Source of the DNA: Arthrobacter alpinus
Lineage (GTDB): Bacteria; Actinomycetota; Actinomycetes; Actinomycetales; Micrococcaceae
Length of the DNA stretch: 64,000 bases
NCBI RefSeq assembly: GCF_001445575.1
Contig: NZ_CP013200.1
Coordinates: 248,001 to 312,000 of the forward strand
Direction of reading: 5' to 3'
Position 1 is the first letter of the stretch. Every line of letters begins with the position of its first letter. The position numbers and the translations under genes were made by a program. The notes beneath the pieces are model-generated. The model was not told the DNA's origin, made no database searches, and saw only the letters and a program-made list of their open reading frames with translations. This document shows positions 1 to 64,000 of the stretch, piece after piece.

Positions 1-844
1 CGTCAATCATGCCCACCTGGTCCTTGTTGTCGGCCTGTGCACGCAGGCCAAAGTACCTGCGATCCAGATCGTCCACCACGGGGATGATGCTGCGGCTGAC
101 TGAAACCCGCGGCGTAAAGCCGTGCCCGGCCGCAGCCCATTCGTCGCGGAACAGCTGGATCTGCTCGGCCTGCAGCTGATCGAAGGGCACGCCGGTGTCT
201 TCCGTGAGCAGAGTTGAACTCATCAAGTTCATGCCTTGCTGCGCCGCCCACACAGCCGTGGCGCGCGATCCGGCACCCCACCAGATACGTTCGGACAGGC
301 CAGGTGACTGCGGCTCAATGCGCAACAGCCGGTCCCCGCCCGTGTAGGCGTGTTCGCCGGGCTCAGCTACGCCGGCACCGGAAATGGCGTGCCGGAAGGA
401 TGCAGTGTGACGGCGGGCCATGTCCGCAGCAGTTTCGCCATCGAGCGGGAAATACCCAAAGTCCGCTGCGCCGTTGGCGGCGGGCTCGGGTGAACCGCGG
501 CTTACGCCGATCTGCAGCCGGCCGTCGCTGATAAGATCCGTGGCCGCAGCCTGCTCTGCCATGTAGAGCGGGTTTTCATAGCGCATGTCAATGACGCCGG
601 TGCCAATTTCAATCCGGCTGGTGCGCGCAGCAATAGCTGCCATCAGCGGGAAAGGAGCCGCCTGCTGTGCGGCAAAGTGGTGAACGCGGAAGAAGGCACC
701 GTCAATGCCCAGCTCCTCGGCGGCAACGGAGAGGTCAATGGCCTGATGCAGGGCGTCAGCGGCCGAGTTGGTCTGGGAGCCTCGTCCTGTGCCGTAGTGG
801 CCAAAGGATAGGAAGCCGATGCGTTTCTTGAAGTTTGTTTCCAT
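1..844 (-). CDS. LLM-class flavin-dependent oxidoreductase, 3' end cut by window edge
   Basis: This is a bacterial-luciferase-like monooxygenase read on the minus strand; its C-terminus lies beyond position 1. I translated it by hand from the ATG at 844. The protein starts METNFKKRIGFLSFGHY, followed by the TIM-barrel landmarks of the family: GIDGAFFRVHHFA near residue 45, IEIGTGVIDMRYENP near residue 80, and a phosphate-binding stretch after GRLQIGVSRGSPEP. Such enzymes use FMNH2 or F420H2 for oxygenation or hydride transfer; the substrate cannot be told from sequence. About 281 residues are visible, against 330-370 usual for the family. It follows a small basic gene on the same strand with a 75-bp gap. 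Confidence 0.85.
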   Translation of the reverse strand, partial: METNFKKRIGFLSFGHYGTGRGSQTNSAADALHQAIDLSVAAEELGIDGAFFRVHHFAAQQAAPFPLMAAIAARTSRIEIGTGVIDMRYENPLYMAEQAAATDLISDGRLQIGVSRGSPEPAANGAADFGYFPLDGETAADMARRHTASFRHAISGAGVAEPGEHAYTGGDRLLRIEPQSPGLSERIWWGAGSRATAVWAAQQGMNLMSSTLLTEDTGVPFDQLQAEQIQLFRDEWAAAGHGFTPRVSVSRSIIPVVDDLDRRYFGLRAQADNKDQVGMID

Positions 845-919
845 ACCGGTCACAACAGGAAACACAGCGCGGCTATTCCATGCATATGCATCTAGCCGGA
901 CTGCGTTCCTCAGCGGACG

Positions 920-1063
920 CTACCGCTTCTTCGCGATGTGCGCCACCGGGTCTGCGGACTCATCGACAGCGCCACGCGCCTTCTTCAGTGCGCGTTTGGC
1001 CTTGATGGCATGACCCTTGTCCTGCTTTTTATGTTCGTGATGGTGCGGCTGTTTGTCAGGCAT
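920..1063 (-). CDS. small basic His/Lys-rich protein (47 aa), unknown function
   Basis: A 47-residue reading frame starting MPDKQPHHHEHKKQDKGH and ending in AKKR. I chose the ATG at 1063 because GAAGAAGG lies 9 nt upstream, whereas upstream in-frame starts lack a Shine-Dalgarno site. The product is very basic, has no membrane segment, and its second half (KAKRALKKARGAVDESADPVAHIAKKR region) reads as amphipathic helix. I do not recognise the family. It is co-directional with the flavin oxidoreductase downstream. It could be a nucleic-acid-associated small protein, but that is only a charge argument. Confidence 0.5.
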   Translation of the reverse strand: MPDKQPHHHEHKKQDKGHAIKAKRALKKARGAVDESADPVAHIAKKR

Positions 1064-1174
1064 AGCTCTCAACCTTCTTCTGTGAAAAAGCCCGTTTCGG
1101 TTCCGGCCGCGTGGCCAAAACTGCCCCATGTGAAACGTTACGCCTGTTTCCAATACGCCAAAAGGGCTGATGAC

Positions 1175-1290
1175 CGCCCGCAGCTGAGCGAGCGATCGTG
1201 AAGATACCCCAATCGCTGAGGGAGCGTCCGGAGAAACACCCCCAACGCTGAGGGAGCGATCCGAAAAACACCCCCAACGCTGAGGGAGCG
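1175..1290. repeat. 32-bp tandem repeat, four imperfect copies
   Basis: The core CCCCCAACGCTGAGGGAGCG occurs at 1239-1258 and 1271-1290. A one-mismatch variant lies at 1207-1226, and a more degenerate copy ends at 1194 (GCTGAGCGAGCG). All four are in phase at exactly 32 bp. The spacers between cores are also alike (tccggagaaaca, atccgaaaaaca). The array sits directly after the ABC exporter operon, whose last stop is at 1298. Confidence 0.85.
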
Positions 1291-1297
1291 TCTGAAG

Positions 1298-3043
1298 TCA
1301 GGCGTCCTGGCGCCAGGAGTTCCACAGCGCAGCGTAAGAACCGTCCTGTGCTAACAGTTCATCGTGCGAGCCGAGCTCCGTGATTCGCCCCTTTTCCACG
1401 ACGGCGACCCGATCGGCGTCGTGCGCGGTGTGCAAACGGTGCGCAATCGCGATCACTGTCCGCCCCGCCAACACAGCACTGAGCGAAAACTCCAGATCAC
1501 GGGCAGCTTGGGGATCAATGAGCGAGGTGGCTTCATCCAGCACGAGTGTGTGCGGATCGGCCAACACCAGCCGCGCCAGCGCCAACTCCTGCGCCTGAGC
1601 CGGCGTCAGCGTGTGCGAACCCGAGCCCACCTCAGTAGCCAAGCCCTTGGGGAGGGCGCGCACCCAAGCCAGGGATCCGACGTCGGCCAATGCCTTTTCG
1701 ATCTCAGCGTCAGTTGCGTTGGCCTTACCCAAGCGGACGTTATCCGCCAGCGTTCCCACAAACACGTGATGTTCCTGAGATACCAGGGCCACCTCGCCAC
1801 GCAATTCATCCAAAGGCCGGTCCACGAGCGGCACCCCGCCCACCGTCACCGAACCGGAGGTGGGGCCGTGGATCCCAGCCAACAACCTGCCCAGCGTCGA
1901 CTTGCCAGCGCCGGAAGGACCCACCATGGCCAGCCGCTCCCCGGGCCGCAGCGTCAGGTCAATGCCGTGCAGAACATTGTGCCCGGGGCGGTAGGCGTAG
2001 CGGGCATCGTCCACCACCAGCAGATCGTCAGCGGGCACGGCGTCCGTGGCAATTCTGTCAGCCTTGACATCGCGAATACCCACGATCCTGGCCAGCGAGG
2101 ACGCGCCCACCTGGATCTCATCAATCCACATGATCAAGGTGTCCACGGGGTCAATAAGCTGCATGGCATACAGCGCAACCGTGGCCACCATGCCCGTGGT
2201 CACCAGGTCCTGCGAAGACAGCCAGCCACCCCACAACAGAACCCCGGCAACGGGCAACCAGAAGGAAAGTTCGGCCACGGGGAAGAGCACTGTGCGCAGG
2301 CCCAGCGTGTACTTTTCACGCTCGAAGCAGTTCCGCAGCGCCGCGTCGATCCGGTCACGGCGATGCTGCCCCAGGCTCAGCGCGTCAACGGTGCGGGCGC
2401 CCTCGATGGTCTCGGTGATGGCCCCGTTGAGACGGGCATAGCTCTCCCGTTCGGCCAAATACCCGGGGGTGGCGCGCTTGAGGTACCAGCGGGTGACAGG
2501 AACCAGCAGCGGCACACCAATGAGCAGCGCCACGGCTACCAGCGGACTTGTGAGTACCGCCGCCGTCACCGTCAGCGCAATGGTCGCAACCGAGACCAGC
2601 ACCTGCGGCACACCAAAGCGGACCGTGTGCGACACCGCATCCACGTCATTGGTGGTGCGTGAGACCAGGTCACCGGTACCTGCTTTTTCCACTGTTGACA
2701 GCGGCAGCGAGGTGACTTGCTCCATGAATTCCTCGCGCAGCTGGGCAAAGACCTTCTCACCCAGAATCATGCCCTTGCGCCGTGCCCACCGGGCAAGCAC
2801 CGTCTGGACAATGACAAACCCGGCGAGCGCCAATGCCACCATCGCCACGAACCCCGTGGTGGTACCAACACTGATGGCATCCACCAGCCGGCCGAGCAGG
2901 AACGGCCCAGCCAAGCCGGCAACGGCGGCCACACCGTACAGGCCGACAACGCCTGCGAGCGGCTTTTTGTGCATGCCCATCAGGCGTAAACCCTCGGCCT
3001 TAACCTGTGCGGAATTTGCCACAGGAAGTTTTGTTTCAGCCAT
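1298..3043 (-). CDS. ABC exporter half-transporter, catalytic Walker-A subunit
   Basis: A 581-residue type IV ABC exporter subunit: about six membrane helices in residues 20-300, then a nucleotide-binding domain. Visible motifs are Walker A GPSGAGKST, Walker B TLVLDEATS and H-loop AHRL. The ABC signature, normally LSGGQ, reads LTPAQ. Its partner gene immediately upstream has the reverse pattern, so together they give one intact composite ATP site (this Walker A with the partner's SGGQ) and one dead site. The ATG at 3043 shares one base with the partner's stop (TAATG), with GGAGGGG just upstream, so translation is coupled. Substrate unknown; the family exports drugs, lipids or peptides. Confidence 0.92.
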   Translation of the reverse strand: MAETKLPVANSAQVKAEGLRLMGMHKKPLAGVVGLYGVAAVAGLAGPFLLGRLVDAISVGTTTGFVAMVALALAGFVIVQTVLARWARRKGMILGEKVFAQLREEFMEQVTSLPLSTVEKAGTGDLVSRTTNDVDAVSHTVRFGVPQVLVSVATIALTVTAAVLTSPLVAVALLIGVPLLVPVTRWYLKRATPGYLAERESYARLNGAITETIEGARTVDALSLGQHRRDRIDAALRNCFEREKYTLGLRTVLFPVAELSFWLPVAGVLLWGGWLSSQDLVTTGMVATVALYAMQLIDPVDTLIMWIDEIQVGASSLARIVGIRDVKADRIATDAVPADDLLVVDDARYAYRPGHNVLHGIDLTLRPGERLAMVGPSGAGKSTLGRLLAGIHGPTSGSVTVGGVPLVDRPLDELRGEVALVSQEHHVFVGTLADNVRLGKANATDAEIEKALADVGSLAWVRALPKGLATEVGSGSHTLTPAQAQELALARLVLADPHTLVLDEATSLIDPQAARDLEFSLSAVLAGRTVIAIAHRLHTAHDADRVAVVEKGRITELGSHDELLAQDGSYAALWNSWRQDA

Positions 3044-4830
3044 TAGTTGTCCCCTCCGTGCATGCTATTGTTTCCTGCAAGTTCGCCCTCGCTGCTGTGC
3101 CCATCCATGCCTTCACCGCGGATGACCACCTTGCGGTAATCGGGCACGGTGTCCAGCAGGTGCCGGTGCGTACCCTGGGCCAGTAACCGGCCGTCCTTCA
3201 AAAATGCCACGGTATCCATGGCGCTCAGCAGTAGCGGACTGGCCGTGACCACCACGGTGGTGTGCCCGGGGGTGTTGCGAGCGCCGCGAAGCGCCGTGGC
3301 AATCCGTGATTCGGTATGGGCGTCGACGGCGCTGGTCGGTTCAATCAGCACCAACACCTCGGCCTCCGTCAGCACAGCGCGCGCCAGAGTCAGGCGTTGG
3401 CGTTGACCACCGGAGAAGCTACGGCCCTTCTCCGTGACCTGGTCATTCAACCCGTCTTCAAGGCCATCGAAGACATCGTCGGCACTGGCCACATCAATGG
3501 CCGCCATGATTTCGGCGTCCGTGTGCTCCCCTGTGGGGTCCAGTTCCTCGCGAAGTGTTCCCGTGAACAGCTGGGGCTCGGCGTCGGAAACCACAATGCG
3601 TGAGCGCACCTCGCGCAGCGGCATCATGTGCAGAGCTTCGGCACCCCACCGCACCTCGGCCTCACGCAGCACGGCATCTTCAAAGCGACCCAACCGTCGG
3701 GCAAGATCTGCCGACTGTTCCGGATCGCCCGAGACAACGGCGATGAGTCCGCCCGGTGAAACCATCACACCTGTCACCGCATCGACCAAAGCGCTAGGTG
3801 CCGACGGTGCGGGAACTGTTGTCTCGGCGTCGTGCACGGCAGAGGGCGTGGACAACACATCGATGATGCGTTTTGCACCAACGTGGGCGCGAATGAAGCG
3901 GGAGACGGCGTCGGCGGCGGTGCGGATCGGCGAGACTAAAAAGACCGCATAACCATAGAGCGCCACGAGCTGACCGACCTCGATCTGACCCGATACGGCT
4001 TGCAGGGCACCAATCCAGGTAAAGGCGACACTGAAGACGCCGACGACGAATACCTGAGCAGCGTCCAAATCGGCCAGCGAATAAGCCACCTTGTTCCCGG
4101 CGAGCTGTGTTGCCCGCGACCGTTCCCGGTAGCGCTCAACAAAGATGTGCTCACCACCAATGCCACGCAGCACACGCAGCCCGGCAACGGTGTCGGCGCC
4201 GAGCGCCGTCATTTGCCCGGCCGCTTCACGCTGATCCTTCTGGCGCCTTTGGAGCGGACGGATCACGAATAGCAGTCCGGCACCGCAGAGTGGGACACCC
4301 ACAAGAACCACGACACCAAGCTCCCAAGACGATTGGAAGACCAGGTAGGAGACCAGCAGGTAACCCACCAGGGATCCGACCAGGCGCGCAGCCACGTCAA
4401 AGATTTCGCCAATTCGCATGGCATCGGAGGCGCTGGTGGAGACCACCTCACCGGTGGAAAACTTTTGCGGCAGTGCATCCCCGCTGCGCGTGACCTTGTA
4501 ACCGACCACTTGTGAGGAACGGTAAGCCGCCTGCATCCAGTTGCTCACAGCGGCGCGGTGGCGCAGGGTGGCTGAGACTGACTGGACGAGGGTGAGCGAC
4601 ACCAGTAGCCCAACCCAGCCGGAGAGCCGGGCGAAGTTGCCGGGCAGAATCCCCTGGTCAATGGCCTGGCCCAGAATGTAGGGCGTCAGCGCCTGGCACA
4701 CCGTCCAGATGGAGCCGTAGAAGATCCCCAGCCACAGCGTGCCGCGTTGGGCATCCGCCAGCCATAAGAGATAGCGGCCCGGCGAGCGGAGGTCCGGTTT
4801 TTTGGTGGATTTGTAAGGAAACGAGCGCAC
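3043..4830 (-). CDS. ABC exporter half-transporter, degenerate NBD subunit
   Basis: A 595-residue ABC transmembrane protein, first gene of the two-gene operon. The GTG at 4830 is preceded by AAGG at a suitable distance. The membrane domain looks normal (six hydrophobic segments in residues 25-310). In the NBD the Walker A motif is unrecognisable (VSGDPEQSADLARRL at the expected place), the Walker B aspartate is replaced (VLVLIEPTSAVD), and the H-loop histidine is lost (VVTASPLLL). The signature SFSGGQRQR is intact. It should therefore bind or hydrolyse ATP poorly itself, but supplies the signature to the partner's Walker A. This fits a heterodimeric exporter of the TmrAB/BmrCD kind, with stronger erosion. 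Confidence 0.92.
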   Translation of the reverse strand: MRSFPYKSTKKPDLRSPGRYLLWLADAQRGTLWLGIFYGSIWTVCQALTPYILGQAIDQGILPGNFARLSGWVGLLVSLTLVQSVSATLRHRAAVSNWMQAAYRSSQVVGYKVTRSGDALPQKFSTGEVVSTSASDAMRIGEIFDVAARLVGSLVGYLLVSYLVFQSSWELGVVVLVGVPLCGAGLLFVIRPLQRRQKDQREAAGQMTALGADTVAGLRVLRGIGGEHIFVERYRERSRATQLAGNKVAYSLADLDAAQVFVVGVFSVAFTWIGALQAVSGQIEVGQLVALYGYAVFLVSPIRTAADAVSRFIRAHVGAKRIIDVLSTPSAVHDAETTVPAPSAPSALVDAVTGVMVSPGGLIAVVSGDPEQSADLARRLGRFEDAVLREAEVRWGAEALHMMPLREVRSRIVVSDAEPQLFTGTLREELDPTGEHTDAEIMAAIDVASADDVFDGLEDGLNDQVTEKGRSFSGGQRQRLTLARAVLTEAEVLVLIEPTSAVDAHTESRIATALRGARNTPGHTTVVVTASPLLLSAMDTVAFLKDGRLLAQGTHRHLLDTVPDYRKVVIRGEGMDGHSSEGELAGNNSMHGGDN

Positions 4831-5046
4831 TACGGCCTTCTAACGAAATTGTGGATTGGCAGGCGTTTCAAGCGCGATCCGGCAACCCGCTATGAAAGCG
4901 GAGCGATCGGCGCGGGGCGGGGGCTGCGTTATCTATCTCACAATCATTCACCCTAGTACACGCGTCACCGGGAATCCAACAGGAACCCACATTCTTTGAA
5001 GGGGCTCGGCTAGGATCACCGGATAGGGACAATCAAGGGGACAGAA

Positions 5047-6300
5047 TTGGCCGCTGCACACGAACACACCATGGCTGCTGTAACGGAATTTCATCGCGAA
5101 AAGCGCAGCCAACGGAGGCAGATTTTCACCCTCCTCTTTCTCGGCTGGCTCATGTGCCTGTTGATCCTCCAGGTGCACCACCCTGCTGATAAGGCCATCG
5201 TGGCCTCCTTTGGTGACCTGAATGTGGTGTGGGCCCGTTTCAGTGAACGGATCCTGGCACCGTTCACGAGTCCGGAAACTTTCAACTTCGGCATTGACTC
5301 ACTCGGCTGGATCATCGGTGCCACGGCAACCATTCTGGTGGCGCTGGTCTTTAGCGGACGCAATCCCTTGGGTATGGCCAATCAGTCTCAAGTAATGGCG
5401 TTGGATGAGCTTCTTGAACTCCTAACCTTGCTCGTCGGAATCGCGGCGGCGGCGACCATGTGGATGGCGTTGCACAACGTGTTTTTCCTTCCTTCGGATC
5501 CTGATTCCGGCCCCAAGTTCTTTCTAGGCCTGCTGTGCCTGATGCTGGTCATCTTCTCTGTAGTGCGCCAGCGGGATGCGGCAGTGCAACGCGACATTGA
5601 CGAGTTTCATCTGACCACCGCCATGCGCTTGCACACCCATCGCTGGGAGCGCATGTGGGGAGGAGCTGCCAAGCATCAGATCCGCGTGGAACCGGCAAAG
5701 ACCGTCAAATTAGTGCTGTGGTGGGCTGGCAGCGGCCTGGTATTTACCTTTTTCCCGCTCGTTTTCAACAGCGGCTTTCAGCCGTTGCTGCTACTAATCT
5801 CCCTCGTGGCTCTGATCCTGCTGGCAGTGGCAACGGCGGCGGTGATTGCCTTGGCGATCTCGTTGTATCGCAGCAATCCCCATCCGGGTGTTGGTCTGGG
5901 ATATTCATTGGTTTTATTGGCAGTGGTGGCCTTGGCCGTGGTCAGCCCTTTGACGGTGGCGGCGCTCCAGAACGAACGGGTATTGCATTCGCTCATGGGC
6001 TATTTTCTGTGGTTGATTCCTTCCCTCCTGCTGATTTTCCGCAAACCGCAGTCGGCTCACATGACACCGCTGGAATACAGGATGGCGGCACGTCCAAAAA
6101 ACCGGCTGTCCCACGGATTAATGGCCTGTTTCGACGGAGCACGCGAGGCAGCCTACTGGACCGAATTGAGCGTTGAAGGCCGCCGGCAGGCCCGCTACGA
6201 GGCGAAAATTGCCCGGCTTGAGGCCGAGCTGGCGGCGGCCAAAGTCGCTGAGCAGTCGGTTGAGCCCACGGCTACTAAGGACGACGGCGACCAGCCCTAG
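5047..6300 (+). CDS. polytopic membrane protein with C-terminal coiled coil, unknown
   Basis: A 417-residue membrane protein with about seven or eight hydrophobic segments (near 30, 90, 135, 165, 235, 262, 295 and 325) and a C-terminal charged helix (RRQARYEAKIARLEAELAAAK) that should form a coiled coil in the cytoplasm. I placed the start at TTG 5047 because AGGGGA sits 5 nt before it; the in-frame ATG at 5071 has no ribosome site. It is divergent from the ABC exporter across a 216-bp gap. I recognise no family motif or catalytic residue. It could belong with the exporter, but nothing but position suggests that. Confidence 0.8.
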   Translation: MAAAHEHTMAAVTEFHREKRSQRRQIFTLLFLGWLMCLLILQVHHPADKAIVASFGDLNVVWARFSERILAPFTSPETFNFGIDSLGWIIGATATILVALVFSGRNPLGMANQSQVMALDELLELLTLLVGIAAAATMWMALHNVFFLPSDPDSGPKFFLGLLCLMLVIFSVVRQRDAAVQRDIDEFHLTTAMRLHTHRWERMWGGAAKHQIRVEPAKTVKLVLWWAGSGLVFTFFPLVFNSGFQPLLLLISLVALILLAVATAAVIALAISLYRSNPHPGVGLGYSLVLLAVVALAVVSPLTVAALQNERVLHSLMGYFLWLIPSLLLIFRKPQSAHMTPLEYRMAARPKNRLSHGLMACFDGAREAAYWTELSVEGRRQARYEAKIARLEAELAAAKVAEQSVEPTATKDDGDQP

Positions 6301-6459
6301 TTTCGCTTCTTCCTCGCTTGCTACCGCGGACAATGTCGATTTGCCGTCCGTGCGTCCGGACCGCGGATGTCGACTTAGCAGCCGTGGCCGCCTTGACCAC
6401 TCTGGCCCCCGGATGGCCCACCCATGGACAGGGGTTGCTCAAGCCGCTCATCACAGTTG

Positions 6460-6501
6460 ATTTTCCGATGAGGAAACTATAGATTTTCCGTAACGGAAAA
6501 T
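6460..6501. promoter_or_regulatory. palindromic operator pair before membrane protein/HTH operon
   Basis: A perfect 9-1-9 palindrome, ATTTTCCGT-A-ACGGAAAAT, occupies 6483-6501, nine bases before the start codon of the next gene and touching its ribosome site. A second, shorter dyad TTTCC-gatga-GGAAA lies at 6462-6476, with the shared word ATTTTCCG repeated 23 bp apart (6460 and 6483), about two helical turns. The winged-helix protein encoded second in the operon is the obvious ligand, giving autoregulation. The binding partner is inferred; the symmetry is seen. Confidence 0.6.
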
Positions 6502-6510
6502 AAGGAAATT

Positions 6511-6975
6511 ATGGCAAACGAAAACAATGGATTCGTAGCGTTCAATCCCCAGGAGGCGCTCGCTGAGATCGACGGCGCAGCGGACACCATGGCGGAGACC
6601 ACCGAGGCGCCACGCAGCCTCATGTTCGTCTTACTGACGATTGTCTCCACCGCTCTCGCCTTGGTCAATATTGTCCCTTGGGCTGTCATTTTTGGCATTG
6701 CCTGCCTTTTAATTCCCGTGGGACTCTGGCACTTTCTGTTGATGCGTAAGCGTCCCAAAAAGCGGGCAGTCCTCAATCACTCCGGGCCGTATATTGTGAA
6801 CGCTTTACTTCTCCTGCTGGTTACTCAGTGCAGCCGATTCTGGGAGCCTGGCGCATGGTGGGAGATTGTTGCCAAGTGGCTGGTGATCTTCACCCTGAGC
6901 TGGATCGCGGTGTCCCGCATGCGAGCCACCACGATCAAGAATCGAATCAAGGACGCCAATGAACATTCCTTCTAA
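6511..6975 (+). CDS. small membrane protein paired with winged-helix regulator
   Basis: A 154-residue protein with an acidic N-terminus (about 35 residues) and four predicted membrane helices (near 36-56, 58-78, 92-108 and 122-138). AAGGAAATT before the ATG is a clear ribosome site. Its last 17 bases overlap the start of the downstream winged-helix gene, so the two are co-translated. Membrane protein plus HTH_34-type regulator operons are common in actinobacteria. The function is unknown; sensing or transport coupled to the regulator would fit, but nothing in the sequence shows it. Confidence 0.8.
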   Translation: MANENNGFVAFNPQEALAEIDGAADTMAETTEAPRSLMFVLLTIVSTALALVNIVPWAVIFGIACLLIPVGLWHFLLMRKRPKKRAVLNHSGPYIVNALLLLLVTQCSRFWEPGAWWEIVAKWLVIFTLSWIAVSRMRATTIKNRIKDANEHSF

Positions 6976-7264
6976 CCAAGGCGTCTTCGATGAGCTGATT
7001 CACTTTCCGGTGCGTTTGCGCATTTGCGCCGGGTTGGCGCCGCTGCAGTGGGCCGAATTCTCTCAACTACGCGACGGGCTCGGCGTGGCAGATTCGGTGC
7101 TGAGCAAGCACCTCAAGCACTTGACCGACGCCGGTTATGTTGACATCGAACGGTTCACCAAAGCAGGGCGTAGTCACGTCAGAGTTGCGCTGACGAGCAC
7201 GGGCAGAAAAGCCTACGTTGCTCATGTTGCGGCCCTACGAGCCATGCTCGAAACGGGGCAGTAA
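6959..7264 (+). CDS. winged-helix DNA-binding regulator (HTH_34/MarR-like)
   Basis: A 101-residue single-domain transcription factor. FDELIHFPVRLRICAGL opens the winged helix, FSQLRDGLGVADSVLSKHLKHLTDAGYVDIER is the helix-turn-helix and recognition helix, and the basic wing GRSHVRVALTSTGRKAYVAHVAAL follows. This matches the winged-helix family Pfam calls HTH_34, which are typically autorepressors of short operons. The ATG is preceded by AAGGACGCC and overlaps the membrane-protein gene by 17 bp. The probable operator is the ATTTTCCGTAACGGAAAAT palindrome upstream of the operon. No ligand pocket or metal motif is evident. Confidence 0.85.
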   Translation: MNIPSNQGVFDELIHFPVRLRICAGLAPLQWAEFSQLRDGLGVADSVLSKHLKHLTDAGYVDIERFTKAGRSHVRVALTSTGRKAYVAHVAALRAMLETGQ

Positions 7265-7409
7265 ACGAGGTTTGAGGTTATCCGCAAATCATGGACGGTT
7301 TGGGCTCAAAGTGTTCACCCTTCGTTGTCGCTGCCACGGCGCTCAGGCACCGATTAACATCTCAGGTGAGATCCGGTGCGAGATACCCTGACGCCGAGCG
7401 CATTAGAAA

Positions 7410-7448
7410 GTGGCGGGCCGTGTAGAAAATCTCCACCCGACCCGCCAC
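7410..7448. terminator. hairpin between convergent genes
   Basis: GTGGCGGG (7410-7417) pairs with CCCGCCAC (7441-7448), and inside it GTGTAGA pairs with TCTCCAC with one mismatch. It sits between the HTH gene reading rightward and the oxidoreductase gene reading leftward, so it can serve both. No long T-run follows on either strand, so it may act as a barrier rather than a classical intrinsic terminator. Confidence 0.6.
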
Positions 7449-7463
7449 AGGGCAAATCTCAAA

Positions 7464-8609
7464 CTAGTTACTGAGCGCTTCCACCCGTCCGGCAAAGCTG
7501 CCTAGCGGGGATCCCCACGCGGACAAGACGGCCTTGACGTCCGTGTTCTTTTCGGTGTCCAAGGCTTGCGTGTAGGCGGCCTGCAACACATCATCAATAC
7601 GTACCCGCTGGCCGGTTTCGGCGGACTGGACGGCCGCTTCCACCATGGCCAGCGAGTGAACGTTGGAGTGAATCTGGCCGTCAGGCACCCGGCCTGTGCG
7701 CAGCGCCGAGGCAAACTCGGCAAGGGAGCCGGCAATCTGCTCGGGGCCATTGGCTGGCGCAGGAACAGCGAGCTTACCCCCGGACGCGTCGCTGGCATCA
7801 ACCACAGGAGCCTGCTCGCCGTCCCACACAGCAGTGCCGCGTTCTCCGTTGATCCGCCATTGCCCGTTCCAGGATGTTTCCGCCCCATCGGCGCACCACG
7901 AGCCCGAGTACACATAGCGAAGGCCACTGGAGAACTCAAAGATGGCGGTAGCAGCGGCGTCGTTCTTGTACCAGCTCCAGGCCGGGTTGAACTCCTCGCA
8001 GTACACGCTCACCGGGTTCTGGCCAGTGAGGTAACGGACGGCGTCGAAGGGGTGGATGGCCATATCCACTAACAAGACGTGGTCCATCTCCTCGCGGAAA
8101 CCGCCAAAATGGGGGGCCTTGAAGAACTCGGTGGTGATGACACCAACCTCGCCCAGCTCCCTCGTGACCGCTTTGAGCTGGGCGAGCGAGTTGAAGTAGC
8201 GCCGCGACTGGCTAATCATCAGTAGCTGACCGCTGGCCTCAGAACTCGCCGCCAGCGAGAGCGCCTGGGCGACGGTGGGCGCGGCCGGCTTCTCGCACAG
8301 GACCGGCAGACCGGCGAACAAGGCCTCGACGTTGACGGGGTGGTGGGCCACGGGAACAGTGACATTGACGACGGCGTGAGCACCGGTTGCAGCGGCAATC
8401 TCGCCGACACTGGTACCCACCGCTACGCCCTCGATGCCCTTTTCGGCGAGCGCTTGGTGGGCGGTGGCCGTGTTGAGATCTACCAAGCCCACCAATTCAA
8501 CATCGGGGTTGGCCGTGATCGCATCGATCCAGGCTTTGCCCATGCCGCCGGCACCGACTTGGACCAGCCGGAGCGGACCGGGGGTATTAACGGTGGCGAA
8601 GGCGGTCAC
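7464..8609 (-). CDS. Gfo/Idh/MocA-family sugar oxidoreductase (ThuB-like)
   Basis: A 381-residue NAD(P)-dependent dehydrogenase. The N-terminal Rossmann fold shows [12 protein letters not shown] (residues 16-27), and the family signature VLCEKPAA places the catalytic-type EKP motif near residue 110. The C-terminal alpha/beta domain follows, with [12 protein letters not shown] (conserved His). It is the last gene of a sugar-import operon; its GTG start overlaps the stop of the ThuA-like gene by four bases (GTGA). In Sinorhizobium ThuA and ThuB oxidise disaccharides such as trehalose to 3-keto sugars, and the order here (transporter, ThuA, ThuB) is the same, so a keto-sugar role is a reasonable inference. 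Confidence 0.88.
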
Positions 8610-9412
8610 TGTGAGATCGCTCCCTGGTAGCCCTGGCCGTTGTAGAAATCTTCGGTGTCATAGCGCAGCAGCACCGGCTCGGCACGTTCGGGGCGAAGCG
8701 TCTTGGCCCACTGCACACCGTTGGAAATGACCTTGCGGACTTCCTTCTGGTGGTAGACCGGGTAGTCCTGGTCGCCGGGGCTGAAGAAGAAGATCTTGCC
8801 GAAGCCGCGGCGGTAGGTCATGCCGCTGCGGAACACTTCTCCGCCGGTGAAGGTGGACAGGAAAATGAGCTCGTCCGGGGCGGGCACGTCAAAGTACTCG
8901 CCGTACATTTCCTGGGCCGGGATGATGAAGGGGTGCGGCACGCCCTGGGCGATGGGGTGGGTCGGGTCAACGGTCCACACTAGCTCGCGGTCCTGCTCCG
9001 AGCGCCAGCGCAGTGTGCAGGAGGTGCCCATGAGCTTGCCGAAGATCTTGGACCAGTGGCCGGAGTGCAGGACCAGCAGGCCCATGCCGGCCAGGACGTG
9101 CTTGTGCACGCGCTCCACTACCTCGTCGCTGACTTCGTCGTGGGCGGCGTGACCCCACCAGACCAGGACATCGGTGGCAGCAAGGACTTCCTCGGTGAGA
9201 CCGTGTTCGGGATCGTCAAGGGTGACCGTGGTGACCTGTGCATCGGCGCCCAGATTCTCTTCGATGCCCTCTTTGATGGTGGTGTGCATGCCGTTCGGGT
9301 AAATATCCCGGACCTTCTGCTCAACTTGTTCGTGCCGATTTTCTCCCCAGACAACCACTTTGATGGGAGTTACGGGACTGGTGATTCCAGACATTGTCAT
9401 CGCTTTCTTCAT
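8606..9412 (-). CDS. ThuA domain protein (trehalose-utilisation-like, GATase1 fold)
   Basis: A 268-residue ThuA-family protein. The signatures are [11 protein letters not shown] near residue 20, [19 protein letters not shown] near 92, [12 protein letters not shown] near 117, [13 protein letters not shown], and [15 protein letters not shown] in the C-terminal half. ThuA proteins have a class I amidotransferase-like fold and act with a Gfo/Idh/MocA dehydrogenase in disaccharide catabolism. The gene overlaps that dehydrogenase by 4 bp and follows the permease genes after a 35-bp gap. The start could be 9412 or an ATG a few codons inside (MTMSG or MSGIT); none has a strong ribosome site. Confidence 0.88.
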
Positions 9413-9447
9413 GGTGATGCGTAAATAAGTAAGTTTGTGCGGTGGGG

Positions 9448-10308
9448 TTACTTCACGGCTCCACCGGTGGCTCCGGCGGCAATGTACTTCTGTGCCACCA
9501 CCAAGAGCACGATTGCCGGCAGGGAGGACAATACGGCGGTTGCCATGACGGCGCTCCAGTTTGAAACCTGGGTACCGAGGTATTGGTAGATACCCAGCGT
9601 CACGGGCCGGATCTCATCGGTGGTGGTCAGCGTCAGTGCGAAGAGGAAATCGCTCCATGCAAAGAGGAACGCAAACAGTCCGGCCGTAATGAGCGCATTC
9701 TTGGCGATGGGCATGGCGATGGAGACGAAAGCCCGTATCTGACCCGCCCCATCCACGCGTGCCGCCTCGATAATTGAGGCCGGGATACTCATCATGGATG
9801 CCCGCATGACCAAAATGGCGAATGGAATGGCATGGCTGGCATCGGCCAGAATGAGGCCCGGAATGGAGTTCAAAAGCCCCAAATTGTTATAGGCCGCGTA
9901 CAGGGCATTGGCGATGACCACCCCGGGAATCATCTGGGCGATCAATATGGCCAGCATGGCCCAGCTGATCCAACGGAACTTGAATTGCGCCAGCGCATAG
10001 GCGGCGGGCGCTGCGATGGCCAAGGTCACCACCACGGCTCCCAGGGCAATGATCAGGCTTGTCAGCAGGTTCCGGCCCTGATCTGTAATGGCCTTTTCAT
10101 AGCCGGCAAAGCTTGGATTCCACGGGAAGAAATCTGCTGAAAGCGTGTTGCCGGAGGGCTGGAGCGATGCGTTGATCATCCAATAGATGGGGAACAACAT
10201 GATGGCGAGGAAGAGGATGCCCAGGAGCGTTGACGTGCGGGTTTTTATGGCACGACGCCGGAGCGCACTCCCGCGGATGCTGCTTCGATTCAGTGGTGCA
10301 GTAGTCAT
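9448..10308 (-). CDS. carbohydrate ABC transporter permease (MalG type)
   Basis: A 286-residue inner-membrane permease with six helices. The EAA loop that contacts the ATPase reads [27 protein letters not shown] (about 180-206), the MalG-family form. AGGAACCCTCA precedes the ATG at 10308. It forms a heterodimer with the permease encoded 9 bp upstream. No ATPase gene is present anywhere in the operon, so the importer presumably borrows a shared MsiK/MsmK-type ATPase encoded elsewhere, as many actinobacterial sugar importers do. Confidence 0.93.
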
Positions 10309-10317
10309 TGAGGGTTC

Positions 10318-11286
10318 CTACTCATCGACAGCGCGGCGATTTGCCCGCAGGTAGATGACGGCGAATACGAGGGAAATGAGGATCAAGATATTTGAGAATG
10401 CTGCGCCCACTCCGAACTCGAAGTTGACGAAGGATTCCTGGTAGGACCGCACCGCAATGGTTTGTGTGGCATTTGCAGGGCCACCATTTGTCAGGCCCAA
10501 GATGATGTCCAGAACCTTGATGGTGTAGACCACTCCGAGAATTAACACCACGCTGACAACAGGGCGAAGATTGGGCCAGGTGATGTACCGGAAGGCCTTC
10601 CACCCGGTGGCGCCGTCCAACTGCCCGGCTTCATAGAGTTCCTCTGGAATGTCTTGGAGGCCGCCGTAGAGCAAGGTGACATTGAAGGGAATGCCCACCC
10701 AGATGTTGACAAGAATGACGGCGATCAACGCCACGTCCGGGCTGGTCAGCCACCCAATGGCGGGGATGCCAAAAGCGCCAAGGAACTCGTTGAGAATTCC
10801 CGAATCTTGATCAAGGATGGAGCGCCAGGTTGCACTGGCCACGATCAGCGGCAGCAGCCACGGAAGCAACAGCATGGCCCGCAGGAATCCGCTCAGCGGA
10901 AATTTTCGGTTGAAGAAACTTGCCAGCGCCAGACCAATAATGAACTGGCCAAGAATGGAGGCAACCGTAAACAAGGCCGTGTTGAGCAAAGCAGGCCCAA
11001 ACAAATTCGAGCTGATGACGGTCACGTAATTTTGGAACCCAACCCACGGGGCCTCACCAGTGAAAAAGGTTTTAGTGGTGTAGTCCTGCATGCTCATAAT
11101 CAGGTTTTTGACTACGGGGTAACCAAAGAAAAGGACCAGATAGAGTCCAGCCGGAACCACAAAGAGGATCTTGGTGATGTTTTCACGGGCCCAAAAGCCT
11201 TGGCGCGACGTGGGTGCAGGGTCTTCGCTGGTTGCGCGTGACCGTTTGCGGGACGCGGCCCGGGCCTCTGTTGAAAGGGAAGTCAT
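10318..11286 (-). CDS. sugar ABC transporter permease (MalF type)
   Basis: A 322-residue permease with a basic, Ser/Arg-rich N-terminal tail of about 40 residues followed by six membrane helices. The EAA motif reads YEAGQLDGATGWKAFRYITWPNLRP (about 228-252), typical for MalF/UgpA-like partners. GAGAGGCCACC lies before the ATG at 11286. It lies between the solute-binding lipoprotein gene (65-bp gap) and the second permease (9-bp gap), in one transcription unit. Confidence 0.93.
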   Translation of the reverse strand: MTSLSTEARAASRKRSRATSEDPAPTSRQGFWARENITKILFVVPAGLYLVLFFGYPVVKNLIMSMQDYTTKTFFTGEAPWVGFQNYVTVISSNLFGPALLNTALFTVASILGQFIIGLALASFFNRKFPLSGFLRAMLLLPWLLPLIVASATWRSILDQDSGILNEFLGAFGIPAIGWLTSPDVALIAVILVNIWVGIPFNVTLLYGGLQDIPEELYEAGQLDGATGWKAFRYITWPNLRPVVSVVLILGVVYTIKVLDIILGLTNGGPANATQTIAVRSYQESFVNFEFGVGAAFSNILILISLVFAVIYLRANRRAVDE

Positions 11287-11351
11287 GGTGGCCTCTCTGC
11301 CGGTTCCGCAGCACCTAAGGCTGCGGAACCGGCGTCGAAATGATGGTGGCG

Positions 11352-12578
11352 TTAGCCCTTGGCGGCTTGGGCGAAGGCCTCGTCAACAGTGGCCTTACCC
11401 GTCAGTACCAGCTGGATGGCCGTGTAAATGGTGGTTGCGGCCTTGGGCCATTCGGCACCAAGATTTCCCGTCCGTGAGCGGGCGTTGGCAATCTGCTCGG
11501 TAAAGGAGGCCATGTCCGGCATCTTTTCTACGTACGCTGCTGCAAGCTCCGGCTTGGTGGGCACCGTGTAGCGTTCGGTGGCCAGTGAAATCTGATTGTC
11601 ATCTGAGGTAATGCAGCTGATGAATTCGGCCGCTTTGCCCTGCTTGTCCTTGTTCCCTGTTTGCGGGATGGTCCACACTTCTCCGCCCAAAGGCGCGATG
11701 GGCGTTTGGCCGGCCTTGTTGACAGGCACCTGTACGGATCCCCATTCCAAGGACGAGTCCTCGTTGAGCGCGGGAATCTGCCACGGGCCGTTGATCATCA
11801 TGGCCGCCTTGCCCGCCATGAACTGATCCTTAACATCTCCTTGGCCCCAGTTGATGGCGCCCTTGGAGACAGAGCCGTCGTCGACCAAGTCTTTCCACAA
11901 CTGCAGCGCTTCCTTGTTCTGGGTCGAATCCAGCTCGGTTTCACTTCCACCATTGGTCCACATGAACGGCAGGAACTGCCAGGAGCCCTCATAGGTGGCG
12001 ACGGCTGAAAATGCCATGCCATATTGGCTGCCGCTGGTCAGAGCCTTGGCAGTTGTTTTCAACTCATCCCAAGTTTTAGGTGGGGTCAGGCCAGCGTCAG
12101 CCAAGATCTTTTTGTTGTAGAACAGGCCCAGCGTGTTGGCTGTGGGGGCAAGGCCGTACACCTCGCCGTCGTAGGTTCCGGCGTCGAGCATGCCCTGGGC
12201 GAATCCGGTGGTATCCACCTTGAAGTCACTGAGCGGGGCCAGTCCCCCGGTGGAGGCAATTTCCTGTACATCCGGGTTATCGAGCATCAAAATATCCGGC
12301 AGCGTCTTGGAAGAAGATTTTTGTAGGACCTTCTGGATGAGGTCCTTGCCCGGCACTACTTCACGGGTAATGGTGACACCAATGTCCGTGGCGCACTTGT
12401 CGATGGCGCTCTGGATCAGGCCCTTGTCAGGGTCATTGTTGTAGTAGTCCATCAAGGTCAAGGTGGTCGCATCGCCCGAGCTGGCGGTAGTACCCCCACC
12501 ACAGGCCGTCAGGACGAGGGGTGTGATGGCCGCCAGGGCCAAGAACTTGCTCCAGCGGGCCTTTTTCTGATTGTTCAC
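11352..12578 (-). CDS. extracellular sugar-binding lipoprotein of ABC importer
   Basis: A 408-residue family 1 solute-binding protein. I start it at GTG 12578, where AAAGGAG stands 5 nt upstream, rather than at the longer frame opening at 12674, which would put 32 non-signal residues before the signal peptide. The signal peptide (KKARWSKFLALAAITPLVLTAC) ends in an LTAC lipobox, so the protein is lipid-anchored outside the membrane. The body carries the usual pattern (TLTLMDYYNNDP, PTANTLGLFYNKKILADAGL, MINGPWQIPALNE). It is the first gene of the LacI-controlled operon. Substrate unproven; the ThuA/ThuB-like enzymes suggest a di- or oligosaccharide. Confidence 0.93.
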   Translation of the reverse strand: MNNQKKARWSKFLALAAITPLVLTACGGGTTASSGDATTLTLMDYYNNDPDKGLIQSAIDKCATDIGVTITREVVPGKDLIQKVLQKSSSKTLPDILMLDNPDVQEIASTGGLAPLSDFKVDTTGFAQGMLDAGTYDGEVYGLAPTANTLGLFYNKKILADAGLTPPKTWDELKTTAKALTSGSQYGMAFSAVATYEGSWQFLPFMWTNGGSETELDSTQNKEALQLWKDLVDDGSVSKGAINWGQGDVKDQFMAGKAAMMINGPWQIPALNEDSSLEWGSVQVPVNKAGQTPIAPLGGEVWTIPQTGNKDKQGKAAEFISCITSDDNQISLATERYTVPTKPELAAAYVEKMPDMASFTEQIANARSRTGNLGAEWPKAATTIYTAIQLVLTGKATVDEAFAQAAKG

Positions 12579-12739
12579 GGTAGCTCCTTTGCTAGTTAGT
12601 GTGCTGCAGATGGCGCAATTCTTGGGTGTTACTTCTGGCCGCCCGGCCCGGATATTATTCGCCCCTGGCAGCATTCATAAGTCATGATTTGGGTCCACAT
12701 CGCGCCATAGAGATTGCGGGATGTGGATCTGTCACGGCA

Positions 12740-12759
12740 AAAGTAAAGCGCTTTACTTT
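12740..12759. promoter_or_regulatory. LacI-family operator 1 (perfect 20-bp palindrome)
   Basis: AAAGTAAAGCGCTTTACTTT is a perfect 20-bp palindrome with the AAAGCGCTTT core that LacI/GalR regulators bind. It lies 162 bp upstream of the binding-protein start and 143 bp from the lacI-like gene, within a 323-bp divergent intergenic region that is otherwise without genes. Confidence 0.85.
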
Positions 12760-12807
12760 AGGTGTGACATTGATCATGCCCCGGCCATGAGTTCCCTGTC
12801 AAGGAAA

Positions 12808-12827
12808 AAATTAAAGCGCTTTACTTT
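12808..12827. promoter_or_regulatory. LacI-family operator 2 (one mismatch)
   Basis: AAATTAAAGCGCTTTACTTT is the same palindrome with one substitution, centred 68 bp from operator 1 and 75 bp before the lacI-like gene. Two spaced copies suggest separate control of the importer promoter and the regulator's own promoter, or looping between them. Confidence 0.85.
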
Positions 12828-12901
12828 GTGTCGCCGGAGCGGCAGTTTATGACTCGGGCAAGGTGGGGTAGCTTTGAGCCAGAGCAACCGGGAGGAGCAG
12901 C

Positions 12902-13933
12902 GTGGCAACCATGCAAGATGTGGCCAATTTGGCGAACGTGTCATTGGCGACCGTGTCATTCACCATCAACAATTCCAAGCCCGTCTCGCCCAAAACGCGC
13001 GCCAAAGTTGAAGCGGCCATGAAAGATCTGGACTATCGCCGCAATGCTGTTGGCAGCGCGCTGGCCAGAGGCCGAACCCATGTGTTGGCGCTCCTGTACC
13101 CAGCCCTGCAGCACCGTTTTTCACCCACATCAATTCAGTTCTTCACCAGCGCCGCCGATCAAGCCAGGCTACGAGGTTACAACCTGGTGTTGTGGCCCAT
13201 GAGCAACGACGCCGAAGGAGTCACGGAGCTCACGTCATCAGGCCTGGTAGATGGTGTGGTCTTGATGGAGGTCCAGCTTGATGACCCACGCGTGGGCGAG
13301 CTATCCAAAAGCAATGTGCCGTTTGCCTTGATTGGGCGCACTCGGGACACCACGGGCATCCCCTTTGTTGACGTTGACTTTGAAGCCGCTGTCGAAAATG
13401 CCGTGGACCGGCTCGTCCAATTGGGACACACAGACTTGGTCTTGATCGACGGTGGGATCGGAAACCAACTGCTCGGCGGGTATGGTCCCGTGGCCAGAAC
13501 ACGGAAGGCATTTGGGGAAGTCACCACACAACGCGGCCTGACCGGATCTATCATGAGCGGATTGCACTCATCTGCGGGTGGCCGCGAGCTGGCCCGCGAA
13601 CTTGCCGCCAAGCACCCCAGAACCACGGGTGTGCTCATGATGAATGAACATGCCGGGCCTGGTTTCGTGGCCGGGTTACAACAAGCTGGTTACCGCATTC
13701 CGCAGGACATCTCCATCTTGGCCCTCGCGTCGTCGCTGGACACCACTGGCATGTCGGAACCGGAAATGGCTGTTCTCATATCTCCGGCCGATGAACTTGG
13801 CCGGCTGGGCGTTGACATACTGATCAATCAGCTCGAGAAGAAGGATCAACCGCTTCCACAAGTGCTCATCGGGTGTTCCTACTCCCCCGGCGCAACCATG
13901 TCTAAGGCACCAGACAGGGCCGTCGGGAGCTAG
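12902..13933 (+). CDS. LacI-family transcriptional regulator of the sugar importer
   Basis: A 343-residue LacI/GalR regulator. The N-terminal HTH and hinge read MQDVANLANVSLATVSFTINNSKPVSPKTRAKVEAAM; a periplasmic-binding-protein-like effector domain follows (THVLALLYPAL, GLVDGVVLMEV, PFALIGRT, VDVDFEAAVENAVDRLVQLGH). The GTG at 12902 has GGAGG 6 nt upstream. It is divergent from the importer operon, and the two AAAGCGCTTT palindromes lie between them, so it very likely represses that operon and itself. In the hinge helix the usual YRRN pattern is present (LDYRRNAVGSALARG). The inducer is unknown. Confidence 0.92.
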   Translation: MATMQDVANLANVSLATVSFTINNSKPVSPKTRAKVEAAMKDLDYRRNAVGSALARGRTHVLALLYPALQHRFSPTSIQFFTSAADQARLRGYNLVLWPMSNDAEGVTELTSSGLVDGVVLMEVQLDDPRVGELSKSNVPFALIGRTRDTTGIPFVDVDFEAAVENAVDRLVQLGHTDLVLIDGGIGNQLLGGYGPVARTRKAFGEVTTQRGLTGSIMSGLHSSAGGRELARELAAKHPRTTGVLMMNEHAGPGFVAGLQQAGYRIPQDISILALASSLDTTGMSEPEMAVLISPADELGRLGVDILINQLEKKDQPLPQVLIGCSYSPGATMSKAPDRAVGS

Positions 13934-13944
13934 TCCGTAGAGAG

Positions 13945-14493
13945 CTACCCTTTCGCCCCAAGCATTTCTTCAACTGCCGCACAGGCGCCAAGATCGTGAT
14001 CCGAAACGGCGGGGGCATCGCACGCTACTCGGCGCAATAGTGAGCGGAACAGCTCCCGCTCGTCGTCGGCAAGTGCACCTAGGACCGCACGCTCCGCTTG
14101 GGCCACCCGCTGCTGCAGATCAGCCAATATCGCCAGCCCAGAATCCGTCGCCACGACTATGCGGGCACGGCGATCGGCGGGGTTGAGCTGACGTTCAACC
14201 AGGCCAGCCTTCACAAAGTCATCCACCAGGTACGTCATGACGGTTCGATCAATGCCCAGGTGCTGGGCAAGCGCCAGTTGATTGGGCTGCTCACCGCTAA
14301 CAACGGCCACCAGAACCTGGTAACCCCGAGCCCCATGGGGAAACTCGCCCACAGATTCGCCCATGGCAGCGTTGGTGGCGTTTTGGTAGTTCCGCACAAG
14401 AACACCCAGCGTCCACCCAAAGTCCTCGTCGGGACTGGTGTGCGGCTGTGCGGCGGTTGCAGTGTTGCTCATGACTCCCATCATAACGGACAT
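13945..14493 (-). CDS. MarR-family transcriptional regulator
   Basis: A protein of up to 182 residues with a MarR winged helix: GYQVLVAVVSGEQPNQLALAQHLGIDRTVMTYLVDDFVKAGLVERQLNPADRRARIVV contains the helix-turn-helix and the DRRAR wing. A C-terminal dimerisation helix follows. Starts at 14493, 14484, 14481 or 14472 are all possible; none has a clear ribosome site, so the N-terminus is uncertain by a few residues. It is divergent from the flavin oxidoreductase pair, and a strong dyad lies between the two genes. Confidence 0.9.
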   Translation of the reverse strand: MSVMMGVMSNTATAAQPHTSPDEDFGWTLGVLVRNYQNATNAAMGESVGEFPHGARGYQVLVAVVSGEQPNQLALAQHLGIDRTVMTYLVDDFVKAGLVERQLNPADRRARIVVATDSGLAILADLQQRVAQAERAVLGALADDERELFRSLLRRVACDAPAVSDHDLGACAAVEEMLGAKG

Positions 14494-14506
14494 CTACGCT
14501 TTACAG

Positions 14507-14533
14507 CAGATCATATTTGAGTAAGATGATCTG
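14507..14533. promoter_or_regulatory. MarR operator candidate
   Basis: CAGATCATATT (14507-14517) and AAGATGATCTG (14523-14533) form an imperfect palindrome with 11-bp arms, one mismatched pair and a 5-bp centre. It lies in the 121-bp divergent gap between the MarR gene and the flavin oxidoreductase gene. Size and place fit a MarR dimer controlling both directions; the binding is inferred. Confidence 0.65.
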
Positions 14534-14614
14534 TAGAGCAACGCATATTCACGGAGAAGCCCGTGAGCCTCTTCGCCGGCACGCCGGCGATACCGCAAAA
14601 ACTAGGAGTACTTC

Positions 14615-15673
14615 GTGGAACTAGGTGTCTACAGCTTTGGTGACGTTCATCAGAATCCCGTCACCGGCGAGCAGGTCAGCCCGCAGCAGCGCATGGCCGA
14701 TCTCCTTGAGCGCGCCCGTTTGGCCGACGAAGTAGGTCTGGACTACTTTGGGCTCGGCGAACATCATCGCCCCGAGTACGCCATCTCCTCTCCCATCCCC
14801 GTGCTCGCTGCGGCCGCCGCGCAAACCAAAAACATCAAAGTAGGCTCCGCTGTCACGGTGTTGAGCACCGAGGACCCGGTCCGCGTCTACCAACAGTTCT
14901 CCACGCTGGACCTGCTGTCCGGAGGCCGGGCGGAACTAACAGCGGGACGTGGCTCCTTCATTGAGTCCTACCCGCTCTTCGGCGCCGACTTGAACGATTA
15001 TGAGGAACTCTACGAAGAGAAGATCGCCCTCCTACTTGCCCTCAATGAAGCCGGACGCAAGGAAGAATCCATCACATGGAGCGGGAAGTTCCGGCCCGCA
15101 CTGGAAGACGCCACCATCTACCCTCGCCCCGTCAACAACAATCTGGACATCTGGATCGCCACGGGCGGCACCCCCAGCTCAACAGCACGGGCCGCAGCGC
15201 TGGGAACCAACGTCATTTACGCGCTGCTGGGCGGAGCCGTCAGCAACTTCGCCCGGCACGCGCAGCTCTTCCGCGCAGGAGCCGCGCAAGCCGGACACGA
15301 TTCCACGGCACTCAAGGTGGGGGTCAGCGCCGTCGGACTCGTTGGCAAAGAGAATGCCACGGAGACTTTTTACCCGTATTGGCGCCGAGTCATGGAAGAC
15401 ATTGCACGCGAGCGCGGCTTCACCCCGCCCAACCGCATCAGCTACAACATGCAGACCGCACCGGCCGGCGCCATCTACGCTGGCACCCCGGAACAGGTCG
15501 CCGAGAAGATCCTGCTCACGCATCAGCACATGGGCCACGACCGCCACATCCTGGAAATGGATTTCGCCTCGGTGCCGCAAAAGGATGTCCTGAAGTCCAT
15601 CGAACTCTTCGGCACCGAGGTCAAACCCTTGATCGACGCCGAACTCCCCACCACAAAGAAGGTCAACGCATGA
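14615..15673 (+). CDS. LLM-class flavin-dependent oxidoreductase
   Basis: A 352-residue luciferase-like enzyme starting MELGVYSFGDVH at a GTG with AGGAG 6 nt before it. Family marks are LADEVGLDYFGLGEHHRPEY (residues 37-56), IKVGSAVTVLSTEDPVRVYQQFSTLDLLSGGRAELTAGRGS (74-114), and the C-terminal GTPEQVAEKILL. Such proteins bind FMN or F420 in a TIM barrel. The next gene, an NADP/F420-reductase-like Rossmann protein, overlaps its stop by 4 bp (ATGA), so the pair may work as oxidoreductase plus cofactor-handling partner. MarR control suggests induction by a small phenolic or electrophilic compound. Confidence 0.9.
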   Translation: MELGVYSFGDVHQNPVTGEQVSPQQRMADLLERARLADEVGLDYFGLGEHHRPEYAISSPIPVLAAAAAQTKNIKVGSAVTVLSTEDPVRVYQQFSTLDLLSGGRAELTAGRGSFIESYPLFGADLNDYEELYEEKIALLLALNEAGRKEESITWSGKFRPALEDATIYPRPVNNNLDIWIATGGTPSSTARAAALGTNVIYALLGGAVSNFARHAQLFRAGAAQAGHDSTALKVGVSAVGLVGKENATETFYPYWRRVMEDIARERGFTPPNRISYNMQTAPAGAIYAGTPEQVAEKILLTHQHMGHDRHILEMDFASVPQKDVLKSIELFGTEVKPLIDAELPTTKKVNA

Positions 15674-16347
15674 GCGATCCAACAGCCACCACCATTGGGA
15701 TCCTCGGCGCCGGAAAAGTAGGCACCGGCGTGGCCCGGCAGGCAATCAAAGCCGGCTACCGGGTCCTGATTGCAGCCTCTGGCGACCCGAAAAAGATCGA
15801 CTTGATCGTTTCCGTCATGGCCCCCGGAGCCATTGCCGTCTCAGCGCAGGACGCCATGGAGCTCTCCGATTTGGTGGTGCTTTCGGTGCCGCTGCACAAA
15901 TTCCGCACGCTGGATCCGGCCGCTCTTGCCGGCAAGCACGTCCTGGACACCATGAACTATTGGCGCGACACCAACGGCGATATGCCGGAGCTTCAGGATG
16001 CGCGCTCGAGCTCGGAAATGGTGCACGCTCATCTTCCCGGCGCCCGGCTCGCGAAATCGCTGAACCACATTGGCTACCACGAGCTGGAGCTGGATGCCCG
16101 TGACGCCGGAGCCGCTGATCGCCGCGCGCTGGCTGTTGCCTCGGACGATCCCGAGACTCGCGCCCTTGTGCGGGACTTCGTGGAGCACCTGGGGTTTGAC
16201 GCGGTCGACGCCGGTCACCTCGCCCAGGGCGCGGCATTCGAACCGGACACCCCCATCTTCACCGGCTCCTACGATGAGGCTGGGTTGCAGGGCGAACTTC
16301 TGGCACATGCCGCTACTGCACAAGCTCAGCTCAGCCCCGTCGCCTAG
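15670..16347 (+). CDS. NADPH-dependent F420 reductase-like Rossmann protein
   Basis: A 225-residue protein with an N-terminal nucleotide-binding fold TIGILGAGKVGTGVARQAIKAGYRVLIAAS (residues 8-37), as in the F420H2:NADP oxidoreductase (Npd/Fno) and NAD(P)-binding families. Motifs NYWRD and ARLAKSLNHIGYHEL follow. The real start is the ATG at 15670 overlapping the previous stop; the reading frame is open far upstream but that part overlaps the oxidoreductase gene and is not coding. It could instead act on another oxidised cofactor or substrate; F420 use is inferred from family resemblance. Confidence 0.85.
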   Translation: MSDPTATTIGILGAGKVGTGVARQAIKAGYRVLIAASGDPKKIDLIVSVMAPGAIAVSAQDAMELSDLVVLSVPLHKFRTLDPAALAGKHVLDTMNYWRDTNGDMPELQDARSSSEMVHAHLPGARLAKSLNHIGYHELELDARDAGAADRRALAVASDDPETRALVRDFVEHLGFDAVDAGHLAQGAAFEPDTPIFTGSYDEAGLQGELLAHAATAQAQLSPVA

Positions 16348-16361
16348 GCGCCTTGATGCTT

Positions 16362-16385
16362 AGAGGCATAGGTGGCTATGCCTCT
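16362..16385 (+). terminator. hairpin after the flavin oxidoreductase operon
   Basis: AGAGGCATAG (16362-16371), loop GTGG, CTATGCCTCT (16376-16385): a perfect 10-bp stem 14 bp after the stop of the reductase gene. No T-run follows. Confidence 0.6.
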
Positions 16386-16476
16386 GGACACTTAGGCCTC
16401 TGGATCTGAGCCCGGCGCTTGCCGGTGCGGTCGATTCCCTATGCTTAATCCTCGATCACGCACCGGCCAGCGCCGT

Positions 16477-16512
16477 CTGGCCCAGCATCTAAATCTGGCC
16501 CAGCATCTAAAT
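16477..16512. repeat. 18-bp direct tandem duplication
   Basis: CTGGCCCAGCATCTAAAT occurs twice back to back (16477-16494 and 16495-16512), ending six bases short of the OsmC gene's 3' end. It looks like a recent slippage duplication in non-coding sequence. Confidence 0.9.
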
Positions 16513-16518
16513 CAGCGC

Positions 16519-17082
16519 TCACACCTTGGTGATGGCGGTGCGGAACGGTGTCGGGTTACTGAAGAGATCCTGGACGGGGCAACGCGCCTCCACCGTGCGG
16601 GCCAGTTCGTCATACCGTTCCTGTGTTTCCGGACCGCTGATGTTGACTGCCAGACGGATATCACTGAACCCCGGGCGCACGGTGTCATCCAGACCAAATA
16701 GGCCGCGCACGTCCAGGTCTCCCTCGGCGTTGATGGTGATGTCATCCACCTGAATGCCGAGCTGCTCGGCGTACAAGCGGTACACCACCACCTGGCAGGA
16801 AATGATGGCACCCAACGCATATTCCACCGGGCTGGGCGCCACATCGTCACCGGCCAGGGCGGCCGGCTCGTCCACGGTGAACTGGTGCTTTCCGGAGCTG
16901 ATGCGGGTGGCCACCGAGCCCACACCAACCCCCGCTACCTTGTACGTCAGCTTGGCACTTTCCGGATTGGCGCCAATCCGCTGCGTCCAAGCTTGGCCGG
17001 CTTCGCCGAGGCGGGCTGAACGGAGGGCTGCGTCATCGGCTGATGGGATAAAAGTTGATTCGGTCAGAGTTGATTCACTCAT
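16519..17082 (-). CDS. OsmC-family peroxiredoxin-like protein
   Basis: A 187-residue OsmC/Ohr-family protein. I start at ATG 17082, with GAAGGAC 6 nt upstream, rather than the longer frame from 17118. The two family cysteines are present: ALGAIISCQVVVY (about 94-106) and TVEARCPVQDLFSNPTPF (about 160-177). They form the peroxidatic/resolving pair that reduces organic hydroperoxides with a thiol donor. The first 40 residues before the OsmC fold are not typical and may be a dimer arm. It is convergent with the flavin oxidoreductase operon and divergent from the ABC-F gene. Confidence 0.88.
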   Translation of the reverse strand: MSESTLTESTFIPSADDAALRSARLGEAGQAWTQRIGANPESAKLTYKVAGVGVGSVATRISSGKHQFTVDEPAALAGDDVAPSPVEYALGAIISCQVVVYRLYAEQLGIQVDDITINAEGDLDVRGLFGLDDTVRPGFSDIRLAVNISGPETQERYDELARTVEARCPVQDLFSNPTPFRTAITKV

Positions 17083-17308
17083 GATGCTGTCCTTCGGGTG
17101 AAGGCGAGTGCTAGGCACCGCGCCATACTTACGTCAACGGCTGGTGCCGGAGGCGTCGAATCCTCACCTGGGGCACCCCACTATGGTTGCGAGGGTTGCC
17201 GCTCGACCGGCCAGGGCCGCATGGTCGAAACTCTTGATTCTGTGTCTCAGTTTGCCTATCACCAGTCCCCGTGGGCAAGAGTCCCGTCACACGGGGCAAC
17301 ATCACGGC

Positions 17309-17368
17309 ATCGATCCGTGAGAAAAGGTCCCTCCGCCCCATCAAAGCAACCTTTTCTCACGGATCGAT
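17309..17368. repeat. perfect 20-bp inverted repeat with 20-bp spacer
   Basis: ATCGATCCGTGAGAAAAGGT (17309-17328) is exactly repeated in reverse complement at 17349-17368, around a 20-nt C-rich loop. It lies in the 356-bp region between two divergent genes (OsmC leftward, ABC-F rightward), where no transcript should end. The rest of that gap holds no gene I can support. Confidence 0.9.
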
Positions 17369-17438
17369 TTGGCCACCTGGACAGACGGGTCAGGAAAGCC
17401 GGTCCGGGCGCCGGCGCGAAGCAACTTAAGATAGATAC

Positions 17439-19076
17439 ATGAGCGCAACACTTGTGGCAAAGGACCTTTCCGGCGGCCACGCCCACCGCACCCTGTTCAC
17501 CAACCTCTCCTTCACGGTGGCCCCTGGCGACGTCATTGGCGTGGTCGGCGCCAACGGAGCCGGAAAATCAACACTTTTGAGCCTCCTTGCGGGCGCTGCC
17601 ACCCCGCAGGGCGGCACCGTGAGCACAGCACCGCAGGACGCCTTTGTGGGCTGGCTGCCGCAGGAACATGAACGGATCGACGGCGAGAGCATCGCCGCGT
17701 ACATTGGCCGGCGCACCGGCTGCACGGCCGCCACCAAGGCCATGGAGTCTTCAGCGGAAGCCCTTGGTTCCGGGAATTCCGCTGACGATGACCGTTACGC
17801 CACGGCCCTGGATCACTGGCTGGCCTGCGGTGCCGCAGACCTCGATGAGCGGATCCCGGCCACCCTGGCCGAACTCGGTCTCGATATTGGCCCCGACGCC
17901 GCCATGACAGGGCTTTCGGGCGGGCAGGCCGCCCGTGTTGCCCTGGCCGCGCTCCTGTTGAGCCGCTTCGATATCGTGCTACTGGATGAGCCCACCAATG
18001 ATCTGGATCTGGCAGGGCTGGCCCGGCTCGAGGAGTTCGTGAAGGGGCTGCGCGGCGGCGTGGTGCTGGTGTCCCACGACCGTGAGTTCCTGGCCCGCAC
18101 CATCACCTCGGTGGTTGAGCTGGACCTGGCTCAGAACAAGGTGGGCGTGTATGACGGCGGCTACGATTCCTTCCTCGAGGAACGCGCCATCGCCAAACGC
18201 CATGCCCGTGAGGCCTACGACGAATTCGCAGACAAGAAGGCTGACCTCGTGGGGCGCGCCCGCACGCAGCGTGAATGGAGCTCGCAGGGGGTGCGCAACG
18301 CCATGAAGAAGAGTCCCGACAATGACAAGATTCGCCGCCGGGCAGCCAGCGAATCCTCCGAAAAGCAGGCGCAGAAGGTGAGGCAGATGGAGTCGCGGAT
18401 CGCCCGGCTGGACGAAGTAGAGGAGCCGCGCAAGGAGTGGGCGCTGCAGTTCAGCATTGGTGCTGCCCCGCGCTCCAGCACTGTGGTTTCCACACTCAAC
18501 GAGGCCGTGGTCAGGCAGGGAGAATTCACACTCGGGCCGGTCTCGGCGCAGGTCAACGCTGGCGAGCGCATCGGCATCACTGGCCCCAATGGCGCCGGGA
18601 AGTCCACGCTGCTGAAGCTGCTGCTTGGCCGCATTTCCCCGGACGACGGCGTTGCCTCCTTAGGTGCCAACGTCGCGATCGGTGAGATCGATCAGGCTCG
18701 CAGCCAGTTCCCGGAGGATGCGCCGCTGGGCGACGCATTTGAGTCCTTGGTGCCGGAGATGAATCAGGCCGAAGTTCGCACCCTCCTGGCAAAGTTTGGA
18801 CTCAAGGCCGATCAGGTCACGAGCCCGATCGGAGCACTCTCCCCCGGCGAACGCACCCGAGCCTCACTGGCATTGCTGCAGGCCCGCGGCGTCAATGTAC
18901 TGGTGCTCGATGAGCCCACCAACCATCTTGATCTGCCTGCCATTGAGCAAATGGAAGAAGCTCTGGAAAGCTACGACGGCACACTTCTGCTGGTCACGCA
19001 CGACCGTCGACTGCTTGAAAACGTGCGCTTGGACACCAGATGGGCTGTTTCCGGCGGGCAACTCACCCAGTTGTAA
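17439..19076 (+). CDS. ABC-F family ATPase
   Basis: A 545-residue soluble protein with two ABC domains and no membrane segment. Domain 1: Walker A GANGAGKST near 37, LSGGQ near 155, Walker B DEPTNDLD. An inter-domain linker of about 80 residues rich in Lys/Arg/Glu follows (KRHAREAYDEFADKKADLVGRAR). Domain 2: Walker A GPNGAGKST, signature LSPGE, Walker B DEPTNHLD. ABC-F proteins act on the ribosome, either in translation or as target-protecting resistance factors; which applies here cannot be told. The second signature deviates from LSGGQ, which is common in ABC-F. The start ATG has only a weak ribosome site. Confidence 0.92.
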   Translation: MSATLVAKDLSGGHAHRTLFTNLSFTVAPGDVIGVVGANGAGKSTLLSLLAGAATPQGGTVSTAPQDAFVGWLPQEHERIDGESIAAYIGRRTGCTAATKAMESSAEALGSGNSADDDRYATALDHWLACGAADLDERIPATLAELGLDIGPDAAMTGLSGGQAARVALAALLLSRFDIVLLDEPTNDLDLAGLARLEEFVKGLRGGVVLVSHDREFLARTITSVVELDLAQNKVGVYDGGYDSFLEERAIAKRHAREAYDEFADKKADLVGRARTQREWSSQGVRNAMKKSPDNDKIRRRAASESSEKQAQKVRQMESRIARLDEVEEPRKEWALQFSIGAAPRSSTVVSTLNEAVVRQGEFTLGPVSAQVNAGERIGITGPNGAGKSTLLKLLLGRISPDDGVASLGANVAIGEIDQARSQFPEDAPLGDAFESLVPEMNQAEVRTLLAKFGLKADQVTSPIGALSPGERTRASLALLQARGVNVLVLDEPTNHLDLPAIEQMEEALESYDGTLLLVTHDRRLLENVRLDTRWAVSGGQLTQL

Positions 19077-19100
19077 GAGGCAGCTCCCACTGCCGAGGAA

Positions 19101-19150
19101 TCGCACTAAGAGCCTGAAGAATCACGTGATTCTTCAGGCTCTTAGTGCGA
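19101..19150. terminator. perfect 50-bp palindrome after the ABC-F gene
   Basis: Positions 19101-19125 are the exact reverse complement of 19126-19150, centred on ATCAC|GTGAT, with no spacer. It begins 24 bp after the ABC-F stop. As RNA it forms a very stable hairpin and is the likely transcription end, although no T-run follows. Confidence 0.8.
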
Positions 19151-19563
19151 TGATTCCACACGAAATCTGACCATTCATTAGTAAAACTAATCAATACACT
19201 CAGATTGACTTACCATATCTAAAATGTTGCAATAGGTAACAGGTTTGCTGCTTCTTGGATCTGCAGCAAACTGCTTACCGAATCCCGGTGCAGACTTGCA
19301 CCACACTCCGGTCCCAGACCGCGCCGCTGGCGCATAAACTCTGCAGGACCGCGGGCGGCTCTCCGTCCGATTCTTATGCCGCAGTCATCTCTGCCGCCGC
19401 GCACTTTGCGCTTTATTGTTCTGGCACGGACGCACCGACCACTCGGTCCCATTCCGTCGTTGCTTCAGGGCATGGATTCGAAGCGTTTCTTTGCATGCGT
19501 CTTCAAACAAGCACTTCAGACGACAAAGACAACACAGTGGATCCAAGGGATGAGGAGAACAGC
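19151..19563. other. 413-bp non-coding stretch before the FMO gene
   Basis: The reading frame of the monooxygenase gene stays open upstream to 19255, but the conserved protein begins at 19564, so this stretch is 5' untranslated or promoter sequence. The first part (19165-19240) is clearly AT-richer than its surroundings and includes TTGACT at 19205-19210, a possible -35 element without a convincing -10. I see no riboswitch I can name. Confidence 0.4.
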
Positions 19564-20970
19564 ATGACATTGCGAGTCGGAATCATTGGCGCAGGCCCCA
19601 GCGGCATGGCACAGTTGCGTGCCTTTGAATCAGGACGCCAGAACGGCGCGGACATCCCCGAAATTATGTGCTTTGAGAAGCAGAACGACTGGGGCGGCCA
19701 GTGGAACAGCAGCTGGCGAATTGGTTTGGACAGCCATGGCGAGCCGGTGCACTCCAGCATGTACCGCCACCTGTGGTCCAACGGCCCCAAGGAGTGCCTG
19801 GAATTCACCGACTACTCCTTCGACGAGCACTTCGGCCGCGCCATCTCCTCCTTCCCGCCCCGCGAAGTCCTCTTTGACTACATCAAGGGCCGTGCAGAGA
19901 AGTCAGACGTGCGCAAGTACGTCCAGTTCAACACCGTGGCACGCCACACCACGTACAACGAAGAGACCCAGGAATTCACCCTCACCGTCGAGGACCTGGC
20001 AACCTGCACCACCACCGACCACGTCTTCGACAAGCTGGTTGTCTCCACGGGCCACTTCTCCACCCCAACCGTCCCCGAGTTTGAAGGCATCAACAGCTTC
20101 CCCGGCGAGGTCCTGCACGCCCACGACTTCCGCGGCGCCGAGCGCTTTGCTGGCAAGGCGCTACTGCTCATTGGCAGCAGTTATTCCGCTGAGGACATTG
20201 GCATGCAGGCCCACAAGATGGGTGCCGCCTCCATCACCTTCAGCTACCGCTCTGGACCCATGGGCTTCGACTGGCCCGAGAACACCGTGGAGCGCCCGCT
20301 CGTCACGCATTTCGAGGGCAGCACCGCACACTTCGCCGATGGCACCCAGGGTGAGTTTGACGCCGTCGTACTGTGCACCGGGTACCAGCACAAGTACCCG
20401 TTCCTGCCCAGCGACATGTCATTGAAGTCCAAGAACGTGCTGTACCCGGCGAACCTGTACAAGGGTGTGGTGTGGCAGGGGAACACCAACCTTTTCTACC
20501 TCGGCGCGCAGGATCAGTACTACACATTCAACATGTTTGACGCGCAGGCCTGGTACGTCCGCGATGTCATGACCGGTGCGATCGAGCTGCCGTCCCTTGC
20601 GGCCCGAGAAGCCGATATCCAGCTGTGGCTCGAGCGTCAGGCGGCGCTGCCGGACCACAATGCCGAGGCCGATTTCCAGTCGGATTACCTGCGTGAGCTC
20701 ATCGCCGCCACCGACTACCCGCCCTTCGATTTGGACGCCGTCTCACAGCTGTTCAAAGACTGGATGGGACACAAGGAAAGCGACATCCTGGGCTACCGCG
20801 ACATGGTCCACCGCTCCGTGGTCACCGGCACCATGGCTACCAAGCACCACACCCGCTGGCTCAACGCCATGGACGATTCACTGGGGCGTTACCTCAACGG
20901 CCCGTCACAGAATGTGGACACCACCACCCTGACAGCACTCACCGGCCTGGAGCAGACCGCCAGCAAGTAG
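19564..20970 (+). CDS. flavin-containing monooxygenase, trimethylamine monooxygenase-like
   Basis: A 468-residue FMO. The ATG at 19564 follows GGATGAGGAG. Motifs are the FAD Rossmann GIIGAGPSGMAQLRAF (residues 6-21), KQNDWGGQWN, the FMO fingerprint FPGEVLHAHDFR near 180, the NADPH Rossmann LLIGSSYSAEDIG near 205, and LCTGYQHKYPFL near 275. The wording closely follows bacterial trimethylamine monooxygenase (Tmm) as I remember it: EPVHSSMYRHLWSNGPKECLEF, YKGVVWQGN, YTFNMFDAQAWYVRDV and TGTMATKHH. Tmm oxidises trimethylamine to its N-oxide with NADPH and O2. No other methylamine gene is nearby, so the substrate remains an inference. Confidence 0.88.
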   Translation: MTLRVGIIGAGPSGMAQLRAFESGRQNGADIPEIMCFEKQNDWGGQWNSSWRIGLDSHGEPVHSSMYRHLWSNGPKECLEFTDYSFDEHFGRAISSFPPREVLFDYIKGRAEKSDVRKYVQFNTVARHTTYNEETQEFTLTVEDLATCTTTDHVFDKLVVSTGHFSTPTVPEFEGINSFPGEVLHAHDFRGAERFAGKALLLIGSSYSAEDIGMQAHKMGAASITFSYRSGPMGFDWPENTVERPLVTHFEGSTAHFADGTQGEFDAVVLCTGYQHKYPFLPSDMSLKSKNVLYPANLYKGVVWQGNTNLFYLGAQDQYYTFNMFDAQAWYVRDVMTGAIELPSLAAREADIQLWLERQAALPDHNAEADFQSDYLRELIAATDYPPFDLDAVSQLFKDWMGHKESDILGYRDMVHRSVVTGTMATKHHTRWLNAMDDSLGRYLNGPSQNVDTTTLTALTGLEQTASK

Positions 20971-20986
20971 CCAACGCGTTTCCGGC

Positions 20987-21410
20987 TGGACACCGCACGC
21001 ACTGACGCGGGCCAAGGCCGACCCTGCCTACGGCGCATTCCTCATGCTGTGGGTTGGCTTCATTGCCATCGCGCTGATCATGGGAATCGACAAGTTTTTC
21101 AATCTGCTCACCAACTGGGAGAGTTACCTAGCCCCGTGGATTGAGAACCTGTCCGCGTTCAGCACGCAGGGAACCATGATGGCGATCGGCATTGTCGAGG
21201 CCATCGCCGCCATTGCCATGGTGCTGCGCCCGCGCTAAGCAGCGTTCTTCGTGGCACAGTGGCTGGCTGGCATCATTGTGAACCTGCTGACGTACTCAGG
21301 CTTCCACGATGTGGCGCTGCGGCTTCGACCTACTCGTGGCAGCACTGGCCCTGGCAGTTTTGGCCCGGACCTATACGAAGCCCGGCTTCCGCAAGGGCGG
21401 TATGAAGTAA
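20987..21410 (+). pseudogene. decayed DoxX-like membrane protein
   Basis: Reading on from 20987 gives a membrane protein (AYGAFLMLWVGFIAIALIMGIDKFFNLL, then GIVEAIAAIAMVLRPR) that stops at TAA 21236-21238. The same frame continues straight after the stop with AAFFVAQWLAGIIVNLLTYSGFHDVALR. A frameshift near 21315 then leads into GFDLLVAALALAVLARTYTKPG, ending at 21410. Joined, these pieces give the four-helix DoxX-type layout (helix, loop with DKFF, helix, helix, DIALRDF-like turn, helix). So one nonsense codon and one frameshift separate it from a working gene. It follows the FMO gene by 16 bp and has no clear start codon of its own. Confidence 0.65.
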
Positions 21411-21505
21411 CCCGGGTGTGCAGGTCAGCAGGCTCTGCAGCAGTTTGACGGCCCCGGACTGCAATCACCGCGACCGCAACCCCTGAACCTGCGTACCGTT
21501 AACGG

Positions 21506-21542
21506 CTAATGGTGCGCCACTCATTGAGTGGCGCACCATTAG
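21506..21542. terminator. 18-bp stem hairpin between convergent units
   Basis: CTAATGGTGCGCCACTCA (21506-21523), a single T, then its exact complement at 21525-21542. It separates the decayed rightward gene from the leftward ccsB gene and can stop transcription from either side. Confidence 0.8.
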
Positions 21543-21615
21543 GGTGTAACCGTACGCACAAGCATGACAACCGCGCGAGATTTAGAACTGCGAGATGTAG
21601 AACTGCGAGGGAAGG

Positions 21616-22692
21616 CTAGCCACCCACGCCGGCGTAGGAGTGCAAGCCGGAGAAGTAGACGTTCACAATGGTGAAGTTGAAGACCACGCAGAGGTAACCT
21701 ACAATGGACAGCCACGCAGCGCGAGTACCCGTCCAGCCCTTGGTTGCGCGAGCGTGGAGGTAGCCGGCGTAGACCACCCAGATCACAAAGGACCAGACTT
21801 CCTTGGTGTCCCAGCCCCAGAAGCGGCCCCAGGCCTTTTCGGCCCAGATGGAACCGAACATGACAGTTACGGTCCAGCCCACAAAAGCAATGCCGTTGAT
21901 GCGGTAGGAAAGGTTTTCCAAGCTCAATGCCGTGGGGACCAGCCGCATTACGGGTGCCCTGTCCGGCTTTCCGGCGGCAATGGCCGTTTCACGCTTGGCC
22001 TGGAACAGTTGCAGCACCGACATGGCGAAGGTGATGGTGAAGAATGACGATGACAGCACCGCAATGGAAACGTGGATGATCAGCCAGTAACTCTGCAGTG
22101 CCGGGACCAGGTGACCCACAGGTGTCCAAAAGGACACCGATGCGGCAACGATCATGATCAGCACCAGGCCAATCACAAAGGTTCCCAAGAAGCGCAGATC
22201 ACGGCGGGTGAGCACCAGCAAGAACACCACGGCAACCATGAAGGAGCCGGTTGTGCAGAATTCGTACATATTGCCCCACGGCACACGCCCTGCGGCCAGC
22301 CCGCGGAAGACTACGGCAAATCCCTGAACCACGGCGGCCACAACAGTCAGCGCCACGGCCACACGTGCCACCACCCGGCGCTCCTTGCCGTAGCGCATGG
22401 AGTCACCTGCCGTGATCCCGTCGGAGCCCGCATGGGTCTTACTACTGGGACGCACGCCTCGATCCTGAGGGCCGGTTTCAAGGCCCTGTCCGGCGGCACC
22501 CCGGGCGCCAACTCCTGCTAGGGCACTGGCCGGATTGGCAGCGGCTTGCTCCGCAGCCATACCCTTCTTGGCCGCCTGGCTGAACGTGAACAAGTCCCAG
22601 GCATAGGCGCAGAATGCCACCGCGTACGCCATACCGGCCACCAGCATGAGCTGTTCGCTGAGTTGGGCAAAGCCCTCATTGATTTCTTGCAT
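21616..22692 (-). CDS. ccsB: cytochrome c biogenesis protein CcsB (ResC)
   Basis: A 358-residue polytopic membrane protein, the CcsA/CcsB heme-handling partner of ResB in system II cytochrome c maturation. The tryptophan-rich heme-binding WWD motif reads WGRFWGWDTKEVWSFVIW near 285, and the last helices carry the conserved GLHSYAG histidine. The N-terminal helix is followed by a variable cytoplasmic insert of about 70 residues (AAKKGMAAEQAAANPASALAG onward). ATG at 22692 shares a base with the ResB stop (TAATG). Together with ResB it exports heme and ligates it to apocytochromes outside the membrane. Confidence 0.95.
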   Translation of the reverse strand: MQEINEGFAQLSEQLMLVAGMAYAVAFCAYAWDLFTFSQAAKKGMAAEQAAANPASALAGVGARGAAGQGLETGPQDRGVRPSSKTHAGSDGITAGDSMRYGKERRVVARVAVALTVVAAVVQGFAVVFRGLAAGRVPWGNMYEFCTTGSFMVAVVFLLVLTRRDLRFLGTFVIGLVLIMIVAASVSFWTPVGHLVPALQSYWLIIHVSIAVLSSSFFTITFAMSVLQLFQAKRETAIAAGKPDRAPVMRLVPTALSLENLSYRINGIAFVGWTVTVMFGSIWAEKAWGRFWGWDTKEVWSFVIWVVYAGYLHARATKGWTGTRAAWLSIVGYLCVVFNFTIVNVYFSGLHSYAGVGG

Positions 22693-24401
22693 TACTGATC
22701 CTTAGTTGCGGGGGTAGTCCCGGGTGCGGAGTCGGCGGTTGTTCTTGAAGTCTGCTCACCATTTTGCTCTGTATCGTCCATTGGCACCAGCCATTTGTTA
22801 TGCAGGGCCTTATTAATGGCCTCATATTCGCCGGCCAGGCGATGGTCTTCACCGCGGGCCAACAGTCCGAACTCGACCATGGTGCGCCCATCAGGATGGT
22901 TCCCTGTGCGGACCCAGACACGGCGACGGTTCAGGAACAAGGATCCAATGAGACCAAGCAAAGCCAGCACTGCAAAGACCAGCACATAACCCTGAGCTGG
23001 GTCGTGGCGGATGTCCAGGGCAGCGAAACGCTTGATGCCATCAAAGCTGATGGAACCGTTGTTGTCAGGCAATTTTGCGGTCTGCCCCGGCGCCAAGACG
23101 ATGCCGCCAGCGTCCAGGTTACGGGAGTTAATCTCCGTCATTTTCGAGGTGTCCAGCGTGTAGACGTTGCGGGGAACGCCGTTATCCAAACCGAGATCGC
23201 CTGTGTAAGCGTTCAAATTCAGCTGGGGATTCATGGGGTCCGGGTCAGAGCCATAGGAAACACCGTCGTCACCCACCATGGCTGTGGGGAGGAAGAAGCC
23301 CACAAAACCCAACTGCTTCGGCTTGGCATCGGGTGCCTTGATCACCACGAGCGAGGTGTAAGCACCATCGGTGGGGATGGTGATAACTGGGCCCTGGAAG
23401 GTGACCTTGCCCTCACCATCGGTGATGGTGACGACGGGTGCGTAGCCATTGCCCACGAGGTAAAGATTGGTGCCGCCAACGGCGAGCGGATCGTTGACCT
23501 TCAAGGTTCTGGTTTCCGCCTTCCCATCCACACCGTCCTTGACGGTCACAGTGGCGTTGAAGTCCAACGGCTGTCCGTAGTGGGCCACCGTCGAGCGGTC
23601 ATATTTGACTACCAACTTATCCAGCGTGGCCGAATAGGGACTTAACTTGGTGTCACCGAAGTTGGCGCCGGGCGTGAACGTGTCATAGCTGCTCAAGGTA
23701 TTGACGAACGTTTCACCTTCAACCAGCACGCGCTGGCCGCTGTAGCCAAACATTCCACTGAAGGCCACGGCCGCCAGCACACCGATCATGGCCGTGTGGA
23801 AGACCAGATTGCCCACTTCTTTCAGGAAGCCGATCTCGGCACCCACAGAGGGGCGGTCAGTATCCAGATCGCGCACATCCACCCGGTAGCCGCGGGACTT
23901 CAGGATGGCAGCAGCATCTGCGACAGCAATTGAGGCGTCCACACCACTGCCGGCAGGGACGGTGACAGTTCCGTATTCGGCGAGCCGGGAGAGGCGTTTG
24001 GGCGTCCTGGGCGGGGCCGAGCGCATAGCCTTCCAGTGGATCTTTGCCCGTGGAAAGACACAGCCAATCAAGGATGTGAAGAGCAGCAGGTAAATGGCGG
24101 CGAACCACGGCGAGGAGTAAACGTCAAAGAGCTTGAACCAGTCCATGACGGGCCCGGAACCGGGGTTGTCCTTCAGGTACTGCGTGACCTCGGATGGAGC
24201 GGAGGAACGCTGCGGGAACAATGACCCAGGTACTGCCGCGACGGCAAGCATCAACAGCAGGAACAAGGCGGTGCGCATGCTTGTCAGTTGCCGCCAAGCC
24301 CACCGGATCATCCCGAAGAAGCCAAGCTGCGGCAGGACAACCTCGCTGCCTTCAGCCTTGGGCACTTTGCCCTGGGGTTCTTTCACTACTGTCTCTTTCA
24401 T
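22692..24401 (-). CDS. resB: cytochrome c biogenesis protein ResB
   Basis: A 569-residue ResB-family protein: three N-terminal membrane helices (near 35, 95 and 195), a large extracytoplasmic domain of about 250 residues, and a fourth helix near 470 (GYVLVFAVLALLGLIGSLFLNRRRVWVR). MRTALFLLLMLAVAAVPGSLFPQR is the ResB N-terminal signature. It starts at 24401, overlapping the CcdA stop by one base (TAATG), and its stop overlaps the ccsB start in the same way, so the three genes are translationally coupled. Confidence 0.95.
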   Translation of the reverse strand: MKETVVKEPQGKVPKAEGSEVVLPQLGFFGMIRWAWRQLTSMRTALFLLLMLAVAAVPGSLFPQRSSAPSEVTQYLKDNPGSGPVMDWFKLFDVYSSPWFAAIYLLLFTSLIGCVFPRAKIHWKAMRSAPPRTPKRLSRLAEYGTVTVPAGSGVDASIAVADAAAILKSRGYRVDVRDLDTDRPSVGAEIGFLKEVGNLVFHTAMIGVLAAVAFSGMFGYSGQRVLVEGETFVNTLSSYDTFTPGANFGDTKLSPYSATLDKLVVKYDRSTVAHYGQPLDFNATVTVKDGVDGKAETRTLKVNDPLAVGGTNLYLVGNGYAPVVTITDGEGKVTFQGPVITIPTDGAYTSLVVIKAPDAKPKQLGFVGFFLPTAMVGDDGVSYGSDPDPMNPQLNLNAYTGDLGLDNGVPRNVYTLDTSKMTEINSRNLDAGGIVLAPGQTAKLPDNNGSISFDGIKRFAALDIRHDPAQGYVLVFAVLALLGLIGSLFLNRRRVWVRTGNHPDGRTMVEFGLLARGEDHRLAGEYEAINKALHNKWLVPMDDTEQNGEQTSRTTADSAPGTTPATKDQ

Positions 24402-25156
24402 TAGATTGGCAATCTCACATCATTGGCAAACCAAAGTTGCAGGTCATTGATCCACGTTCCCCACAACCCGGACACCATCAAAATACCGAGGGCGATCAGC
24501 ATGCCGCCGCCAAAGTATTGGAGTCCGCGGCGATGTTTGCGGAAGAACGCGAGGGCGCCCAGACCTCGGCGGGCACCCAATGCAATCAGCAGGAACGGTA
24601 ATCCCAACCCCATGCAGTAGATAAACGTCAAGAACGCGCCCTTGGCGGCGTTTGAGCCGTCGGAGAACGCGAGTAATTGCACGGCGCTGAAGGTGGGGCC
24701 AATGCAGGGCGCCCAGCCCAATCCAAAGGTTACGCCCAAAACCGGCGCGCCCCACAGTCCAGCCGGTGGCTTCGCATGGATCTTGGCTTCGCTCTGGAAC
24801 CAGCTCATCCCGCCGAGGAAAACTACACCCATGAGAATCACCACCACGCCCAGCACCTGGGTGACCCATGCGGCGTCGGGCCCCATGAGCCACGCACCCA
24901 ACTGGCCGAATACCGCGCCAATGAGGACAAAAACTACGGAGAACCCCAGCACGAACAGGCCGATCCCGGCGAACATTCGGCCACGTCGCTGGTTTTCCAG
25001 ATCCGCACCCGTCAGGCCGCTGACGTAGCCCAAGTAACCGGGGACCAGCGGCAGCACGCATGGCGAAAGGAAGGAGACTAGACCGGCCAGCAAGGCCACC
25101 GGCATGGCCAGCAGCATCGAGCCACTCAGGATTGCCTCGGCAAAGGGATTGTTCAT
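24401..25156 (-). CDS. ccdA: cytochrome c biogenesis thiol transporter CcdA
   Basis: A 251-residue six-helix CcdA/DsbD-beta protein that carries reducing power from thioredoxin across the membrane to the outer thiol protein next door. Both redox cysteines are visible in their pseudo-repeat contexts: LSPCVLPLVPGYLGYVSG near residue 32 and LGWAPCIGPTFSAVQLL near 146. The gene lies 14 bp after the TlpA-like gene and overlaps resB by one base. Confidence 0.95.
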   Translation of the reverse strand: MNNPFAEAILSGSMLLAMPVALLAGLVSFLSPCVLPLVPGYLGYVSGLTGADLENQRRGRMFAGIGLFVLGFSVVFVLIGAVFGQLGAWLMGPDAAWVTQVLGVVVILMGVVFLGGMSWFQSEAKIHAKPPAGLWGAPVLGVTFGLGWAPCIGPTFSAVQLLAFSDGSNAAKGAFLTFIYCMGLGLPFLLIALGARRGLGALAFFRKHRRGLQYFGGGMLIALGILMVSGLWGTWINDLQLWFANDVRLPI

Positions 25157-25170
25157 GGGTTAAGGGGCCG

Positions 25171-25770
25171 CTAGTTTTCCGCCAGCGCGGAGGTGATGAG
25201 CGCCTTTAAGGTGCCCTTCTCGGCAACGCCGAGGATACGGGCCGATACGCGGCCCTTCTTATCCAGCACCAGCGTGGTGGGAACGGCAGCCGGGGGCACA
25301 TACTTCGTCATGGCCAACAGGACGCCGCCGTCCTTGTCCGCAACGCTGGGGTAGCTCAGCCCAAAGTTGCGCTCAAAAGCTTCTGCGGCGGCCTTGTCAT
25401 CGCGCACGTTGATGCCCAGGAATTCAACGCCTTGCGCTTTGAAGTCCGTGTGCAGCACCTGCATGTCCGGTGCCTCAATGCGGCAAGGGGCACAGGCCGC
25501 GTACCAAAAATTGAGCACCGCGACCTTGCCGGCGAAATCCGCGGCGGCCACCTTTGTACCGTCGAACAAGGTGCCCTGGAATTCCACGGCGTCTTTACGG
25601 TCAGTGGCACCATATTCGGTGACGGAGCCGTCACCGGCAATGTAGTTCTTGTTATCGCCGGCGTTGGCTTGCTTCGCCAAAGGGTCCTCACTGGTGCAGG
25701 CAGCCAGCACAGCAGTCAGTGCGGCACCACCAGTGACAAGGAGTGTTCTACGGCTCATCGAAGAAGTCAC
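25171..25770 (-). CDS. TlpA/ResA-family thiol-disulfide lipoprotein
   Basis: A thioredoxin-fold protein of about 199 residues. The N-terminus SRRTLLVTGGAALTAVLAAC has a twin arginine and an LAAC lipobox, so it is probably a lipoprotein. The redox centre is CAPC in FWYAACAPCRIEAPDM. It should reduce apocytochrome c cysteines (ResA role) with electrons from CcdA. The frame opens with a GTG at 25770, and an ATG at 25758 is equally possible; neither has a clear ribosome site. The order phosphatase, TlpA-like, CcdA, ResB, CcsB is the same as I recall for Mycobacterium Rv0525-Rv0529. Confidence 0.9.
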   Translation of the reverse strand: MTSSMSRRTLLVTGGAALTAVLAACTSEDPLAKQANAGDNKNYIAGDGSVTEYGATDRKDAVEFQGTLFDGTKVAAADFAGKVAVLNFWYAACAPCRIEAPDMQVLHTDFKAQGVEFLGINVRDDKAAAEAFERNFGLSYPSVADKDGGVLLAMTKYVPPAAVPTTLVLDKKGRVSARILGVAEKGTLKALITSALAEN

Positions 25771-25868
25771 GGAGCAGGTCTTTCAGTTCATGGGGAGGCC
25801 ATTGAGCAGACGCAGAAATGGCATTATCTTCTACGCTACGTCGAATAGCTGATGATCAGCTGTGTGCG

Positions 25869-26531
25869 TTACGCGCCAGGGGTGGTTGCGGCGCCGGGCA
25901 AAAGTGCCGCCGCCGGTTCGCTGTAGCTCACGTCCACAATGTCATCGCCCTCGAACGTCAAGGACGTCAGGGACGCCAAGGTGCATTCGCGGTTGCGCGG
26001 ATCATGCCAGAGGCGCTTGCCCTCGGCGCTGCGTCGCGTGGAGAAGATGGGTAGCTGGTGGCTGACCATGATGGCCTGTGCGCCGTCGCCGCCAATGTCG
26101 AAGGCACGACGGCGGGCATCGCGTGCCGCTTCGAGCATGCGGTCCGCTTGGGCTTGGTACGCCTCGCCCCAAGAGGGTTTGAAGGGGTTTACAAAGTAAG
26201 GCCAGTGCTTGGTCTTGCGCAGCTCGGCCTTGCTCATGACCAATCCCTCGAAGTGGTTCTCCGCTTCGATGATGCGCGGGTCAGTCACAATTTCTAGGCC
26301 TAGTGCCTCGGCCGTGGGCTGTGCCGTCTCTTGGGCGCGGGTCAACGGTGAGGCCACCAAATAAACCGGGGCGTCGCCGCTGTTCTTCAAAGCAGCAAAG
26401 TGCTCCGCAACCATCACTGCCATGGCGCGCCCGCGCTCGGAGAGGTGGAACTCAGGGAGCCGGCCGTAGAGGACGCCATCGGGGTTAAAAACCTCGCCGT
26501 GGCGCAGAAGATGAACAGTTACTCGGGACAT
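25869..26531 (-). CDS. histidine phosphatase family protein
   Basis: A 220-residue phosphoglycerate-mutase-like phosphatase. The catalytic histidine is in VHLLRHGEVFNPDGVLYGR (residues 6-24), the acid/base region is FEGLVMSKAE, and the second histidine is in IMVSHQLPI. Substrate unknown; this gene accompanies the cytochrome c maturation cluster in many actinobacteria without a demonstrated link. It is the first gene of the leftward unit, divergent from yceI across 164 bp. Confidence 0.9.
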   Translation of the reverse strand: MSRVTVHLLRHGEVFNPDGVLYGRLPEFHLSERGRAMAVMVAEHFAALKNSGDAPVYLVASPLTRAQETAQPTAEALGLEIVTDPRIIEAENHFEGLVMSKAELRKTKHWPYFVNPFKPSWGEAYQAQADRMLEAARDARRRAFDIGGDGAQAIMVSHQLPIFSTRRSAEGKRLWHDPRNRECTLASLTSLTFEGDDIVDVSYSEPAAALLPGAATTPGA

Positions 26532-26695
26532 GTTTCCCAGTTTCTCAAAGTTAGTTGGTTTGGGGTTAATCCGCCGCTGCTAAAGTTTTTTTGAAACACG
26601 GGAATATTAGATGCAAACGCATGCTTATACCTTTCGAAGGTCAACCACAGCGGCTGTCCTGCTCTTGCTTCATAAACTATTTCAAGGAGTTCCAC

Positions 26696-27253
26696 ATGTC
26701 AGTAACCACCATCGAATCAGCCGGTCTTGCCCAGGGCATGTGGAACCTCGACGCTTCTCACAGCACGGTTGGCTTCGTTGTCCGCCACGCAGGCATCTCC
26801 AAGGTCCGCGGACAGTTCACCGAAATCGAAGGCGCCCTGACACTCGGCGAGACCCTTGCCGAGTCCTCCGTATCCGCAACGATCCAGTCCGCTAGCTTTA
26901 GCTCAGGCGACGAAGGCCGCGACGGTCACGTCAAGAGCGCCGACTTCTTCGACGTCGAAACCTTCCCCACCCTGACCTTCGTTTCCTCGGCTGTCTCCGG
27001 CGACGCCGAGGACTTCGAGCTCACCGGCGAGCTGACCATCCGCGGGATCTCCAAGACCGTGACGTTCAAGGGCGAATTCAACGGTGTTGCCGTTGACCCG
27101 TTCGGCGCAACCCGCGCAGGCTTCGAAGCCAAGACCGTCATCAGCCGCAAGGAATTCGGCCTGACCTGGAACGCTGCCCTCGAAGCCGGCGGCGTGCTGG
27201 TTTCTGACAAGGTCACCATCACCTTGGACGTAGCATTCGTGAAGTCTGCATAA
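26696..27253 (+). CDS. YceI family protein
   Basis: A 185-residue YceI-like lipocalin-type beta-barrel. WNLDASHSTVGFVVRHAGISKVRGQF is the family opening, DGHVKSADFFDVETFPTLTF is the central signature, and ITLDVAFVK the closing strand. It has no signal peptide, so it is a cytoplasmic member; such barrels bind polyisoprenoid or amphiphilic molecules. I use ATG 26696, which follows AAGGAG by 6 nt; the frame is open to 26591 but that part is not YceI-like. It is single, with a strong terminator after it. Confidence 0.93.
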   Translation: MSVTTIESAGLAQGMWNLDASHSTVGFVVRHAGISKVRGQFTEIEGALTLGETLAESSVSATIQSASFSSGDEGRDGHVKSADFFDVETFPTLTFVSSAVSGDAEDFELTGELTIRGISKTVTFKGEFNGVAVDPFGATRAGFEAKTVISRKEFGLTWNAALEAGGVLVSDKVTITLDVAFVKSA

Positions 27254-27286
27254 CGTACCAACACAGCATTATTTGCCTCCTCTAGA

Positions 27287-27335
27287 GGCGCACAAATGCC
27301 GGTCCGCCACCATGGCGGACCGGCATTTGTGCGCC
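27287..27335 (+). terminator. 22-bp stem terminator after yceI
   Basis: Arms 27287-27308 and 27314-27335 are perfect complements around ACCAT, starting 34 bp after the yceI stop. No T-run follows, but the stem is very stable. Confidence 0.8.
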
Positions 27336-27383
27336 CTGCGTCATTTATATACAAGCCACTACGCGCCAGCTAGGGTTCTAGCT

Positions 27384-28199
27384 ATGAGCACACCGAATGA
27401 GTTCGAAGGTCCCGAGCAAGCCGGCTCGCAACCATCTGATGACGGCCATGGTTCCCAGCCCAACCCCAACGTTGCACCCACCCCAAAGCCGGGTTACCAG
27501 GGTGGCCCGGCGCAGCCGCCGCCTGCGAACCTGCCGCCCGGTTATCAGCCGCCAGCTGACTACCAGCCGTATCAACAACCCGGATATCAGCCCTCCAGTG
27601 AGCAGCAATACCAGCCGTATCAGCAGTACCAGCAACCCAAACAGCCCACCTCCCCCGGTCAGTCGAGCAGTCAATCGGGCGGTCAGCCGGGCGGCCGGTC
27701 CGGCAATGAGTTCAAATTTGAAATGCCCAAAGACATGCCACACTCCGTCAAAGAAGTGCTTCCAGCGGGCGGGTTTGCCGGCATCTTCAAGATGGCGGAG
27801 CTGCCGCAGCTCTTGAAGATCAGCTACATTATGTGGCTGGTGGCTGCTGGGATCTGGGCCCTGATCAGTCTGGCTCTGTTGGTGACATCGCTCGTCGCTT
27901 TGGGTAGCGCCAATGACCCCTTCGGATTTGGTGCCGCGGTTCGCGCCGCTGGGGCCAGGGGAATTGTTGTGGCGCTGATTTCATTTGCGCTCACTGCCGC
28001 CATTGTCCTCTGCGCTATGAAACTCAAAGAGGGCTTGCAGTGGGCACGCATGACCTTGTCCGCCCTAGCGCTCTTGAGCATCGTCATGATGTTCTTCGGC
28101 GGCGGCGGCGGATTACTAGCGGTAGTGGCCGCCGTTCTGATGTGGCTGCCCGAATCCACGGCTTGGTTCAACACACGCTCAGCAAACAATCAGTACTGA
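27384..28199 (+). CDS. Pro/Gln/Tyr-rich N-tail membrane protein
   Basis: A 271-residue protein. Residues 1-105 are disordered and rich in Pro, Gln, Tyr and Gly, with repeated YQP/YQQ words; residues 135-260 hold four membrane helices (ending VVAAVLMWLPESTAWF). I start at MSTPNEFEG (27384), weakly preceded by AGGG. A neighbouring gene on the same strand has the same layout, so the two are probably paralogues. Function unknown; low-complexity cytoplasmic tails of this kind often mediate clustering or protein-protein contacts. Confidence 0.8.
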   Translation: MSTPNEFEGPEQAGSQPSDDGHGSQPNPNVAPTPKPGYQGGPAQPPPANLPPGYQPPADYQPYQQPGYQPSSEQQYQPYQQYQQPKQPTSPGQSSSQSGGQPGGRSGNEFKFEMPKDMPHSVKEVLPAGGFAGIFKMAELPQLLKISYIMWLVAAGIWALISLALLVTSLVALGSANDPFGFGAAVRAAGARGIVVALISFALTAAIVLCAMKLKEGLQWARMTLSALALLSIVMMFFGGGGGLLAVVAAVLMWLPESTAWFNTRSANNQY

Positions 28200-28382
28200 G
28201 CTGGTCACGCCTAAGCTCGGAGCCTAAACCCGAGCCACGAGACTCCTCCCTTAGGGGCGTGGCAGTGGACGCTCGGAGGTAGCGGTTCGGCCGTGGGGAC
28301 TTTGCAGCCAGGGCGTCGCAGTAGTGACGTTCAGGGAGGTCGCGTAGGGTTTGAGTAACACCCGCCGCGGCCTTCCTCCTTA

Positions 28383-28408
28383 ATTTGGATTTATTTGGAT
28401 TTATTTGG
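28383..28408. repeat. AT-rich 10-bp tandem repeat
   Basis: ATTTGGATTT is repeated 2.6 times in a row, 56 bp before the next start codon. It is markedly AT-rich against the surroundings and may mark the promoter region of the next gene. Confidence 0.8.
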
Positions 28409-28463
28409 CCGCACTTGGCATCTATGCCGGCCATCACCGGCACCCAGTGAGAGAGCAGTCGTC

Positions 28464-29177
28464 ATGAGCACCCCCGGTGAGAAGCCGCAAGAACCAACCC
28501 AGCCCGTCCCGGGAAGCTATGGGGAAATCGCGCCAGGCGTCCCCCGGTACGGCCAGTACGCCCCGGCCGGGTGGGAACCGCCGCAGGACGTCAAAGATGC
28601 CCAGGCGGCCAACACGCCCCCCTCAGCATTGGCCCCGGCCGCAGCCTATCCAGGCTTTCAGGGCGCAGCGTCCGGCGCTCCCGCTGGCGTCGCAGGTGGG
28701 CCGCTGGAACATCTGGCTGCGCCAAAACAGGTATCTCTGGCAGTTCGCCTGATCAAGCTGGCCGGCATCATGCAGGCCGTGTCCGCGGTGGCCTTAATTT
28801 TCGTGATGTTTGTCCCGGCTGGCAAAGCGATCATGGTTGAAGCCCTGAACACCGCCATGGCGGACAACCCGGCGTTCACGGAAATCTACGCTGATCCGGC
28901 TCTCATCAACACAGTGGTGTACATGGCATTTGTGCTGAGCGTGGCACTGTCAGTGGTTTATTTTTGGCTGGCCGCGAAAATTCGGCGTGGCGCCAATTGG
29001 GCGAGAACAACAGCTTTGGTGCTGGCCTGCTTCTCACTTCTGGCGCTGCTCCAGGCCAGTCCGGTGAGCATTCTTCAGGTGGGGCTGGGCGTAGTAGCTG
29101 TCATTATCTTGTTCCGCTCCCCTGCCAAGGAGTTTTTCCTGGCGCATAAGGCAGCCAAGAGCTCCATCAAACGCTGA
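28464..29177 (+). CDS. Pro/Ala-rich N-tail membrane protein, paralogue of preceding gene
   Basis: A 237-residue protein starting MSTPGEKPQEPTQPVPG, with a disordered Pro/Ala/Gly-rich tail of about 95 residues and four membrane helices (near 110, 155, 180 and 205), ending in a basic tail AHKAAKSSIKR. The opening MSTP and the topology match the preceding gene. It is separated from it by 264 bp that hold the AT-rich repeat and no other gene I can support. No ribosome site is strong. Function unknown. Confidence 0.78.
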   Translation: MSTPGEKPQEPTQPVPGSYGEIAPGVPRYGQYAPAGWEPPQDVKDAQAANTPPSALAPAAAYPGFQGAASGAPAGVAGGPLEHLAAPKQVSLAVRLIKLAGIMQAVSAVALIFVMFVPAGKAIMVEALNTAMADNPAFTEIYADPALINTVVYMAFVLSVALSVVYFWLAAKIRRGANWARTTALVLACFSLLALLQASPVSILQVGLGVVAVIILFRSPAKEFFLAHKAAKSSIKR

Positions 29178-29198
29178 GTCAACCGCGGGTGTGAGCGC

Positions 29199-29897
29199 CT
29201 AGGCGCCGGGGCGGTCTTCTTCCAGCCCCGGCACCTGTTGCCGCTGCGCGTGGTAGGCAAGGATCTGCAACTCCGTGGCCATGTCCACTTTGCGCAAGTT
29301 CACGTCCTCGGAGACTGTCAGGGCAATCGGAGCGAAACTCAAGATGCTGCGCACGCCAGCGGAGACCACCCTGTCGCAGACGGTTTGGGCCACGGCGGCT
29401 GGCAATGCCAGGACAACCATGTTGGCGCGGGTGGATTCAAGCACCTTTTCAAGGTTTTCAACATCGCTGACGCGTAGCCAGCCAATTTCCGTGCCCACCA
29501 CCATTTGGTCAGCATCCAGCACAGCAACCACATCGAAGCCGCGAGACTCAAAACCGGCATAGCGGGCCAAGGCACGGCCCAAGTTACCGGCACCGACGAT
29601 CGCAACGCGCCATTCGTGGGTCAAGCCGAGCGCTTGGGCAATTTTGCGGCTCAAATTGGCTACGTCGTAGCCCACGCCGCGGGTTCCATAGGACCCCAAG
29701 TAGGAAAGATCCTTGCGAACATTGGCGGATCCCACGCCTGCGGATTCGGCCAGCGCATCCGAGGAAACACTATCGGTGCCATCAGCCAACAAGGCATTGA
29801 GGGTGCGCAGGTACAGGGTCAGCCTGGACACGGTGGCAGGAGGTAGCCGTCGAGCCGGCTCAACTGCCGGTTCCTCCGCGGACTGCGCTGAGATCAC
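29199..29897 (-). CDS. rex: redox-sensing transcriptional repressor Rex
   Basis: A Rex protein of about 232 residues. The winged helix (TVSRLTLYLRTLNALLADG, SANVRKDLSYLGSYGTRGVGYDV) is followed by the NADH-binding Rossmann domain (VAIVGAGNLGRALARYAGF) and the C-terminal swapped helix. Rex senses NADH/NAD+ and represses respiratory and fermentative genes. I start at GTG 29897 because GGAG stands 7 nt before it; the frame is open to TTG 29918. It is convergent with the preceding membrane protein (21 bp). Upstream, 29919-30145 contains no gene I can support. Confidence 0.93.
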   Translation of the reverse strand: MISAQSAEEPAVEPARRLPPATVSRLTLYLRTLNALLADGTDSVSSDALAESAGVGSANVRKDLSYLGSYGTRGVGYDVANLSRKIAQALGLTHEWRVAIVGAGNLGRALARYAGFESRGFDVVAVLDADQMVVGTEIGWLRVSDVENLEKVLESTRANMVVLALPAAVAQTVCDRVVSAGVRSILSFAPIALTVSEDVNLRKVDMATELQILAYHAQRQQVPGLEEDRPGA

Positions 29898-30145
29898 ATC
29901 ACCACTCCACATTCTCAAAACTCAGGCAGCGACTGGCTGCTGAACACGTGTCCGCAAGGTCCGCGTCGGCCTTCATCCACTGTATTGCGTGGCGGGGCCA
30001 GCACCAAAAGTCCCGGACGGGTTCCGCTGCCGGGGAACATTACGCCCGCGGCGCCCAGCCAGCGCCAGCACACCAGGAACCAGCCCAGCCAGCGCCAGGG
30101 CGCGTCCGGTAGACGCCCTGCCAGAGTCCGTTTGCTCCCCTGTGA

Positions 30146-30445
30146 TTAGTCCCCTGTCAGGGATTTACTGAGGATGGTGCCGAGACGGATCGGATCAATA
30201 TGCCAAAAATCGCGTTGGATTCCGTTGACTAAAACCACAGGAATTTCTTCCCCGTAGAGCTCCGTCAGCTCGGGGTGATCATCCAGGCGCAGCTCAGTCC
30301 ACCGCAGCTGCAGCTGCCCCGCCACGGTGGATACCACCTCGCGGGCGTTCTCGCACAAATGGCAACCCGATCGAGTCACCAGCTGCAAGAGCGGCACTTT
30401 GGGAGAGCTAAGGGATGGCGTGGGGTCAGGTGCAACAGATTCCAT
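30146..30445 (-). CDS. glutaredoxin-family protein (CxxC)
   Basis: A thioredoxin-fold protein of 99 residues, with LLQLVTRSGCHLCENAREVV carrying the CHLC redox pair and EIPVVLVNG the cis-proline loop. This is the DUF836-like glutaredoxin group found next to rex or hemA in actinobacteria. I start at ATG 30445; a TTG at 30463 is also in frame. It is upstream of rex on the same strand with a 248-bp gap. Confidence 0.88.
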   Translation of the reverse strand: MESVAPDPTPSLSSPKVPLLQLVTRSGCHLCENAREVVSTVAGQLQLRWTELRLDDHPELTELYGEEIPVVLVNGIQRDFWHIDPIRLGTILSKSLTGD

Positions 30446-30669
30446 AGCTACTACGGTACTCAACCGAAGAACTCACCCGGCACCACCTGCCGTGACGCTC
30501 CGTGCCGCGCGGCGCAGGCAGATAGCGCACCCGGGACCGCGGTCCTGGGACGGGCCACGAAGACCAACAAGAAACCCACCTGCGCGCACCAATGAAAGTT
30601 TCCCCACAGTTAACCGCCGCAACCAGTGGCGTGCAGGCACTGGGTGGAAGCATTGACTAGACTCGTTCC

Positions 30670-31482
30670 ATGCCCGACGTGACTACCAACAGTGCCGAGG
30701 CCACCTCGAGCGCTGCACCACACCACGGCGAGGCAGCCTTCTTTGACGTGGACAACACCCTGATGAAGGGTGCCAGCCTGTTCCATGTGGCCCGCAAGAT
30801 GTACCAAAAGCGCGCCTTCACGCTGCACGATGTTGCCGGATTCGCCTGGAAGCAGGCCAAATTCATCCTGCGCGGCGAGAACATGAATGACGTCCACTCT
30901 GTTCAGGATTCCGCGCAAAAACTGGCGGCCGGCATCAGTACCGAATTCATCCGCCAACTCGGCGAAGAAGTCTACGACGAGATGATCGTCTCCAAGATCT
31001 GGCCCGGCACCAAAGCCCTCACCCAGGAGCACCTCAAGTCAGGCCGTCAGGTGTGGCTGGTCACCGCCACCCCGGTAGAAGTTGCCGCAGTCATTGCCTC
31101 CCGGCTGAACCTGACGGGTGCCTTGGGCACCGTCGCCGAGAGCGAAGATGGCATCTACACAGGGCATCTAGTGGGCGAGATCCTGCATGGGGCCGCTAAG
31201 GGCCGCGCCATTGAAGCCCTCGCTGTCACCGAAGGTCTGGATCTGTCCCGCTGCTGGGCGTACAGCGATTCCTACAACGACATCCCTCTACTGACGGCCG
31301 TGGGCAATCCCGTAGCCATCAATCCGGACGCGAAGTTGCGCAAGCACGCCCGCGACAACAACTGGCCCATCTACGACTACCGCTCAGGACGCCGTGCGGC
31401 CACGCTAGGACTCAAGGCGGCCACAGTCGCCGGAGGAGTCTACGGGCTCTGGAAGGGCATCTCCATGGTCCGCAAGCGCTAA
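30670..31482 (+). CDS. HAD-IB family phosphatase (SerB1-like)
   Basis: A 270-residue HAD hydrolase: motif I AFFDVDNTLMKG (residues 24-35), motif II LVTATP near 135, motif III/IV CWAYSDSYNDIPLL near 195-208. These are the marks of HAD subfamily IB (SerB/CicA-like), which dephosphorylates phosphoserine or lipid/nucleotide phosphates. The C-terminal hydrophobic stretch AATVAGGVYGLWKGI may touch the membrane. It is divergent from the glutaredoxin gene, as Mycobacterium serB1 is relative to its neighbours. Confidence 0.9.
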   Translation: MPDVTTNSAEATSSAAPHHGEAAFFDVDNTLMKGASLFHVARKMYQKRAFTLHDVAGFAWKQAKFILRGENMNDVHSVQDSAQKLAAGISTEFIRQLGEEVYDEMIVSKIWPGTKALTQEHLKSGRQVWLVTATPVEVAAVIASRLNLTGALGTVAESEDGIYTGHLVGEILHGAAKGRAIEALAVTEGLDLSRCWAYSDSYNDIPLLTAVGNPVAINPDAKLRKHARDNNWPIYDYRSGRRAATLGLKAATVAGGVYGLWKGISMVRKR

Positions 31483-31524
31483 CTAAGCGGCGAGAGGCCA
31501 CATGGGTGCCGACGTCGTGCATGA

Positions 31525-31564
31525 AAAAAGCACCCGGCCACCAAAAGGTGAGCGGGTGCTTTTT
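31525..31564. terminator. bidirectional intrinsic terminator
   Basis: AAAAAGCACCCG (31525-31536) pairs with CGGGTGCTTTTT (31553-31564), with an inner CACC/GGTG pair. T-runs follow the stem on both strands, so it ends both the HAD gene and the bS22 gene. Confidence 0.9.
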
Positions 31565-31579
31565 GCGAAGAACGAAGCT

Positions 31580-31678
31580 TTACTTCTTATTGCGACGCTG
31601 GTGACGCGTCTTGCGAAGCTGCTTGCGGTGCTTCTTCTTGGACATCCGCTTGCGGCGCTTCTTAACTACTGAACCCAT
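31580..31678 (-). CDS. bS22-type small ribosomal protein (AURKAIP1/COX24 domain, 32 aa)
   Basis: A 32-residue protein read from ATG 31678: MGSVVKKRRKRMSKKKHRKQ at the N-terminus, ending HQRRNKK. More than half of the residues are Lys or Arg. It matches the 33-residue actinobacterial protein (Rv0500B in M. tuberculosis) that was found as an extra small-subunit protein, bS22, in mycobacterial ribosome structures, and which belongs to the AURKAIP1/COX24 C-terminal domain family. Its neighbour upstream is the small excisionase-like HTH gene, as in Mycobacterium. A terminator follows directly. Too short for most gene finders. Confidence 0.93.
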   Translation of the reverse strand: MGSVVKKRRKRMSKKKHRKQLRKTRHQRRNKK

Positions 31679-31792
31679 GAAAGTTCCTCACAAACTGCAT
31701 AGAACAACCTCGGTTGAGGCCGTAAACGATTAGGTCGACCGATCTCAGGAATCGGTCAAAGCCGAAAATGGATCTTTCCTAGGGTACCGCCT

Positions 31793-32029
31793 TTACCCTG
31801 CATGCGCCGAACTGGGAGGTCCTTGCGTCTTTGTGCGATCAACCACGGCATCTTTCAGGAAGCTTTCGACGGCGTTGGCGGGGACCCGATATGACCTTCC
31901 GAAACGCACTGCGGGCAGCTCGCCGGCGTGCACCATGCGGTAGATGGTCATCTTCGAAACACGCATGAGTTCGGCCACTTCTTGCACCGTCAAGAAGTGA
32001 ACATCGGAGAAATTTTGCTCCTGCGTCAT
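31793..32029 (-). CDS. small helix-turn-helix (excisionase/BldC-like) protein
   Basis: A 78-residue DNA-binding protein with a MerR-type short HTH: FLTVQEVAELMRVSKMTIYRMVHAGELPAVRFGRSYRVPANAVESFL (residues 12-58). This is the actinobacterial Rv0500A-like family, usually found between proC and the bS22 gene. Excisionase-like folds are shared by plasmid and phage factors, but the conserved location argues for a housekeeping regulator rather than a mobile-element remnant. Here proC is not adjacent; it lies 23 kb away. Confidence 0.9.
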   Translation of the reverse strand: MTQEQNFSDVHFLTVQEVAELMRVSKMTIYRMVHAGELPAVRFGRSYRVPANAVESFLKDAVVDRTKTQGPPSSAHAG

Positions 32030-32162
32030 GGTTGCCTCGGTATTCGCTTTCCATCAAAACGGCGGCTGCTGGTGGCGGACACCTTCTGCCTTAAGCCCTA
32101 ACTCTAGGGGCAGAACATGGTTTCGGGCTAGTCATTGCCGCCGTATGACGCCCGCATCAGGC

Positions 32163-33290
32163 TCAGACGGAGGCTGCATTATTGCGGCGCGAGCGTGAGG
32201 CGTCGGCCAGCTTGGCCAACACTTTCGCTGTGACCTCCCAGTCCATGCAGGCGTCCGTGACGCTCTGGCCGTACGTCAGCTCAGCTGTACCTGCGGCAAC
32301 CTCTTCCACGTCCAGGCTCTGTGCGCCACCCACTAAGAAACTTTCCAACATGACACCGGCAATTGTGTGCGCTGAGGCATCGTCGGATTCGAGCTGGGCA
32401 CCGATTTCCAGAGCCACCTCAGCCTGGCGGTGGTGACTTTTGCCCGAATTGGCATGGCTGGCGTCCACAATGAGGCGCGGATTAACGCCCTGGGCGGCGG
32501 CTTCGGCGGAAGCCTGGGCCACATCGGCAGCCTTGTAGTTTGGTCCCTTGCGTCCGCCGCGCAGGATCACATGAGTGTCCTGGTTGCCGGCCGTGCTGAC
32601 CAGGGAGGCGCGGCCTTCGCCGTCAATGCCAAGGAAGGTCTGTGCCGCGCTGGCCGCGTTGCAGGCGTCGAGGGCAACCTGCAGATCGCCGTCGGTGCCG
32701 TTCTTGAAGCCAACCGGCATGGACAGTCCCGAGGTGAGCTGGCGGTGGATCTGGCTTTCCGTGGTGCGCGCCCCAATGGCACCCCAGGAGATCAGCTCGG
32801 CCGTGTACTGCGGGCTGATCGGTTCCAGGAATTCGGTGCCCGTGGGCAGGCCCAGGGCGGCCACCTGCAGCAGGAAGTCGCGTGCCATTTCCAGGCCCGT
32901 GGCTACATCGTGGCTGCCGTCCAGGGCGGGATCGTTGATCAGGCCCTTCCAGCCCACGGTGGTCCGCGGCTTTTCGAAGTACGCGCGCATCACGATCAGC
33001 AGGTCTTCCTCGTGGGCCTTGGCCGTCTCCACCAGGCGGCGGGCGTATTCCAAACCAGCCTTAGTGTCATGGATGGAGCACGGCCCCACCACCACCAGCA
33101 ACCTGTCATCGAGGCCGGCCATGATGGCCCGGACCTGGTCACGGCCACGTTCGACGACGTTGCTGGCGTGTGCGTCAAGCGGCAGCTTTTCGCCCAGCTG
33201 GGACGGAGACGGCAGTTCGGTGAACTGACTGACCCGCAGGTTGGCTGTGGTGTTGGTACGGATGGGTTCGGTGACTGCTGAGATGCTCAT
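32163..33290 (-). CDS. 3-deoxy-7-phosphoheptulonate synthase (class I, AroFGH type)
   Basis: A 375-residue DAHP synthase, the first step of the shikimate pathway (PEP plus erythrose 4-phosphate). Signatures in order: LLVVVGPCSIHD near 66, RAYFEKPRTTVGWKGLINDP near 101, GTEFLEPISPQY near 150, TTESQIHRQLTSGLSMPVGFKNGTDG near 175, and DASHANSGK near 268. Length and motifs are of the AroG/AroF/AroH enzyme class known to be feedback-inhibited by aromatic amino acids. Translation starts at ATG 33290, after AAAGGAAAA. The 5' leader encodes an aromatic-rich peptide and alternative hairpins, so the gene is probably attenuated by charged Trp/Tyr/Phe tRNAs. Confidence 0.95.
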   Translation of the reverse strand: MSISAVTEPIRTNTTANLRVSQFTELPSPSQLGEKLPLDAHASNVVERGRDQVRAIMAGLDDRLLVVVGPCSIHDTKAGLEYARRLVETAKAHEEDLLIVMRAYFEKPRTTVGWKGLINDPALDGSHDVATGLEMARDFLLQVAALGLPTGTEFLEPISPQYTAELISWGAIGARTTESQIHRQLTSGLSMPVGFKNGTDGDLQVALDACNAASAAQTFLGIDGEGRASLVSTAGNQDTHVILRGGRKGPNYKAADVAQASAEAAAQGVNPRLIVDASHANSGKSHHRQAEVALEIGAQLESDDASAHTIAGVMLESFLVGGAQSLDVEEVAAGTAELTYGQSVTDACMDWEVTAKVLAKLADASRSRRNNAASV

Positions 33291-33358
33291 GGGAAGAATT
33301 TTCCTTTGAATCGGGCTGTCAGCGAGCCCCTTTTCAGAAACCCGCCGGAAATGGCGAA

Positions 33359-33464
33359 GGACAGAGAAAAATATTCTCTGTCCTGTTGGCTCTGAAGGAA
33401 GGTTGGATGCGTGTCAGTTAGACGCGGGCCCCTCCAGAGCCAACGAAAAATACGCATACCAACG
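33359..33464 (-). promoter_or_regulatory. candidate ribosome-mediated attenuator of DAHP synthase
   Basis: Read as leader RNA, four pairing segments can be seen. Segment 1 (33463-33452, within the aromatic codons) complements segment 2 (33412-33401) over 11 pairs with one bulge. Segment 1' (33444-33435, CAGAGCCAAC on the plus strand) complements segment 3 (33394-33385) over 10 pairs. These two pairings interleave, so they exclude each other. A separate hairpin with 10-bp arms (33383-33374 and 33368-33359) follows immediately. A ribosome stalled on the Trp/Tyr/Phe codons would block segment 1 and favour 1':3. No long U-run follows, so termination or occlusion of the start site are both open. 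Confidence 0.7.
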
Positions 33465-33473
33465 GTTTGTCAT
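33414..33473 (-). CDS. aromatic-rich leader peptide (19 aa)
   Basis: From ATG 33473 to TGA 33414 the sequence encodes MTNRWYAYFSLALEGPASN. Residues 5-9 are W-Y-A-Y-F, four aromatic codons in five, placed inside an RNA segment that can pair with downstream leader sequence. This is the classical pattern of an amino-acid-biosynthesis leader peptide, here before DAHP synthase. TTGCTG and TATGGT, 18 bp apart, precede it, with TATGGT only 6 bp before the ATG, so the transcript may start at or near the AUG (leaderless). It lies 121 bp beyond the DAHP synthase start, well separated. Confidence 0.8.
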   Translation of the reverse strand: MTNRWYAYFSLALEGPASN

Positions 33474-33494
33474 GCCAACACCATAACCCCAAAT

Positions 33495-34505
33495 TTATTC
33501 GGCCAGCAAATTGGCCACGTAATGAAGCTGCCTGAGCCAGTGGTGTTCCTGGCCGCCTTCGTGGTTGTTAAAGCGGTAGTACTCCATCTCCTTGGCGGGC
33601 GGGGCCGGGGCCTCACTGCCGTAGCCGTTGAACGAGGCATACACGCCCGACGCCGGGCAGACGTCATCCATACCGGCGGCCGAGTACAGCGCCGGAACGG
33701 CGCAGCGGCGGGCGAGGTGCACGCCGTCGAAGTAGTTCAGCACGGCAAGCACGTTGTCATAGTCATGGCGGTGGCGCTTGAGGAACGTGGCAATTTCGGG
33801 GTAGGGGCCGCGGGCGGCGAGGTCGATGGAGCGGGGGAAATCCTGCAGGAAGGGGACGTCGGCCATCACGGCAATGACGCCGTCGAGCCTCCCTGCGGCT
33901 AATCCTGCAGCCGCAATGGCCAGGCCGCCACCTTGGCTGATGCCGGTGACAATGACGTTGGAGCCGGCAACCTCCGGGTGTGCCTGTGCGGCCTCAATGG
34001 CGCGGAAGGCGTCCACGTACGCGCGGCGGTAGTAGTAGTCCTCACGGGAGCTGATGCCGCGGGTCATGAGGCCGGGGTAGGCCACGTGTCCGGCTGATGC
34101 GTGCGGATCGGCGGTGTCACCGAGCAGCCCGCCATAGCCCTGACCTCGCGTGTCCATGATGAAATGCGCATAACCGGCCTGCGCCCAGGCAGTGTCTTGT
34201 TGCACTAGGCCGCGGCCGCCGGAATAGCCAATGTATTGAATGACCACGGGCAGCTTTTCGCCGGCGGTGCGGGTGGCGGGTAGGTGCAGCCAGCCCTTGA
34301 TGGTGGCGCCACCAAAGCCGGCAAAGGACACGTCAAAGCTGTCAATGACGGGCAGGAGATTTTCCACTGGGGCGAAGCTGGCGTCCAGTGGAAATTCGCG
34401 AGCCTCGGCAATAGTCTCGTCCCAGAAGGCGTCAAAGTCCGCTGGCTTTTTGGCCCCCGAGGAATAGCTCCGAAGCTGTTCAACTGGCATATCAAAAAGC
34501 GGCAT
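33495..34505 (-). CDS. acetylxylan esterase / cephalosporin-C deacetylase (AXE1 family)
   Basis: A 336-residue alpha/beta hydrolase of carbohydrate esterase family 7. Motifs: oxyanion region IQYIGYSGGRGLVQQDTAWAQAGYAHFIMDTRGQG, nucleophile elbow TGISQGGGLA (Ser near 186), acid SAAGMDDVCPASGVYASFNGY, and histidine FNNHEGGQEH. Length and order match CE7 enzymes, which remove acetyl groups from short xylo-oligosaccharides and cephalosporin C and are cytoplasmic; no signal peptide is seen here. It lies 22 bp upstream of the leader peptide of the DAHP synthase gene, so that promoter lies in or just after its 3' end. Confidence 0.92.
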   Translation of the reverse strand: MPLFDMPVEQLRSYSSGAKKPADFDAFWDETIAEAREFPLDASFAPVENLLPVIDSFDVSFAGFGGATIKGWLHLPATRTAGEKLPVVIQYIGYSGGRGLVQQDTAWAQAGYAHFIMDTRGQGYGGLLGDTADPHASAGHVAYPGLMTRGISSREDYYYRRAYVDAFRAIEAAQAHPEVAGSNVIVTGISQGGGLAIAAAGLAAGRLDGVIAVMADVPFLQDFPRSIDLAARGPYPEIATFLKRHRHDYDNVLAVLNYFDGVHLARRCAVPALYSAAGMDDVCPASGVYASFNGYGSEAPAPPAKEMEYYRFNNHEGGQEHHWLRQLHYVANLLAE

Positions 34506-34611
34506 GGCTCGGAATCCGTTTCAGTCGGGGTCCGGAATCTACTCCGGACAGGCTCACTGGACATCCTACGTCCTAGGTGATGAATATGGACTGAGTTACG
34601 CCGACAAGTTA

Positions 34612-35871
34612 CTAGCGCAACGGATTAAAGTGGCGCATGGTGGCTGGCGGAGTGTTTCCCGTCAGCCCGGCCGCGACCATTTTTCCGGTGAGCGGGCCCA
34701 GCGCGATCCCCCACATGCCGTGACCGCCGGCAACATGGACGCGAGGGGAACGGGTGGCCCCCACCAGCGGGAAACCGTCAGTGGTGCAGGGCCGTGAGCC
34801 GACCCATTCCTCGGCACGGTCCTCCCAGTTGATGCCCGTAAACATGGGTGAGGCTGCCTCCACAATGGCCTTGATGCGCCTCGGGTCCAGGGGTGCGTCG
34901 GCGTTGCGGAACTCCATCATGCCCGCCACCCGAAACCTGTCCCCGAGCGGCGTGCAGGCAACCCGCTGCGCCGGGAAGTAGATGGGATGGCTGGGCATGG
35001 CCTCGGGAACCACTGTGAAACTATAGCCGCGCCCTGCCTGCACCACGCGTTTAACGCCGAACTTGCGGGCGAGGGTCCCCAGCCAGGCACCCGTGGCAAG
35101 GACGACGGCGTCGGCCTTGAGCAAGCGCCCTTCCGAGCCAATTACATCAACCCCCGTGCCGGTGTCGCGGACGTCAAACACCGTGAATGCGGTGGTCAGA
35201 GTGGCGCCACGGGCCACCACGGTTTCGGCCAGTGAGGCCATGAAGGCCGGAGGGTCGATGAAGCGCTGTTTAGCAATTGCGATGCCGGCAACAACACCGG
35301 CCCCCAGCGTTGGTTCGAGCTGGCGAATCTCAGCGCCACTCAGGAGGTTGAAGTCCACCTCGCCACCGGTTTCCCGGATGACGTGAAATTCCTTGACCAG
35401 GGCGTCGCGGTCCTTCAGCGACGCGAAGCCGGTCAAGAACGGCTGCGCAGGGTGGGTCTTCTCGGCCACTACCGGAGTTCCTGCGGCCAGCTCGTCAAAG
35501 GCGTCCATGCCGGTGCGGCCAATCTCGGCGAACACGGTCATGGCGGCCCGCCACTTGCCTGGCGTGCAGTTGCGGGCAAACCCCAGTAGGAATTTAAGAA
35601 GCGTCGGGTCGGTGGAGAACGGGACATATAAAGGAGAGGCCGGATCGAGCATGGCCTTGAGCCCGTACGTCAGCACGGACGGTTCACTCAGGGGCAGGGT
35701 CAGCGCCGGGGTCAGCCAGCCGGCGTTGCCCCAGGACGATCCCGAGGCTACCTCGCCGCGGTCAACCACCGTGACCTTGATACCCTGCTCCTGCAAGTAC
35801 CAGGCGGTGGATAATCCAATGATTCCCGCACCAACAACAACCACATGCTCAGGCGCCTTTGCACTGACCAC
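34612..35871 (-). CDS. FAD-dependent D-amino-acid dehydrogenase-like (DadA family)
   Basis: A 419-residue DAO-family flavoenzyme. FAD Rossmann: HVVVVGAGIIGLSTAWYLQEQGIKVTVVDR (residues 9-38), followed by GSSWGNAGWLTP, a DadA hallmark. The C-terminal FAD-binding part reads EWVGSRPCTTDGFPLVGATRSPRVHVAGGHGMWGIALGPLTG. DadA oxidatively deaminates D-amino acids to 2-oxo acids and passes electrons to quinone. GTG at 35871 follows AAGGAG. A proline or glycine oxidase role cannot be excluded. It is co-directional with the esterase across 106 bp. Upstream, 35872-36105 shows no gene. Confidence 0.9.
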   Translation of the reverse strand: MVSAKAPEHVVVVGAGIIGLSTAWYLQEQGIKVTVVDRGEVASGSSWGNAGWLTPALTLPLSEPSVLTYGLKAMLDPASPLYVPFSTDPTLLKFLLGFARNCTPGKWRAAMTVFAEIGRTGMDAFDELAAGTPVVAEKTHPAQPFLTGFASLKDRDALVKEFHVIRETGGEVDFNLLSGAEIRQLEPTLGAGVVAGIAIAKQRFIDPPAFMASLAETVVARGATLTTAFTVFDVRDTGTGVDVIGSEGRLLKADAVVLATGAWLGTLARKFGVKRVVQAGRGYSFTVVPEAMPSHPIYFPAQRVACTPLGDRFRVAGMMEFRNADAPLDPRRIKAIVEAASPMFTGINWEDRAEEWVGSRPCTTDGFPLVGATRSPRVHVAGGHGMWGIALGPLTGKMVAAGLTGNTPPATMRHFNPLR

Positions 35872-36105
35872 GATTCACTCTCCTTTGAGCAACGGCCAGC
35901 TCACTGCCAGCACTAACCCCAACCTAATCTCGTTTGGCGTTTCCCCCAAACGGCCGCTATCCCCGCTCAAACAACTGGTCCGGCGAAAACAGCGAAAATT
36001 CACGATCTCGGCTTGATTTTCGATTGGCCCATGGCCGCGAGGGCCCCTCGAAGCGAGGATGCGAGGGGTTGGGCCCGGGTGGGGATTTATGCGGGCTGGT
36101 TGGAT

Positions 36106-36890
36106 TCAGAGCTGGGGCTGGTAATTCTTCCCCGGAAGGCTGGCCGCGACGATCGCCCGCAAATCCTGCAGCGCCCTGGGTGCTGCCCCTGCCGCCCGCG
36201 CTTGGATCAGCACGTTGCCAAGCGCCGTGGCCTCCACAGGCCCGGCCACAACAGGCAGGCCAGTGGCGTTGGCTGTGAGCTGACATAGAAGGTCATTTTG
36301 TGATCCGCCGCCCACAATGTGGATGACGTCCACCGTTTTTCCGGAAAGCTCCTGCGCCTGCGCAACCGTTGTGGCGTAGGCAGCTGCCAAGCTGTCCATA
36401 ATGCAACGTACGACGGCGGCTGGCCGGGTTGCCAGCGTCCCTCCCGTTGCGCTGACCGCGGCACGGATACGCTCTGGCATGTTTCCGGGAGCAATAAAGT
36501 CCTCGGAATCCACATCGATAAGCGGCCCCCCGGTTAGCTCGGCAGCCGCAGCAGCCAGTAGCCCAGGGAGGGACAGCGTGGCGAGCGAATCGCTGGACGC
36601 CGGGGTCCCGGCGTCGTGCTTATTGCCTTGCAGAGCGTCCTGTTCCCAAGTGCGCATTGACTCGCTCAGCAGCCACAGTCCGCCCACATTGCGCAGGTAG
36701 CGGGTGGTGCCGTCCACACCGCGCTCGTTAGTGAAATTCGGGGCTGCGGCGGGAACGGCGGCCACGGCGGAGGCGGTGTCGTGCGAGCCGACGGCCCCAA
36801 CGTGGTCTCCGGAGGTCCGGTGCTCGCTGCAATGGGCGGTCTGAGGATCCGGCCGGTGGCGCCGATCCACCGGTTGTGGCTTCCAGAAAT
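36106..36890 (-). pseudogene. rhamnulokinase (rhaB) remnant
   Basis: The C-terminal half of a rhamnulokinase is readable: AVGSHDTASAVAAVP, then TNERGVDGTTRYLRNVGGLWLLSESMRTWEQD, FIAPGNMPERIRAAV, ARCIMDSLAAAYA-like RCIMDSLAAAYATTV, VIHIVGGGSQNDLLCQLTANATGLPVVAGPVEATALGNVLIQ. Three defects show it is dead: the N-terminal half is absent, a frameshift near 36815 separates PPIAASTG from SGDHVGAVGSHD, and an in-frame deletion of about 30 residues between AAVPA and TNE removes the ATP-contacting SSGTWSL region found in RhaB. Reading on upstream gives only nonsense. No rhamnose gene is nearby. Confidence 0.85.
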
Positions 36891-37005
36891 TTTCACGCTG
36901 CGGGCCGTGGGTTACTTCGCGCCTACAAGCCTTCGGCTTGTGGATGGCCAGCGAGAGCGAACTCAACCAAGTCCGCGCCTGAGACTGGCGGCCGAGCACA
37001 AACAG

Positions 37006-37052
37006 AGCGGGGCGGGACAAGTCACCACAAAGATGCCCCATCCCGCCCCGCT
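37006..37052 (-). terminator. terminator of gdhA
   Basis: AGCGGGGCGGGA (37006-37017) pairs perfectly with TCCCGCCCCGCT (37041-37052) around a 23-nt loop, 27 bp after the gdhA stop on the minus strand. Confidence 0.75.
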
Positions 37053-37078
37053 ATGGGCAAGCTATGAAAAGTTAGGTC

Positions 37079-38485
<1,407 letters not shown>

Positions 38486-38598
38486 TCATGCCAGCACATA
38501 CGCCAATTCTTCTCACAGTTCAGTCATTTATGCGTGATCTTGCGGATTATGGCGGAGCAAGACATTCTGCTGCGGCGCTGCGGCGCTTTAATGATCTG

Positions 38599-39348
38599 TT
38601 AGTTTTTGCGCCGTTTAAACGTGGGCAACGCTGGCAAGTTGGACAGCAAGTCAGCCGCCTTGTTCGCAGCCCTGCCTACGCTACGGCTGAATTGTCCTGG
38701 CGCGCCGCCGTCGTTCTCATTCGCCTGAACAACGCCGGACTGCACACTGCCAAACGGCACAACCTCGGCAGGCTTACTTGGGGCCGAGGGAGTCTGCGCC
38801 GCCGGAGTTTCTGGAACTGCGGGAGCCGAACCGTTCGATGCCGGCTCGGCGGAAACTTTCACTGCCTCAGTACGAACAGGTACAGCTGTCTCACCGCTAA
38901 TAGGATCCGAAGCGGCCGTGCTCGGCGCCATGGACACTGGCGCTACAACCAGCGGAGCCGCAGCAACCTCGCGATGCTTAGCAGGCCGGGACGCGACAGC
39001 TGAAGAATCTACGGCTGGCGCCGCAACAGCGGCACCGTTGCGGGCAACCAAAAGTGTAGCGGCACCAGTGGTGGCACCAGTGGTGGCACCGGCCCCGAGG
39101 GACTGCAGCCACGTGGACACCAGGGCAAGCGGCTCAGTGTTAATGCCGTAGTAACGCTTCTGCCCCTGAGCACGCATGGACACCACACCGGCTTCACGAA
39201 GTACTCGCAAATGCTTGGAGACAGTTGGCTGGGAAACCCCGAGCTCGTCCACAAGCTGCCCCACCGATTTACTCTCTTGAGCAAGGGCTTCCAAAAGATC
39301 TCGGCGGGTGCTTTCGGCGATCACCGCAAAGACTTTTTCAACAACCAT
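38599..39348 (-). CDS. ArsR-family regulator with long disordered C-terminal tail
   Basis: A 249-residue protein. Residues 1-80 form an ArsR winged helix (KVFAVIAESTRRDLLEALAQESKSVGQLVDELGVSQPTVSKHLRVLREAGVVSMRAQGQKRYYGI). There is no metal-binding Cys motif, so it is not an ArsR/SmtB metal sensor of the usual kind. The remaining 165 residues are Ala/Pro/Val/Ser-rich and disordered, ending in a short basic conserved-looking block SRSVGRAANKAADLLSNLPALPTFKRRKN. Most ArsR proteins are 90-120 residues. It lies upstream of gdhA on the same strand, about 180 bp away; whether it regulates gdhA is unknown. Confidence 0.85.
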   Translation of the reverse strand: MVVEKVFAVIAESTRRDLLEALAQESKSVGQLVDELGVSQPTVSKHLRVLREAGVVSMRAQGQKRYYGINTEPLALVSTWLQSLGAGATTGATTGAATLLVARNGAAVAAPAVDSSAVASRPAKHREVAAAPLVVAPVSMAPSTAASDPISGETAVPVRTEAVKVSAEPASNGSAPAVPETPAAQTPSAPSKPAEVVPFGSVQSGVVQANENDGGAPGQFSRSVGRAANKAADLLSNLPALPTFKRRKN

Positions 39349-39450
39349 TCCACTACCCTAGCGACATATGCCCGTCACAGCATCTTGAGGGGCCCCGTCT
39401 GAGCAAAAAAGTTGCGGTGGGCTGCCCTGCAACTCTGAGAAATTCCTCTT

Positions 39451-40473
39451 TCAGCGGTGATGTTCCGCCAAAGCTTGGGTCAACGCTGAATATCCGACGG
39501 CGGTGGGGTGAAGTAGTTCTTGTGCCTGAGATTGGTTGCTAGCGGCCTCGAGCAAGCTTGTCGTTCCCGCGGAATGTACCCAAGGATCTGGTGAGCAGAC
39601 GCTGTGACCATCGAGCACTGTCTCGGTGCCTGCAATAAAGGTCAGACGGGCAGCTTCTGGAAGTCCCTCATTGGCCTGCTCAACCGACCGCTGGATTTGG
39701 CTATTAAGTGAGGCCACAACTAACCCGCCAAAGATTCGCTCGGATTCCGCGATCCGCCCGCAATCGTCCCGGCCATGGAGCAGATCCGGGTAGGCCGGGA
39801 TCCAAATCTGTCCAGCCACAGCCTTCCGGAGATCGCGGTACAGCTGCACAAGGGCCGGTCCCAAGCCAGTAATTCTCGTCTGCGTTCCCGCAGCGAGGTC
39901 TGCATCCAGTGAACAATCTGCAACCGCCACGACGCACTGGTCCAGGAGCATTGGGAAGCCAATATCGTTCGCGCCGACAATGACCAAGGTCACATCTGGG
40001 GCGGCGGCATGTAAGCTCTCCAGCTGCGCCGCGGGGGGATTTTCCGTCCACTCACTGGGCGGCTGGGCGTGATAGAAATTGGCGATCTTGGCACGGGAAC
40101 ACGCCATGTTCAACACATTTTCCCGGCCGAACATGGCCAGGCCCAGGCCTCTGGCGCTGCGGTGGCAGCGGTCGTTGCGAAGGTCGGTCCCGGCCAGGTA
40201 GCGCCGGCCGCCTTCGCCTGAGGCAATGGAGTCGCCAGCTAACGCCAATACGGCACCCTCCGCCAGCCCCCAGCCCGCGAGTGACGCGGCGTCAGGCCCC
40301 TCGCGCCCGGTGGTAGGCCCTGGTGTGAGAGCTTCTGAAGTGCCAGGTTCAGGAGCCGCCGCGAGCACCTTGTTCCGCGCCGCGTGACTGGCAGTTCCCC
40401 CGTCGCCGGAGACCGCCACAATGAAAATTGCGCACAGCAGCAACAAAGCTGCCGTGCGCAATTTGTTGATCAT
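39451..40473 (-). CDS. secreted SGNH/GDSL hydrolase, last gene of kinase/exporter operon
   Basis: A 340-residue SGNH-family esterase/lipase-like protein. I start at ATG 40473, overlapping the preceding stop by four bases (ATGA). KLRTAALLLLCAIFIVAVSG is a signal peptide or anchor. The four SGNH blocks are visible: block I ALAGDSIASGEGG (nucleophile Ser), block III VIVGANDIGFP, and block V LLHPTAVGYSALTQALAEHH with the catalytic His; block II falls around MACSRAKIANF. Cysteines C-terminal to block I may form disulfides. SGNH enzymes deacylate lipids, glycans or peptidoglycan. Its coupling to the exporter operon suggests it acts on, or releases, the exported molecule. Confidence 0.88.
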   Translation of the reverse strand: MINKLRTAALLLLCAIFIVAVSGDGGTASHAARNKVLAAAPEPGTSEALTPGPTTGREGPDAASLAGWGLAEGAVLALAGDSIASGEGGRRYLAGTDLRNDRCHRSARGLGLAMFGRENVLNMACSRAKIANFYHAQPPSEWTENPPAAQLESLHAAAPDVTLVIVGANDIGFPMLLDQCVVAVADCSLDADLAAGTQTRITGLGPALVQLYRDLRKAVAGQIWIPAYPDLLHGRDDCGRIAESERIFGGLVVASLNSQIQRSVEQANEGLPEAARLTFIAGTETVLDGHSVCSPDPWVHSAGTTSLLEAASNQSQAQELLHPTAVGYSALTQALAEHHR

Positions 40474-42842
40474 CGTTTCTGCAATGCCTCTGCAACACCA
40501 GGACCGTTGATCCCAGCCAGCCATTCCAACAGTTGCGGGTATGCGGCCGGATTTCCGGCAATCGCTGCATGCAGCCCCGGTTCGGTCGCCGCAAGCTCGT
40601 GCAGGCGGGTAGGGCTGGTGGCGGGGTTCGCCGCCTCCGCCGCCAGCGGATGCACAACCGGCGATTCCGCAAGCTCCGGCGCAGCAACAGGCCGCTGGAC
40701 TGACACCGTCTCACCAATGGAATCCGCCACGGCCGCCTGCAAGGCTTCCAGCGATGTGGATGCCTGCTGGTAAATGGTGGGCTGCGCAGCCGTCGACTGT
40801 ACCGCCAGCCAGTCCCGTAGCCCCTGGTAAGTGGCCGGATTGCTGTTCAGTGCCGCATGGGTCTGCGGATACTGAACAGCCAATTCCTGCAGGCGGATTG
40901 GTGCTGTCGCCGGATTTGCTGCCTCGGCGAGCAACGCAGCCATCACCGAGTCACCCTGAGTCGGCTCCGCAACAACTTCCCGGCGCACCACATTGGTGAC
41001 GGAACTGTCAGCTTCCTCCCCCAACGCGTCGAAAGTTTCCTTTGCGGGCTCCGCTTTCTTGGCAAGCTCGGTTTCCTGGGCAGCTTCCGCTGCGGGAAGT
41101 TCGACGGCGGCCGGCAGGGTTCCCTGCGCTGCCAACCAATCGCTCAGGCCGGGATAGACCGCCGGGTGGACAGCGATGGCGGCATGAGTCTGCGGGAATG
41201 ACGCGGCCAGCTCGTACAACCGGGCTGGCGAGGTAGCCGGATGGGCGGCTTCGGCTAGGATCTGGTCCATATTCACAGCCTGAGCGCCCTGACTATGGGG
41301 CGGGACGCCCTGCTGGGCCGCCGCGACGGGTGCCTGCGGGAATTGCTGACCGGGCACCTGCTGGTGGTAGGCCGCTTGGGCCGGGGATCCGCCGTCGAAG
41401 CTGAATCCTGTGGGGACGGCTGCCGAGGACGGCAACGTGCCAAAGTGCTCACGCATGGCCTTAGGCGCCCAGAGAATGACCCCGATGGCGACGGGGAGCA
41501 CGAAGGCCAAGACCACGGCCGGGGCCATGAGGGTCCATGTGGGGGTGTTTCCGCCAATGATCATCAGGACCAGGTAGAGGACGAACAGCAAGCCCGCGTA
41601 CGCAGTTCCCAGCTGTTGGCCCTGCTTGGTGCCATTCTTCAAGGCAGTCGCAGTAATGAAGAATCCGGCTATAGCCACCACCGAGAACACCAGGGTCAAA
41701 ACCCACGGGACGGCGCTTTCGTTGTAATAGTAGCGCGAGGCGGCATCGCCCATGAGTACGCGGATCAAGTTCACCAAGGACACCGCGGCCATGACCGCCG
41801 CTCCCGCCAGTACCAGCTTCATGGCGGCCATGGCCACGGACTGCCACTTCTGCAACGCTGGTTCCGTGGTGACCAGGCGGCCCAATGAAGGAGCCGCGGC
41901 AATGGCACCAAAGGCCATCCAGAAAACAGCCGTAAATACTGGTGAGGAGCCGTAAAAGCTCGCAGAAACCCGTGCGGGGGCACCCATGGCAATGAAACCA
42001 AGGAGCAGCCCGGCCAAGCCGATGCCCACGCCCACGAATCGCCAGGTCTGGCTCTTCTGCAGGATCTTCAGTGCCACGACAACGAACAATGCCGGGGTGA
42101 TAATTCCCAACAACACGATGGAAACTATGTACAAGGGAGGAATCGCTGAGCCCGAGTTGGCAACAAGAAGCTTCACAATCTGGATCAGCGTGGTCAAGAC
42201 GACAATGCCGGTCAGGGCCAGGAGCGCATACAGCCAGCGCTTGTCCCTGCCGGCGTCCGCCTGCGCGTCGCCTAATTCAGCCTGGCGCGGCGTGGCTGCC
42301 AGCAATGCACCTGCCAGGCCGAAGGCCAGCGCCGTACCAAGTACCCGTGTGCTCAACATTTCCATGATCAGGTAGACCAAGAAGACCACCAGGAACGGGA
42401 CGTTGGCCAGCAGCCGCACGTCCTGCATTTTGCGGTAATTCCATGACGGTCCAAAGACGCCTGCACGCCACACATACGTCAGACCGAGCGAGAGCATACT
42501 GACTATGGTCACCAGCAGCACGTCGATGCGCCCCGCCGCCAGCCCGTTGGCATCGCCATAGACGTTCGCCGAGACACGCCACGGCAGGAACAACGAGATG
42601 ATCAGCAAGGTTAGCGCGATCGCATCCATGGCATAATCGCGCACCGTAATGGCAGCAAAGGGGCTCTTCGCCGGCGCTCCGCCTGCCGGAGCCGCAAACT
42701 GCTGCGGCATGGACTGCTGGGGCGCAAGTTGCTGGGGCTGGGCGGGATACCCCTGACCCGGGTGGGGATTCTGGACGGGCGCCCCTGGCACTGTGCCGGG
42801 GTAGCCCTGTGGGCCGGATTGTTCCGGTGTTGGATAAGTCAT
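40470..42842 (-). CDS. polytopic membrane protein with three variant leucine-rich repeats
   Basis: A 790-residue protein in three parts. Residues 1-58 are a Pro/Gln-rich cytoplasmic tail; about 65-475 hold roughly ten to twelve membrane helices; the C-terminal third is soluble and contains three copies of a 45-50-residue unit, near 522-572, 631-681 and 732-780, each with the pattern LAEAAxPATxPxRLxELAxxxPxxHAAIxxxPxxYPxLxxWLA. This is the variant leucine-rich repeat seen in actinobacterial proteins. AGGAGCTGACAA precedes the ATG. It lies 33 bp after the preceding gene and overlaps the SGNH hydrolase by 4 bp. Function unknown; the repeats look like a protein-docking surface. Confidence 0.85.
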   Translation of the reverse strand: MTYPTPEQSGPQGYPGTVPGAPVQNPHPGQGYPAQPQQLAPQQSMPQQFAAPAGGAPAKSPFAAITVRDYAMDAIALTLLIISLFLPWRVSANVYGDANGLAAGRIDVLLVTIVSMLSLGLTYVWRAGVFGPSWNYRKMQDVRLLANVPFLVVFLVYLIMEMLSTRVLGTALAFGLAGALLAATPRQAELGDAQADAGRDKRWLYALLALTGIVVLTTLIQIVKLLVANSGSAIPPLYIVSIVLLGIITPALFVVVALKILQKSQTWRFVGVGIGLAGLLLGFIAMGAPARVSASFYGSSPVFTAVFWMAFGAIAAAPSLGRLVTTEPALQKWQSVAMAAMKLVLAGAAVMAAVSLVNLIRVLMGDAASRYYYNESAVPWVLTLVFSVVAIAGFFITATALKNGTKQGQQLGTAYAGLLFVLYLVLMIIGGNTPTWTLMAPAVVLAFVLPVAIGVILWAPKAMREHFGTLPSSAAVPTGFSFDGGSPAQAAYHQQVPGQQFPQAPVAAAQQGVPPHSQGAQAVNMDQILAEAAHPATSPARLYELAASFPQTHAAIAVHPAVYPGLSDWLAAQGTLPAAVELPAAEAAQETELAKKAEPAKETFDALGEEADSSVTNVVRREVVAEPTQGDSVMAALLAEAANPATAPIRLQELAVQYPQTHAALNSNPATYQGLRDWLAVQSTAAQPTIYQQASTSLEALQAAVADSIGETVSVQRPVAAPELAESPVVHPLAAEAANPATSPTRLHELAATEPGLHAAIAGNPAAYPQLLEWLAGINGPGVAEALQKR

Positions 42843-42875
42843 TTGTCAGCTCCTAGGTGTTGGCCGTGAGGCCGA

Positions 42876-44930
42876 CTACTTTTTCACGAATTCAAGCTCA
42901 TAGCGGGCACGCGCATCAAATCCAGCCAACGGCCGGGCCACGTTCTGATCCTGCTGTTCACCGACGGAGACGCTCAGATTTACCAGACCATTCTTGGCGG
43001 GCAGCACGATCACATGCTCGACGCCGTCCCCCACGGGGACGGTTTGCTTCTTTCCATCGATCTCAACCACATAGTTTTTGAAGGCGCTGCCGTCGACGCC
43101 GGACATCACCAGCTTGTCAGTGGTGCCCTTAGGGATGTCCAGCTCAAGCATTTCGCTGCCGTCGTTGTAGCTAGTCAATGAACCATTGTATTTAGCGGTG
43201 GAGTGCTCGATGGTGGCTGGTTCCACGTACGTTGCGGGCGTCACCGAAGCCGAGTACGTGACCTTATTTCCCTCCGCGTCGAAAAGTTCCTGCCACTCGT
43301 CGGCGGCAAACAGGACTACCACATAGCTCCCCGGTTTCAACTCAAAGTAGCTGCTGTGCGAAGAGTAGGACGATGAGGATGAGGAATGGGTCTCGTCCTG
43401 CAGGTCTGCCGAGTAAACCGACGCGGAAACACCAGAATCCCCACCACCAAGAATCACATTCTGGGCCGTATCAATCTCCAGAGTCCGCACCGCGTAGCCA
43501 GCCGAGTTAAAAGCAACATCCTCAGCCTTGCCCACCGTCATAGCACCGCTGGGTGCGTCTGTGCGATCGAGGCGCAGCAACGCCAGGGCTTGCTCCTTTG
43601 TCAAGGAATTAAGCCAGGAAATGGCCATATCAGTGGCTGTATCCAACACACTGACCTTCCACTTCCCATCTTCCTTGACAGTGGTCAGCCCAAACTTGCC
43701 ATCAACCGTAAACAGCGACATCGGGTTCGCCGAGGGCGAGCTGTAGTTCTTGGCATAGCCCGAGCCATTGTGGCAGGTCTTATCTCCCTCAGGATCGGAG
43801 AAACAAGAATCGCTGATAGACACCGTGTCGCCGTCAACACTCAAGGAAACATTCTCCACGAACGTCAACGCACGGTTTCCATCCTGCGGGCCCTGCGTAA
43901 AGCTCGAAGCGCCCAGCTTGACCTTCTGCGAACTGCCACCAGCACCTGAGGAATTCCACAAATCCGCATACATGTAAAACGCTGCCGCCTCATCTTTCAC
44001 CAACGACGGCGCCAACAAGGCAGGGTCCGCCCCGTTAACCGCGGAGACAGCATTCCGCACAGCTGCACTGGCAGCTTCCTGCGGAGAATCGCCTCCCGCC
44101 GGGAACTTATCCGGGACCGCTCCCTTGGCAACCATGCCCGAGCTATCCTCGGCCATCATGCTGCCTAATTCCAAGGCACTGAGCATGGGACTCAAGTACC
44201 AACGCCCGTCCGTTTTGGCCGCAATCAACACCAGGCCGTCCTCGTTGGGCCCCAGATCGGGAATGAGGACAGTGTTTTCAATGACGTCTGTCTTGTCTGC
44301 GGCATCCAACGCAGAGCGCAATGCACCCTTAGTCTGATCCGGGTGAATCACAGTGTGCACTTCACCGGAATTGAAGCTGAGCTGTGCAAAGTCTGCCGAA
44401 ATTTCTGTGACGACAGGAGTCACCCCGGAAACCGTAATCTCAACACCATCAAGCACAAATTTCCCGGAATCTGCAGCTTCTGAAACCTCAGGAGAAACCT
44501 TTTTCAAGGCCTCTGCAATACCGAATTCCTTAAACTTGTCCACCACAACCGTCTGCAGTCGCATGACCGAATCCCGTTCATGGGGAGCGATAGTGGTGAA
44601 GAGCCCCACTATGTCCTTGTTATTTACAGACTCGATCAGCTTGATCCCAGCGGCTTCCGGCGACTTCTCGCCACCACGGATGATGTCCTTGACAATGAAC
44701 AGCGCCACCATGGCAGCCACCAGCACCAGAATCACAGCGGAGCCAATAATGACCAGCTTTTTCGACGGACGCCAACCCTTAGCCTTGGGCCCGGGGCTGC
44801 CCGGGGCACCCGGTGCGCTTCCGCCTCCTGCAGGGCCACCCGGCAGACTGCCACCGAATCCTGGCGGCGGCGGTGGCGGAGCACCCGGTACGCCAATGGC
44901 TGGCAACGCTTCTATATTCTGTTCTGACAC
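42876..44930 (-). CDS. large extracytoplasmic protein with single N-terminal anchor
   Basis: A 684-residue protein. I start at GTG 44930, after GGGGGA, because the longer frame to 44966 adds only unlikely residues. Residues 1-60 are Pro/Gly-rich (APPPPPPGFGGSLPGG), a membrane anchor follows (LVIIGSAVILVLVAAMVALFIV, about 65-87), then about 590 residues outside. Two alpha+beta modules of NTF2-like flavour (KLIESVNNKDIVGLFTTIAP; AVRNAVSAVNGADPALLAPSLV) precede beta-rich regions. A Ser-rich segment (SSSSSYSSHSSYF) lies near 540. I do not recognise a named family; the layout resembles TcaA-type proteins. It sits 88 bp after the FHA exporter gene. Confidence 0.8.
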   Translation of the reverse strand: MSEQNIEALPAIGVPGAPPPPPPGFGGSLPGGPAGGGSAPGAPGSPGPKAKGWRPSKKLVIIGSAVILVLVAAMVALFIVKDIIRGGEKSPEAAGIKLIESVNNKDIVGLFTTIAPHERDSVMRLQTVVVDKFKEFGIAEALKKVSPEVSEAADSGKFVLDGVEITVSGVTPVVTEISADFAQLSFNSGEVHTVIHPDQTKGALRSALDAADKTDVIENTVLIPDLGPNEDGLVLIAAKTDGRWYLSPMLSALELGSMMAEDSSGMVAKGAVPDKFPAGGDSPQEAASAAVRNAVSAVNGADPALLAPSLVKDEAAAFYMYADLWNSSGAGGSSQKVKLGASSFTQGPQDGNRALTFVENVSLSVDGDTVSISDSCFSDPEGDKTCHNGSGYAKNYSSPSANPMSLFTVDGKFGLTTVKEDGKWKVSVLDTATDMAISWLNSLTKEQALALLRLDRTDAPSGAMTVGKAEDVAFNSAGYAVRTLEIDTAQNVILGGGDSGVSASVYSADLQDETHSSSSSSYSSHSSYFELKPGSYVVVLFAADEWQELFDAEGNKVTYSASVTPATYVEPATIEHSTAKYNGSLTSYNDGSEMLELDIPKGTTDKLVMSGVDGSAFKNYVVEIDGKKQTVPVGDGVEHVIVLPAKNGLVNLSVSVGEQQDQNVARPLAGFDARARYELEFVKK

Positions 44931-45018
44931 GAGACTACATCCCCCAATTTGAAACAACATCAACATTCACCAGCGGCGCCGGTGAACAGCAAAAAATCTA
45001 AATCCCCCGGAAGGGAAA

Positions 45019-47352
45019 CTACTCCCGGTTTTCAGGCAGCCGGACCAGGCGCAACCACGCTGCGCCAAGATACAGGGCACCGAGCACTACCAATGCGCCA
45101 ACAGCGACGGCCGTCCGCTCGAGCGAATGAGTCCATAACCAATCGTCATCCGCAGCAGCCACCAATGTGGTCAAATCGATGGACTGTGCCCCCATGGCGA
45201 ATCCCCATCTTGTGGGTGAGAACCAGGCGAGCTGTTCCAGCCCGGCCCGGCCCGTGACCGGGATCAACCCGCCCGCCAGCACTAGCTGAGCCATGGCGGT
45301 GATCACCAGGAACGGCATAACCTGTTCGGCTGACTGCACCCATGCGGACATGGCCAGACCCAAGTACGCGCAAACACAAGCTGTTAGCGCTATGGCAACG
45401 AAGATCTCCACACCTGGCAGCCCCCACAACAAGTAATGTTCTGGGGCCGGTTTGCCGGCCAGCACAATAACCGTCATGACCAAGGCTTGAAGCAGGGAGA
45501 TAGCGGTATAAACCACGGCCTTAGCGAGCAGATACGGCCCTGGTCTGAGCCCCACGGCCTTTTCCCGCCGGAAAATCTCCCGCTCCGTGACCAGGTCCTT
45601 GGCAGAAAGTGCCATGCCCATGAAGGCGGCACCAAACACCAACACCACCAACAACTGGTTGGGCTCTCCTGGATCCTCAAGATCTGGGACGCCAAAGCCC
45701 TGGCTGCCCGGGACCACCAGGGCCAGGACCCCCAGCACCAGTGGCAGCAGGCTCAAAAAGGCGAAGTAGCCCTTATCTGCCCACAGCAGCCGCAGCTGCC
45801 GAGCCATGATGGCCCGGAACTGCCGTCCTCTGGAGCTGGCGCCTGCAGTCTTGGCCGTTGTCCCGAACCCGGACGCGGCAACACCACGAGGCCTGTCATT
45901 GCCGTTTCCGGAACGGGCAGCTAATCGTGGTGTGCTGGCCCGGAACCGGGCATAAAGTTCCTGCGGCCAGTCAGATGCCTGCTTGAATACGCCAGCCCAA
46001 TTGGCGGCTTGAAAATCCGAGAGGATGCTCCCTGGCCGACCAAAATAGGCTGTGACTCCGCCCTTGGCCAACAGCAACACCTTGTCGCAGACATCCAGAT
46101 TGGCCACATTGTGCGTCACCACAACCACCACGCGCCCGGCATTCGCCAGCAACCGCAAGGTATCCATGACTTGTTTGTCCATGGCCGGATCCAGCCCTGA
46201 AGTTGGCTCGTCCAAAATCAGCAGGGCCGGTTCGGTCAGCAGCTCCATCGCTACGGAGGCGCGTTTACGCTGCCCGCCGGAAAGCTTGCTGACCTTGGTG
46301 TCGGCTTGTTCCTGCAGGTCCAGCTGGTCCAGCACCCGGGAGATCTGCGCCTGGCGTTCAGCCCTGCTGGTATCGGCAGGCAGCCTCAGCCTGGACGAGT
46401 ATTCCAGGGCGGCACGGATAGTCAGGGACTTGTGGAGAATGTCATCCTGCGGCACAAATCCGATGCGGGTGCGCAGCGCGGCATGGTTTTCCACAATGTC
46501 CTGGTGGTCAAAGTACACCGAGCCCGACGACGGCGCCTTGGCCCCGGTCAGCACGTTCATCAGGGTGGACTTTCCCGCTCCGGAAGGCCCAATAACGGCC
46601 ACCAGCTGCCCGTGCCGGGCTTCGAATTCCACATCACTGAGAAGTGCCTTGTTGCCTCGCCCGTCCTTGACGGTGAAACCCACCGCTTCGAGCCGCAGGC
46701 CTTGCTCGTCCTGCACCGGGAACAGCGCAACGGCAGCACCATCCCACCCAATTTCGAGGTCGGTGTTGCCCACGGTGAGCCTGTCACCCTGCCATACTTC
46801 TGCCGCACCCAGCACCCGTATGCCGTTGACAAAGGTGCCGTTCAGGCTTGCCAGATCCGTAATAACAAGGCGGTTCGGGGAAACATGCAGCTCAGCATGA
46901 TTCCGCGAGGCCAACACATCGCCAACCACCACCGCATTTTCCAGACCGCGGCCCACCCCTAGGGCGTATTCGGGCCCACGCGGCAAGGAATATCCGGTCT
47001 TGGACGGCAGTAAAGTTGCGGCTTGCTCGGGAAGGTGCGGCAACAGTTTAAGGGAAGGGGCGCCGCCGTCCGGGTCGCCCAGGAAAATCAGGGTTTCGCG
47101 GTCAATCCTGCCCTGAGACACCCGCTGTCCACCCAGCCACAGGCCACCGGCACTGTTTTCATCCTGAAGCCACCAGCCCCCGTCGGGCCCTTCAATAAAG
47201 GAAAGGGACGCGTGAATGCGTGAAACATCGGGGCTGGACACCAGGATGTCAGCATCGGCGCCACGCCCAATAACCGTTTGCCGCCCCGGAAGGAGGTTCC
47301 AGGACCGCAGCCCGATCGTCACGTGCAGAACGGTTCCAGCAGCTGCCGTCAC
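45019..47352 (-). CDS. double-FHA ABC-2 exporter (Rv1747-like)
   Basis: A 777-residue fusion protein. FHA 1 spans about 8-100 (TVIGRGADADILVSSPDVSRIHASL), FHA 2 about 125-200 (LASRNHAEL, then SLNGTFVNG, the canonical phosphothreonine-binding signature), then an ABC ATPase about 215-450 (GPSGAGKST, LSGGQRKRASVAMELL, DEPTSGLD), and an ABC-2 membrane domain of six helices about 535-765. This is the layout of M. tuberculosis Rv1747, which is phosphorylated by PknF, encoded next to it, and exports phosphatidylinositol mannosides. I use GTG 47352, which overlaps the kinase stop by four bases (GTGA); the longer frame runs inside the kinase gene. The kinase probably controls it through FHA docking. 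Confidence 0.92.
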   Translation of the reverse strand: MTAAAGTVLHVTIGLRSWNLLPGRQTVIGRGADADILVSSPDVSRIHASLSFIEGPDGGWWLQDENSAGGLWLGGQRVSQGRIDRETLIFLGDPDGGAPSLKLLPHLPEQAATLLPSKTGYSLPRGPEYALGVGRGLENAVVVGDVLASRNHAELHVSPNRLVITDLASLNGTFVNGIRVLGAAEVWQGDRLTVGNTDLEIGWDGAAVALFPVQDEQGLRLEAVGFTVKDGRGNKALLSDVEFEARHGQLVAVIGPSGAGKSTLMNVLTGAKAPSSGSVYFDHQDIVENHAALRTRIGFVPQDDILHKSLTIRAALEYSSRLRLPADTSRAERQAQISRVLDQLDLQEQADTKVSKLSGGQRKRASVAMELLTEPALLILDEPTSGLDPAMDKQVMDTLRLLANAGRVVVVVTHNVANLDVCDKVLLLAKGGVTAYFGRPGSILSDFQAANWAGVFKQASDWPQELYARFRASTPRLAARSGNGNDRPRGVAASGFGTTAKTAGASSRGRQFRAIMARQLRLLWADKGYFAFLSLLPLVLGVLALVVPGSQGFGVPDLEDPGEPNQLLVVLVFGAAFMGMALSAKDLVTEREIFRREKAVGLRPGPYLLAKAVVYTAISLLQALVMTVIVLAGKPAPEHYLLWGLPGVEIFVAIALTACVCAYLGLAMSAWVQSAEQVMPFLVITAMAQLVLAGGLIPVTGRAGLEQLAWFSPTRWGFAMGAQSIDLTTLVAAADDDWLWTHSLERTAVAVGALVVLGALYLGAAWLRLVRLPENRE

Positions 47353-49331
47353 GGAGCGGGGCTCTCGACGGGAACCTTGCCGGGGATGCCCTGCAGCTTG
47401 GCATCGCCCAGGGCCAGCTCCGTGCTGCCTGAGTAGTCGTCCTTGGCGCAGGTGGTTTCCTGCCATTGGATCTTCATGCGCAGCACGCCACTCATGTCAG
47501 CCGTCACCGCAAAGGGCTTGCCGTAGGTGATGGTTTGGGTGGAAACCTGGCGGCCGTCGGCAAAAACCTCCAGCAGCACCACGGCGGCGCTGTCGCTGGC
47601 ATCGTCAACAATGCCGGCGGTTGCCGTAAATGACTCGTAGTTCCGGCCCAGGTTGTACTCTACGGTTGCTCCGGAAGAGCCGGAGCAGAGCCGCGACGCG
47701 ACTGCGTGGGGGTAGCTCTGACCGGAAATCAGGACGGCTCCGGAATCACTCCACCCGCCGGCCACGGGCTTCAGATCGTCAAGGTAGGAGATGACAGCGG
47801 AGCGCGCCACCGTCAGCTCAACTTCGGAGGGGGTGAACCAGCCGGCCTCCGGAATCTGGGACAGCACCGTGCCGTCGGGAACCGAGGTGTCGTACTTGTC
47901 CACAATCAGAGTGGTGACTCGTTCGCCTTCAGCCGTGGTGAGCGTGGCGATCGCCTGCTGCGCCTCGGACACGGTCTTGCCGGTGTAGTCGGGCAGATCA
48001 TCTAGAGCCGGGGTAGCTTCGCCGCTAGCTTCGGCGCTCACTTCCGGGGTTACGTCCTGGGTTGCTTCCGGGGCATTATCTGCACTCGGAGCAGCAGTGG
48101 ATGGGTCCGCGGGCAGGACCTTGGCCTCGTTACTTCCTTTGTCGGCACCCAGCAGGTTCACGGCCACCAGGGAGCCGCCGCCTAGCAGAAGCACGGCAAG
48201 TAAGGACAGTAGGAGGGTCCACTTGCCCTTACCTGACTTTTTGCCTGCTGCAGAGGGTTCCGGGCTGCGCGGCGCGGAGAAGGCGACAGCCGGAGGGGCG
48301 GGCGGGAACGACATACTCTGCTGGGGTCCGGAAGTGTTCATCCCGGCTTGTGGCAGGGACGTTAGATCGTCGGTACCGCCAGTGGGGATACCAAGAGGGA
48401 AGGCCACGGCCTGAGTGGCCTGGGTTTCGAGACTCGGGAGCGGGGCTGGCGGCTCCGTCAGCCGGGGCGCGGGCGGGTAGCTCTGTAACGACGGTGCCAA
48501 GGCATCCAGGATGGTGGCCACTTGACGGGCGCTGGGCGGGCGCTGGGCGGGATTTTTGGCCAGCAGCCAGCTGATCAAATCCCACAGTTCATCGGGGATG
48601 CCCGCCGGCCGGCCCGGGCTGACGGAGCTGTGCCGCCGCAGCACAGCCATGACCGATCCGCCAGCGAAGGGGGTGATCCCGGAAGCCAGCTCATACAGCA
48701 CTATGCCCAATGCATACAGGTCAGAGGCGGCGGTGATGGTACCGCCCTCGCTGGCTTCAGGAGCAATATACTGCGGCGTCCCCACCAGCATGGTGCTGCG
48801 GGCACGTTCGGCATCAACAAGGGAGGAGACACCAAAATCGGTGACCTTGGGCACCAGAACACCATCAATCGTGGAAATCAGGATGTTCTCGGGCTTGATG
48901 TCCCGGTGAATGATGTTGGCTTCATGGACTATGGCGAGTCCATTGGCGATCCCGGCACCGATATGACAAACCTGGGCAGGTGTCAGCGTTCCGTACCGGT
49001 TCAGGTGCGCCCGCAGGTCGGCACCCTCCACGAGTTCCATGGCGATGGCCAGCGTCTGCCCTTCAACCACAAGATCCACAACCCTCACCAGGTTGGGTCC
49101 ACTGACCGACAGCAGGATGCTGCGTTCCTGAACAAAACGGGCGACTACTTGGGGGTCCCCTGCCATGTCAGGGTGCAGCAGCTTAAAGGCAAGCTCTTTG
49201 CCGGCATCGTCATGGCCGCGAAAAACCTCGCCCATGGCGCCGCGCCCTATGCTCTCCTGCAGAATGTACTTGCTACCCAGCTGCCGTGCCAATAGGAACT
49301 CCCCCAAGTGTGAATTCTTTGGCATGCCCAT
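47349..49331 (-). CDS. receptor Ser/Thr protein kinase with PASTA and NPCBM-like ectodomains
   Basis: A 660-residue PknB-type kinase. Catalytic domain about 20-285: glycine loop GRGAMGEV, ELAFKLL (lysine), IIHRDIKPEN, VTDFGVSS, YIAPEA. A Pro-rich juxtamembrane linker precedes a single membrane helix (WTLLLSLLAVLLLGGGSLVAVNLL, about 372-395). Outside lie a Thr/Ala/Pro linker, one PASTA-like domain about 447-510 (PDYTGKTVSEAQQAI to EVELTVA), and a C-terminal module about 515-650 beginning YLDDLKPVAGGW and containing YNLGRNYESFTATAGIVDD and VFADGRQVS, the pattern of an NPCBM/NEW2 carbohydrate-binding-like domain. All catalytic residues are present. First gene of a five-gene convoy; its stop overlaps the exporter start. 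Confidence 0.93.
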   Translation of the reverse strand: MGMPKNSHLGEFLLARQLGSKYILQESIGRGAMGEVFRGHDDAGKELAFKLLHPDMAGDPQVVARFVQERSILLSVSGPNLVRVVDLVVEGQTLAIAMELVEGADLRAHLNRYGTLTPAQVCHIGAGIANGLAIVHEANIIHRDIKPENILISTIDGVLVPKVTDFGVSSLVDAERARSTMLVGTPQYIAPEASEGGTITAASDLYALGIVLYELASGITPFAGGSVMAVLRRHSSVSPGRPAGIPDELWDLISWLLAKNPAQRPPSARQVATILDALAPSLQSYPPAPRLTEPPAPLPSLETQATQAVAFPLGIPTGGTDDLTSLPQAGMNTSGPQQSMSFPPAPPAVAFSAPRSPEPSAAGKKSGKGKWTLLLSLLAVLLLGGGSLVAVNLLGADKGSNEAKVLPADPSTAAPSADNAPEATQDVTPEVSAEASGEATPALDDLPDYTGKTVSEAQQAIATLTTAEGERVTTLIVDKYDTSVPDGTVLSQIPEAGWFTPSEVELTVARSAVISYLDDLKPVAGGWSDSGAVLISGQSYPHAVASRLCSGSSGATVEYNLGRNYESFTATAGIVDDASDSAAVVLLEVFADGRQVSTQTITYGKPFAVTADMSGVLRMKIQWQETTCAKDDYSGSTELALGDAKLQGIPGKVPVESPAP

Positions 49332-49492
49332 AAGGCGAAGGCCTGAACCTCACGCGCACTCCAAAACGAAAGACTTTATAGCGGAATCCAAGAAGAGGTC
49401 CGCAGCGCCGGACGAGCCAGCTTTCTTATCATAGGCGACTGGGAACTTTCACTGACCCAATGCAGCGACTGCTAGCTGCCGAAAAGTTGCTC

Positions 49493-50704
49493 CTAATCGA
49501 ACCAAGGGTCCAGTCCGTACAGCGGGAAAACGGATTTCCGAGTCGCCATGACTGTCCGATCCAGCGCATCGGAGGGGTTGTAGCCCACTTCCCAGGAGCG
49601 CCACCAGGTATCCGCGTCCTCGCCCATCAGCAGCGGTGCCACCATGCCGTATTTTTCCGCCACATACGCCCGCCACGTCTCCGGCACAGGTGTGCGCAGC
49701 GGCACCGGCCGCCCGGCCACGATTGCCATGAGGTGACTCCACACTCGCGGCACCACGGAGACAATGTTGTAGCCGCCGCCGCCTGTCGCGATCCAGCGCC
49801 CCCCGCACACCTTGTCAGCGAGTGCCGCAATGCTCAGCGCCGCCTCCCTTTGCCCGTCCACGGAGGTGTTCAGGTGGGTCAGCTCGTCGTCGCGGTGCGA
49901 GTCACAGCCGTGCTGGCTGACAATAACCTCTGGTGCGAAGGCTTCCACCAATTGAGGCACGACGGCGTGGAAGGCCCTGAGCCAACCGGCATCTGAGGTG
50001 CCAGCTGGCAAAGAGACGTTGACAGCGGAGCCTGTTGCGTTGGGCCCACCAATGTCGTTGGCGAACCCGGTTCCGGGGAAAAGCGTCAGCCCTGTTTCGT
50101 GCAGGGAGATGGTCAGTACCCGGGGGTCGTCCCAAAAGATGCGTTCGGTGCCGTCGCCGTGGTGCGCGTCAATGTCAATGTAAGCCACCTTGGAAACACC
50201 AGAATCCAGCAGCTTCTGGATGGACAGGGCGGTGTCGTTGTAGATGCAGAAGCCGCTGGCCTTGCCGGCAAAGGCGTGGTGCATGCCGCCGCCAAAGTTG
50301 ACAGCCCGCGGCACCGCGCCACTGATGAGGGCGTTTGCCGCCACCAGCGAGCCGCCGGCGAGCCGGGCGCTGGCCTCGTGGATGCCAGCGAAGACGGGGT
50401 CGTCCTCCGTGCCGAGCCCCCGGTCGGGATCGCTGAGGGTCGGATCGTCACCCACCCGGCGCACAGCAGCGACGTAGTCGCGGGTGTGCACCGTGGCAAG
50501 CTCGTCGTCGGAGGCCACATAGGACTCCACAAGGCCCACCTGCGGCAGATCGAAGATTCCCAGCTCGCGTGCCAGTGACGATGTGAGGTCAAGGCGCTTG
50601 GGCGACATGGGATGATTGGGGCCAAAATTGTACGCAGACATGGCCGCATCGCAGACTATGCTTGTCGGGACGGCCGCTGGCCCGGAGCTGGCAAATGATG
50701 ACAT
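49493..50704 (-). CDS. acuC: AcuC-like acetoin utilisation / class I-type deacetylase
   Basis: A 403-residue histone-deacetylase-superfamily enzyme. Zinc site and charge relay are complete: GGMHHAFAGKASGFCIYND, YIDIDAHHGDGTERIFW (Asp and His ligands), SQHGCDSHRDDEL (second Asp), and GGGGYN (catalytic-type Tyr). AcuC proteins deacetylate acetyl-lysine enzymes such as acetyl-CoA synthetase. The N-terminus VCDAAMSAYNFGPNHPMSPKRLDL is typical. It is divergent from trkH; the 161 bp between it and the kinase gene start contain no gene. Confidence 0.92.
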   Translation of the reverse strand: MSSFASSGPAAVPTSIVCDAAMSAYNFGPNHPMSPKRLDLTSSLARELGIFDLPQVGLVESYVASDDELATVHTRDYVAAVRRVGDDPTLSDPDRGLGTEDDPVFAGIHEASARLAGGSLVAANALISGAVPRAVNFGGGMHHAFAGKASGFCIYNDTALSIQKLLDSGVSKVAYIDIDAHHGDGTERIFWDDPRVLTISLHETGLTLFPGTGFANDIGGPNATGSAVNVSLPAGTSDAGWLRAFHAVVPQLVEAFAPEVIVSQHGCDSHRDDELTHLNTSVDGQREAALSIAALADKVCGGRWIATGGGGYNIVSVVPRVWSHLMAIVAGRPVPLRTPVPETWRAYVAEKYGMVAPLLMGEDADTWWRSWEVGYNPSDALDRTVMATRKSVFPLYGLDPWFD

Positions 50705-50800
50705 CCATCACAGGCTATCGAAGTTTCGGCGCAAAACGTGTATCCGTAGCTTGTTGAGTGATTGTTGGCAAGATTTTATGGCAGGAGGGGAAGCACCGCG

Positions 50801-52207
50801 TTGGCCGTTAAAACCGCACTTCCCCAATGGCTACCGAGCTGGCCGCTCAGAGTTGTAGTGAGTGTCCGCGACTTCGTGGACCGAGTCGCCAACAGCTCCC
50901 CCGCCAGACTTGCTTTGATCGTCTTTGCTCTGGTCATTCTCGCCTTCACCTTGACGTTGAGCCTGCCCGCGGCGGCCCGCGACGGGCAAGCCACAGCGTT
51001 CCACGATGCCCTCTTCACTGCGGTTTCGGCTGTCTGCGTGACTGGACTAACCACCGTTTCCACGGCGTTGCACTGGTCCTTTTTCGGCCAGTTGATCATC
51101 TTGATCGGCATCTTCGTAGGCGGTTTGGGCATCCTGACGCTGGCCTCTTTGATGTCCCTGATGGTGAGCAAGCGCCTGGGTGTGCGCGGCAAACTCATTG
51201 CCCAGGAGGCCATGAACGCCGGGCGCTTGGGCGAGGTAGGTACGCTGCTGCGGATCGTCATCAGCACCTCCGTGGCCATTGAAGTCCTCCTGGCCCTGGC
51301 ATTGGCGCCCCGCTTCCTGATCTTGGGCGAATCCGTTCCGCAAGCCATCTGGCATGCGACGTTTTACTCCATCTCCTCCTTTAATAACGCCGGTTTCACG
51401 CCTCACTCCGACGGCGTTGTCCCCTACGAAGCGGATCTGTGGATTCTGACACCGCTCATGATTGGCGGGTTCATCGGCAGCCTCGGCTTCCCGGTACTGA
51501 TGGTGCTACTGGCCACCGGTTTCCGCTTCAAGAAGTGGACCTTGCACGCCAAGCTCACCATTCAGGTCTCACTCCTGCTGCTCGTGGCAGGCACCATTTT
51601 GTGGGGTGCCATGGAATGGACCAACCCGGACACCATTGGTGGCATGAGCGTGGGAGACAAGATCACGCACTCGCTCTTTGCCTCCGTCATGACCCGATCT
51701 CTGGGTTTCAACTTGGTGGACATGAACGCCATGCACTCCCCCACCATGTTGCTCACGGATGCTTTGATGTTCGTGGGTGGCGGCTCCGCCTCCACGGCCG
51801 GCGGTATCAAGGTCACCACTCTCGCTGTCATGTTCCTGGCCATTGTGGCCGAGGCTCGTGGCGATAACGACGTGAAAATCTACGGCCGCACCATCCCCCA
51901 AGGCACCATGCGGGTGGCCATTTCCGTGATCATGATGGGCGCCACGCTCGTCATGATCGCCTGCGGATTGTTGCTCGCCATCTCGGGACAGAGCCTAGAC
52001 AGGGTGCTTTTTGAAACCATCTCGGCCTTTGCCACCGTGGGACTGAGCACGGGGCTCAGTGCCGAGCTCCCGCCGTCGGGCGTCTATATCCTCAGCGCCA
52101 TGATGTTCTTTGGCCGCGTCGGATCCATCACCCTTGCTGCGGCCCTGGCCCTGCGCCAACGCCGTCAGCTGTTCCACTATCCGGAAGAGAGGCCCATCAT
52201 TGGCTGA
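50801..52207 (+). CDS. TrkH/KtrB-type potassium uptake channel subunit
   Basis: A membrane protein of about 468 residues with four repeated M1-P-M2 units. The pore loops read SAVCVTGLTTV, SSFNNAGFTPHSDG, MTRSLGFNLVDM and FATVGLSTGLSAEL, each with the conserved glycine of the K+ filter. The start is uncertain: TTG 50801 lies 12 nt after AGGAGG, the frame is open to TTG 50762, and GTG 50858 is another option. It lacks the N-terminal extra helices of enteric TrkH, so it is closer to KtrB. The RCK regulatory subunit gene overlaps its end by 8 bp. Confidence 0.92.
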   Translation: MAVKTALPQWLPSWPLRVVVSVRDFVDRVANSSPARLALIVFALVILAFTLTLSLPAAARDGQATAFHDALFTAVSAVCVTGLTTVSTALHWSFFGQLIILIGIFVGGLGILTLASLMSLMVSKRLGVRGKLIAQEAMNAGRLGEVGTLLRIVISTSVAIEVLLALALAPRFLILGESVPQAIWHATFYSISSFNNAGFTPHSDGVVPYEADLWILTPLMIGGFIGSLGFPVLMVLLATGFRFKKWTLHAKLTIQVSLLLLVAGTILWGAMEWTNPDTIGGMSVGDKITHSLFASVMTRSLGFNLVDMNAMHSPTMLLTDALMFVGGGSASTAGGIKVTTLAVMFLAIVAEARGDNDVKIYGRTIPQGTMRVAISVIMMGATLVMIACGLLLAISGQSLDRVLFETISAFATVGLSTGLSAELPPSGVYILSAMMFFGRVGSITLAAALALRQRRQLFHYPEERPIIG

Positions 52208-52886
52208 GAAAATAGACTCCAGCAACCGCCCGCCACACAATGCCCCCGTGCTGGTCATTGGGCTGGGCCGCTTCGGCGCCGCCACAGCGCACCAGCTGGT
52301 TAAACAGGGCAGGGAGGTGCTCGCCATTGAGCGCGATCCCGCCCTAGTGCAGAAGTGGGCCGGCGTGCTCACCCACGTGGTCGAGGCCGACGCCACCAAC
52401 ATTGACGCCCTGCGCCAACTCGGGGCACAGGACTTCAGCTCCGCCGTGGTGGGTGTGGGTACCTCGATCGAATCCAGCGTGCTCATCACGGTAAACCTGG
52501 TGGATTTGGGCATCGCGCACCTGTGGGTCAAGGCGATCACGCAGTCGCACGGCAAGATCCTGACCCGCATTGGCGCCAACCACGTCATCTACCCTGAGGC
52601 CGACGCTGGTGTCCGCGCCGCGCACCTGGTGGGCGGGCGCATGCTTGACTTCATCGAATTCGACGACGATTTTGCCATCGTGAAAATGTACCCGCCGAAG
52701 GAAACTCAGGGCTTCACGCTGGAGGAATCCAAAGTGCGCTCTAAGTACGGGGTGACTGTGGTGGGCGTGAAATCTCCCGGCGAGGACTTTACGTACGCCC
52801 AGCCGCACACGCGTGTCTCCAGCCGGGACATGCTGATCGTTTCCGGCTACGTTGATCTGCTGGAACGCTTCGCCTCGCGGCCCTAA
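52200..52886 (+). CDS. TrkA/KtrA-type potassium channel regulatory (RCK) subunit
   Basis: A 228-residue protein with an RCK N-terminal Rossmann domain (VLVIGLGRFGAATAHQLVKQGREVLAIERD, residues 18-47) and an RCK_C domain (FTLEESKVRSKYGVTVVGVKSPGEDF). It binds ATP/ADP or NAD(H) and gates the membrane subunit. I start at TTG 52200, which has GGAAGAGAGG upstream and overlaps the trkH stop; the frame opening at 52110 lies inside trkH. Confidence 0.93.
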   Translation: MAEKIDSSNRPPHNAPVLVIGLGRFGAATAHQLVKQGREVLAIERDPALVQKWAGVLTHVVEADATNIDALRQLGAQDFSSAVVGVGTSIESSVLITVNLVDLGIAHLWVKAITQSHGKILTRIGANHVIYPEADAGVRAAHLVGGRMLDFIEFDDDFAIVKMYPPKETQGFTLEESKVRSKYGVTVVGVKSPGEDFTYAQPHTRVSSRDMLIVSGYVDLLERFASRP

Positions 52887-52936
52887 CCTCACGTTTTTGG
52901 CACGGCGTGCGTCTACTGGGCAGGAGGTGTTTTTCA

Positions 52937-53446
52937 ATGATTAGGCATTCGGTTTTTGACTCGCCGTTGGGTCCCCTGACCGCTGTGGAGAACGACGCCG
53001 GCCTGGCGGCTGTGTACATGGCGGAACATAAGCGCCGCCCGGCTTGGGAGACGTTGGGTGAGCAGGTTACGGCGTCTGCCTCGCCTGTGCTGGCTGCGAC
53101 GGCTGAACAGCTGGGCGAGTATTTTTCTCATGGACGGCGGGAGTTTTCGCTGCCGCTAGCCCCGGCGGGGAGCGATTTCCAGCACCGGGTCTGGGCTGCG
53201 CTGCGGGACATCCCGTACGGTGAGCTGCGCAGCTACGGTGCCCTGGCCGCGATGCTGGGCGATCCGTCCATGGCGCAAGCTGTGGGCTCGGCAAACGGCC
53301 GCAACCCCATCAGCATCATTGTGCCCTGCCACCGCGTGGTGGGCTCCGACGGCTCACTGACGGGTTACGCAGGCGGGCTCGAGCGCAAGCAGTTTTTGCT
53401 GGAGCTGGAGAACCCGTCCCGAACCCATACTGAGGCACTTTTCTAA
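52937..53446 (+). CDS. ogt: methylated-DNA--protein-cysteine methyltransferase (Ogt), copy 1
   Basis: A 169-residue O6-alkylguanine-DNA alkyltransferase. FQHRVWAALRDIPYGELRSYGALAAMLG is the DNA-binding HTH region and SIIVPCHRVVGSDGSLTGYAGG contains the acceptor cysteine PCHRV. It transfers the alkyl group to that cysteine and is consumed. ATG 52937 follows AGGAGGTG. Its stop shares a base with the start of a sigma-factor gene (TAATG), whose other neighbour is a second alkyltransferase, so the three are one translationally coupled unit. Confidence 0.95.
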   Translation: MIRHSVFDSPLGPLTAVENDAGLAAVYMAEHKRRPAWETLGEQVTASASPVLAATAEQLGEYFSHGRREFSLPLAPAGSDFQHRVWAALRDIPYGELRSYGALAAMLGDPSMAQAVGSANGRNPISIIVPCHRVVGSDGSLTGYAGGLERKQFLLELENPSRTHTEALF

Positions 53447-54069
53447 TGCCCGCTCCCAGCGACGCTGCTGCGGTAATTCCTGAACAGATCGGCAAAGCAT
53501 TACCGCCTTTCGAGGTCCTCATCACCCATCATGGCGCCGCAGTATTGCGCGTGTGCCGTGCGCTGGTCGGCCCCGTGGATGCCGACGATGTCTGGCAGGA
53601 AACATTTTTGGCAGCCTTACGCGTCTACCCGAGCACCGGAATCATCCGCAATAGGGAGGCCTGGCTGGTAACGATCGCCCACAACAAGGCAATCGACCAC
53701 CACCGGAAAGCGGCACGGCTTCCGTTACCCGCCAGCGGGCCGGGAGTTGGCGAGCACGCTCTGGACGAGCACACAGTGGGCGAACACGGCGTGGACGAGC
53801 ACGGCATTGGCGGGACCGGGAGCGGCGGAGGGGACGTCGTCGTCCGTTCCGTGGAGGCAGGGGAAACGGCTGCTGCCGTGTGGACGGCGCTGGCCACCCT
53901 GGCACCAATGCAGCGTGAAGCTGTTGTTTATCATCACTTAGCCGGGCTGCGATATGCCGAGGTGGCAGGGATTTTGGGCAATTCCGAAGCAGCTGCGCGC
54001 AGGGCAGCTGCGGACGGCATGAGGGCGCTCCGGGCGCTGCTGGACCATGAAAGGACGCAGAAGCAATGA
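53446..54069 (+). CDS. ECF-like sigma factor in an alkylation-repair operon
   Basis: A 207-residue sigma-70-family protein. Region 2: ITHHGAAVLRVCRALVGPVDADDVWQETFLAALRVYP, then NREAWLVTIAHNKAIDHHRKAAR. Region 4: LAPMQREAVVYHHLAGLRYAEVAGILGNSEAAARRAAADGMRALRALL. The linker (about 100-125) is a low-complexity run of GEH/DEH words. Overlap with both neighbours (TAATG before, ATGA after) shows co-translation with two alkyltransferases. No anti-sigma gene is visible; the extended N-terminus of the downstream alkyltransferase is the only candidate controller. I infer that it directs an alkylation-stress response. Confidence 0.9.
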   Translation: MPAPSDAAAVIPEQIGKALPPFEVLITHHGAAVLRVCRALVGPVDADDVWQETFLAALRVYPSTGIIRNREAWLVTIAHNKAIDHHRKAARLPLPASGPGVGEHALDEHTVGEHGVDEHGIGGTGSGGGDVVVRSVEAGETAAAVWTALATLAPMQREAVVYHHLAGLRYAEVAGILGNSEAAARRAAADGMRALRALLDHERTQKQ

Positions 54070-54680
54070 ATACTCTGAAGGTAGCGCGGATGCTCGCCCC
54101 TATCGCTAATGGCGAGGATGCCGCGGTAGTGAATCTGGCCGCACGGTTCACAACCGTCGCATCGGCGCAGGGTCTCGTGGATGTTGCGTATCGGGTGATT
54201 GATTCACCCGTGGGGCCACTGTTGCTGGCGGGAACCGAGGCGGGTCTGGTGCGGGTGGCGTTCGCCGTTGAGGGACACGATTCCGTGCTGGAAGCCCTCT
54301 CCGCTGCCGTCAGCCCACGGATTATGCGCGCCCCGGCACGGCTGGATGCTGCGGCCCGGGAACTCGACGAGTATTTTCACGGGCGCCGGCAACGTTTCGA
54401 TCTGCCGTTGGACTTCCGGCTGGCACAAGGGTTCAGGCGTGAGGTGCTGGACCATCTGCCGGAGATTGGCTACGGGCATACGGCCAGTTATGCGGCAGTG
54501 GCGGCCATGACGTCCAGTCCCCGGGCTGTGCGCGCAGTGGGGACAGCGTGCGCGCGCAATCCGCTCCCTCTTGTGGTGCCCTGTCACCGGGTAATCCGCT
54601 CCGATGGCAGCCAAGGAGCATACTTGGGCGGCGCGGAAGCAAAATCGCTACTGCTCGCTCTGGAAACCGGTGCGAAGTAG
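54066..54680 (+). CDS. methylated-DNA--protein-cysteine methyltransferase, copy 2 with N-terminal extension
   Basis: A 204-residue alkyltransferase. The first 40 residues (MNTLKVARMLAPIANGEDAA onward) are extra compared with copy 1. The ferredoxin-like N-domain starts at VDVAYRVIDSPVGPLLLAGTEAGLVRVAF, then FRREVLDHLPEIGYGHTASYAAVAAM and the active site LPLVVPCHRVIRSDGSQGAYLGG with PCHRV. The two copies are diverged in sequence, so this is not a recent duplication. The extension may contact the sigma factor encoded directly upstream (4-bp overlap), by analogy with gene order only. Confidence 0.93.
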   Translation: MNTLKVARMLAPIANGEDAAVVNLAARFTTVASAQGLVDVAYRVIDSPVGPLLLAGTEAGLVRVAFAVEGHDSVLEALSAAVSPRIMRAPARLDAAARELDEYFHGRRQRFDLPLDFRLAQGFRREVLDHLPEIGYGHTASYAAVAAMTSSPRAVRAVGTACARNPLPLVVPCHRVIRSDGSQGAYLGGAEAKSLLLALETGAK

Positions 54681-54715
54681 GCCCTATTACCGCCTCACCT
54701 CACACCACCCCACGT

Positions 54716-54785
54716 CGAGTCAGACGGAGAGCCGTTGAGGGAGACGCTGCGCTACGTCTCCCTCAACGGCTCTCCGTCTGACTCG
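54716..54785. terminator. 31-bp-arm perfect inverted repeat after the alkylation operon
   Basis: Arms 54716-54746 and 54755-54785 are exact complements around the 8-nt loop CTGCGCTA, 36 bp after the last stop. Beyond it, to the proC end at 55126, I find no gene. It is the longest hairpin in the window and the likely terminator of the operon. Confidence 0.8.
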
Positions 54786-55125
54786 GCGAAAATGCCCGGC
54801 GCAGCATTCATTTCTCTCGCGGCGCCAACGAGTTCTGACACCGGTTTCCCAGCTGCTCCGACGGTCATGAGGTCGACGAACGACGAACGACGCCAGCTGC
54901 GTCACTAAATCGGCGCAACGGCAACATCCACTGCGTCGACTTTGGGTTAAGGGTTTACCAAAACAGACGGCACCCTGCGAAAAGTCAGAAGCGCGCCGTC
55001 TACTCCGGCATGGGAGCGCCTAACGCGGCGACGGTGTCCTGAGCAAGACATTGGCACAGTCGATGGCCGGCGCGAACCCTGGTTGAGATGTGAGCCGCTC
55101 AACAGCCCCTCTTGCAGCAGGGGCG

Positions 55126-55962
55126 TTAGTTGCTGCCCAGCTCGTCGGTGATTTGGGCGGCACGGGCTGCGGCTGCCTTTGCTCCGGCCTCGATGATGCC
55201 GGGCAGACCCAGACGATCGAAGGTGGCAATCGCCTGCTCCGTTGTGCCGTTGGGACTGGTGACGGCCCGGCGCATTTGCGTGGCATCGGCACCGGGTTCT
55301 GCCAGCATGAGGCCAGCCCCTGCCACCGTTTCACGGGCCAGGACCTGAGCGATCGCCGGTTCCATTCCAAAGCTTTCGGCCGCTGCTGCCATCGCTTCAG
55401 CCAAGTAGAAAGCATAAGCCGGACCGGAACCGCTGATGGCCGACACCGCGTTCTGCTGATCTTCGGGAATGTCGATGACCACTCCGGAACCGGCGAAGAC
55501 TTCATGAGCGATGGAGAGGTGGTGCTCGTCAACACTGCTCCCACCAGAAAGGGCCACCACGCCACGGCCTACCTGCAGAGGGGTGTTGGGCATGGAACGG
55601 ATGACAGCTTGCCCGGGCTTCAGCGCAGCTTCAAGCTGAGCGAGAGATACGGCTGCGGCCACGCTGATGACCACTGCTTCAGCTTCCAGCGCATCGGCAA
55701 TCTCCCGGCAGAGAGCCTGGATGCCAACAGGCTTGACGCCTAAGATGACCACACCGGCACCGACCACCGCTTGCGCATTGGCGTCTGCTTCTTCATTGGA
55801 CGCCAGGGCCGTGACGCCGTGACGGGTGGCTAATTCATTGGCTCGTTCGGGGCGGCGGACCGTCACCACCACGGAAACTGGCGGCACACCGGAGGCTAAC
55901 ATTCCGGCAAGAATCGCTTCACCCATGGAACCGCAACCGAGAAATACAATCTTATTCGTCAT
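55126..55962 (-). CDS. proC: pyrroline-5-carboxylate reductase
   Basis: A 278-residue enzyme that makes proline from pyrroline-5-carboxylate with NAD(P)H. Rossmann motif VFLGCGSMGEAILAGML (residues 6-22), VILGVKPVGIQAL, VIRSMPNTPLQVGRGVVAL, and the family signature SAISGSGPAYAFYLAEAM near 168. I start at ATG 55962, after GATGGGGG; the frame is open to 56211 but the extra 83 residues are not ProC-like. It follows the isomerase and Ppx genes on the same strand, as in Mycobacterium. Confidence 0.96.
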   Translation of the reverse strand: MTNKIVFLGCGSMGEAILAGMLASGVPPVSVVVTVRRPERANELATRHGVTALASNEEADANAQAVVGAGVVILGVKPVGIQALCREIADALEAEAVVISVAAAVSLAQLEAALKPGQAVIRSMPNTPLQVGRGVVALSGGSSVDEHHLSIAHEVFAGSGVVIDIPEDQQNAVSAISGSGPAYAFYLAEAMAAAAESFGMEPAIAQVLARETVAGAGLMLAEPGADATQMRRAVTSPNGTTEQAIATFDRLGLPGIIEAGAKAAAARAAQITDELGSN

Positions 55963-56133
55963 GCCCCCATCTTTCTTTGCCGGGGCACAGCATGCAACTG
56001 CAGATGGCCCGCAGCCCTTAATGGCAAATGCACAGCTGGCGCCCGGGCTATTCTCAACCGACGCCCGTAATCTTTTAATTACCTCATAAGGGTGCGAGTG
56101 ATGATCGGATTGGTCTTGTCCTGAAGACCAATC

Positions 56134-56195
56134 AAATCGCCGGAGATCTCGCCAGTGATTCCCCCCATCCACTGGTGAAGAACCTCCGGCGATTT
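56134..56195 (-). promoter_or_regulatory. structured hairpin between isomerase and proC
   Basis: AAATCGCCGGAG (56134-56145) pairs with CTCCGGCGATTT (56184-56195), enclosing a second pair CCAGTG/CACTGG (56152-56157 and 56170-56175). It lies in the 278-bp gap upstream of proC, right after the isomerase stop at 56241. It may terminate the ppx-isomerase transcript or attenuate proC. Confidence 0.6.
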
Positions 56196-56240
56196 CGCAT
56201 TTAACCGACAAGTGAAGGTGTCGGCAAACCGGTCAGAGGC

Positions 56241-57125
56241 CTACGGCGTTGTTTGCCCCAGGTGCACCCGGGCGAATTCGAGAGTTTCTGCCAGCCACTC
56301 TTCGCGTTGGCCTGCACCCTTGGCCTTGCGGGTGGAAATTTCGGCGACCACTGCGCCGTCGAACCCGTTGTTGGCAATGTGCTGGAGCACCTCAACACAT
56401 TCCTGAGTGCCATGCCCAGGAATGAGGTGCTGGTCCTTGGTGGAGGGCGAAATGCCGTCGGTCAGGTGAATGTGGCGCAGGCGGGAACCCAGCGCCTTGG
56501 CGGCATCCAAGCTCGAAGCCCCGGCGGATGCGGCATGGGAAAAGTCCCAGGTGACGTCCTTGTAGTCCTGATCAACGGGATCCCAGTGCGGCAAATAGGC
56601 CAACGCCTCGCGCCCACGAACTCGCCACGGATACATGTTTTCAACGGCTATGCGGATCCCGAAGGAATCGGCAATATCACGCACACCGTGCGAAAAAGTC
56701 TCGGCGTAATCGTTTTGCCAGCGGAAGGGCGGATGCACAACCACTACATCAGCCCCCACGTCCACAGCCATCTGGGCCGAGCGCTGAATCTTGTTCCAGG
56801 CACTGCCCCACACTTGTTGAGTGAGCAAAAGCGTGGGGGCATGGATGGCCACGATGGGCTGGGCATAACGCTCAGCGAGCCGGCTCAGGGCCGCCGAATC
56901 CTGACTGTCACCATTGTGCGTGACCAGAACCTCGACGCCGTCGTACCCAAGGTCCGCGGCCACCGCAAAACCGTCATGGACCGAGAGTGGAAAGACTGAC
57001 GCCGTGGACAAGGCAACCGGAATATGGCGCGCAGGACCGGGCGTAGCCTGCGAGTCTTGGGTCTGGCCATGGACAGGACTGCCGCTGTGGTCGTGGCCGG
57101 GGTTGTGCGTGCTGTGATTCGTCAT
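56241..57125 (-). CDS. sugar phosphate isomerase/epimerase-like TIM barrel (Rv0498-like)
   Basis: A 294-residue AP-endonuclease-2-type TIM barrel. The first 30 residues are His/Ser/Gln-rich and disordered (HNPGHDHSGSPVHGQTQ). Barrel metal-ligand motifs are seen: YDGVEVLVTHNGD, AIHAPTLLL, VVVHPPFRWQ, IAVENMYPW, VTWDFSHAASAG, HIHLTDG, and VVAEISTRK. It binds a divalent metal like xylose isomerases; the substrate is unknown for this conserved actinobacterial family. It lies 6 bp after the ppx gene. Confidence 0.9.
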   Translation of the reverse strand: MTNHSTHNPGHDHSGSPVHGQTQDSQATPGPARHIPVALSTASVFPLSVHDGFAVAADLGYDGVEVLVTHNGDSQDSAALSRLAERYAQPIVAIHAPTLLLTQQVWGSAWNKIQRSAQMAVDVGADVVVVHPPFRWQNDYAETFSHGVRDIADSFGIRIAVENMYPWRVRGREALAYLPHWDPVDQDYKDVTWDFSHAASAGASSLDAAKALGSRLRHIHLTDGISPSTKDQHLIPGHGTQECVEVLQHIANNGFDGAVVAEISTRKAKGAGQREEWLAETLEFARVHLGQTTP

Positions 57126-57131
57126 CTCCGC

Positions 57132-58118
57132 CTACTTCGTGTCCGAATTCTTCAGCCTAGCAACATGGGCAGGAGGATCCAGCGGACCGTCAAAAACCAG
57201 CTGATCGAGGCGGCGCAAGATCAGTCCCTCGCGCAGCGCCCAAGGGCTAATCTGCAATTTGGTGGCCTTGAACATCTCCAGCGCCGTCTGGGCTACCAGA
57301 GCCCCGGCCAGCACCTGCTGGGCACGCGCAGCTGAAACTCCCGGTAGGTGCAGCCTGTCTGCCGAGGACATCGCTGAGAGTCGCTGGGACCAAAGCCCCA
57401 GATCACTCAGGTGCAGTTCGCGGCGCACATAGGGCCCCATGGACGACGGCGCTGCCCCCGTAATGCGTGCCAGCGCCCGGAAGGTTTTGGAGGACCCTGT
57501 GACGAGGTTGGGAGCGCCAAGCTCCTTGGTTGCCGCGATGGGTTCCTTCAAGGTCGCCTTGATGTACTTGCGCAGTTCCTTGATGCTCTTGGCCGTGGGC
57601 GGGTCCTCGGCAAGCCATTCGCGGGTGAGCCGGCCAGCACCCAGCGGCACGGAATGCGCTAGATCAGGAAGTTCGTTGGAGCCTTGTGAAATTTCGAAGG
57701 AGCCACCACCGATGTCCAGGTTCAAGATGGTGCCAGCACCCCAACCATGCCAGCGACGCACAGCAAAGAATGTCATGGCTGACTCTTCTTCACCCGTCAA
57801 TTCAGTGAGCCGAATAGTGGTTTCGTGCTGCACCCGGTCTAGAACTTGGGCGCCGTTGGTGGACTCTCTGATGGCGGAGGTACAAAAGGCGAGGAGATCT
57901 TTGACCTTGTGCTTGGCAGCGAATTCCCAAGCCTCAAGGATGAACTCAATGAGCTCATGCTGACCTTCGTCGGTAATGTTGCCCTCTGCATCAAGGTATT
58001 TCACTAGGCTTAGCGCCCGCTTGTGAGATGCGAACGGAACAGGATTGGCACCTGGGCGCGCATCAACGAGTAGCAAGTGGACTGTATTTGACCCGATGTC
58101 GAGCACGCCTAATCTCAT
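57132..58118 (-). CDS. Ppx/GppA family phosphatase
   Basis: A 328-residue exopolyphosphatase/guanosine-pentaphosphate phosphohydrolase. Phosphate-binding loops RLGVLDIGSNTVHLLLVDA (residues 2-20) and ILNLDIGGGSFEISQGS near 150 are the ASKHA-fold signatures. It hydrolyses polyphosphate or pppGpp; the short form without a C-terminal HD domain corresponds to mycobacterial Ppx1 (Rv0496). It heads the isomerase and proC unit. Confidence 0.93.
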   Translation of the reverse strand: MRLGVLDIGSNTVHLLLVDARPGANPVPFASHKRALSLVKYLDAEGNITDEGQHELIEFILEAWEFAAKHKVKDLLAFCTSAIRESTNGAQVLDRVQHETTIRLTELTGEEESAMTFFAVRRWHGWGAGTILNLDIGGGSFEISQGSNELPDLAHSVPLGAGRLTREWLAEDPPTAKSIKELRKYIKATLKEPIAATKELGAPNLVTGSSKTFRALARITGAAPSSMGPYVRRELHLSDLGLWSQRLSAMSSADRLHLPGVSAARAQQVLAGALVAQTALEMFKATKLQISPWALREGLILRRLDQLVFDGPLDPPAHVARLKNSDTK

Positions 58119-58155
58119 AGCCCCATTATTGTCCTTCTACCCACAAAACACGCCA

Positions 58156-58209
58156 AAGGCCGCCCGGTGGCGAAGCAACAATTGCGTTGATTCGCCACCG
58201 GACGGCCTT
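58156..58209 (-). terminator. terminator of the GH20 surface enzyme gene
   Basis: AAGGCCGcCCGGTGGCGAA (58156-58174) pairs with TTCGCCACCGGaCGGCCTT (58191-58209) with one mismatch, and the loop itself contains CAAC/GTTG. It begins 21 bp after the hexosaminidase stop and lies in the 111-bp gap before ppx. Confidence 0.8.
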
Positions 58210-58229
58210 ATGGCTCCCCGAGGTGCGGT

Positions 58230-61200
58230 TTACTTGTGCAAACCCGTCCGTCGGCGGTTACTGAAGACCACTGCTGCACCCAGAAGGGTCATCAGCAAGG
58301 CTCCACCCCACAGCGCCATGGTGTTGGCACCCGTGCTGGCAAGGTCGCCGTTGGTCGCTGGGCTACTGGCCGGGTTGCTGCTGGCGGCCACAACCGTGAA
58401 GTTTGCCTCGACGGAGCGCTTGGACGTTTCCCCTGTCAGAGTCACAGTGTGCTTGCCGGCGGCAAAGTTGGCTGGCACCTTCCAGGTGAACGCCACGTTG
58501 CCGTCTTTGTCGGCCAGGCCCACGCCCAGGTCAACAGGCTCGCTGTGAACCGTTCCACGGACATTTTCCCCGGGCTGGAATCCGAATCCGGTGAAGGTCA
58601 GCGTCTGCCCCTGCTGGATCTCCTTGGACGACACCGCTGCACTTGCCGTCGTGCTGGCAGCCGGTTCTGTGATGGTCGACGTAGGTGCAACCGTCGCGTC
58701 TACCGTGGGTTCAACGGTGGGCTCCACTGAGGGCGTTGCCGTCGGATCGGTCGTCGGCGGCACAGTCGGATCCGTCGTTGGCGGAACAGTCGGGTCAGTC
58801 GTCGGGCCCGTCGTTGGCGGCACAGTCGGGTCAGTCGTCGGGCCCGTCGTCGGCGGCACAGTCGGGCCATTCGTCGGCGGCACAGTCGGGCCAGTCGTCG
58901 GGCCCGTCGTCGGGCCCGTCGTTGGCGGAACAGTCGGGTCAGTCGTCGGCGGCACCGTCGTCGGCGGCACAGTCGGATCTGTCGTCGGCGGCACAGTCGG
59001 CACCACGCCAGGAACCGCTGCATCGACAGTTAGCTCTGCCAAGGTGGTCCACGGCTGGCCGGCCTGCTCGGAAAGCGCCTTGACCGTCAGGAACTGTCCT
59101 GTGGCTGGAGCATCCAGCACCACTGTCTGCCATCCCTGCTCGTTCGCCAAATTACCTGCAGCAATCTTGGTACCAAGTTCGGCCTTGCTCTTGCTGAGGT
59201 AAAGCTCGTAGCCCTTGATGCGGCCATTGATGGCACCTGAGGACGAGCCCTGTCGCGGCAGCAGGTTGACGGCGCAGAGGTTCAGTTCCTTGCCCAGGTC
59301 CACCTGAATGGTGTGTGGCATGGGAACGTTGGCAGGGGTCCACGGAGTTCCCCAGAACGTATCGGGGTTACCATCAAGGGCGTTTGATCCGGGCGTGACT
59401 TCACCCTGGCCATTATTGAAGCTGTCCACGACAGCGGCAACCGGGCGGACCGGGGTTACGGAGCAAGTCAGCAGTCCTGAGGCAGTGGAGTTGCTGACCA
59501 AAGATTCAGCCCCGGCGGTGTAGGTGGTCGCGGCGGAAATCGTGAAGTCCCCGAAGCTAGCAGTGCTGGCTGGTGTCACCGTGAATGTTGCGGTCTTGTT
59601 GGTGCCCGCAGGCACGGTACCTAGAGTGACCGAAGCCGGGGAAATGGTCCAGCCGGCAGGCGCTTTCGGAGTGACGACTGCACCGGTGATATCGGTGGCC
59701 GTGCGGTTGTCAACCACAACCGTGACAGTTGCTGGCGTTCCAGCTACTGCTCGGGCGGGAGCGCTCATGCTCGTAGACACTTCGCCCGCCAGCGTGAAAA
59801 TGCTGGCCGGGACAATGTCTGGGGCTTGCTGGGTCAGGGCACCGGCTGCGTTGACGCTGAGCGGCAGCTGGGTGATGGCGTTGCGGATCTTGAAGCCACC
59901 ATTAGTGGGGAGGATTTCCCACTTTTGCAGGTTGTTCACGCGGCGGTCGGTTGTGGTGCAGTCGGACAATGACGGCGCCAAATCCTGCTGCATGGGAGCT
60001 TGCAACCACAGCACTCCCCCGGCCATGGCCAGACACTTGCCGTTGCTGGCCGTGAGCTTGTAGTAGTGGTCGCTGGTGGCTGCCAGCGTCCAGGTTTCAT
60101 TGGCCGCGGCAGAAGCCCCGACGCCCGAGCCGTTGACGTTCACAGATTTGCCTGTTGTTGAGATGGCGTAGCCACCGTCACCTACGGGTGTCCTGTCGTA
60201 ACTGTTGTAGCCGGGCACACGGCCCAAATTGTTGGTCAGTGTGCTGAACTTGGCGAAATCAGCTGTGGGCTTGGGTCCGCCCCAGGTGGCCTGGGCCAGG
60301 AATCGCGTGGTGGCAAATAGCTGCTCTTCCACCATGGATTCGGTGGCCAAGGGCGTGTCATCGGGCCATGCCGACAGCTTGGCGCCAATGACTTTACCCT
60401 TGCCGGGGACATCGGTGACGGTTGTGCCGCCGTCGAACGTTTTGGGGGTCCATCCTGAGTTCCACAAGTTGGGCAGGTTGACGTTGTAAGCGCCGGGGCG
60501 GCTGAAGTAGAGCGCCTGGGCGGAGTTCTGCACGTCGTGGCCGGCATCGAGCAGGGCCTGGGGCTTGGGGGTGCCGCCGGCGTTGTACCAGTGCTCCACC
60601 ACAATGTCCTTGTCCAGCGGGATGGTGCTGACCGCCGGGACGCCGTCATTCCAAATGCGCAGCTTCTTGCCGTTGGCCTTGACGTGGGCGTTGACCTTGT
60701 TCATGAACCAGATGAAGACGTCGCCGGGGCCCGATCCTACGGGGAAGATTGCAGGGTTGGCCGCCACGAATGCCGCGAACTGCGGGTAGTTGGCGTAGCT
60801 GTCGCCCATCATGTATTCGTCGCCTCCCATGTGCCAGTAGGGCTGATCGGGGAAGGCTGCGGCGTACTCGTCGGCGAGCGTGGTAACCATGGTGAAGGCC
60901 TCGGGCTTGCTGATGTCCAGCTGCTCAACCTTCTTGTTGCCGGACTTGTTGACCAGCTGAAGCTCGGGGTAGTCGTAGAGCCACGGGCGCATGTGACCGG
61001 GAGAGTTCACTTCCAGGACCAGCTCAATGTGGTATTTTTTGGCCCACGCCGTGATCTGGGCGGCCTCGGCTTTGGTGTAGTAGGCCCAGAAGTTCGCCTT
61101 GGGGTAGGCATCGGACTTGAGCTTGGTTTCCAGCCACAACTGGTTGAGCTTGTTGTAGGCCATGTCCTTCATGGTGCGCTCCAGCGACTCCATGGAGATG

Positions 61201-61793
61201 GTGACCTGGCAGGCGCATAGGCCAACGCCGCGCTCTTGGTACTGCGGGACGTCGATAGAGCTGCCCTTGTTGATTCTGTTGCCCTGGGTCAGCAGCTGCA
61301 GGATGGTCTGGGTGCCATAGAAGGCCCCAGCAGCCGTGGCACCGGTGACCTTGACGGTGTCGCCAACGGCGAGCTCGTAGCCTTCCTTGCCAAGTGCGGC
61401 GCTGCGCGAGGGATCGACGGCGACCTCAACGTCGCCGGCGATGGCACCGTTTGCCGCTGTTGCCACGGTGCGGGCAAGAACGACTGAAAGCTGTTGTGCG
61501 AGATCGCCCGTCAACGTGGTGTCGGCGCCGATGACCTTGGCGCCTGCCGCCAAGGTGAACTCGCCGGTACTGGCGGTCCAGGTGGACAATCCGGGAATGC
61601 TCTGCGGAGCGCCGTTGGGCGTCAGCGGAACAGCGCCTGACGGTGCTGCGGCTGCCAGTACGGCAGGCGCGAGTGCCGGCTTAATGTCAGCATTGGCGCC
61701 GGGCAGGGCGATGGCTGCGGAGGCCAGGGTCAATGCGGCCGCGGTTAGTGCGGCAACGACCGCTCTGCGACCAGTACGATGGCGAATTTTCAT
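58230..61793 (-). CDS. cell-wall-anchored GH20 beta-N-acetylhexosaminidase-like, multidomain
   Basis: A 1187-residue surface enzyme. Signal peptide 1-36; GH20 N-domain about 65-175; catalytic barrel about 185-505 with HMGGDEYM near 320 holding the Asp-Glu pair; ricin-type lectin part about 560-675; NEW3 domain about 690-780; F5/8 type C (discoidin) domain about 815-935; a TDP/TVPPTT-rich linker about 940-1040; a beta-sandwich about 1065-1140; then LASTG, a membrane helix and RRRTGLHK, a sortase E-type anchor. It likely trims GlcNAc, GalNAc or lacto-N-biose from glycans at the cell surface. The canonical GH20 block after RGV (D-x-A-R-x-F) is replaced here by LCACQVTIS. Confidence 0.9.
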   Translation of the reverse strand: MKIRHRTGRRAVVAALTAAALTLASAAIALPGANADIKPALAPAVLAAAAPSGAVPLTPNGAPQSIPGLSTWTASTGEFTLAAGAKVIGADTTLTGDLAQQLSVVLARTVATAANGAIAGDVEVAVDPSRSAALGKEGYELAVGDTVKVTGATAAGAFYGTQTILQLLTQGNRINKGSSIDVPQYQERGVGLCACQVTISMESLERTMKDMAYNKLNQLWLETKLKSDAYPKANFWAYYTKAEAAQITAWAKKYHIELVLEVNSPGHMRPWLYDYPELQLVNKSGNKKVEQLDISKPEAFTMVTTLADEYAAAFPDQPYWHMGGDEYMMGDSYANYPQFAAFVAANPAIFPVGSGPGDVFIWFMNKVNAHVKANGKKLRIWNDGVPAVSTIPLDKDIVVEHWYNAGGTPKPQALLDAGHDVQNSAQALYFSRPGAYNVNLPNLWNSGWTPKTFDGGTTVTDVPGKGKVIGAKLSAWPDDTPLATESMVEEQLFATTRFLAQATWGGPKPTADFAKFSTLTNNLGRVPGYNSYDRTPVGDGGYAISTTGKSVNVNGSGVGASAAANETWTLAATSDHYYKLTASNGKCLAMAGGVLWLQAPMQQDLAPSLSDCTTTDRRVNNLQKWEILPTNGGFKIRNAITQLPLSVNAAGALTQQAPDIVPASIFTLAGEVSTSMSAPARAVAGTPATVTVVVDNRTATDITGAVVTPKAPAGWTISPASVTLGTVPAGTNKTATFTVTPASTASFGDFTISAATTYTAGAESLVSNSTASGLLTCSVTPVRPVAAVVDSFNNGQGEVTPGSNALDGNPDTFWGTPWTPANVPMPHTIQVDLGKELNLCAVNLLPRQGSSSGAINGRIKGYELYLSKSKAELGTKIAAGNLANEQGWQTVVLDAPATGQFLTVKALSEQAGQPWTTLAELTVDAAVPGVVPTVPPTTDPTVPPTTVPPTTDPTVPPTTGPTTGPTTGPTVPPTNGPTVPPTTGPTTDPTVPPTTGPTTDPTVPPTTDPTVPPTTDPTATPSVEPTVEPTVDATVAPTSTITEPAASTTASAAVSSKEIQQGQTLTFTGFGFQPGENVRGTVHSEPVDLGVGLADKDGNVAFTWKVPANFAAGKHTVTLTGETSKRSVEANFTVVAASSNPASSPATNGDLASTGANTMALWGGALLMTLLGAAVVFSNRRRTGLHK
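58688..59003. repeat. coding tandem repeat (Pro-Thr linker)
   Basis: Within the hexosaminidase gene, units such as GTCGGCGGCACAGTCGG and GTCGGGCCCGTC recur about every 27-36 bp. They encode TVPPTTDP/TVPPTTGP words that make the extended wall-spanning linker. The copy number probably varies between strains. Confidence 0.85.
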
Positions 61794-61894
61794 AGCTCCC
61801 CGTGAAGGCTGGAATTGTCATTTGGACTCGAGTCACCGAAGTTGCATCCGCCCGTCGGAATAGTGATGGACAACACAAATTCGGGGTCTTGTGA

Positions 61895-61937
61895 CATATG
61901 TTACGGGTATCATCCCGTAACCGGCCATATGTTACCG
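61895..61937. promoter_or_regulatory. operator-like dyad upstream of the hexosaminidase gene
   Basis: GTTACGGG (61900-61907) and CCCGTAAC (61914-61921) form an 8-6-8 palindrome, and CATATGTTAC occurs as a direct repeat at 61895 and 61926. It lies about 105 bp upstream of the ATG at 61793, in a 353-bp gap shared with the topA terminator. The regulator is not in the window. Confidence 0.55.
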
Positions 61938-62034
61938 ATCTCATTTTTGGGCGTCCAGGCACTATGATCCGTTGACTTACCTGGCTTGGGGCACCTCAAT
62001 GTATGCAAATAGAGCGCTTTTAGCGCACAAAAAG

Positions 62035-62073
62035 GGACACAAAAGCCCCGCCGTCAGCGGGGCTTTTGTGTCC
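62035..62073 (-). terminator. intrinsic terminator of topA
   Basis: GGACACAAAAGCCCCGC (62035-62051), loop CGTCA, and its exact complement 62057-62073. On the minus strand the stem is followed by a TTTTT run, as expected for a terminator 73 bp after the topA stop. Confidence 0.88.
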
Positions 62074-62146
62074 TCGTTTTCACTACCAAGGCTGCGACTC
62101 AGGGGCCGTTTTTGTGCCCCTGAACCACGTCCCGAGGCAACGAATG

Positions 62147-64000
62147 CTACTTTTTGGCTGCGGCCTTCTTCGCGGGGGCCTTGGCCGCCGGCTTCTTGGC
62201 TGCTGGCTTCTTCGCTGCAGTCTTCGTGGTCCGCTTGACCGGGCCGCGGGCGCGCTTGTCCGCCAAGAGTTCGATGGCGCTCTCTCGGGTCAGATCCTCA
62301 ATATCAGTCCCCCGCGGCACCGTAATATTGGTGATTCCGTCCGTGATGTACGGACCGAAACGGCCTTCCTTGACCACGATCTTCTTCTCCGAAACGGGGT
62401 CGTCACCAAACTCCGCCAGGGGCGCCACGGCGGCACGTGCACCGCGCTGCTTAGGCTGGGAGTAGATCTCCAGCGCCTGCTCCAGCGTGATCGTGAAGAT
62501 TTCCTCTTCCGTTCCAATGGACCGGGAATCAGAGTCCTTTTTCAGGTATGGACCAAAGCGGCCGTTCTGCACCGTGATCTCGTTACCTTCAGCATCCGCG
62601 CCCAAGACGCGCGGCAGGCTCATGATGGCCAGCGCCTCATCCAGGGTCACCGTATCCACTGTCATGGTCTTGAAGATGGACCCCGTGCGAGGCTTGGCCT
62701 TGACGGGCTTCTTCGGCGGCTTCGGCTTGCCGTTCTTGTAGTACTCAACGGGCTGGTTGGCGATTTCTTCAGCCGTCATCTCCGGAATAACTTCGGTGAC
62801 ATACGGGCCGTAGCGACCGTTCTTGGCCACCACGGTGTGCCCCGACTCTGGATCAACGCCGAGAACTCGTTCCTCCGGCGCTGCTGTCTCCATGAGCTCC
62901 TGAGCCTTGGCAGGCGTCAGCTCATCCGGAGCCAGATCCTCGGGAACATTGGCGCGGGCTGCTTCAATGATCTCCCCGGTCTTGGCGTCCAATGTGGGGA
63001 CAGTGCTTTCCAGGTACGGACCAAACTTGCCCACGCGCAGGACCAGCGTGTCGGTGATGGGCATCGAGTTGATGTCTCGAGCGTCAATCTCGCCAAGGTT
63101 GTTCACAATGGCTTGCAAGCCCTTGTTGTCAACGTCGCCAAAGTAGAAGTGCTTGAGCCAGTCGGAACCTTGCTCCTGGCCGTTGGCGATCCTATCCAGG
63201 CCCTTTTCCATGCCGGCGGTGAATTCGTAGTCCACGTAATCGGTGAAATGCAGTTCCAGCAGGCGCACCACGGAGAACGCAATCCAGCTCGGCACCAGAG
63301 CTGAGCCCTGCTTGCTGACGTAACCGCGGTCCATGATGGTGGACAGGGTGGAGGCGTAGGTGGACGGGCGGCCAATACCGCGCTCTTCCATTTCCTTCGT
63401 CAACGAGGCTTCTGTAAAACGCGGCGGCGGCGAAGTGTCGTGGCCGTTGGCCTGAACTTCAGCAGCGGTCAGAGAGTCATTTTCCTTGACGTTGGGCAGG
63501 CGGCGATCCGAATCGTCGGAGTCGTTGCGTGACTCGTCACGGCCTTCTTCATAAGCGGCCAAGAAGCCGCGGAAGGTGATGACAGTACCGGAGGCTGAGA
63601 ATTCAGCGTCCTGGCCGTCAGCAACGCCGCCGATAGCCTTGGCGCCTAACTTGATGGTCGCCGTCGAGCCCTTGGCATCTGCCATCTGGGAGGCGACAGT
63701 GCGCTTCCAGATCAGTTCGTAGAGTTTGAATTCGTCCTTACCCAAGGCGCTGGCCACCTGTGCCGGGGTGCGGAAGGAGTCACCTGCGGGACGGATGGCC
63801 TCGTGGGCTTCCTGCGCATTGGCTGCTTTGCTGGCGTAGACGCGCTTGCTGGCCGGCACAAATTCGGGGCCGTACAGCTCCGAGGCCTGGCGGCGGGCGG
63901 CATTGACGGCTTCATCGCTCAAGGAGGATGAATCGGTACGCATATAGGTGATGTAACCGTTTTCATACAGGCGCTGGGCGGTCTGCATGGTGGATTTGGA
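62147..64000 (-). CDS. topA: DNA topoisomerase I, 5' end cut by window edge
   Basis: The C-terminal 618 residues or so of a type IA topoisomerase; the N-terminal Toprim domain lies beyond 64000. The catalytic tyrosine is in NGYITYMRTDSSSLSDEAVN, followed by the EAHEAIRPA motif and EERGIGRPSTYASTLSTI. Instead of zinc fingers there are four actinobacterial C-terminal repeats around GRFGPYL/GRYGPYV (at VGKFGPYLE, KNGRYGPYV, QNGRFGPYLKK and KEGRFGPYI), ending in a Lys/Ala/Pro tail. It relaxes negative supercoils and is usually essential in actinobacteria. The frame stays open through the window edge. Confidence 0.97.
   Translation of the reverse strand, partial: SKSTMQTAQRLYENGYITYMRTDSSSLSDEAVNAARRQASELYGPEFVPASKRVYASKAANAQEAHEAIRPAGDSFRTPAQVASALGKDEFKLYELIWKRTVASQMADAKGSTATIKLGAKAIGGVADGQDAEFSASGTVITFRGFLAAYEEGRDESRNDSDDSDRRLPNVKENDSLTAAEVQANGHDTSPPPRFTEASLTKEMEERGIGRPSTYASTLSTIMDRGYVSKQGSALVPSWIAFSVVRLLELHFTDYVDYEFTAGMEKGLDRIANGQEQGSDWLKHFYFGDVDNKGLQAIVNNLGEIDARDINSMPITDTLVLRVGKFGPYLESTVPTLDAKTGEIIEAARANVPEDLAPDELTPAKAQELMETAAPEERVLGVDPESGHTVVAKNGRYGPYVTEVIPEMTAEEIANQPVEYYKNGKPKPPKKPVKAKPRTGSIFKTMTVDTVTLDEALAIMSLPRVLGADAEGNEITVQNGRFGPYLKKDSDSRSIGTEEEIFTITLEQALEIYSQPKQRGARAAVAPLAEFGDDPVSEKKIVVKEGRFGPYITDGITNITVPRGTDIEDLTRESAIELLADKRARGPVKRTTKTAAKKPAAKKPAAKAPAKKAAAKK

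Follow-up and report, generated by a model that had tools for sequence, protein, structure and literature searches.

The described systems with which the locus reported here is best compared are the PknF–Rv1747 pair of Mycobacterium tuberculosis and the bifidobacterial PFNA operon, both given as the available parts of the source papers present them. PknF and Rv1747 are encoded by a two-gene operon in which the kinase acts positively (PMC3908365). The FHA domains of Rv1747 have been handled as constructs 1–120 and 201–310 (PMC5549992) and are joined by a disordered linker (PMC9312465). The PFNA operon comprises pkb2, fn3, aaa-atp, duf58 and tgm, some examples also containing prpC and fha (PMC8430577). 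Our literature searches, from whose coverage subscription papers were mostly absent, found nothing on PASTA-NPCBM kinases in Actinobacteria, on DUF7937, on actinobacterial membrane leucine rich repeat variant proteins, or on FHA domain, ABC transporter and NPCBM together.

Here we analyse five adjacent genes in a 64,000-nucleotide stretch of Arthrobacter alpinus DNA (the window) that a sequence-only reading had taken for a single export system. We propose, at a probability of about 0.48, that acuC and an arsR-like gene flank two separable, adjacent envelope blocks, with coupling between them plausible. Judged from domains and gene neighbourhoods, block A (kinase and exporter) is most likely a wall-glycan-sensing export pair of the PknF/Rv1747 kind, and block B (g3, g4 and an SGNH hydrolase) most likely a membrane platform, as yet uncharacterised, that includes an esterase.

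Five co-directional genes with two overlapping junctions

An ORF check of the window places all five reading frames co-directionally on the minus strand of the region 39451..49331 (Table 1). The frames and the junction letters agree with the sequence-only reading, which had five leftward genes with overlaps at both ends and gaps of 88 and 33 bp. Kinase and exporter overlap by 4 bp in GTGA (47352/47349) and g4 and the SGNH hydrolase by 4 bp in ATGA (40473/40470), while 88 bp separate exporter from g3 and 33 bp g3 from g4. TTG 49292, preceded by GGGGGAG, is the probable start codon of the kinase and gives 647 aa; the exporter (777 aa) starts at GTG 47352 and g3 (684 aa) at GTG 44930.

Terminator-like hairpins occur at 17 sites across the region compared to 10.6 expected (sd 3.7), two of them in the 88-bp gap, the fold of which is ordinary (z −0.82). 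The region scan found 2 promoter-like sites where 2.9 are expected and so gives no promoter evidence.

Table 1. Features of the five-gene region, in window positions.
Feature	Positions	Strand	Basis
Receptor Ser/Thr kinase (Pkinase, TM, PASTA, NPCBM)	47349..49292	-	Pfam, motifs, hydropathy scan
Double-FHA ABC-2 exporter, order FHA-FHA-NBD-TMD	45019..47352	-	Pfam, motifs, hydropathy scan
88-bp gap parting blocks A and B, two terminator-like hairpins	44931..45018	-	Hairpin scan
g3: Pro-rich cytoplasmic tail, one TM, outside domains	42876..44930	-	Hydropathy scan, structure model
g4: DUF7937 polytopic membrane domain and three LRV_2	40470..42842	-	Pfam, hydropathy scan
SGNH/GDSL hydrolase, secreted or anchored	39451..40473	-	Pfam, motifs
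200-bp gap toward acuC, upstream edge	49293..49492	-	
102-bp gap toward arsR-like gene, downstream edge	39349..39450	-	

Block A: a receptor kinase and an Rv1747-like exporter

In Pfam the kinase contains Pkinase, PASTA and NPCBM. The AFK, HRD, DFG and APE motifs are all present, and a simple hydropathy scan, used for membrane segments throughout, finds one segment at about residues 357–384 of the 647-aa form. The receptor Ser/Thr kinase first read from the letters is thus recovered as Pkinase plus one TM segment, together with PASTA and NPCBM, which were absent from that reading's text. In the available part of PMC8195603, NPCBM-kinase fusions occur in conflict systems and NPCBM fusions are proposed to sense invaders inside the cell. 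A surface-defence or conflict locus with NPCBM sensing invaders, which the patchy presence within the genus (below) would also suit, is nevertheless very improbable here: NPCBM lies past the TM segment and beside PASTA, and the partner families named in that source, TIR, caspase and AP-ATPase, are absent from the Pfam hits listed for the five genes.

The exporter carries two FHA domains, ABC_tran and ABC2_membrane in one chain with six hydropathy segments, in agreement with the double-FHA ABC-2 exporter of the sequence-only reading. The best solved-chain matches of its FHA region are FHA-2 (6cah, E 8.9e-14) and FHA-1 (6ccd, E 1.4e-7) of Rv1747 itself, which supports the analogy drawn there to PknF and Rv1747. 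FHA-2 retains GR/SRNH/SLNGT, with the Arg, Ser, His and Asn-Gly that we take to be the usual FHA residues; FHA-1 has SAGGLW in place of the usual Asn, which is also lost in Arthrobacter ipis.

As in PknF–Rv1747, the kinase gene stands directly upstream of, and co-directional with, a gene for a half-exporter of the ABCG type whose N-terminal part carries two FHA domains. Unlike that pair, the window has a kinase with a PASTA-NPCBM sensor (the comparison covers the window's sensor and not PknF's own), it adds g3, g4 and SGNH genes, and its FHA–FHA linker is much shorter than that of Rv1747, the GR motifs being 105 residues apart (99 in A. ipis). The long linker is a trait of Rv1747 itself and not necessarily one that defines the family. 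As for cargo, the sequence-only reading held that a mannosylated phospholipid is exported under the control of kinase–FHA docking. This wording exceeds the published link of Rv1747 to PIMs, for which the available part of the source offers an altered level in a mutant plus a proposal rather than demonstrated transport (PMC5549992).

Exporter relatives at E<=1e-100 were found in 7/149 family genomes (one is the window's own; A. ipis shows 61% identity, the others 37–42%) by a search that scored the best 4 to 8 candidates per genome and leaves absence soft. Ten plasmid records hold relatives at E<=1e-80 with 33–49% identity. Three of these were opened: a kinase is annotated in the stretch, not directly upstream, in two, and none is annotated in the third, the gene table used being incomplete.

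Recurrence of the kinase–exporter pair

Complete pairs of a PASTA-NPCBM kinase and an FHA exporter occur in the window, in A. ipis (L020) and at L197, L205 and L208. Outside the window they recur in A. ipis and three other families, and the linkage of kinase and exporter claimed by the sequence-only reading is borne out. The pair junction is a 4-bp overlap in the window, L020 and L197 and a 6-bp gap in L205. PASTA, NPCBM and FHA are confirmed by Pfam in the window, L197, L205 and L194, the last of which has a PASTA-NPCBM kinase adjoining an FHA piece only; L020 and L208 were assigned by in-house profiles, L020 being among the sequences that built them. At L143 and L148 kinase–FHA exporter pairs occur without a PASTA-NPCBM match. 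Weak g3 matches near the kinase–exporter pairs in L194 and L197 were dropped, Pfam giving PQQ_2 there (one of the three PQQ_2 matches slightly below its cut-off).

When the PASTA-NPCBM portion of the kinase was searched against 4182 candidate proteins similar to kinases in length, 33 matched at E<=1e-5, one of them the window's own. Kinase and NPCBM domains are present in every one of the 33, and the few that are named are mostly from Arthrobacter or Pseudarthrobacter. We sampled the neighbourhoods of PASTA-NPCBM matches in 22 genomes, 12 with matches over 100 bits and 10 further ones at E<=1e-20, counting one of the two places in G385. The sample was not blind, since window and A. ipis sequences supplied the profiles for kinase, exporter and SGNH and profile A3 includes members found near g4; the genome searches scored the best 4 to 8 candidates per genome, which leaves absence soft here too. 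The module is fused to a kinase in 12/22 sampled genomes (L207 judged by eye). Five of these places adjoin a complete exporter, one (L194) the FHA piece, and six no exporter, and because of these six our confidence in the two-block reading is slightly lowered. Among the 10 places without kinase fusion, 4 adjoin SGNH, some contigs being short (L198, L200, L201).

In other actinomycetes PASTA-NPCBM proteins likewise adjoin SGNH (L124, L195, L200, L213, L214); unlike the window kinase, they have no kinase domain. SGNH is accompanied by VWA in the four Pfam-scanned loci L124, L195, L200 and L213, with a GDSL score below cut-off in L200.

Block B: g3, g4 and an SGNH hydrolase

No Pfam family exceeds its cut-off in g3. 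A single hydropathy segment at about residues 55–87 fits the single-anchor, 684-residue extracytoplasmic protein described before, and in a structure model the outside part comprises two NTF2-like-looking domains and two beta-sandwiches, for which fold searches gave weak domain matches only. The polytopic protein with three variant leucine-rich repeats is recognisable in g4 as DUF7937 (232.8 bits, cut-off 31) and three LRV_2 (154.1 bits, cut-off 27) with twelve hydropathy segments, some overlapping; the best PDB hit in its fold search had E 0.97, outside the threshold of E<=0.001. The third protein scores 37.2 bits for Lipase_GDSL_2 (cut-off 32.9) and has the GDS, GxND and His-Pro-Thr motifs and one N-terminal hydropathy segment, so that the secreted SGNH hydrolase of the sequence-only reading holds, as either a secreted or an anchored protein. 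Its nearest solved structures, in weak and partial matches, are phospholipase A1 4hyq (E 1.3e-4) and lipase 5mal (E 2.5e-3), which are presumably of Streptomyces type.

An earlier scan of named genomes with the g4 sequence alone found no relative; a scan with a g4 profile found them, giving 79 loci from the best 80 of 103 matches. Strong g4 matches, over 200 bits, number 61 named loci among the matches listed, some with short flanks. Within these best 80 of 103 matches, g3 lies within 3 kb of strong g4 at 24/61 loci, SGNH within 6 kb at 7/61, all named Arthrobacter, and a PASTA-NPCBM match within 6 kb at 8/61, with a kinase of the window's type within 8 kb at 2/61 and an exporter at 1/61. The link of SGNH to g3–g4 made by the sequence-only reading is accordingly seen in Arthrobacter loci. 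Four weaker g4 loci in Williamsia likewise have g3 adjoining, and the g3–g4 pairing is found across Actinomycetes; g4 has no match in 72,556 plasmid records.

In 297 genomes of the order, g3 was found in 48 (E<=1e-5, many of the matches weak) and g4 in 42 (E<=1e-8), the best 4 to 8 candidates per genome being scored and absence again soft. Both were found in 10, little above a chance expectation of 6.8. The two matches lie within 1.5 kb of each other in 8 of these genomes and on separate contigs in the other two. Since the strict co-occurrence test gave little, the case for a g3–g4 link rests on adjacency. The g3 and g4 trees are similar in outline.

Some g3 relatives (L069, L110) likewise end in an LRV_2 tail, as do PASTA-NPCBM proteins (L110, L200), and others begin with zinc-ribbon matches, some below cut-off. 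From these arrangements LRV_2 tails and zinc-ribbon starts may be suggested to serve as a common cytoplasmic adaptor. In Cryobacterium (L110), g3–g4 lies downstream of genes that by eye look like MoxR, DUF58, TgpA, FHA and PP2C, a likeness to the PFNA operon, which in the available part of its description also combines a species-variable kinase with envelope partners and, in some species, an FHA protein. Unlike that operon, the five genes of the window give no MoxR, DUF58, transglutaminase or FN3 among their Pfam hits, a comparison made by Pfam for the five genes and by eye for the flanking ones.

How the blocks are joined

A. ipis holds all five genes at one locus, with 4-bp overlaps at the window's two overlap junctions. 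There kinase–exporter lies on one strand and g3–g4–SGNH on the other, the blocks facing each other with 804 bp between. Because block A faces block B at this point, the A. ipis break point corresponds to the window's 88-bp gap. In both the g3 and g4 trees the window groups with environmental sequences and A. ipis is not its sister, the fork being open.

An exporter relative (E<=1e-50) is missing in 10/12 g3–g4 genomes, the two with it being A. ipis and a Williamsia, and a PASTA-NPCBM match (E<=1e-10) in 13/15, a set counted apart from A. ipis in which the two with it are a Williamsia and Hoyosella. Block B therefore usually exists apart from block A. These counts argue against one obligate five-component export machine, in which the SGNH hydrolase would act on the exported product and g3 and g4 would be structural, as does the varying order in A. 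ipis and at the genus sites (below). The overlaps, the shared direction and the presence of the five genes together in two genera speak for such a machine, which we nonetheless consider improbable.

The same counts, the six kinase places without an exporter and the terminator-like hairpins between the blocks would also suit two independent systems in a shared insertion-prone site, A and B being functionally uncoupled. We regard this as a real possibility, although all five genes are also together, differently arranged, in A. ipis, and Hoyosella (L111) has a row of ABC ATPase, permease, g3, g4, a further gene and a PASTA-NPCBM kinase (its PASTA match below cut-off). Matches to kinase, g3 and g4 moreover share one contig size of 15051 bases, as do those to kinase and g4 at 34694, a hint of further joint loci that likewise speaks against independence.

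The site within the genus bears on the same question. acuC is present in 23/23 same-genus genomes. Apart from the window's own genome these number 22, and the site was opened in all of them but G004 and G011, giving 20. ktrA-ktrB-acuC and then gdhA are found at all 20, and the arsR-like gene at 19/20 (not found by that test in G012). The sequence-only reading had looked to gene order conserved beyond close relatives, and this failed: none of the five genes is at the site in 19/20 opened genomes, kinase and exporter matches being counted only at >=40% identity, and G014 has g4 alone (52% identity over 540 aligned columns). Over the whole genomes g3 is found in 1/23 and absent from 22/23. Since the sites are mostly empty and the flanking genes, the arsR-like one excepted, are 75–98% identical across opened sites compared to 52% for g4 of G014, the stretch between acuC and the arsR-like gene is either an insertion or a cassette that has been lost repeatedly. 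The empty sites, with g4 alone at one, again favour independence of the blocks.

Of the five genes as one system, then, what stands is their presence together in the window and A. ipis; what does not is their unity, the blocks usually being apart and in A. ipis facing each other. Because g3–g4 and kinase–exporter each recur elsewhere, the pairs exceed a chance arrangement, and the five genes in a row look less like a single fixed machine than like two systems that have been joined.

A possible mechanism and its meaning

In the preferred reading of two coupled blocks, the outside domains of the kinase would read the wall, PASTA binding muropeptide or lipid II and NPCBM glycan, and the kinase would phosphorylate itself, the exporter or both. 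In the ABCG-type half-exporter FHA-2, which is intact, may then dock on phosphothreonine, so that an envelope (glyco)lipid or polymer unit would be exported according to wall state. g4 may serve as a hub in the membrane, its LRV_2 tail in the cytoplasm, and g3 as an anchored scaffold outside the cell, near which the SGNH enzyme would cleave ester-linked acyl groups on the envelope product, both blocks here acting on one product. The exported substrate and the deacylation or acylation step are guesses.

More broadly, the window may be a rare all-parts form of an undescribed modular envelope system in Actinomycetes, with a g3–g4 platform, interchangeable PASTA-NPCBM sensors, SGNH/VWA enzymes and a kinase often accompanied by a phospho-gated FHA exporter, a generalisation we hold to be rather unlikely as it stands. 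In such a system the PASTA-NPCBM sensors would be fused to a kinase in some proteins and to LRV_2/zinc-ribbon tails in others.

Rv1747-type exporters matter for the cell wall, and neither what they carry nor what triggers them is settled. The one in the window has as its partner a kinase with outside domains that point to a class of ligand, wall glycan and muropeptide, and it adjoins a predicted esterase and two envelope proteins that are conserved but unstudied, which makes sensor, docking and cargo directly testable. The DUF7937 and LRV_2 proteins, in turn, gain a genomic context.

PASTA-NPCBM, the outside sensor module of the window's kinase, also occurs in proteins without a kinase domain, and at loci L195, L200, L213, L214 and L124 in other genomes a VWA-SGNH or SGNH protein is encoded immediately after such a protein. 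By their coordinates, the two genes overlap by 4 bp in L124, L200 and L213.

Another Micrococcaceae kinase/FHA-exporter unit is found at two loci (table below), with a similar gene for a secreted-looking protein upstream of the unit in both.

Further kinase/FHA-exporter units of Micrococcaceae
Locus	Coordinates
L143	2027-7719
L148	6352-11931

Elsewhere in the window (52907-54680), a sigma-factor-like gene appears by eye to have an alkyltransferase-like gene on either side (n=2).

No g3, the single-anchor gene, lies within reach of g4 (DUF7937+LRV_2) in Oerskovia, Cellulosimicrobium, Haloactinopolyspora and relatives (L071, L073, L089, L108, L115 and others); nearby is at least one gene resembling PhoH, YbeY, CorC or Era, labels judged by eye. 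At the window's own site, a shorter g4 of 513 aa is the only one of the five genes between acuC and the arsR-like gene in the same-genus genome G014 (L181, 10203-11696), either as a relic or through independent arrival.

The arsR-like gene itself (window 38599-39348) is matched over its full length at 41-57% in 11 of the 19 same-genus genomes having it, and in 8 the match is confined to 84-94 well-kept residues; the gene has one conserved and one fast-changing part.
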